From positions 1 to 25,159 of IMG/VR virus record IMGVR_UViG_3300030520_000100: a stretch of 25,159 nucleotides of DNA; one strand, 5' to 3'. The notes below the pieces were generated by a model. It did no database searches, was not told the origin of the DNA, and saw only the letters and a list, made by a program, of their open reading frames with translations. Below are positions 1 to 25,159 of this stretch, piece by piece. The DNA is from a virus. Within the stretch, counting starts at the first letter, position 1, and each line of letters opens with the position of its first letter. A program made the translations under genes and the position numbers.

Positions 1-2312
1 CCACCAATGAATCGGAAGGTTGGGCCGAGAGCGTTCGACCAAAGCCAGCTAGCAAGCCACCCGATCCCCTTGAAAGCAGGATCAAAGACGTCCTGCCAAA
101 GTGCAGTGATCAGCGGAGACAGGATGTGATAGGCGATTACGAAAGGTGTCGCCAGCAGGGTTCCAACAATAACGACCAGGAGGCGCACGCCAAAAGAGAT
201 GGCATCGAAAACCGGGGCAAGTACGTTGTGCCAGAGCCAGCCCATTACATCACCGACGGCATGGACAGCGTCCATGACCCCGTGCTCCAAGTCGCCGAAG
301 TATTTGATGACCTCGATGACAAAGAGCGCCAAGACCCCAATGGGTCCGGCGGCAAAAAGCACGTACAGATGGTCTTTGATGAAATCGAAGCCGGCACCTA
401 GGGCCGACTTGACCCAGTCAAATCCGGTCACGATCCCGGACCACACCAAGGAGGCCACATGGCCAATGTCGCCAAGGATGTCGCGGAAAGTCTTACTGTG
501 CTGGTACAGCGCAACAACGCCGATAACAGCGGCAGCTACACCCATCACGATGAGGGTGAATACGTTGGCGTCGGACAGCGCATCGAAAATCGCCATCTGG
601 ATGTTCAGCAGCATCACTGAGCTTCGCCAGATCAGGAACGCTTCGGCGATATCCGAGATGATCTTAGCCGCGATAGCGTTGTGGCCAATGGCGCCAATCG
701 CCTGAGCAATATCCAGGACCAACGGCGCGACCAGAGAGAGAATCCCCTTGGTCGCACTGAACTTTCCGAAGTTCCCTACAATGTCCTTAACCAGCGGAGC
801 CGCTGGACGGAGATCCGTGACCAGTTCAGAGATGAACTTGCGAACATCCCCAATGCCCTTGCTGACATCGGCCGCGATCGGCGCGACCATATTCTGAAGG
901 CCAGTCGATGAAGAGAATCCAGCGAAGCGGGATGACAGCGAGTTCAGCTCATTGAACACGGGCCTAAAGGCGCCAGCAGCGAACTGCGTCAAGCCGTCCT
1001 TGATGTTCGACAGGGATCCTGCGAAAGTCTTAGACTGGGCAGCCATCTCGCCACCCATTGCGCGGGTGGCGGAAGTGCCGTTCTCGATACCCTTGATCAG
1101 GATCGGCAGAGCCTGCGTCGCCATGATCTTGCCGGCAGTGATGTTCTTCGACATCTGAGTCGTAGTCTCGCCATAGCCGGCAGCAAGAATCTGGAGCGCG
1201 GGGATTCCCCGGATCTCCAGCTCCCTGAGCTGGGTTTCCATGATCTGGCCCTTGGACTGCATCTCGCCGAAAACTTGTACGACGGAATCCAGGGTCGAGC
1301 TGTTGCCGCCGATGGCGGATACGGCATCTCCAAGACCAGTGAGGTCCGGGATGATGCTTTGGGCGTTGACGCCCAAAGCAAGAAGCTCTTGAGCATCCTG
1401 GGTGAGGTCTTCGAACTGGAACGGCGTGCCCAGGCTGAAGGACTTGATCTGAGCGATCATGGCCGTAGCCTTCGACGCTGAACCAAGCAGCGTCGTAAAC
1501 GAGATCTGCGCGGTCTGCATCTCTGAGTTGAAGTCGATGACGCTCGACTTGATCGCGTCGAATGCGCTGGAGATGCCGCGCGAGATCATCGAGCCGGCAA
1601 CATAGCCGAGACCCCATGAGCCGATCGTGTACTTGAGACCAGTACCGAGTTCTTTGAACGACTCGGAAATCGCTTCTCCGCCATCATAGCCACCAGCAGA
1701 GAGAGCAGAAGAAATAAGGCCCCTGGCCTGTCCGCCAAACGACTGGACATTGGCAAGCATTCCCTGCACGCCGATAGATCCAAAAACGGATCCAAGGGAT
1801 GCAGTCGAGTCGTTGACGGTCTCGCTCAGACTCTCAGTCAGCGCCTCTCCGGCCTCACGGCCGGCCAGCGACGCCTGATATGTCAGATCGTCAGCATCGA
1901 AGAAAGACAGCTGAAAATTCTCGGCCGCAGCCTCAGTAAAATTCAGAGACAGCTGCTCGCCGGCTTCGGCGCCAGCCTCGGAAAGGGTCGATACGAGTGA
2001 GGCTGCCGCATCGGTCGCAGCACTACCAACAGAGTTGGTGATGTTCTCAGAGATGTTAGTAGCAGCATCCCCAAGAGCCTCTGTGAGGCTCCGCGAGATG
2101 GATGTGCTCATTTCCCCGGCTGCTTCAGTTGCGGCCTCTACAATGGGCGCCAGCGCCTCAGAGCCATTGACCGTGAATGCCTTGGACAGCTCGCTCTGTG
2201 CTGCCTCAGCGGCAGCCCTGACATACTTCTCGATATCCGAGACGAGTGCTGCCGTATCGCCTAGGGCCAGGTCAATATAGGCGACGCCGGCGGAGCGCGC
2301 GGAGCCAGCCAT
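1..2312 (-). CDS. Tape measure protein (5' part, runs off left edge)
   Basis: An open frame starts at the ATG at 2312, has no stop, and leaves the window after about 770 codons. GGGAGG lies just upstream and the tail assembly chaperone stop is 9 bases before the start. The first ~250 residues are rich in Ala, Ser and Glu and look helical. Residues ~264-430 match the tape measure N-terminal domain, with stretches such as FTTLLGSASKATAMI and ELEIRGIPALQILAAGYGE. Hydrophobic segments follow near residues 585-605, 648-671 and 707-729, as is common in tape measure proteins. In the family this protein sets tail length and is ejected with the DNA. The position directly after the frameshifted chaperone pair supports the call. 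The C-terminal part lies outside the window. Confidence 0.93.
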   Translation of the reverse strand, partial: MAGSARSAGVAYIDLALGDTAALVSDIEKYVRAAAEAAQSELSKAFTVNGSEALAPIVEAATEAAGEMSTSISRSLTEALGDAATNISENITNSVGSAATDAAASLVSTLSEAGAEAGEQLSLNFTEAAAENFQLSFFDADDLTYQASLAGREAGEALTESLSETVNDSTASLGSVFGSIGVQGMLANVQSFGGQARGLISSALSAGGYDGGEAISESFKELGTGLKYTIGSWGLGYVAGSMISRGISSAFDAIKSSVIDFNSEMQTAQISFTTLLGSASKATAMIAQIKSFSLGTPFQFEDLTQDAQELLALGVNAQSIIPDLTGLGDAVSAIGGNSSTLDSVVQVFGEMQSKGQIMETQLRELEIRGIPALQILAAGYGETTTQMSKNITAGKIMATQALPILIKGIENGTSATRAMGGEMAAQSKTFAGSLSNIKDGLTQFAAGAFRPVFNELNSLSSRFAGFSSSTGLQNMVAPIAADVSKGIGDVRKFISELVTDLRPAAPLVKDIVGNFGKFSATKGILSLVAPLVLDIAQAIGAIGHNAIAAKIISDIAEAFLIWRSSVMLLNIQMAIFDALSDANVFTLIVMGVAAAVIGVVALYQHSKTFRDILGDIGHVASLVWSGIVTGFDWVKSALGAGFDFIKDHLYVLFAAGPIGVLALFVIEVIKYFGDLEHGVMDAVHAVGDVMGWLWHNVLAPVFDAISFGVRLLVVIVGTLLATPFVIAYHILSPLITALWQDVFDPAFKGIGWLASWLWSNALGPTFRFIG

Positions 2313-2321
2313 GTAGCCTCC

Positions 2322-2983
2322 CTAGGACATGAGGAATCCCGCGATATCGGCGTTAGATGCTGCGGGAACAAGAACTTCGGAATCGGAAATACCTGGACGC
2401 GGGATACGCGTCGGACGCGTCGGCTTCTCCTCGCCATGGACAGAGGAGTAGGCCCACTGGATCTCTCCAAGGAGATCGACAGTGATTGCTAGCAGGTGGT
2501 CGCTCCGCGACCAGTCAGCCATCTCGCCATTCGTATCGTGCGAGAGCTGAGAATCCTGTGGAAGCCGACGGATCAAATTCAGAAGCCGTCGGCTGGACAG
2601 TGTGCCCCTGTACCAGTCGTAGATATCGACGCGGTAGTAGTGGAGGAGATCAGCTTCAATAGCCTCTGCGTGCTCGTTGATCAGCTCACAGAGGGCGAGT
2701 CTTCCCCCACGCTCGCACCAGTCTCAGAGCGCCACGCATCCAGAATCGCCCGGACATCCTGGACGGAAACCTTGTGGGCGAAAAACCGGGTCGATGCATC
2801 AACGTCGTTCATCACCGCGCTAACAATCTGCTTCAGATCATTGCCGGCATTCGCCATCGTCTCCAGCACATCAACGGGCAGTTCCGTCGGAAAGTTGAAG
2901 GTCTCGCCATCAATCACAAACTCGAACTTCTCGCCGTTCGCCTCAAGGCGCTGAGCACGGGCGGCATTAACGTCAAAAGCCAT
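2322..2983 (-). CDS. Tail assembly chaperone, -1 frameshifted long form (G-T type)
   Basis: The first 94 codons are shared with the short chaperone. A -1 slip on GGGGGAA (2708 down to 2702) then moves reading into a frame that is open to the TAG at 2322-2324, adding 126 residues for a product of about 220. I translated across the shift. The extension contains LLHYYRVDIYDWYRG and LSSRRLLNLIRRLP, then SDHLLAITVDLLGEIQWAY, a pattern typical of the second part of actinophage tail chaperones. The slip keeps P-site pairing perfect (GGG to GGG). In lambda and most siphophages the rare long form bridges tail tube subunits and the tape measure. The tape measure gene follows 9 bases after the stop. The slip efficiency cannot be read from the sequence. 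Confidence 0.88.
2681..2983 (-). CDS. Tail assembly chaperone, short form (G type)
   Basis: The 100-residue product starts MAFDVNAARAQRLEANGE and carries a compact acidic/helical region resembling the small tail assembly chaperones found between the tail tube and tape measure genes. The ATG at 2983 is preceded by AAGGGA. Its last few codons contain the slippery heptamer that produces the longer form. Upstream, between it and the tail tube gene, lie a 12-bp hairpin (3009-3040) and a minus-strand copy of the CTTGACGCTTGACA repeat (3051-3064), so its expression may be tuned separately from the tube gene. The identity rests mainly on position and the frameshift, because such chaperones are poorly conserved in sequence. 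Confidence 0.88.
   Translation of the reverse strand: MAFDVNAARAQRLEANGEKFEFVIDGETFNFPTELPVDVLETMANAGNDLKQIVSAVMNDVDASTRFFAHKVSVQDVRAILDAWRSETGASVGEDSPSVS
2702..2708 (-). promoter_or_regulatory. Slippery heptamer for -1 programmed frameshift
   Basis: Read on the minus strand, G GGG GAA sits in the chaperone zero frame, with GGG in the P site and GAA in the A site. After a one-base backward slip the P site again reads GGG and the A site reads GGA. The -1 frame stays open for 126 codons from here and gives chaperone-like sequence. No alternative start in that frame is needed. Confidence 0.8.
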
Positions 2984-3008
2984 GGTGTGTAAATCCCTTC
3001 GAGAGGAT

Positions 3009-3040
3009 GCCTGTCCCCGCCCCTCTAAGCGGGGACAGGC
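3009..3040 (-). terminator. Strong hairpin between tail tube and chaperone genes
   Basis: A perfect 12-bp inverted repeat, GCCTGTCCCCGC / GCGGGGACAGGC, with an 8-base loop. No run of T follows on the minus strand, so it is not a classic intrinsic terminator. It may instead partly terminate transcription, or protect the 3' end of the highly needed tail tube message. Confidence 0.5.
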
Positions 3041-3050
3041 CGAATATGGG

Positions 3051-3064
3051 TGTCAAGCGTCAAG
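3051..3064 (-). repeat. CTTGACGCTTGACA repeat, minus-strand copy in late operon
   Basis: An exact copy of the 14-mer found in the early region, here on the minus strand (plus strand TGTCAAGCGTCAAG), 14 bases after the tail tube stop. It points in the direction of late transcription. No actinobacterial -10 box lies 16-18 bases downstream, so it looks more like a protein-binding site than a promoter. Confidence 0.8.
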
Positions 3065-3078
3065 AAATAAGGCGGCGA

Positions 3079-3663
3079 TCAGGGAGTCATGTTCGGGTCG
3101 TTGGTGTACCAGTAAACGAGAGGCGTCACGCCGTCGAGTCCCATCGCGTTGTACGTGATGCCAAGAGCCGCACTCTTGTCGCGAGTCAGGTTGATATCGG
3201 TGGTGTCGGTCACCTGACCACGCGGAATGATGATTCGGGTAGTGATAGCGCCGTTGTTGTCGGTCCACTCAATCCCAAGTGTCCGCTCGAAAGAGACAAG
3301 CGTCTCGGAGATGGTGTACAGGTATCCGCTGGCGCCATTGGTGGCGACAGCGCCACCACCGGCCCACAGGGGCAGCGTGATGGCATTCATCTGCACGAGG
3401 CTGAACTTCGCGGTCATTGCCCGACTCTTCGGCACGTAGCGACCGGGAACGGTCGTCTGCCAGAGATCGATCTCATCCCAGCTGTCCTTCTTGCCAAGGA
3501 CCACGCCAGTGTCATCGGTGAAGCCGAGATCCTGCCACAGGGCAGAAACACTGGCCCAGGAAGCCACAACGTCAGTGGGGGCCGGAGTGCCCACGGGAGC
3601 AATATAGAGGTGGCCCTGTCCGGCCACTCGAATCTGTGAAGTCTGCTGGCCAGTAGCGGCCAT
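3079..3663 (-). CDS. Major tail tube protein
   Basis: The 194-residue protein starts at an ATG 6 bases after a strong GGAGG. It begins MAATGQQTSQIRVAGQGHLY and has the mixed beta-rich, Gly/Thr-rich composition of siphophage tail tube subunits. The segment HLYIAPVGTPAPTDV is typical of the N-terminal strand and loop region in actinophage tube proteins. It lies between the tail terminator-like gene and the tail assembly chaperone, the conserved place for the tube. It polymerises as rings around the tape measure to form the flexible tail. The hairpin immediately downstream is consistent with a need for high expression. Confidence 0.85.
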   Translation of the reverse strand: MAATGQQTSQIRVAGQGHLYIAPVGTPAPTDVVASWASVSALWQDLGFTDDTGVVLGKKDSWDEIDLWQTTVPGRYVPKSRAMTAKFSLVQMNAITLPLWAGGGAVATNGASGYLYTISETLVSFERTLGIEWTDNNGAITTRIIIPRGQVTDTTDINLTRDKSAALGITYNAMGLDGVTPLVYWYTNDPNMTP

Positions 3664-3673
3664 GTTGCCTCCT

Positions 3674-4093
3674 TTAGGCGTGCACCATGACCGATATCTG
3701 AGTCAGATAACGGCCGGCATTTGGGTAATCTTCTTCGTCAAACCACTGCGGGCCAACGTCTTCATTGACCGATGTGACACACGCACCGAAGGACGAGAGA
3801 TCGGCAAAGCGGATATCGAACGCCAGTGCACGACGTACGATCCGCGTGAGATTGAATGCCGTGGCCTTATCTGGGCCGAAGCAGTCGATGTCTAGTCGGG
3901 GGTTGTCAGACCACATGAGAAAATCGGTGGATCCGCCAAGACGAACCACACGGACCACGGATTGAGAACCGTTGTAATCAGTCGGGACTCTCGTCCCGAT
4001 CTGGACGCCGGCCAGAGCCGGCAGCGTCAACAGCCACTGAACGATGACTTCTTCGATGTCTGGCAGATCGGCAGGTTCAATCAGGCCGATCAC
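3674..4093 (-). CDS. Tail terminator / tail completion protein
   Basis: A 139-residue protein starting at a GTG whose first bases overlap the previous stop (GTGA). It opens with an acidic helix and VIVQWLLTLPALAGVQIGTRVP, then a beta strand region (SVVRVVRLGGSTDF), a pattern seen in tail-terminator and minor-tail-completion proteins (lambda gpU/HK97 gp10-neighbour class). It stands directly before the tail tube gene, the usual place. In the family it caps the tail tube and joins it to the head connector. The call rests on pattern and position; no catalytic motif is expected. Confidence 0.68.
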   Translation of the reverse strand: MIGLIEPADLPDIEEVIVQWLLTLPALAGVQIGTRVPTDYNGSQSVVRVVRLGGSTDFLMWSDNPRLDIDCFGPDKATAFNLTRIVRRALAFDIRFADLSSFGACVTSVNEDVGPQWFDEEDYPNAGRYLTQISVMVHA

Positions 4094-4488
4094 CTCCTGA
4101 CACGGTCAGCCCATTCCCGGATGTTCTTCTCGACGGCACGCTTGTTGCGTCGCTTCTCGGCGACTTCGCCGTTATGGACAGCGGCTGTCTGCCACTTGCC
4201 AATAGCTCGACCGAGTACACGGTGCGGAGCGTCCTTCGCTGTGCCGAACTCAATTGAGTAGGCAGCAGGATCGTCAGACCACACGCGGTAGTAGGGCCGT
4301 CCGTTGGATGCCCTAAATACGGCGCCCCGAAGGGAGGCCTGAAATTGCCCTGTCCTGTTGTACTGCCCCGCGATTTCGCGGGCAGACGTGAGGACCGATT
4401 CCCCCATCTCATCGAACATGTCGATCAGCTCAGGCGACTCGAACAGCTCTTCTTTGATCCAGTCCGGATCGAACGAGAAGCTAGCCAC
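4090..4488 (-). CDS. HK97 gp10-like neck / minor head protein
   Basis: A 132-residue protein with a long N-terminal helix, then SLRGAVFRASNGRPYYRVWSDDPAAYSIEFGTAK, the characteristic strand-turn-strand with a final E-F/Y-G-T that is seen in gp10-like (DUF-type) neck proteins. The C-terminus is highly basic (RRNKRAVEKNIREWADRVRR). The GTG start at 4488 lies inside the end of the preceding head closure gene and its TGA overlaps the next GTG, so translational coupling is likely. It probably forms part of the head-tail joining region. The exact position in the neck cannot be told from sequence. Confidence 0.7.
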   Translation of the reverse strand: MASFSFDPDWIKEELFESPELIDMFDEMGESVLTSAREIAGQYNRTGQFQASLRGAVFRASNGRPYYRVWSDDPAAYSIEFGTAKDAPHRVLGRAIGKWQTAAVHNGEVAEKRRNKRAVEKNIREWADRVRR

Positions 4489-4822
4489 TGAACCTCTTAA
4501 TCCGACACTCGATGTGATGGATACCGAATCCCGGTCGGGGGACCGGAGCCGGAATGCCGTAAACCTGATAGGTCACGCCATTGATGATGAGCCGATCCGT
4601 ACCAAGGACATCGGTGCCAGCCGGCAGGAAAGCATTGCCGTCGGATTCGAGAGCGTCCCGGTTGGTCTCTTGCTCACCCATCCGTCTCTGATTGGTGTCC
4701 AGCCATCCGGAGACAGTTGTCTCCGTGGTGTTGGACCAGTCGATGCCAGGATTGTTGTACTTGTCCACGGTGAAGCCGGCGCGCTGAATGATGATGGGCA
4801 CCGTAAAGATGTTCTCTAGCAT
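4481..4822 (-). CDS. Head closure / head-tail stopper protein
   Basis: A 113-residue, beta-rich protein of the size and gene position of siphophage head-tail stoppers (SPP1 gp16-like class). The C-terminal segment DRLIINGVTYQVYGIPAPV followed by HHIECRIKR is typical of this small barrel fold, in which a strand-turn ends with a short conserved xxYxVxG. Its ATG overlaps the TGA of the adaptor gene by one base. In the family it seals the portal channel after packaging and provides the surface for tail docking. Confidence 0.68.
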   Translation of the reverse strand: MLENIFTVPIIIQRAGFTVDKYNNPGIDWSNTTETTVSGWLDTNQRRMGEQETNRDALESDGNAFLPAGTDVLGTDRLIINGVTYQVYGIPAPVPRPGFGIHHIECRIKRFSG

Positions 4823-5463
4823 CAGCGGAATTCAATCGTGCGGTTCTTGCGAGCGCAGAAAGGCTTCAGGACTTCTTCATCATCGGAAGTCATAGAGATG
4901 GCTGCCAGTGGCACGCCATCGGCCATGCGATACGAGTAGCCGCCGATCGTCTCTCCCACAACGCCAGGAGAACCAGGCGCCAAAAGAACGCGCATCACCA
5001 TCGTCGCGCAGACGCCAACCACCTTGTCTGGAATGACCGAATAGCCATGGGTGTACGTCACTAGATAGGTGACGTTCCGCCAAAACCAGTCGTTGTCTAC
5101 CCAAAACTCGGGAGCATTGATTACCGCCGATGGCGGACCAAGCATGATGGTCTGAGCGCCATCCCAAGTGAAGATCGAGTAGGGCATGTAGCTATTGCCG
5201 CTAGGATCTACTCGCGCAAGAGCATCAACGCTAATGGCGGGCCGCTGCGGCAAAATGATCTGGTTGTCCACCGGGGCAATGACCTCGGCAGTCTGGATCA
5301 AGTTGAAGGTCTGTTTGGTGAAGGACCGGATCCGTTCAGAGGCGTCTGTCAGAAGAAACGCTGACCGCGTCTGCTCTGCGGACGTCAACGGTCGAGGCAT
5401 TCGGTTGGCCACATCGGTAACAGTGGCCAGTGCGGGCAGAGATGGAGGAGTCGGAATCGTCAC
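4822..5463 (-). CDS. Head-tail connector / adaptor protein (gp6-like)
   Basis: A 213-residue protein. I choose the GTG at 5463 because it overlaps the glycosyltransferase stop (GTGA) and has GGTGGAG just upstream; a GTG at 5484 is possible. The N-terminus contains a helical region with TSAEQTRSAFLLTDASERIRSFTKQTF, which is characteristic of head-tail connectors (an ASERIR helix). The middle is beta-rich, with TYLVTYTHGYSVIPDKV and then VCATMVMRVLLAPG, a common pattern in actinophage connectors. It probably docks under the portal and recruits the stopper encoded next. Confidence 0.8.
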   Translation of the reverse strand: MTIPTPPSLPALATVTDVANRMPRPLTSAEQTRSAFLLTDASERIRSFTKQTFNLIQTAEVIAPVDNQIILPQRPAISVDALARVDPSGNSYMPYSIFTWDGAQTIMLGPPSAVINAPEFWVDNDWFWRNVTYLVTYTHGYSVIPDKVVGVCATMVMRVLLAPGSPGVVGETIGGYSYRMADGVPLAAISMTSDDEEVLKPFCARKNRTIEFR

Positions 5464-6431
5464 GCTGTCTCCACCATGAAGCACCAGTGATTCAGGTCCG
5501 CATCGCGGACCAGATCAAGTTCTTTGGATCGCTTCAGTGCGCGGCGCGACGCGCCATTCCACACGCGCCCATCAGACAGCCTCTCAATGGCCGTCTGCCA
5601 GCCGTCCAGATCATCCCTGGATACATACGTGCCAGCGTCGCCCAGAGCCTCTGTGAGGCCGTTTGTGGGATTCGCAATCACCGGGATGCCGGAGGCCATA
5701 GCTTCCACCCCGACACGTCCCCAGGACTCATAGACGCTCGGCATCAGCAGGATCCGAGTCTGGCGATAGACACGGCTCATGCCATGCGGATCGACATGAT
5801 TCACAATCGTCACGTTCGGAAGATACTCAATGATCTGGTCGCCATGAGCGCCGACCACGCCGAGAAACTGTGTCTCAGACATGCGTCGAGCCAGCTCATA
5901 GAAAACGTGAGCACCCTTGTCCGCATTCAGATTGATCAGCGTGACCTTAGTACCCGGCTTCGTCCGGTACTCGTCCGCATTGATCGGCGGACGCACCACC
6001 AGCCAGTCAGGGACGGGCTGATACTCCTGAAGCTCATCCCTGAGCCATTCAGAGTTATAGACCTGATAGACATCTGATGCGCCGGACCAGGCGCGCGTGT
6101 TGTCGAAATCGTTGTGATTCACAACAAAAACCGGCTTGTGCATCCATCGCGCGAGCACAACGGCTCGCGCAGTATTCTCCAGATGCGTTACGACAACATC
6201 GCACTTAGGCATCAGATCAATCGGATCCTCCTTATCCCGGAAGGGATGGACTCGGATACCGTCGATCGTGTAGCCGTCATGCCGGTAAGAGGCGTTGAGC
6301 GGGGCGCGAGATTCCAGAACGTCAACCTCGTGCCCGCGCTCGACCAGTGCGCGGAGCATCGTGTGAAGCATTACCTCCGCACCACCATTGTGGTGCGGGA
6401 CATACCAATGGACCATCGCGAGAACGCGCAC
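5460..6431 (-). CDS. Glycosyltransferase, GT-B fold (GT4-like), inside the head operon
   Basis: A 323-residue protein with a GTG start and AGGAGG 7 bases upstream. The N-terminus has HNGGAEVMLHTMLRALVERG, the usual sugar-acceptor domain opening of GT4 enzymes. A second domain carries LLMPSVYESWGRVGVEAM, containing the E-x7-E motif that holds the nucleotide sugar, followed by SGIPVIANPTNGLTEAL. A middle segment, NLNADKGAHVFYELA, matches the donor-domain start. There is no signal peptide, so it should act in the cytoplasm. It lies between the major capsid and connector genes and is expressed with them, so a structural protein such as the capsid is a plausible acceptor. The sugar and the acceptor are inference. 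Confidence 0.9.
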   Translation of the reverse strand: MRVLAMVHWYVPHHNGGAEVMLHTMLRALVERGHEVDVLESRAPLNASYRHDGYTIDGIRVHPFRDKEDPIDLMPKCDVVVTHLENTARAVVLARWMHKPVFVVNHNDFDNTRAWSGASDVYQVYNSEWLRDELQEYQPVPDWLVVRPPINADEYRTKPGTKVTLINLNADKGAHVFYELARRMSETQFLGVVGAHGDQIIEYLPNVTIVNHVDPHGMSRVYRQTRILLMPSVYESWGRVGVEAMASGIPVIANPTNGLTEALGDAGTYVSRDDLDGWQTAIERLSDGRVWNGASRRALKRSKELDLVRDADLNHWCFMVETA

Positions 6432-6444
6432 TGGATACCTCCTA

Positions 6445-7464
6445 TCAGGTCAGCTCAGCAACCGGGGCCATCACCGAGAACGGGAAGTAAGTCCCGCGCT
6501 TCTGACCCAGGGCAGTAACAGGGTTGGCCGTCGCAAAACCCAGGCGCATAACGCACCGAAGAGCAACGGAGTCCTGCTGCATCAGGTTCAGGACAATATT
6601 GCCGGAGCCATCCTGAATCACACCATCGGTGTGCATCGTGAAAGTGATGTCCTGCCGCATACCGATGATTGCGTTGTCCCACTGGCCAGCAATCAGGCTG
6701 GCAGTCTGCGGATTGAAGGCGCCGTTCTTAGCCTCACTGGTAGAGAACCCATAGAGATTCCCGCCGGGAGTGCCATCAGTATTAGGCTGATAAATCGGCA
6801 GACCCTGCGGAGAACGGTACCCCGCGAGAGTCCAGCCAAAGCCAGGCGCAGTCGCAAACCCATCGATGCTGTAGCCCTGCTTAACCAGCTGGGCGCCCAT
6901 CTGAGTAATGGCCACACCGAGATCCGGCCCATTAGCACCAGACGCAGTAGCGGGAGTGATCGTGTTGCCGGCCGCAATGGCGGCAGTGTAGATATCGGTA
7001 GACCAAGTGGCCGGACGATTCACGCCGAAAAGGCATGCCCCATCGATAGCGATACCCAGAGCCTCAACAATCCTAGGCCGCACCTCGGCCCAGATATCGA
7101 CCTGAGCGTCATCAAGGTATGCCTGCGGAATCGGCACGATCACAGCAAGCTCTTCGGCAATCAGCGAAACATTCTTCCACTGCTGCTGAGTCGTGCTCTT
7201 GAGGTTGTAGTCACCAGCACCAGGAGTGCTAGAAGCATTCAGAAAGTATGCCTGCGGCAGCACGGAAAGGACCGGCTGGCGCTGAGTCAGCGCCGACATA
7301 GTCACCTTGCGTGCACGTGCAAGGGCAACCGATGCGGTAGGCAGTTCCTGAATGATCTGGGCGGATACCGGAGTCGGGACCAGGGGCTCGCCCCCGGCCG
7401 GCGACCCGGCATTACGATAAAGGCCAGAACCATACTGGCCACCCGAGAAGGGGTTAGTAGTCAA
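6445..7464 (-). CDS. Major capsid protein (HK97 fold)
   Basis: A 339-residue protein with a TTG start preceded by GGAGG at 5 bases. It contains the features of HK97-like capsid proteins: an N-arm, then a region with KVTMSALTQRQPVLSVLPQA, an E-loop/P-domain section with WKNVSLIAEELAVIVPIP and YLDDAQVDIWAEVRPRIVEALG, and a C-terminal strand TFTMHTDGVIQDGSGN then LMQQDSVALRCVMRLGFA. The scaffold gene lies immediately upstream. The start codon is odd for what should be the most abundant protein; the strong ribosome site may compensate. A perfect 8-bp hairpin followed by TT lies between scaffold and capsid. Confidence 0.93.
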   Translation of the reverse strand: MTTNPFSGGQYGSGLYRNAGSPAGGEPLVPTPVSAQIIQELPTASVALARARKVTMSALTQRQPVLSVLPQAYFLNASSTPGAGDYNLKSTTQQQWKNVSLIAEELAVIVPIPQAYLDDAQVDIWAEVRPRIVEALGIAIDGACLFGVNRPATWSTDIYTAAIAAGNTITPATASGANGPDLGVAITQMGAQLVKQGYSIDGFATAPGFGWTLAGYRSPQGLPIYQPNTDGTPGGNLYGFSTSEAKNGAFNPQTASLIAGQWDNAIIGMRQDITFTMHTDGVIQDGSGNIVLNLMQQDSVALRCVMRLGFATANPVTALGQKRGTYFPFSVMAPVAELT

Positions 7465-7480
7465 CAGTCCTCCAATGCAA

Positions 7481-7501
7481 AACGCCCGACCTCCGGGCGT
7501 T
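7481..7501 (-). terminator. Hairpin between scaffold and major capsid genes
   Basis: On the minus strand AACGCCCG and CGGGCGTT form a perfect 8-bp stem with a 5-base loop, followed by TT (four T in a row at the 3' side). It lies 16 bases before the capsid TTG. It could be a weak intrinsic terminator, or an RNA processing or stability element setting capsid message levels. Confidence 0.5.
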
Positions 7502-7524
7502 CACTGGAGTCGGGCTGAGCTGGG

Positions 7525-8034
7525 TTACTGACCTCCGGCCATTCGCCGGAGCCAAGCATTCGGATCCTGTGGCGCCGAAGTGGTGCCACGATTCCCCTGG
7601 CCCAGATTGGGAGCGCTAGGGGCAGCTGGCTGACGGCCAGCAAATTGCAGGAGTGCATCTGCCTGAGCGAGAAGAGTTGCCTCATCAGCTCCAGTCAAAA
7701 GCTCCACCGGAACACCCTTGGCCGCAGCCACCTGATACCGAGCGAGAGCCGCCTTAGCCTCTGCCGCATCGGCAGTGGCTTTATCTGCGATCTTCTGTGC
7801 CTTCTGTTCGGCGGAAAGCTGAGCATCCTTGATCTGCTGAAGCTCAGTAGCCGCAGCGGCGTTGGACTTGGCTCGCTCTTCGTTCTTGCGACTCATTGCC
7901 TGCCACTTGGCAAGTTCCTTGAGCGCCGAATCCAGATCAGCAGGAGGTGCCGGCGGAGTCGCCGGATCAGTCACACCGGCAGGCGGCGTATTCGGATCGG
8001 CGCCAGCGGGCGGAGTGGTTGGGTCGTCAGCCAT
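7525..8034 (-). CDS. Capsid scaffolding protein
   Basis: A 169-residue protein from the ATG at 8034, which has GGGAGA upstream; a longer frame exists but lacks a ribosome site. Residues ~1-40 are low-complexity Pro/Thr/Ala/Asp repeats (NTPPAG, ATPPAPP). Then comes a long charged helix with coiled-coil character (DSALKELAKWQAMSRKNEER and following Ala/Glu/Lys-rich stretch), and a Pro/Gly-rich tail. Disordered N-terminus plus a long helix is typical of actinophage scaffolds. It stands between the MuF-like gene and the capsid gene. It should organise capsid subunits and leave or be degraded on maturation. Confidence 0.85.
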   Translation of the reverse strand: MADDPTTPPAGADPNTPPAGVTDPATPPAPPADLDSALKELAKWQAMSRKNEERAKSNAAAATELQQIKDAQLSAEQKAQKIADKATADAAEAKAALARYQVAAAKGVPVELLTGADEATLLAQADALLQFAGRQPAAPSAPNLGQGNRGTTSAPQDPNAWLRRMAGGQ

Positions 8035-8056
8035 ATTTGTGTCTCCCGTTTCGGGT

Positions 8057-8881
8057 CTAGGCTGCCGTTTCGGCCGCCGGAGGAATGTCAGAAGGACCAC
8101 GGAAAGCCTGTCCCTTGACGGTAAGCACTGGGCCAATCTCGCCATTGTGGTGAACGGATAGCCCAGGATGATCGCCATAGAATGGCGAGAAGCTGCCAGA
8201 CGTATCCGACGCTTCAGCGTCCGGACTCACGTACATGGCATCAATCTTCTGACCGATCTTCTTCGTGCCTTCGATCGGCGTTACGCCGCATGTGCAGTTC
8301 GGATGAATCGGCATCAAGTCGGTGATGTGATAGCGCTGCGTCGCAGCGATCTGACACAGGGCGCAAGCGCTGCCTGAAGTCAGGACACGGCGGTAGCCGA
8401 CCACACCAACCCCAGGACCAGACTGCTCAAGCGCGTACCGCGCTGAATGAGTCCTGGCCAACTGAAGATCGGTAGAGATCATCGTCATCGCGCGTTGCTC
8501 GCCGATGCCTACAGCCTCGGCAAAATCCTTGTCCTGCGAGAGCTGATACCAGATCTCCTTGAAGGGACGCTCATACTCAATCTCCGGCGTCACTCCGTTT
8601 CGGAGTGCAGCACCCGACGCCATTTCGGCAGGGATACCAACCGGGTTGACTGTGTGTCCGCTCATGTCCGACAGGACCGCAGCGATGTAGATGTCAGTGA
8701 GAGTGGAGATCGTCTGCTGGCTCGCAGACATCAGAGGGACGATCTGAGAGAGCCATACGGCCAGACCAGCATCCGAGTAGTCCGGCGATGCCGACCAGGC
8801 GCGCTGAGCCTGGATGATCGTCCTGTGTCTGACAGCCGCCACAGCGGCATCAGCCCGTTGAGCCAGTACAGACGTGCTCAC
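8057..8881 (-). CDS. MuF-like minor head protein
   Basis: A 274-residue protein whose GTG start overlaps the portal stop by four bases. The C-terminal part has the Mu F signature: LARTHSARYALEQ, then SACALCQIAATQRYHITDL, then IHPNCTCGVTPI. The C-x2-C and H-x2-C-x-C sets could bind zinc. In the family this protein is present in few copies next to the portal and is needed early in head assembly; in many actinophages it is annotated as a capsid maturation protein. No protease active site can be pointed out. Order portal, MuF, scaffold, capsid is conserved. Confidence 0.88.
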   Translation of the reverse strand: MSTSVLAQRADAAVAAVRHRTIIQAQRAWSASPDYSDAGLAVWLSQIVPLMSASQQTISTLTDIYIAAVLSDMSGHTVNPVGIPAEMASGAALRNGVTPEIEYERPFKEIWYQLSQDKDFAEAVGIGEQRAMTMISTDLQLARTHSARYALEQSGPGVGVVGYRRVLTSGSACALCQIAATQRYHITDLMPIHPNCTCGVTPIEGTKKIGQKIDAMYVSPDAEASDTSGSFSPFYGDHPGLSVHHNGEIGPVLTVKGQAFRGPSDIPPAAETAA

Positions 8882-10347
8882 CTAGTGGCCGGCTGCGGAG
8901 CCGGCTGAGGTGACGGAAGACCAGGAGGTGATGCAGCATCCAGCTGTCCCGGTTGTGTGAGAGCCATCGTGCTCGCACCTGGCGCCGCACCAGGATCGAC
9001 AGAGAGCGGAGAGTTGAGGCTCGCGACCAGAGCATCTTTCATGCGCTCTGCTTCCATCCGGTCAACCTCGGCAGGAGTGAAACCCAACAGGGCCATGCGC
9101 TCCCTGAAGGGAACACCGGCGCTCTCGTACTTCACTGCGGCATCGGCAAGTTCGGAGAGACTGTGCCTCTCGGGATCGGCCCAGACGATGACACTGTCGT
9201 CGCCGACCTCACCATCCCCGTACATGGCAGCGAGTCTGAGGACCTTCTCCCATGCCTCACCGAACTCCACCGATCTATTGGTGACCTTGCTGGTAAGGCC
9301 GCTCTCTGCGGCCGTCAGGGCGTCACCAGACACGTTGACCATGTCTGCCAGCAGGTAGTGCGGAGGAGTGCGGCTGATAGCCGCCAAGTCGCGAATGTCA
9401 GATGAGCATGCGTCTAGGATCGGCTTCAGGTCGGTCTGTTGAAAGTCGCCGAATTGGGCATCCTCGTCTTCAACGATCCACAGAAGATCCGCGCCGGGAT
9501 CGAAGGGTCGCTGAGGATTCCCGTTCTCGTCTTCAACGTTGATGCCCTTGGCCCAGCGCTGGCGATATGCCTGCATGGCCTGAGTGACGAGACGATCAAG
9601 GATCGTGACGTTGATGCGGTCCTGGATGTCAGTGACGTCCTCGAACTCACCCATGCCCATAGGCGCCCGGGGGCGCCGGTTGATGAAAGGGACCACGGGG
9701 ACTTCGCCGAGAGGATTCGAAGCCGGTTCCTGCTTAACTTCCCAGGATCTCGGATCCCACTCCGCAGGATCCATGCCCGGCTGTACGGCCTGAAAGTAGA
9801 AGATCTGATCTGGCATGTAGACGATCGCCAGTTGACGACCCTCAATCGAGTCGATCCATGTCTTCATCGCGGCCAGCAGCTTTCGCGGCCGGCACGGATC
9901 GGATTCGTGGATCACCTGAAGGGGAGACTCTGGAGTGATCAGGACGGCCGTACTGTCGTCAGGGTCCTGGCCCACGATCACATAGGATCGACCAGTGACC
10001 AGCGCCTGATGATGGACAATGTTGCAGTCGGCGTCGAGTGAATTCGCCTGCCAAATGCCCCATGCCTCATCATCGGTAGCGGGAGTTCCCTTGGATCCGG
10101 TACGGAATCCAGTAACTACCAGGCGCTCTTCAACAGCCTCAGCGACCAGACCCGTGTAATTGCTCCGGCCCATCTTCTGAAGGCGGTGGTAGGTATCCCG
10201 CATCTTCCTGTTGCCGACGGGCAACGGATGATCCCCGGAGTCATACCGCATCAGATCCGCCATACGCGGCACATCGCCGCTCAGCGCCTTTCCTAGGCGC
10301 ATCAGCCACCAACCGGGGGCATTCGAGACATCGGTATCATCGAGCAC
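8878..10347 (-). CDS. Portal protein (SPP1 gp6-like)
   Basis: A 489-residue protein with a GTG start 11 bases after the terminase stop and GGGGG upstream. It begins with a helical region, then NYTGLVAEAVEERLVVTGFR, the core strand region, VPVVPFINRRPRAPMGMGEFEDV (the conserved region before the tunnel helix), and a C-terminal helical part with LTAAESGLTSKVTNRSVEFG. These match the Gp6-like portal family of actinophages. The dodecameric portal sits at one capsid vertex and is the channel for DNA packaging and ejection. The tail of the protein is rich in Pro, Ala and Gln and is probably disordered. Confidence 0.93.
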   Translation of the reverse strand: MLDDTDVSNAPGWWLMRLGKALSGDVPRMADLMRYDSGDHPLPVGNRKMRDTYHRLQKMGRSNYTGLVAEAVEERLVVTGFRTGSKGTPATDDEAWGIWQANSLDADCNIVHHQALVTGRSYVIVGQDPDDSTAVLITPESPLQVIHESDPCRPRKLLAAMKTWIDSIEGRQLAIVYMPDQIFYFQAVQPGMDPAEWDPRSWEVKQEPASNPLGEVPVVPFINRRPRAPMGMGEFEDVTDIQDRINVTILDRLVTQAMQAYRQRWAKGINVEDENGNPQRPFDPGADLLWIVEDEDAQFGDFQQTDLKPILDACSSDIRDLAAISRTPPHYLLADMVNVSGDALTAAESGLTSKVTNRSVEFGEAWEKVLRLAAMYGDGEVGDDSVIVWADPERHSLSELADAAVKYESAGVPFRERMALLGFTPAEVDRMEAERMKDALVASLNSPLSVDPGAAPGASTMALTQPGQLDAASPPGLPSPQPAPQPATR

Positions 10348-10358
10348 GCATAACCCCC

Positions 10359-11963
10359 TTAGAATCGGTAGAGGCGCTTAGAGCGCTTTACGGGCGCCGT
10401 AGCGCCGGCGGCTAGAGCATCCTGGCGAGCCTTGAATGCCAAAGTGGCTGCAATAGCGGCATCAATTTTCCGTGGCGATGACGGATGCTCTTTGGCGATC
10501 GTCACGCCAGTACGACCGACGCGACGTCGGGCATTGAGCATGTGACGCGTAAGCGCATAGGATCCGTCATGGGTCATCTCGTGATCGATGATCGCGTTAT
10601 GCAGGATCTGCAAAGCACGGACAGTCAGAGTGAGCCGGCCACCGGTCATCCACCATTCGATCGGATGATTGGCGCTGGCCTTCACCTGTAGGCGCTTGCT
10701 GTACTTCGCTTCCCAGGTCGAGATGTGGCCTTCCCACTTGGCAGGGTCGGCATAGAAGCCGACCACAGAGAAGCGTTCGAAAGCCTCATCCACCGCCGCA
10801 AGAACTTCAATGATCGGGACTTCCCAGTTCTCGCCCTCCGGGCCTTCAGGCTGTTCCCACACTGCGATCTGAAATATGTGACCATCGCTCACGCGACAGC
10901 CGATAAGGGCAGTCGCGTCAGTGACATTGCGCATGCGCTTACGAGAACCGTCAAAGCCCAAGGTAATGACGTCACCAGGCTCGATGTCCTTCGTGTGATC
11001 CTGGCATCCCAGCCACTCCGGCTGGGATATCCAACTATCGGTCGCATGCGTGATCATGTTGAAGTAGAAGCGGTCACTGTCCTGGGGATCCGTAGCTGGA
11101 TCCCAGATCTCCTCAATCAGACGATCGAAATCAATCCAGGCAACAGCATCGCCATACACGTGAGTCAGAGCCGCGCGAATGGACTTCTCGTTGGTCTTGT
11201 CCACCTCGAAAGGTGGTTCCACATGGTCATACAAGAGACCATTCCGGCGAAGCTTTCCCTCAAGCGCCTTCTGGGCTGTCTCGGCCGACGCCTCAGCTAC
11301 CGATCCCTCACCAGGAACGAAAGCGTTGGTCGTCTCAATGGAGCGACCCTTCATCTTGGCCAGATTGCGTCGCAGGACGCTGGAGAGGCGCTTGCCGCCG
11401 TTGACGTCGGTCCATAGGTGAGTCTCGTCCAGAACGGCGAAAGTAGTTCTCTGACCCTCACGCGACGTGCTGTTGGCAGTAACCGGAATCAGCTTGCCGT
11501 TGGCCGTATAGGTGCGAGTCAGGCCCGGGTCCAAGCCCGGGTAATTCTCCATCGCAGGGCCCTTAAGCATCTCTACGACCAGCTCATACGTATTGCCCGT
11601 CTGGTCCTCGGACACTGCCGCAAGCTGCACCAGCGGTGATGGCTGCGGACGGCCAATCGGCTCGCCAAGCTCATCCCGGCCGGCATAGACAACCGGCCCC
11701 AGCAGCTCTGCACAGCAGATGGCCGCAAGGAGTGGCGACTTCCCCCAGCCCTTCGGCCTAGAGATCACGCCACGGCGGTACGTGAATTTGCCGTGCTCAT
11801 CTACGGCATAGAAGTGAGTGATGAAAGCCGCTTGCTCATCCGTAAAGATGAAGGGATCTCCCTGATTGTCGCCATCCGGCTGAATCAGGTTGTCTCGACA
11901 CCAGTCGAGAATCCGATACCCGAGCGTCAGCATCGGGGGAAGCGGCCTCAGCTTCTCATTCAC
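10359..11963 (-). CDS. terL: Terminase large subunit
   Basis: About 534 residues from the GTG at 11963, which overlaps the end of the small terminase by 8 bases; an ATG at 11993 in the same frame is an alternative start. The ATPase domain has a Walker A-like RPKGWGKS near residues 70-77 and a Walker B FAVLDETHLW. The nuclease domain carries the expected acidic residues in ITLGFDGSRKR, VVGFYADPAKWEGH and KIDAAIAATLA. The protein cuts concatemeric DNA and drives it into the head through the portal, which is encoded next. Length is normal for actinophage large terminases. All key motifs appear intact. Confidence 0.95.
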   Translation of the reverse strand: MNEKLRPLPPMLTLGYRILDWCRDNLIQPDGDNQGDPFIFTDEQAAFITHFYAVDEHGKFTYRRGVISRPKGWGKSPLLAAICCAELLGPVVYAGRDELGEPIGRPQPSPLVQLAAVSEDQTGNTYELVVEMLKGPAMENYPGLDPGLTRTYTANGKLIPVTANSTSREGQRTTFAVLDETHLWTDVNGGKRLSSVLRRNLAKMKGRSIETTNAFVPGEGSVAEASAETAQKALEGKLRRNGLLYDHVEPPFEVDKTNEKSIRAALTHVYGDAVAWIDFDRLIEEIWDPATDPQDSDRFYFNMITHATDSWISQPEWLGCQDHTKDIEPGDVITLGFDGSRKRMRNVTDATALIGCRVSDGHIFQIAVWEQPEGPEGENWEVPIIEVLAAVDEAFERFSVVGFYADPAKWEGHISTWEAKYSKRLQVKASANHPIEWWMTGGRLTLTVRALQILHNAIIDHEMTHDGSYALTRHMLNARRRVGRTGVTIAKEHPSSPRKIDAAIAATLAFKARQDALAAGATAPVKRSKRLYRF

Positions 11964-12396
11964 TACTAGCCGCGAAACGGTGACGATAGTCATCCATCTG
12001 CGGCACCGACTTGTCAGCCGTCGGCGACGGCATATCCTCGTCAGGGTCATCAATCTGAAACTTGAGCCTCATCCGGTCTTCCGGAGTCGCGCCAAACTTC
12101 GCGACCCTCAATCTGACCTCTGCGGCTAGAGTCCATTGGCCCTTCTCCCACATCGCGTGATGCATCAGAGCCGTATCCAGGAGAAAATCCCAGTCGGAAT
12201 CGGTCATGGTCTGCGACTGGGCGCTCTTGCGCCAGTTCAGCCACCAAGCCTTAGTGCGAGGATTCCATTCGAAACCGACGTCCTTCGGGAGCGTCGGCCC
12301 CCTGAGCTTGCCGTCAGGCACGATAGAGGTGGCGTCATTGGCATTGCGCCTACGCCGCTTGTCTGCCGGCTTCGGAGCCGGACCACGACCAGCCAT
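11956..12396 (-). CDS. Terminase small subunit
   Basis: A 146-residue protein starting MAGRGPAPKPADKRRRRN, the basic, proline-containing opening that is very common in actinophage small terminase subunits. The central region with WKNWRKSAQ-like helices and DWDFLLDTALMHHAMWEKG is helical and would form the oligomeric, DNA-binding part. Upstream of the ATG is GGAGGTGGTGGC on the minus strand. Its TGA lies just within the start of the large terminase. The protein recognises the packaging site and regulates the large subunit. Motifs are weak in this family, so the call leans on the N-terminus and position. Confidence 0.85.
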   Translation of the reverse strand: MAGRGPAPKPADKRRRRNANDATSIVPDGKLRGPTLPKDVGFEWNPRTKAWWLNWRKSAQSQTMTDSDWDFLLDTALMHHAMWEKGQWTLAAEVRLRVAKFGATPEDRMRLKFQIDDPDEDMPSPTADKSVPQMDDYRHRFAASSE

Positions 12397-12413
12397 GCCA
12401 CCACCTCCAATCG

Positions 12414-14276
12414 TCAGCCGTAGTACCTCAGAACGTCACCAGCAGGGATGACAGGAATGCCGGACGCTGCAAGCGCCGTAATGAACGTCTGGAAATCAGC
12501 CACAGTCATCTGAGTCGAAGACGACGGAGTACCCGTGGTGAAGTCGTGCATCGTGTAGATGCCCCACAGCTGATTCGCCTTGATGTGGGGCAGATCCGTA
12601 GCCGTGATCGTGCTGACCGGATAGTTCCCCGCAAAGCTGCCGATGGCAGACTGAGCGCGAAGCCGGTAGGGATCAGCTGGCGGAAAAGTTTCATATGTCT
12701 TGCGCGTGATGGTCCTGGCATATCTGTTGTACTTCTTGATGATCGACGTAGTCGAAACGCCATCGGTCGTCAGACCGTACTGACCAAGCGGATATGCCGT
12801 ACCGTCCATGCCTCTGAGGCCATTGACGATCTCCCACGCCTTCATCAGCCGCAGATCATTATCAAGCTGTGCAGCAGTCATGCCCGTGTAGGTCAAAGCG
12901 TGGTCCGCATCGAGGTACGCGTGACTCCCGACTTCCCAGCCATACTTCTGAAGGTCGTCCAGATTCTGGAGACTCATCCGGCCGCTAGAGCCGATCAGAG
13001 ACTGAATCAGATACACGCTGGCACGCATGCCAGCGGCCTGAAGGATCGGGAACGCATACTGGTACATCGAGTAGTAGGCGTCATCGAAGCCGATCGACAC
13101 AACGCCATTCGGAAAGATCGCGGAAGCATCAGGGATGATCTCGAAATCTTGAAAGTGACACTTGACCCCGGTCCCAAGCCCGTCATCCTGAATCGTGAAC
13201 TGGAGATCGGTCAGAGACGTCCTGGACGGAGAGCCCGACGTTGTAGCGTCGGCAAAGTGAAGCGTGACCGTGTACCAGCCACCTCCGTTGCCTCCAGTGC
13301 CACCAGAAGGAATGAAGTTCGAGCCAGCAGGCGCCTGCTGCGGAATCCACTCGTAGTAGTTCGCGAGACTGGACGACCCGTACAGGACTTCCAGATGCGT
13401 CAAGTGCGTGATGTCATCGATCTTGACCCTGAAGCGAATCATCTGGCCGGTAGTATTCACGGCCGGCATGCCGACCTTCTTGATCTTTGCTAGACCACCG
13501 GCACCATCGGTGACGATGTTGCACGACTGGCCGAACAGGAAATCGGTCGTATCGTTGGCTGTGAAAGTTCCCGTCCCGGCCGAAGAGAATCCATGACCGG
13601 ACTGGAACTGAGTCACGATCGCCGTAGGAGGCACATACTGCGGAAGCTTGGCCGTAGGAGGCATATAGACACCAGGAACCTGAGCCACGGTTACCATGCC
13701 CGTAGAGTCAAGCGACGCCACGCCAGAAGCGGCGCCAACCTCGCTGAGGGGCACGTAAGTAGTGGCTGCCGCAGTTGCCACAGCGGCAGCGGCGTTGATG
13801 GCGTCATATCGAGCGTCAGCCGCAGCCTGAGTGATGCCGTCAAGGGCAGCAGTTGGCAGCTGGCTAACCGGTACCAGACCGCTGCCGTCGAGTGCCGCAT
13901 AGCCATTCGGCTGCCCCTTGGCAGCCACCAGCTGATACGTCGTACTCGGCACCAGGGTGGAAGCCGGCGCAATATCCGACAGGTTGACTGTCGGGACGAG
14001 GTACGAAAACTGGACACTATAGGTGCGCGGAGACGCGCCAGTGATATTCTCGGTGACGTTGTAGACGACGCCCGAAGGTGTCGTGCCAGGGTCATCGATT
14101 GCAGCGGCCTGAAAGGTCGCCTGACCAGAGGCCAGCGTCAGAGTCAGTGGAATGGTCGAGATCGTCTCGCCAGCATTGGACATCGCCACTGACGGAGTCA
14201 GCGTGATAGAGCCGGCAGCAGGATCCCCGTTCATCGTCTCGTATCGAGCCGTGACAGTGACCATCGTAAAACTCAT
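12414..14276 (-). CDS. Tail-fibre-like protein with NodB polysaccharide deacetylase domain
   Basis: A 620-residue protein. Residues ~1-115 form a beta-rich region. Around 120-210 are fibre-type repeats such as NGYAALDGSGLVPVSQLPT and GVASLDSTGMVTVAQVPG. A carbohydrate-binding-like beta region lies at ~230-385. The C-terminus (~390-620) is a polysaccharide deacetylase domain: VVSIGFDDAYYS (D398, D399), GWEVGSHAYLDADH (H452, H459) and a final IPVIPAGDVLRYYG. The family removes acetyl groups from cell-wall sugars or capsules. The second histidine is 7 residues after the first, rather than the more usual 4, so metal binding is uncertain. No signal peptide is seen. Its place before the terminase, not after the tape measure, is unusual for a receptor-binding protein. 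Confidence 0.83.
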   Translation of the reverse strand: MSFTMVTVTARYETMNGDPAAGSITLTPSVAMSNAGETISTIPLTLTLASGQATFQAAAIDDPGTTPSGVVYNVTENITGASPRTYSVQFSYLVPTVNLSDIAPASTLVPSTTYQLVAAKGQPNGYAALDGSGLVPVSQLPTAALDGITQAAADARYDAINAAAAVATAAATTYVPLSEVGAASGVASLDSTGMVTVAQVPGVYMPPTAKLPQYVPPTAIVTQFQSGHGFSSAGTGTFTANDTTDFLFGQSCNIVTDGAGGLAKIKKVGMPAVNTTGQMIRFRVKIDDITHLTHLEVLYGSSSLANYYEWIPQQAPAGSNFIPSGGTGGNGGGWYTVTLHFADATTSGSPSRTSLTDLQFTIQDDGLGTGVKCHFQDFEIIPDASAIFPNGVVSIGFDDAYYSMYQYAFPILQAAGMRASVYLIQSLIGSSGRMSLQNLDDLQKYGWEVGSHAYLDADHALTYTGMTAAQLDNDLRLMKAWEIVNGLRGMDGTAYPLGQYGLTTDGVSTTSIIKKYNRYARTITRKTYETFPPADPYRLRAQSAIGSFAGNYPVSTITATDLPHIKANQLWGIYTMHDFTTGTPSSSTQMTVADFQTFITALAASGIPVIPAGDVLRYYG

Positions 14277-14428
14277 TTATTGCCCCCCGTCAGATCCTTC
14301 TTCAGCTGCTTGGTCCGACGGACGTGACGGACATCGACAATGGCCGCACAGAAAGCTGATGCGGCAAGGTTGGGCCAGATCGGAGACCAGAGATCAATCC
14401 AGATCCAGTGATGAAGCCAGAGACTCAT
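14273..14428 (-). CDS. Small membrane protein (holin-like candidate)
   Basis: A 51-residue frame with four-base ATGA overlaps at both ends: its ATG overlaps the stop of the 57-residue gene and its TGA overlaps the ATG of the deacetylase gene. It contains one Trp-rich hydrophobic segment (about residues 4-32, e.g. HWIWIDLWSPIWPNLAASAF) and then a basic tail (RHVRRTKQLKKD). This shape fits a single-pass inner membrane protein. Phage holins and small membrane accessory proteins look like this, but there is no endolysin in view, so lysis is only a possibility. Confidence 0.7.
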   Translation of the reverse strand: MSLWLHHWIWIDLWSPIWPNLAASAFCAAIVDVRHVRRTKQLKKDLTGGNK

Positions 14429-14598
14429 GAGCGCGTGAACGCGCGCCAGGCGTCATAGATCAGTCCATCGGCAAAGCGGTCGTGCGGGTGAAACCAACGC
14501 CACCGTTCTGCGAGCACCATGACTTCGTCCGCAGATGCGGCCAAATCAAGGGCATTTGCAAGGTCATCTAGAGTGGATAGTTCCTGGTCAGCGTCCAT
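14425..14598 (-). CDS. Small protein, unknown function, first gene before fibre/terminase block
   Basis: A 57-residue acidic-then-aromatic protein, MDADQELSTLDDLANALDL onward, with a second part rich in Trp, His and Arg (RWRWFHPHDRFADGLIYD). GGGGG lies a few bases before the ATG. The stop overlaps the start of the small membrane protein gene, so the two are probably coupled. I do not recognise the family. Predicted helical, no membrane segment or signal. Confidence 0.65.
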   Translation of the reverse strand: MDADQELSTLDDLANALDLAASADEVMVLAERWRWFHPHDRFADGLIYDAWRAFTRS

Positions 14599-14906
14599 TG
14601 CGCCCCCAATCGCTCATAGTGCCCAGACCCGTACACAATGCGAGACGCAGGTTCGCCCCGATGAAATAGATGCAGGTCAGGGGGTCCACCCCCTACCGGG
14701 GCTGGTGGATCGCCATCCGATAGACCACCCTGAGTCACGAAGGCACTGAGACCGGTCTTAAGTCACGGCACTCCGTGCCGGAGTGGTATAGTCGTGACCG
14801 GATTGATTGTTCCCGCCTGTCGGCGACGCAATGAGATGATCAGTCCATGGGTGATGACTAGTTGGACTCAGATCCCCAGTGTTGCTGCACTGGGGATCAC
14901 TCATGT
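14599..14906. other. Non-coding gap between HNH gene and late block; possible cos region
   Basis: No convincing gene on either strand. It holds a G5/C5 hairpin (AGGGGG TCCA CCCCCT, 14679-14694), a perfect 10-bp palindrome AGACCGGTCT (14749-14758), a small hairpin CGGCAC TCC GTGCCG near 14767, and an 11-bp inverted repeat at the HNH 3' side. HNH endonucleases next to terminase genes often flank cos, so this gap is the best place in the window for a cohesive-end site. No cut site can be assigned from sequence alone. Confidence 0.4.
14871..14898. repeat. Perfect 11-bp inverted repeat downstream of HNH gene
   Basis: GATCCCCAGTG and CACTGGGGATC with a 6-base loop. It lies 9 bases past the HNH stop on the minus strand. 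There is no T run on either side, so a Rho-independent terminator is not supported; it may be an RNA end-stabilising hairpin or a protein site. Confidence 0.7.
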
Positions 14907-15212
14907 CTAGAGCAATCCGGGATGTGCCGGCTTCGGCCGGCGGATACTCTCGCGTCGCCTGTTGGGCGACTGATTGCCTTCAGCACTGGACTTGCGTGCG
15001 TGATGCCAGTTGCACAGCGATCGCAGATTGTTCAATGAATGGTTATTGCCATGCACGATGTGATCTACATCTGTTGCACGCTGTGCACATCGAACGTAAT
15101 CGTCAACGTGTGTGCATTGATATCCATCGCGTAGCAACACGACTTGTCGCAGCTGTTTCCAGTTGCTTGGTAGTTCATTGACGCGATTGCTGTTCTTCCA
15201 TCCATCACCCAT
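14907..15212 (-). CDS. HNH endonuclease
   Basis: A 101-residue protein from the ATG at 15212, which has AAAGGAAG 8 bases upstream; a longer frame from 15254 would overlap the tRNA-like element. The core RDGYQCTHVDDYVRCAQRAT, TDVDHIVHGNNHSL, LRSLCNWHHARKS contains the H-N-H metal/catalytic residues with flanking Cys and His pairs likely to bind zinc. Small HNH proteins beside the terminase genes take part in cohesive-end cutting and packaging in many actinophages and HK97-type phages. Here it is the first protein gene of the leftward block. A homing endonuclease role is the main alternative. Confidence 0.9.
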   Translation of the reverse strand: MGDGWKNSNRVNELPSNWKQLRQVVLLRDGYQCTHVDDYVRCAQRATDVDHIVHGNNHSLNNLRSLCNWHHARKSSAEGNQSPNRRRESIRRPKPAHPGLL

Positions 15213-15245
15213 TGTGGAGTCTTCCTTTCTGGTGATGGTTATTTG

Positions 15246-15317
15246 TTGACTCAACAGGATTCGAACCTGCTACCTGCGATCCATTATCGCTGCGCTACCA
15301 TTTACGCTATTGAGTCA
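15246..15317 (-). tRNA. tRNA-like element with shortened anticodon arm (probable pseudo-tRNA)
   Basis: On the minus strand TGACTCA pairs perfectly with TGAGTCA as acceptor stem, extendable to 8 bp with the next A-T. D-arm GCGT/GCGC encloses a canonical loop with A14, GG and A21. The T-arm has TTCGAAT closed by CAGG/CCTG, and the variable region is AGGTA. The anticodon arm is only 15 bases instead of 17: either 5 bp with a 5-base loop (AATGG) or 4 bp with loop TAATGGA, where position 33 is A instead of T. No anticodon can be assigned safely. CCA is not encoded. Its end lies 33 bases before the HNH start. Confidence 0.75.
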
Positions 15318-15440
15318 AAGACCATAGCCGCAAGGACTATGGTGTATTTCATAATGCCGATTAGTGCCGTAGGACAATCGGCAGCAATGAACGAAGCTGG
15401 CACAGATCGATATTTCCGCTACCAAGAACTTCGCAGTTAA

Positions 15441-15561
15441 TTTCCGGTCACCAGGAATCAATCTGAATCGCCATTAAGGCATTGCGCCATCCTTGACAGA
15501 AGCCGGGAGCACTTCGGCTTCGCCTTAACCGGTGACGAGAGATTCAACCGATGACCGGAAA
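15441..15561. ncRNA. Nested four-helix element, possible structured RNA
   Basis: Four helices nest inside each other: 15441-15450 TTTCCGGTCA with 15552-15561 (10 bp), 15464-15469 TGAATC with 15541-15546 (6 bp), 15474-15480 TTAAGGC with 15522-15528 (7 bp), and 15499-15505 GAAGCCG with 15515-15521 (7 bp). The last two are directly adjacent on the 3' side and could stack. The strand cannot be decided. No known RNA family is recognised. Confidence 0.45.
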
Positions 15562-15601
15562 ACTCGTGTTCGCGCTCGTGCGCGATAATCGTCAATTATT
15601 A

Positions 15602-15627
15602 GCGATTCGCCTTCAAAGGCGAATCGC
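15602..15627. repeat. Perfect 12-bp inverted repeat
   Basis: GCGATTCGCCTT and AAGGCGAATCGC meet around a central CA, giving a long stem with a small terminal loop. Neither side has a clear T run. Confidence 0.7.
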
Positions 15628-15654
15628 ATCAATCAATATCTATCATCATCAGTA

Positions 15655-15682
15655 AGAGACTTCCCTCTACGGGGAAGTCTCT
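15655..15682. terminator. 11-bp hairpin, possible bidirectional terminator
   Basis: AGAGACTTCCC and GGGAAGTCTCT form a perfect stem with loop TCTACG, next to an AT-rich stretch on the plus side (ATATATAAG). It lies between divergent gene blocks. The lack of a clean T tract keeps confidence low for intrinsic termination. Confidence 0.4.
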
Positions 15683-15834
15683 ATATATAAGAGAGAGATA
15701 TTTATTTATCAGGCGCGCGAGGCGCCTGTAGGACTTGCTCTCACCCTGCTTAGTGATGTCACTGGAGTCGGTATGGGACATCATCATGATGTGACGTGCA
15801 TCACACAGTCCCTGACCTGCGATGATGGATGTTT

Positions 15835-15871
15835 CTTGACGCTTGACAGGCATGCTGACGCATGCCAAACT
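15835..15871 (+). promoter_or_regulatory. Early promoter with repeat and inverted-repeat operator
   Basis: The exact repeat CTTGACGCTTGACA (15835-15848) ends in a consensus -35 TTGACA (15843-15848). A perfect 7-bp inverted repeat GGCATGC TGAC GCATGCC (15849-15866) fills the spacer, and CAAACT (15866-15871) is a weak -10 at 17 bases. The predicted transcription start is about 15878, the A of the first gene's ATG. Confidence 0.6.
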
Positions 15872-15883
15872 TGACGCATGACA
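15870..15883 (+). repeat. Repeat variant CTTGACGCATGACA containing a start codon
   Basis: One mismatch from the 14-mer repeat. The changed base creates the ATG (15878-15880) of the first early gene, so the repeat and the start codon overlap. Confidence 0.7.
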
Positions 15884-16186
15884 GCAGCCGTGCAAGTTGA
15901 GGCGATAGCCAGAGAGCTTGGTCTCAAGATCGATCGTGTGAACTATCGTGATGGCGAATACAGCCTCACGTTCTGGCCGAAGTATCGGCACCGGCTAACG
16001 AGCAACTACGCGTTGCAATACGACTCGATCAATGGACGATTCACCACGTCCAACGGAATTCGACTGACCAGCGATCAAGCCGCAGCATATGTTGCCGCAT
16101 GTCCAACGCACGAAGACCCGAATCCTTGGCTCGTGATGGAGCAATGCGGAATCGACCCTTGGAATAACTGGCGTCACTTCCAATAG
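15878..16186 (+). CDS. Hypothetical early protein, probable leaderless start
   Basis: A 102-residue protein, first gene of the rightward block. It begins MTAAVQVEAIARELGLKIDR and ends WLVMEQCGIDPWNNWRHFQ. The middle (YSLTFWPKYRHRL, YALQYDSINGRF) suggests alternating strands; no membrane segment or known motif is seen and I do not recognise the family. No ribosome binding site precedes the ATG. The upstream promoter would start the transcript at or next to the ATG, so translation is probably leaderless, as is common in Actinobacteria. The ATG sits inside a variant of the 14-mer repeat. Confidence 0.75.
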   Translation: MTAAVQVEAIARELGLKIDRVNYRDGEYSLTFWPKYRHRLTSNYALQYDSINGRFTTSNGIRLTSDQAAAYVAACPTHEDPNPWLVMEQCGIDPWNNWRHFQ

Positions 16187-16190
16187 TCGA

Positions 16191-16206
16191 AACGCGCGAA
16201 AGCGCG
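16191..16206 (+). repeat. Hairpin with GAAA tetraloop after the first early gene
   Basis: ACGCGC GAAA GCGCGT (about 16191-16206): a 6-bp GC stem closed by a GNRA-type tetraloop on the plus strand, the direction of transcription. A second 6-bp repeat TGCCAG/CTGGCA follows at about 16209-16230. No T run, so more likely a stability or pause hairpin. Confidence 0.5.
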
Positions 16207-16216
16207 TCTGCCAGAA

Positions 16217-16245
16217 TTGACCTACTGGCACTGATGAGACAGGTT
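16217..16245 (+). promoter_or_regulatory. Possible promoter for small early genes
   Basis: TTGACC (16217-16222), 17-base spacer, then CAGGTT (16240-16245), a partial match to the actinobacterial TAGRRT -10. It precedes the 40-residue gene by 12 bases. Weak evidence. Confidence 0.35.
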
Positions 16246-16256
16246 AGGGAGAAATC

Positions 16257-16379
16257 ATGTGGGACGACGACACGATCGATGACTTCGAAATCTCGTACGA
16301 GGAAGAATGCGAAGCGCTCGATCGACACATCCGCAATTGCAAGGCTGTCGAGTACTGCAAGATCTGTGCCGAATACTAG
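16257..16379 (+). CDS. Very small acidic Cys-containing protein
   Basis: A 40-residue frame with GGGAG upstream of its ATG. The sequence MWDDDTIDDFEISYEEECEA is strongly acidic, then RHIRNCKAVEYCKICAEY carries three cysteines spaced C-x6-C-x2-C plus His, which might bind a metal ion together with the earlier Cys. No family recognised. Good ribosome site and tight spacing to the next gene (9 bases, with AGGAG spanning its stop) support it as real. Confidence 0.65.
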   Translation: MWDDDTIDDFEISYEEECEALDRHIRNCKAVEYCKICAEY

Positions 16380-16388
16380 GAGTCGATT

Positions 16389-16568
16389 ATGGGCGCATTC
16401 CCGATCACGCCTCGCCCGGCGAATGACGATCGATTCACGGTCGGTCTGATAACAGACATCCGTGATGTGCTTTCAGAGCACGGATACGATATCAGCGAGT
16501 TCGACGGACGAGACATGGTTGAACTCCAGGTGGCACTCTTCCGATTCCTGTACTCGGGAGAACGATGA
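16389..16568 (+). CDS. Small hypothetical protein
   Basis: A 59-residue protein, starting MGAFPITPRPANDDRFTVGL, with AGGAG 6-7 bases before the ATG. The second half is predicted helical (ITDIRDVLSEHGYDISEFDG, then MVELQVALFRFLYSG). No known motif. Its TGA overlaps the ATG of the following gene, so the two are translated as a coupled pair. Function unknown. Confidence 0.7.
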   Translation: MGAFPITPRPANDDRFTVGLITDIRDVLSEHGYDISEFDGRDMVELQVALFRFLYSGER

Positions 16569-16828
16569 TGTTCATCGCCGAGTTCCTGGGAAGGCCGTCA
16601 CACGGCCATAAGGGCGTCATACACCATGGCTGCGACTGTCTGACGGACATCACCAGCATGGGCAAGTACGAGACGTTCACAGAGGCGGTCAGACGCCTCA
16701 ATCAGCTTGGCATCGATCGTCCCGACTTGTGCCCGACCTCATTTCCTGCCGGCAAGCCGGTGTTCCACTCCACAACCGGCGTGCTGGTAGGTCACGTGCG
16801 TGACGACAAGTTCACTCCAGCAGTTTGA
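16565..16828 (+). CDS. Hypothetical protein
   Basis: An 87-residue protein starting at ATGATG that overlaps the previous stop; GGGAG is 4 bases upstream of the first ATG. The middle has HGHKGVIHHGCDCLTDITSMG, with several His and two Cys that could bind metal, then a helix ETFTEAVRRLNQLGID and a C-terminal strand region TGVLVGHVRDDKFTP. I do not recognise the family. It ends 2 bases before the next 14-mer repeat. Confidence 0.72.
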   Translation: MMFIAEFLGRPSHGHKGVIHHGCDCLTDITSMGKYETFTEAVRRLNQLGIDRPDLCPTSFPAGKPVFHSTTGVLVGHVRDDKFTPAV

Positions 16829-16830
16829 AA

Positions 16831-16868
16831 CTTGACGCTTGACAAGCATCGATCGACGGGTCTAGAGT
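16831..16868 (+). promoter_or_regulatory. Strong actinobacterial-type promoter with CTTGACGCTTGACA repeat
   Basis: The exact repeat at 16831-16844 provides a perfect -35 TTGACA (16839-16844). After 18 bases comes TAGAGT (16863-16868), a full match to the Streptomyces-type TAGRRT -10. It should drive the genes from 16910 onward. A repressor bound to the repeat would block it. Confidence 0.72.
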
Positions 16869-16909
16869 CTTCGTCAGAAGGCAACGCAGGAACCGAATCG
16901 GGAGTGGCA

Positions 16910-17119
16910 GTGTCCGAGAAGATGACCCGCACTGAACTGAAAGAAATCGCGCAAAAGGCGATCATGCACGGCATTGGCAATGTTCTCGGGTACTGGGATC
17001 CGGCAAATCAGGCACTGGAAATCCCGGACGACCAGGAGGACGAGCTTCGCGAGATCATGCAGCGCGAAGCCGATCGACTGGCTAAGGTGTTCGGATACGA
17101 CAGGGCATGGAGCAACTGA
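16910..17119 (+). CDS. Small acidic hypothetical protein
   Basis: A 69-residue protein. I choose the GTG at 16910 because GGGAG lies 5 bases before it and it lies about 35 bases past the predicted transcription start; a longer frame would overlap the promoter. The sequence MSEKMTRTELKEIAQKAIMH is helical, followed by an acidic helical region (DDQEDELREIMQREADRLAK). No recognised domain. First gene of an operon including the next two genes. Confidence 0.72.
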   Translation: MSEKMTRTELKEIAQKAIMHGIGNVLGYWDPANQALEIPDDQEDELREIMQREADRLAKVFGYDRAWSN

Positions 17120-17120
17120 G

Positions 17121-17369
17121 ATGACGGAGACGTTTGAACTCATTGACTTCAGTTCCGTGAAGCTTGGTGATCGTCTCCGGCTTGAAACCACTACCGACTG
17201 CTTCGGCGGATATCGGAATCAGGTCACCCGTGACGGCATCGTAGTCAAGATCACCCAGAAGACAATCAAAGTTGAGCTAGACGCTGGCGACCGCATATAC
17301 GGCGAGACAGCCGTATTGCGTCGGTCCGCTTGGTACGATCGTCAGGTTCGCCGAAATGAGGGTAACTGA
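17121..17369 (+). CDS. Hypothetical protein, beta-rich
   Basis: An 82-residue protein starting one base after the previous stop, with GGAG about 10 bases upstream. Sequence alternates strands: FELIDFSSVKLGDRLRLETT, then VTRDGIVVKITQKTIKVELD and a basic tail RRSAWYDRQVRRNEGN. The pattern (LGDRLRLET, GIVVKI, IKVEL) suggests a small beta-barrel such as an SH3-like or KOW-like fold, but this is inference. Function unknown. Confidence 0.72.
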   Translation: MTETFELIDFSSVKLGDRLRLETTTDCFGGYRNQVTRDGIVVKITQKTIKVELDAGDRIYGETAVLRRSAWYDRQVRRNEGN

Positions 17370-17370
17370 C

Positions 17371-17571
17371 GTGACAGAGTGGGGCGTGTTCAACGACGAA
17401 GGCGTAACGGACATCTTCAACAAGATCGAAGATGCCGAAGCGCAAGCGCTGATCTACAAGACCGAAGATGACGGCTACTATGCCGAACTGATCTCCGTCA
17501 AGGAGATGTGCCCGGATCATGAAGAGCAGCCGAAAGACGGCTGTGAAGAGTGCTTCGCTGAGTACGACTAG
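17371..17571 (+). CDS. Small acidic protein with C-terminal Cys cluster
   Basis: A 66-residue protein. I prefer the GTG at 17371, which has GAGGG 8-9 bases upstream and lies after the previous stop; an in-frame ATG at 17356 would overlap it. The N-terminus reads MTEWGVFNDEGVTDIFNKIE and the C-terminus contains MCPDHEEQPKDGCEECFAE, in which C-x-x-H and C-x-x-C could form a small zinc site. Phage proteins of this WGVF...EEC type are common but uncharacterised. Confidence 0.72.
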   Translation: MTEWGVFNDEGVTDIFNKIEDAEAQALIYKTEDDGYYAELISVKEMCPDHEEQPKDGCEECFAEYD

Positions 17572-17629
17572 CTGACACCCGTCAGTCCATGGACGTATGC
17601 TCTCCCCTCTGACGTTGATGAGGGGAGAG
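17572..17629 (+). promoter_or_regulatory. Promoter overlapping an SD-sequestering inverted repeat
   Basis: CTGACA (17572-17577), 18-base spacer, TATGCT (17596-17601). A perfect 10-bp inverted repeat, CTCTCCCCTC (17600-17609) with GAGGGGAGAG (17620-17629), begins inside the -10 and its right arm contains the ribosome binding site of the gene at 17632. Transcripts from this promoter would lack most of the left arm, while read-through transcripts would hide the ribosome site. Confidence 0.55.
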
Positions 17630-17631
17630 TC

Positions 17632-17925
17632 ATGTCCGCGATGCTCAATGGGATACGGATGTTCTTGTGGCGCCAGGAGGCGTCACGGATCGGCATCAAG
17701 CTGAACCTGAACAAGGATTACGTTCAGCGTCGCGGACAGCGAGGCAGGTTCAGCGGATCCAAGGCAACAGTCACATCGGCACTCAAGCATCGCCTGTTCA
17801 TCGAGATCGTGACAGTCGATGGCCGGCAGATCTCTGTCAAGGTCAAGCGTCGTACGTCTGAGCGACGCTGTCAGCGATTCGTCGCCCAGTACAACACTTA
17901 TTCCGGAGCACACAGGATGGAGTGA
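17632..17925 (+). CDS. Basic hypothetical protein
   Basis: A 97-residue, strongly basic protein (NKDYVQRRGQRGRFSGSK, VKVKRRTSERRCQRF). Basic residues are spread through the length, so nucleic-acid binding is plausible but not shown. The ATG lies 2 bases after the right arm of the 10-bp inverted repeat, and GGGGAG in that arm is the ribosome site. The stop TGA overlaps the next ATG by one base. No family recognised. Confidence 0.72.
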   Translation: MSAMLNGIRMFLWRQEASRIGIKLNLNKDYVQRRGQRGRFSGSKATVTSALKHRLFIEIVTVDGRQISVKVKRRTSERRCQRFVAQYNTYSGAHRME

Positions 17926-18089
17926 TGGGCATGATGCCCATGGATTTTCGACTTGACGTCGAAGACAACAAGCTAAAGATGATCCACTTTCAGTGCGGAA
18001 GCATCGTTTCCGAAGGTGACCTGTCTGCCTTCCTTGGCCGTGTGATTATGAGCGCTGAAGCGCACGTCTGCCCGTCGGACGATGAATGA
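17925..18089 (+). CDS. Small hypothetical protein coupled to dnaE
   Basis: A 54-residue protein (MGMMPMDFRLDVEDNKLKMI...), with GGATGGAG upstream. Its ATG overlaps the previous TGA by one base, and its own end overlaps the dnaE start (ATGA). A 6-bp inverted repeat ATGGGC/GCCCAT (17925-17941) places the start codon in a hairpin, so translation may depend on ribosomes arriving from the gene before. Function unknown; its position suggests it may adjust polymerase output. Confidence 0.68.
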   Translation: MGMMPMDFRLDVEDNKLKMIHFQCGSIVSEGDLSAFLGRVIMSAEAHVCPSDDE

Positions 18090-20917
18090 CTTTCGTTCAC
18101 CTGCACAATCACACTCAATACAGCATGCTTGATGGAGCGTCCCGACTCGGGGCGCTCTTTTCATCTGCTGCCGAGATGGGCATGCCAGCCATCGCCATGA
18201 CCGACCATGGCAACGTGCACGGCGCCTACGATTTCTGGGAGACGGGCCAGAAGCACGGCATCAAGCCGATCATCGGCATGGAAGCCTATGTGGCGCCAGG
18301 ATCCCGATTTGATCGAGCACCGGTCCGATGGGGATCGGGTGGTAAGGATGATGTCTCAGGCCGTGGCGCATACACTCATATGACGCTGTACGCGTCTAGC
18401 AATGAGGGTCTGCACAATCTCTTCAGGCTGTCGTCCAAAAGCTTCTCAGAGGGCATCTACTACAAGCCTCGGATCGATCTGGAGCTGTTGGCTGAGTACT
18501 CGGCCGGCATCATCGGTACGACTGGCTGCCCATCAGGTGCCGTGCAGACACGCCTTCGTCTCGGGGATCCTGATGCCGCAGCGATGCACGCGGCGGAACT
18601 GAGTGACATCCTCGGGGTCGGCAATCTGTATGTTGAGCTGATGGATCACGGGCTAGAGATTGAGAGCCGTGTCAGAAACGGACTGCTGACTGTTGCCAGT
18701 CGTCTTCAGCTTCCACTGCTGGCAACGAACGATAGCCACTTCGTCAAGTCTGAAGACGCTGCCGCTCACGATCTCCTTCTGTGCATCGGCACTCAGTCAA
18801 CGCTAGATGCCGAGGATCGATTTCGGTTCAACGGCGAAGGCTACTACCTTCGCTCGCCGGCCGAGATGCGTCATCTGTTTCGCGAACTGCCGGAAGCATG
18901 CGACAACACGTTGACGTTGGCAGAGCGATGCAACGTCACCTTTGAGTCGCAGGATCTCACGCCAGTCTTTCCTGTTCCTGAGGGATGGACGGAAGAGCTG
19001 TACTTCAGGACGGAGGTCTATCGCGGTCTTCAAGTTCGGTATCCGCGCGGGATCCCGCGCGACAGGATCGACAGGGCGGAGTACGAGCTTGGCGTCATTG
19101 GCAAGATGGGTTTTGCGTCCTACTTCCTGGTTGTTGCTGATCTCATCCGATTTGCTAAATCGCGCGGGATTCGCGTTGGCCCAGGTCGCGGATCGGCTGC
19201 CGGATCTCTAGTCTCGTATGCTCTGGGCATTACGGACTTGGATCCGATCGTTCATGGACTCCTCTTTGAGCGCTTCCTGAATCCTGAGCGCGTCTCCATG
19301 CCCGATGTGGACATGGACTTTGATGACCGACGGAGAGGAGAAGTGATTGAATATGCCGCGCAGAGATGGGGCGGCGACCGAGTTGCCCAGATCGCCACGT
19401 TTGGTTATATCAAGGCGAAGGCTGCGCTCAAGGACAGCGCTCGTGCACTCGGACTCGGGTATGATCTCGGCGACAGTCTCAGTAAGGCTTATCCACTTCC
19501 GATCATGGGTAAGGATGCACCGCTTGAGTGCGTTTACTCTCGCGAACATGTTCGTTATGGTGATGCTGGGAAATTCCGAAAGCTGGTTGAGACTGACGAA
19601 GATGCAAGGCGCGTCCTTGATCTCGCGTATGGAGTCGAAGGACTGATCAGGCAGCCTGGGGTTCACGCTGCCGGCGTGGTCATCAGTCGAGAGCCCCTGA
19701 TCGATCACATCCCGCTGTGGAGCCGGTCCGACGGCTCTGTTGTGACCCAATTCGACTACCCCACGTGCGAAGCACTCGGCCTGTTGAAGATGGATTTCCT
19801 CGGCTTGGCAAACCTGTCGATCATTGATGACTGCTTGAAGGAGGTGAAACGAAATCATGGTCGAGATGTTGACCTGCTGCGACTACCATTGGATGATCAC
19901 GCGACTTTTGCACTGCTGTCCGCAGGACAGACGCTTGGAGTTTTCCAGCTTGACTCAGGCCCCATGCGGAAACTTCTTCAGCGTATGCGCCCAACTCAAT
20001 TTGCGGACATCAGCGCTGTCCTTGCTCTCTACCGTCCTGGACCAATGGGTGTCAAAGCGCACTACGCGTACGCGGATCGGAAGAACGGAAGAGAGCCAAT
20101 TGACCCCCTTCACCCTGAGCTGAGCAACGCTCTCGATCCGATCCTGTCGCCAACCTATGGCGTCATCGTGTATCAGGAACAAGTCATTGCTGCGGCGCAA
20201 GCCGTGGCCGGCTACTCAGTGGGTCATGCTGACCTTCTCCGGAAGGCCATGGGCAAGAAGAACAAGGAAGTCCTTGACAAGGAGTTCATCCCGTTCTCTG
20301 ATGGGATGAGATCCAATGGATACTCGGAAGACGCGATCAGCGTCCTGTGGGAAACCTTGGTCCCTTTCGCCGACTACGCATTCAACAAGGCGCACGCATC
20401 GGCGTATGGGCTCATCAGCTACTGGACTGCCTACTTGAAAACGCACTATCCGGCCGAGTACATGGCTGCGGTGCTGACTGGTGAGATTGGTAAGGCTCCC
20501 GATAAGGACAGTACGTCTCTGTATCTGTCTGAGTGCCGGCGCATGGGCATCGAAGTCAGGACACCGGACGTCAACGGATCAAACGCCACCTATACGCCGA
20601 CGCCTGAAGGCGTCATCCTGCACGGCCTTGGGGCCGTGAAGGGTGTGGGAGTGGCTGGAGATCTGATTACGGCAGAGCGGGACGCGTGGGGCCCGTATCG
20701 GTCCCTTCCTGATCTGCTTGCCAGGGTAGGGACTGGAGTCATGAACAAGCGCGTAGTTGAGGCCTTGGTTGCCGCTGGCGCCCTTGACGGTTTGGGCACA
20801 CGATCTTCACTTCTGGAGCAGTACGAAGCCGTCGGTGACGTCATCGGTGACATCGCGAAGCGGGAGAAATACGGACAGAAGACTCTGTTCGGCTCAGGAC
20901 TTGTGTTGCTGACGTGA
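18086..20917 (+). CDS. dnaE: DNA polymerase III alpha subunit (short phage DnaE with PHP domain)
   Basis: A 943-residue replicative DNA polymerase. PHP domain (~1-285): HLHNH (5-9), TDHGN (D40, H41), E66, H98, C148, H188 and NDSH (D216, H218) are all present, so PHP exonuclease (proofreading) activity is plausible. The palm has GPGRGSAAGSL (365-374), PDVDMDFDD with catalytic D407 and D409, RQPGVHAAGVVIS and KMDFLGL (D570). Fingers and helix-hairpin-helix regions follow (YGVIVYQEQVI; YAFNKAHASAYGLISYW). The frame ends at GQKTLFG, whose QKTLF (931-935) fits the clamp-binding motif QxxLF. Bacterial DnaE is ~1160 residues; the OB-fold and tau-binding C-terminus are absent. The ATG overlaps the preceding stop. 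Confidence 0.97.
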   Translation: MTFVHLHNHTQYSMLDGASRLGALFSSAAEMGMPAIAMTDHGNVHGAYDFWETGQKHGIKPIIGMEAYVAPGSRFDRAPVRWGSGGKDDVSGRGAYTHMTLYASSNEGLHNLFRLSSKSFSEGIYYKPRIDLELLAEYSAGIIGTTGCPSGAVQTRLRLGDPDAAAMHAAELSDILGVGNLYVELMDHGLEIESRVRNGLLTVASRLQLPLLATNDSHFVKSEDAAAHDLLLCIGTQSTLDAEDRFRFNGEGYYLRSPAEMRHLFRELPEACDNTLTLAERCNVTFESQDLTPVFPVPEGWTEELYFRTEVYRGLQVRYPRGIPRDRIDRAEYELGVIGKMGFASYFLVVADLIRFAKSRGIRVGPGRGSAAGSLVSYALGITDLDPIVHGLLFERFLNPERVSMPDVDMDFDDRRRGEVIEYAAQRWGGDRVAQIATFGYIKAKAALKDSARALGLGYDLGDSLSKAYPLPIMGKDAPLECVYSREHVRYGDAGKFRKLVETDEDARRVLDLAYGVEGLIRQPGVHAAGVVISREPLIDHIPLWSRSDGSVVTQFDYPTCEALGLLKMDFLGLANLSIIDDCLKEVKRNHGRDVDLLRLPLDDHATFALLSAGQTLGVFQLDSGPMRKLLQRMRPTQFADISAVLALYRPGPMGVKAHYAYADRKNGREPIDPLHPELSNALDPILSPTYGVIVYQEQVIAAAQAVAGYSVGHADLLRKAMGKKNKEVLDKEFIPFSDGMRSNGYSEDAISVLWETLVPFADYAFNKAHASAYGLISYWTAYLKTHYPAEYMAAVLTGEIGKAPDKDSTSLYLSECRRMGIEVRTPDVNGSNATYTPTPEGVILHGLGAVKGVGVAGDLITAERDAWGPYRSLPDLLARVGTGVMNKRVVEALVAAGALDGLGTRSSLLEQYEAVGDVIGDIAKREKYGQKTLFGSGLVLLT

Positions 20918-20919
20918 AA

Positions 20920-20956
20920 CTTGACGCTTGACACCCGCTGCTGGCGGGTGCAGGAT
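20920..20956 (+). promoter_or_regulatory. Promoter with CTTGACGCTTGACA repeat and operator-like inverted repeat
   Basis: The exact repeat (20920-20933) begins 3 bases after the dnaE stop and provides -35 TTGACA (20928-20933). A perfect 7-bp repeat CACCCGC TGCTG GCGGGTG (20932-20950) fills the 17-base spacer, and CAGGAT (20951-20956) matches 5 of 6 of TAGRRT. The predicted start is near 20963. Confidence 0.6.
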
Positions 20957-20962
20957 CTTCAC

Positions 20963-21036
20963 ATCAGAACCGATCAGAACCGATCGGCGAATGACATCGA
21001 TGGGCGCTCATCCTCGACCCGTGGGCGCCCATTTTC
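20963..21036 (+). ncRNA. Candidate ~74-nt small RNA or terminated leader
   Basis: From the predicted start, two perfect tandem copies of ATCAGAACCG (20963-20982) are followed by a terminator hairpin (21000-21032) with TTTT. There is no open frame of note. A transcript from the upstream promoter would end before the next gene, which has its own repeat. It could be a small RNA, or a leader whose terminator is regulated. Confidence 0.4.
21000..21035 (+). terminator. Intrinsic terminator upstream of the 47-residue gene
   Basis: ATGGGCGC (21000-21007) pairs with GCGCCCAT (21025-21032), 8 bp with a 17-base loop, then TTT making four T in a row. It separates dnaE and its promoter from the following genes. 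Confidence 0.6.
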
Positions 21037-21047
21037 AACCGCAGTTA

Positions 21048-21061
21048 CTTGACGCTTGACA
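21048..21061 (+). repeat. CTTGACGCTTGACA repeat joined to a ribosome binding site
   Basis: An exact copy of the 14-mer. Its last A is also the first base of the AGGAG that serves the GTG at 21072. Here it acts as a start-associated sequence rather than only a promoter element. Confidence 0.8.
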
Positions 21062-21071
21062 GGAGTCACGA

Positions 21072-21215
21072 GTGAGCGAGAACAGCAAGACGACCATCCG
21101 GAAGTTTCGTCGCCAGGACGAGACGAAGGTGTCCCGCAAGGACATGGAGAAGTACCGGACCACTCAGCGCCGGCTGGCACGGCGGATCAAGGCGCTCACC
21201 AACTCGACCATCTGA
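21072..21215 (+). CDS. Very small basic protein
   Basis: A 47-residue protein with a GTG start and AGGAG 6 bases upstream, directly after a 14-mer repeat. Sequence MSENSKTTIRKFRRQDETKV then SRKDMEKYRTTQRRLARRIK is highly Lys/Arg-rich and helical. A nucleic-acid-binding or antitermination-type role is conceivable, but no family is recognised. The stop is followed 14 bases later by the next ATG. Confidence 0.66.
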   Translation: MSENSKTTIRKFRRQDETKVSRKDMEKYRTTQRRLARRIKALTNSTI

Positions 21216-21229
21216 AAGGCATTCGGATC

Positions 21230-21466
21230 ATGGTCATCACCATCGAAGACATCATCAAGCGGATCAAGCGATTCAAGGGTTACGAGATGTATGAGAAGGC
21301 CATTTTCTGGCTCCAGATGACCTTCCAGATGGAAGGGCCCCGTGCGGCTATGGCGCATGCGCGCCGTATTGAAGCTGCCTACAAGGCGCTTCGCAGTGAC
21401 CGAATCGCGAAGCGCGAGGAATTCCTCCGTAACGACGCCACGCGTCGTGGACTGGTGATCGCATGA
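21230..21466 (+). CDS. Hypothetical helical protein
   Basis: A 78-residue protein starting MVITIEDIIKRIKRFKGYEM. The ATG at 21230 has AAAGG about 10 bases upstream. It is predicted almost fully helical with a basic C-terminal half (MAHARRIEAAYKALRSDRIA and KREEFLRNDATRRG). Its TGA overlaps the ATG of the next very small gene. Function unknown. Confidence 0.72.
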   Translation: MVITIEDIIKRIKRFKGYEMYEKAIFWLQMTFQMEGPRAAMAHARRIEAAYKALRSDRIAKREEFLRNDATRRGLVIA

Positions 21467-21546
21467 GCGATGACCGTCCCGTGGACTACGAAGACGAAGA
21501 TTTCGATTATGGAGATGACGATGGTCGGTTCGATTGCGCTGACTGA
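21463..21546 (+). CDS. Tiny highly acidic protein
   Basis: A 27-residue frame, MSDDRPVDYEDEDFDYGDDD onward, with about half of its residues Asp or Glu. The ATG overlaps the preceding stop (ATGA), which favours real translation. The 3' end overlaps the start of the ParB-like gene in another frame. It may serve mainly to deliver ribosomes to that gene, or could be a small DNA-mimic-like protein; neither is shown. Confidence 0.5.
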   Translation: MSDDRPVDYEDEDFDYGDDDGRFDCAD

Positions 21547-21922
21547 AGTCCTCGCACTCGGATCTACCGATGCGCCGTCCTATAGTCGATGCCCCGCCTG
21601 TAAGGTCGTCTACAACGACGATTGCGAATCCTGCGGCTGCCCGAACGGCGTTTCTTGGAATGATGCCGAGATCGTTAGGAACGTTCGGGAGACGCTTTCA
21701 AAGAAGCGTCGCGATGGAGAGTACCCCGATTTGTTGGATTCGATCCGACTGCATGGTATCTCCCGTCCAATCCTGATCAAAAATGGAATTGTCTGCAATG
21801 GCCACCATCGCATAGCAGCAGCGCAAGACCTGGGAATCTCTGAGATTCCATACACTGATGACCCCGAGATCGGATGGGAGGATGACTGGCCCGATGGGCA
21901 GATTCCAGATTCCTGGGCCTGA
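21521..21922 (+). CDS. Zinc-ribbon and ParB-like nuclease domain protein
   Basis: A 133-residue protein from the ATG at 21521, which has GGAG upstream; an in-frame ATG at 21512 is possible. The N-terminus includes CPACKVVYNDDCESCGCP, a zinc-ribbon-like set of cysteines. The rest carries a ParB/sulfiredoxin-type motif, LLDSIRLHGISRPILIKNGI followed by VCNGHHRIAAAQDLGISEIPY, with the typical GHHR nucleotide-binding turn. Phage ParB-like proteins of this kind are CTP/ATP-binding or nuclease-like and often near replication genes. There is no partner ParA, so a partition role is unlikely. The next gene starts inside its 3' end. Confidence 0.8.
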   Translation: MVGSIALTEVLALGSTDAPSYSRCPACKVVYNDDCESCGCPNGVSWNDAEIVRNVRETLSKKRRDGEYPDLLDSIRLHGISRPILIKNGIVCNGHHRIAAAQDLGISEIPYTDDPEIGWEDDWPDGQIPDSWA

Positions 21923-22514
21923 ACTAGCGAGGCTGACGCATAACGCTCTTGCGTTCATGCCGGCGCGTAGCGCGGTCAAGGTCTGCCGAGTCCACCAGAA
22001 TATCGGCAGCCTCAGCATCATGGCGACCGATATTTATAGCCTAGGCTACGATTCGGCAAGCGTAGAAACTGAGAACGATACGGCACAGATCGACCTGTGT
22101 CGTGCCGATCTGGTGGAACTGGACAAGATCGCACGGGCCCGCAAGAAGGACGCAGTCGAGATCGATATCCGTCACCAGGATGGACTGTCAATCCTAGACG
22201 ATAACGGCGCATGGATGCCGATGCGCGATGCATCGGAGCAACGCAATCCTGTCGATCTCTGGGACCGCTGTTACGACCTGCTGACTCGCGAGACGCCAAC
22301 GCGTCTCGTCCTGATCGATCCGAAGATGATGGCTGCCTTCGGCAAGATCAAGGCTGCTGGCGAGACCATCGCCGACCTCTCCATCTCCGACGGTGATGAG
22401 CAGATCTCCGTGAAGATCGGATCCACGTTCGTTGGCGCCATCATGCCAGTCGATCGATACACGGCAGCACAGTCCGAAGAGATCGGAGCTGAAGGGCTCT
22501 GGCCATCAATTTAG
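21894..22514 (+). CDS. Sliding-clamp-like protein (short DnaN homologue)
   Basis: About 206 residues if translation begins at the ATG at 21894 (GGGAGG 12 bases upstream); other ATGs at 21882, 21957 and 22020 are possible. The segment SLSIMATDIYSLGYDSA matches the DnaN pattern in which a strand is followed by ATDxYxLG. The C-terminal end IDPKMMAAFGKIKAAGETIA then VKIGSTFVGAIMPVDR matches the end of the clamp, where FxGxIMPxR is typical. Bacterial clamps have three domains and ~370 residues, so this one would be reduced. It lies 1 kb after a DnaE that keeps a clamp-binding motif. Clamp function is inference from these motifs. Confidence 0.62.
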   Translation: MGRFQIPGPELARLTHNALAFMPARSAVKVCRVHQNIGSLSIMATDIYSLGYDSASVETENDTAQIDLCRADLVELDKIARARKKDAVEIDIRHQDGLSILDDNGAWMPMRDASEQRNPVDLWDRCYDLLTRETPTRLVLIDPKMMAAFGKIKAAGETIADLSISDGDEQISVKIGSTFVGAIMPVDRYTAAQSEEIGAEGLWPSI

Positions 22515-22521
22515 GCAATTT

Positions 22522-22535
22522 CTTGACGCTTGGCA
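22522..22535 (+). repeat. CTTGACGCTTGGCA repeat variant joined to a ribosome binding site
   Basis: One mismatch from the 14-mer, 7 bases after the clamp-like gene stop. It runs directly into AGGAGG, the ribosome site of the GTG at 22546. Confidence 0.72.
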
Positions 22536-22545
22536 GGAGGATGGC

Positions 22546-22914
22546 GTGTTGGTGTATCGGGTAGCAACAGCAGAAAGGATGCCCTACGGCGTTCCTGGGG
22601 GCCCGTACAACGGGCCGGAAACCGATGAATGGCAAAAAGACATGGCGTGGGCGCACAGCAACCGGGATCATCCAAATCCATATGACGATGGCGGTCTGCA
22701 CGGAATTCTGGATGACGAATTCTGTGCCTTCGCATCCATGGAACTGCTGACGTCCTGGTTCAAGGACTGGCTGGACAAGCTCCATGAAGCCGGCTACCTG
22801 AAGCACGTCTACGACGTGCCAGACGAACATGTTCGATTCGGAGAGAAGCAGGTAGTAGCCAAGCTCAAGCTTGGCGCTCTCGTCCGGACAGAACCGATCC
22901 TGGTTGCGGCATGA
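22546..22914 (+). CDS. Conserved phage hypothetical protein
   Basis: A 122-residue protein from the GTG at 22546, 5 bases after AGGAGG; a longer frame would read through the repeat. It begins MLVYRVATAERMPYGVPGGPY and continues HPNPYDDGGL, then FCAFASMELLTSWFKDW and YLKHVYDVPDEHVRFGEKQ. This YRV...PYG...HP.P.DD...F.S.E.L..WF...Y.V...G.KQ pattern is one I associate with small proteins found in many phages, without a known function. Its stop overlaps the next ATG. Confidence 0.75.
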   Translation: MLVYRVATAERMPYGVPGGPYNGPETDEWQKDMAWAHSNRDHPNPYDDGGLHGILDDEFCAFASMELLTSWFKDWLDKLHEAGYLKHVYDVPDEHVRFGEKQVVAKLKLGALVRTEPILVAA

Positions 22915-23012
22915 CTACGCAACGCGTGGTCTGGCGCAACCGCGAGTGGACCGATGCCGAGTGGGCCGAGTTCCTGCGACTGCTCTTCGGCCCCCGACCA
23001 CCTGCCAAGTGA
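22911..23012 (+). CDS. Very small protein before the integrase
   Basis: A 33-residue frame (MTTQRVVWRNREWTDAEWAE, then FLRLLFGPRPPAK) whose ATG overlaps the preceding stop by four bases. It is Trp/Arg-rich with an amphipathic helix. Its place next to the integrase makes a role in integration conceivable, but known recombination directionality factors are usually longer and very variable, so this is open. Confidence 0.5.
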   Translation: MTTQRVVWRNREWTDAEWAEFLRLLFGPRPPAK

Positions 23013-23049
23013 TCCGAGCCGTCGTCAACTGCTGCCGCCCTGCGCTACC

Positions 23050-23097
23050 TTGACTCCAGACGCAAACGTGCGCCAGGGGTTCCAGCCCCTGGCGCAC
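23050..23097 (+). promoter_or_regulatory. Integrase promoter region with 12-bp inverted repeat
   Basis: A perfect 12-bp inverted repeat GTGCGCCAGGGG / CCCCTGGCGCAC (23068-23097, 6-base loop) lies 27 bases before the integrase ATG. TTGACT (23050-23055) could be a -35, with CAGGGG (23074-23079, spacer 18) as a poor -10 inside the left arm. The repeat may be an operator or, on transcripts, a hairpin terminator without T run. Confidence 0.5.
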
Positions 23098-23124
23098 AGC
23101 GACCGACTGTGAAGGAGTCGAGTC

Positions 23125-25062
23125 ATGCCTAGTCTAACCATGCCCGTGGCCACTGGTGTGCTTAGGGCCGTTGACTACAATCGGGTCTCCACCGAAGAGC
23201 AGCGCAAGGGTTATGGCATTGCTGCCGGCCTGCGCAAGTCTGCCTCCTTCATCACCCGCAAGGGCTGGGACCATGTAGGCACTTACAAGGATGAGGGTCT
23301 GTCTGGATCCTTGGAGATGGGCTCCCGAGCGGACTTCGATCGTCTCATGCTCGACGCGAAGACGATCGACACCTTTGGCAGGCGTGCCTTTGATGTGGTG
23401 GTGGTACCCAAGGGCGACCGCATCGGCCGTACCGGCCGCGCCTTTTGGCGTTGGGTATGGGCACTTGAAGACATCGGTATCTTCGTTGCCCTAGTAGACA
23501 AAGACTGCGACAATACGACTCAAGCCGGGCGTTCCGAGTTTCGCAAATCTGCGGACTATGCCGAGACCGAATGGGAAACGATCCGCTCTCGAACTCAAGA
23601 CGGCCTTCAAGAGAAGGCCTATGCTGGCGGCTGGATCGGCGGCCCACCACCTTTCGGCTATGAGATCGAGAATCAGGGCAAGCGTGGTGAATCTCACCTG
23701 ATCGTTTGCGATAGGGAAGCCCTCATGGTTCGGATTGTCGTAAAGGCCCTCCAGGAAGGCGACAGTCTGAACGATGCCGCGATCATCCTCAACATGGAAG
23801 AGCAGTTCACTCGATCGGGCAGGCCCTGGGGACGTGAGAATCTGCGTCACCAGATATTCTCTGACGCAATCCTTAACGGATACGTCATCTTTAGGAACAC
23901 AGCCGTCAATGCGAAGGCTGGTCCCGATGGCGAGCCGCTATACGGCCCATCGGTGAAGATCCCAGTCCCTCAGTTCCTGACCGATGATGAGGTTGCCTAC
24001 CTGCGAGAATGGCAGATGCGGTCACGGAAGCCCAAGCGCCGTGCTGATGCCACTTACCCTCTGTCTCTGCGCCTGATCGGCATGTGCGGCAAGCACTATA
24101 GTGGCCAGGGGCGGTCAGAATCTGGATACATTCGCGGCTATCGATGCTCCGGAAAGAATCAGTCTTATCCGGGCGCCCCTACTTGCAACGATCATAACAT
24201 CGATGCCAGCACCCTCGAAAAGGCCGTGTGGGATCTCCTCTGCACGAAGCTCGGCGATCGTGACAAGCTTGAGGAAATTTCGGCTGAATGGCTGAGCCTT
24301 GCCGGAGAAGGATTCGAGATGCACGAATCCCGGATTTCCGACCTTGAGTCGGCAATCAAGCGACAGAATTCCGTCATCAGCACGACTGTGGTGAGCCTTG
24401 CAAGGCTTGGACAAAGTGAAGAAGAGATCGCTGTGGCCGTACGGCCACTCAATGAAGAACTTGAGCAGATCCAAAAGATGAAGGCTGATGCCGAGGCGTG
24501 GTTCAAGGAACGGGAGGATGGCGCGCAGCGCGGGCGGGATCTTGCTGCCTTGGCGCAGATGGCGCAGGAAAGGCTTGGGGACGAGTCTCTAGAAACTCAG
24601 GCGCGCTTCCTGGACCTACTAGACGTACGCGTGCACATCCTGTCTCCTGTACCGATTCTGGCCGGCGGTCATCCCTGCACGGTGGCCGGCTGGTACGAAG
24701 AGCGGAAGCGAGGTGTCCCGATGGAGCTGACAGACGATCAGTGGGCGCGTGTGGCGCCCCTAGTGGGCTCTACAGACGCGCTGAGAAGGCGCGTCAACGC
24801 CGTACTTCACAAGGCTCGTTCGCGCTGCCGTTGGGCCGATCTGCCGTCGGAGTACGGCTCGCCAAACACGGCGCGCCGGGCATGGACTCAATGGTCAACG
24901 GGCCTGTGGGCGCAGGTGGATCAGGTTCTTGATGATGCCGAGAGGAGTGACTTCGTGCCTACGATGCGCCCGCTGCCAGACTTTGAGCTGCGCGTAGATG
25001 TGGACCCCCGCATCTTGGTAGTCGCGGAACCATCCCGAAGGCGATGGTCACCAGTGGGTTGA
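23125..25062 (+). CDS. int: Large serine integrase with extra IS5-transposase-like C-terminal domain
   Basis: A 645-residue site-specific recombinase with AAGGAG upstream of its ATG. The catalytic domain has YNRVSTEEQ with nucleophile S22 and GDRIGRTGRAF with the conserved arginines. A recombinase domain follows (~175-300), then a Cys-containing zinc-ribbon region (~318-360) and a long coiled coil (~390-470). From about residue 533 (24721) the sequence MELTDDQWARVAPLVG, RRRVNAVLHKARSRCRWADL and ARRAWTQWSTGLWAQVDQVL resembles the DUF4096 N-terminal region of IS5-type transposases. The frame crosses the attachment junction near 25030, so its last ~8-10 residues come from host DNA; the free phage would encode a different end. 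Confidence 0.95.
   Translation: MPSLTMPVATGVLRAVDYNRVSTEEQRKGYGIAAGLRKSASFITRKGWDHVGTYKDEGLSGSLEMGSRADFDRLMLDAKTIDTFGRRAFDVVVVPKGDRIGRTGRAFWRWVWALEDIGIFVALVDKDCDNTTQAGRSEFRKSADYAETEWETIRSRTQDGLQEKAYAGGWIGGPPPFGYEIENQGKRGESHLIVCDREALMVRIVVKALQEGDSLNDAAIILNMEEQFTRSGRPWGRENLRHQIFSDAILNGYVIFRNTAVNAKAGPDGEPLYGPSVKIPVPQFLTDDEVAYLREWQMRSRKPKRRADATYPLSLRLIGMCGKHYSGQGRSESGYIRGYRCSGKNQSYPGAPTCNDHNIDASTLEKAVWDLLCTKLGDRDKLEEISAEWLSLAGEGFEMHESRISDLESAIKRQNSVISTTVVSLARLGQSEEEIAVAVRPLNEELEQIQKMKADAEAWFKEREDGAQRGRDLAALAQMAQERLGDESLETQARFLDLLDVRVHILSPVPILAGGHPCTVAGWYEERKRGVPMELTDDQWARVAPLVGSTDALRRRVNAVLHKARSRCRWADLPSEYGSPNTARRAWTQWSTGLWAQVDQVLDDAERSDFVPTMRPLPDFELRVDVDPRILVVAEPSRRRWSPVG
25010..25060. other. 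Prophage attachment junction (attL/attR half-site)
   Basis: Minus-strand RarD similarity from the window edge ends at about 25031 (IAFGM), and the codons that follow in that frame no longer fit the family. GC content also falls here. The crossover core therefore lies near 25025-25037, within the 3' end of the integrase frame, the usual place next to a serine integrase gene. The core bases cannot be fixed without the other junction or an empty site. Confidence 0.7.
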
Positions 25063-25159
25063 TGAAGTAGCCCAGCGAGGTCTGCACCACCTGCCCGCTG
25101 TTGACCCCCCAGATGTACATGCCCCAGTTGACCGAGATCGCCGCCGCGGCGGCGGCGAT
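25031..25159 (-). pseudogene. rarD: Host rarD-like transporter fragment, interrupted by the prophage
   Basis: The minus-strand frame from the window edge reads ISVNWGMYIWGVNSGQVVQT then SLGYFINPLVTIAFGM, the strongly conserved internal part of RarD proteins (EamA/DMT superfamily membrane transporters). Family members continue with further membrane helices, but here the frame enters phage DNA and stops at 24959-24961 after about 23 unrelated residues. The gene is thus cut by integration. The rest of the gene lies beyond the right edge and beyond the other end of the prophage. Confidence 0.85.

Follow-up and report, generated by a model that had tools for sequence, protein, structure and literature searches.

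Several described phage RNAs invite comparison with the locus presented here. The late leader of lambda (the pR'-tR' 6S RNA) precedes the late genes, and its transcription may stop at terminators as long as no antiterminator is at work. The put RNA of HK022 and the nut sites of lambda are hairpins in phage leaders, lying upstream of genes that are transcribed by read-through. There are also antisense small RNAs whose C-rich loops target Shine-Dalgarno sequences. Finally, GOLLD and ROOL are structured RNAs of phages and prophages, often found near tRNA genes, and without known function (PMC12286853).

The element of interest, a predicted RNA domain capped by the loop of a helix that we call P3, can be set beside each of these. 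Like GOLLD and ROOL, it is phage-borne and lies near a same-strand tRNA gene (in the window and in relatives L017–L021). However, GOLLD and ROOL are much larger, with many GOLLD members exceeding 800 nt (the core of our element spans ~60–170 nt), and both are in Rfam, whereas our element matches neither: their covariance models gave no match up to an E value of 5 in the window or in the L018 and L019 regions. As with lambda pR'-tR', the element is placed in a presumptive leader ahead of late genes; it differs in that here a covarying RNA domain follows putative terminators, and is itself followed by a tRNA. The likeness to HK022 put and lambda nut is one of arrangement—terminator-like hairpins occur in the same putative leader—but the late position, the size, and the fixed P3 loop of the element are not put-like. 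Lastly, the element shares a CUCC loop on a stable stem with the C-rich-loop antisense RNAs; strong complementarity to a target was seen in L017 and L018 only.

The stretch of viral DNA analysed (hereafter, the window) is 25,159 nt long, and the same phage was found at 100% identity in contigs other than its IMG/VR record. A gap at positions 15318–15877 separates leftward genes (a tRNA at 15245–15317, HNH endonuclease, tail protein, terminase, portal, and capsid) from rightward genes (small early genes, a DnaE-type polymerase, and a serine integrase). The gap is AT-richer (GC 0.49 at 15001–16000), and the open reading frames that overlap it have no positional counterpart in the relatives. The tRNA, on the minus strand and downstream of the element, is predicted to be tRNA-His, with the unusual anticodon ATG. 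Two of the flanking proteins have noteworthy domains: a tail-fibre-like protein (12414–14276, minus) carries a polysaccharide deacetylase domain, and the serine integrase ORF (23125–25062, plus) has a C-terminal match to DUF4096 (IS4/5-type transposase) at residues 535–597.

Searches with the polymerase and terminase identified a clade at ~75–84% protein identity, one member of which is a prophage in Kitasatospora mediocidica KCTC 9733. The element was recovered in seven distinct copies: that of the window, and those of L017, L018, L019, L020, L021, and L049 (the L017 and L049 elements are 93% alike). The polymerases of the element-bearing relatives are, where present, ~75–77% identical to that of the window. 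The same-strand tRNAs of L017–L021 differ in identity (Met, Met, Asn, Ser, and Met, respectively), and in L021 a leftward open reading frame (4607–5389) separates the element from the tRNA.

The earlier note had drawn attention to inverted repeats packed into the divergent region. Counting perfect hairpins with loops of 2–16 nt and stems no shorter than 7 bp, we find eight in the gap, compared with 1.9 per 560 bases in the rest of the window. Comparison with shuffled sequences shows that the gap as a whole folds strongly (z −7.7 on plus, −8.1 on minus), as does the nested element at 15441–15561 (z −3.8 on plus, −4.8 on minus), whose order had rightly been judged to exceed chance. In a sliding scan, the most extreme stretch of the window was 15601–15760 (z −8.4 and −7.8; window mean −1.1, standard deviation 1.4). 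The second strongest predicted structure lies at 17401–17560 on the minus strand (z −6.1); another, at 14761–14920 (z −5.4 on plus), is near an 80-base stretch (14613–14693) that is 78–83% identical in L017, L018, and L048.

Read on the minus strand, the nested element forms a core domain, P1-P2-P3 (15441–15561), followed by a further hairpin, P4. P1 (15548–15561 with 15441–15454) is 14 bp long including G-U pairs, and 13–14 bp across copies; it pairs UUCCGGUCAYYGG with CYGGUGACCGGAA, and shows two compensatory pairs in L019. P1 is followed by a UU bulge (15546–15547, lengthened in L017 and L018), P2 (GAGUC/GAUUC; 15541–15545 with 15455–15459), an internal loop, and P3. In the window, a 7 bp helix specific to this copy (15522–15528 with 15474–15480) precedes the 7 bp P3 (15515–15521 with 15499–15505). 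Of the four nested helices of 10, 6, 7, and 7 bp reported previously, all are real and three have the lengths given (the 10 bp one being a perfect helix within P1, 15441–15450/15552–15561); the second, P2, is 5 bp long. P3 varies in length and sequence among copies, and is capped by a near-invariant loop, AAGUGCUCC (15506–15514), which contains CUCC. Loop variants are AAAUGCUCC in L017 and L049, CAGUGCUCC in L019, and a shortened form in L020. P4 (15392–15433) lies 3' of P1; all five pairs of its outer stem (15429–15433 with 15392–15396) show changes on both sides, while its inner stems are weaker, and in L018 the fitted alignment places a different hairpin at this position. A candidate pseudoknot between the loop CUCC and a GGAG in P4 was dropped because the GGAG is found only in L018, L019, and L020.

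A covariance model, R1, was built from six sequences with trimmed linkers (whole-sequence MAFFT misaligned the variable P3), leaving out L020, and was then checked on untrimmed sequences. R1 recovers all seven untrimmed copies at 62–101 bits; the match to the out-of-seed L020 scores 62 bits (E 1.3e-10 in ~1 Mb). In the fitted alignment of the seven copies, pairing holds in 92.4% of cells, and base changes on both sides are seen in 11 of 38 pairs; these counts are flattered by fitting the alignment to the structure, and draw on only seven distinct sequences. The covariation score is 0.281, compared with 0.143 for shuffles (0/500 as high) and at most 0.082 for controls in which the pairing partner was slid. 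RNAalifold recovers the helices unprompted. Free of the structure-fitting bias are the L020 match and the unaided single-sequence folds, in which all six whole copies adopt the same shape. These results show that a predicted leftward RNA domain, composed of P1, the UU bulge, P2, a variable P3, and P4, is kept with one architecture and at the same place in seven phages; the structured RNA suspected from the window sequence is supported by covariation in relatives and by the out-of-seed match.

The domain is accompanied by smaller hairpins on both sides. Between P4 and the tRNA, the minus strand of the window carries two (15355–15383 and 15321–15343; together spanning 15321–15383), and each relative has one or two of different sequence. 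On the 5' side, in the direction of the RNA, the relatives keep the order of a GATGTCC dyad, a GGCGC hairpin, hairpins Hb and Ha, a small GCGCG hairpin, and P1. The dyad of the window (TGATGTC...GACATCA, 15754–15783), a putative operator or 5' hairpin, appears in relatives as GATGTCC...GGACA, with arms that co-change in L019. Hc (CAGGCGC-CTCGC-GCGCCTG, 15710–15728) has a similar GGCGC hairpin in L017, L018, and L019, and a near-match in L020. Hb (11 bp, 15655–15682) and Ha (12 bp, 15602–15627) are perfect hairpins without strand preference and possible terminators; both stand in the same place in relatives (for Ha, in L017, L018, L019, and L020) with different arm sequences. The small hairpin just 5' of P1 (TCGCGC-ACGA-GCGCGA, 15570–15585, minus), of the CGCGCGAGAGCGCG type, occupies the same position in four of five aligned copies and is shorter in L020. 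Spacing of the 5' hairpins is similar among relatives, even as the arm sequences of Ha and Hb turn over completely; L021 differs here. Consensus folding gave no strand signal for the hairpins 5' of P1, which may either belong to the RNA or act as terminators in both directions.

Just ahead of the dyad on the minus strand lies a GCAGGTCA motif (15806–15813), invariant in five aligned relatives, which we infer to be a candidate part of a leftward promoter. Neither a consensus promoter nor a U-tailed terminator could be identified. Sites of the TTGACGCTTGACA type are dispersed in the early intergenic stretches of the window (15840, 16836, 20925, and 21053 on plus; 3050 on minus), and also occur in L017, L018, L020, and L021. 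Each phage has its own bases ahead of CGCTTGACA or ACGCTTGACA, the same throughout its sites (ACTTGACGCTTGACA in the window, ACGCAACGCTTGACA in L017/L018, GCTTAACGCTTGACA in L020/L021). The TTGACGCTTGACA-type sites may be promoter −35 boxes or immunity-specific operators.

Several explanations other than a minus-strand RNA can be weighed against these observations. A plus-strand RNA, such as an antisense RNA or an early leader ending at Ha/Hb, could draw on the good folding of that strand (z −3.8 for the element, −7.7 for the gap) and on the T-rich DNA that follows Hb on plus in some relatives (L018, L017). However, non-Watson-Crick cells read on minus comprise 26 G-U and 3 A-C, in 12 and 2 pairs respectively, and although this count used pairs chosen on minus, RNAalifold treats the strands alike and returns a consensus energy of −74.9 kcal/mol on minus versus −55.0 on plus, some 20 kcal/mol worse. 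The P2 G-U of six of the seven copies becomes an A-C mismatch on plus, where R1 matches reach no more than 19.8 bits, and a plus-strand RNA is very improbable. The G-U bias and consensus energy favour leftward reading of the RNA, in the direction of the tRNA and structural genes. The same one-sidedness of P1–P4 speaks against a purely DNA-level element (inverted repeats between divergent promoters, serving as operators, as terminators for both directions, or as a replication origin), because duplex DNA requires neither feature. Such an element would accommodate the perfect dyads of Ha and Hb, with their complete sequence turnover and lack of strand preference, as well as the conserved dyad and repeated TTGACGCTTGACA sites alongside; as an account without RNA function we consider it improbable. 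A control hub for divergent transcription, as once proposed for the region, is possible for the flanking hairpins and dyad, but the strand bias of the nested element points to a minus-strand RNA. There is a negligible chance that the region is a decayed tRNA cluster: a tRNA does sit alongside, and in L019 another tRNA match (6357–6461) falls between element and tRNA-Asn, but Rfam and ARAGORN detect no tRNA in the window besides that at 15245–15317, and the element is a long irregular hairpin rather than a cloverleaf, with helices that covary and are conserved, not decaying. Chance hairpins can be dismissed with similar assurance; the gap is AT-richer and single hairpins are scattered all over the window, yet here they number fourfold the expectation, with z of about −8 and one architecture in seven phages. 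We conclude that a structured RNA is very probably made from the minus strand.

A further proposal concerns what this RNA might do: the P3 loop and arm (GUGCUCCC) could pair in trans with the Shine-Dalgarno sequences (GGGAG) of early mRNAs, shutting them off late in infection. The near-invariance of a CUCC-containing loop on a varying stem fits with this. In L018, the 5' arm of P2-P3 is exactly complementary over 13 nt to an early ribosome-binding site (5502–5514, plus), and in L017 an exact 11 nt complementarity (5542–5552, plus) falls at the same early gene, ahead of the hammerhead; in both phages the ribosome-binding site of that gene is the best duplex genome-wide. However, the best target in the other four genomes is not a ribosome-binding site, L017 and L018 are close and so count about once, the match was found post hoc, and any CUCC loop can pair with GGAG. 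We therefore treat the complementarity as a lead and not as evidence, and regard antisense action as rather unlikely.

To return to the minus-strand RNA itself, it is probably, with some reservation, the 5' leader of a leftward transcript in which, judging by gene order, the tRNA is followed by the HNH and structural genes. The best reading is this leader, or a non-coding RNA that tRNA processing would release from the same tRNA/late transcript. Transcription would start near the GATGTCC dyad, pass the putative terminators Hb and Ha, and continue through the P1–P4 domain. The role of RNase P in tRNA maturation is established, and this function, together with gene order, suggests that maturation would cut the leader at ~15318, freeing a non-coding RNA of several hundred nucleotides. 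That the loop hardly changes while its stems do suggests recognition by a partner. The P3 loop may be presented to RNA polymerase or an antiterminator, controlling the late operon in the manner of put or nut, or alternatively to another protein or to the ribosome-binding sites of mRNAs. Control of the late operon in cis is put forward tentatively. It is doubtful that the several-hundred-nucleotide RNA, once separated by tRNA processing, represents a new class of phage non-coding RNA whose P3 loop acts in trans, with early mRNAs or the transcription machinery as its target, and so drives these Streptomycetaceae phages from early to late expression.

A single clade of Streptomycetaceae phages accounts for all copies of the element that were found. 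Genome searches gave matches in 2 of 396 Streptomycetaceae, 2 of 70 members of the genus, and 1 of 395 members of the class. Across all of IMG/VR, six stretches, every one within the clade, matched a pattern of the P2/P1 3' arm. R1 returned nothing comparable in more distant relatives or among chance pattern matches, and a nucleotide search of annotated phages and plasmids matched a short piece of an HNH gene, but not the element. With all 4227 families of Rfam 15, at gathering and loose thresholds, the window matched only tRNA and hammerhead, and at the loose threshold only tRNA stood above gathering in the L018 and L019 regions. The hammerhead, a known class beside the gap (PMC3088659), is of type II (RF02276, 41.1 bits; 16185–16248, plus) and lies between the first two rightward genes; it recurs at a similar place in L017, L018, and L020 (55, 52, and 58 bits), and was not found in L019 or L021. 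Streptomyces phage Celia has six type II hammerheads in the 4.6 kb upstream of its polymerase gene (962–5573, plus), none of which is annotated in that stretch of its GenBank feature table. A literature search found no paper describing the RNA of the gap. The earlier reading of the element as an undescribed structured RNA is largely right. It matches no Rfam family, and can be classed as a family not described before, narrowly distributed, within the familiar category of structured phage RNAs that lie beside a tRNA.

This work adds a covariation-supported, undescribed RNA family to the phages of Streptomyces-type bacteria. A loop that stays almost identical while its stems change freely points to a recognition site, whose partner can be sought directly, and K. 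mediocidica KCTC 9733 provides a named host with a prophage copy in which expression and deletion are testable. If the element governs late transcription, it would offer a handle on the early-to-late gene switch in these phages.
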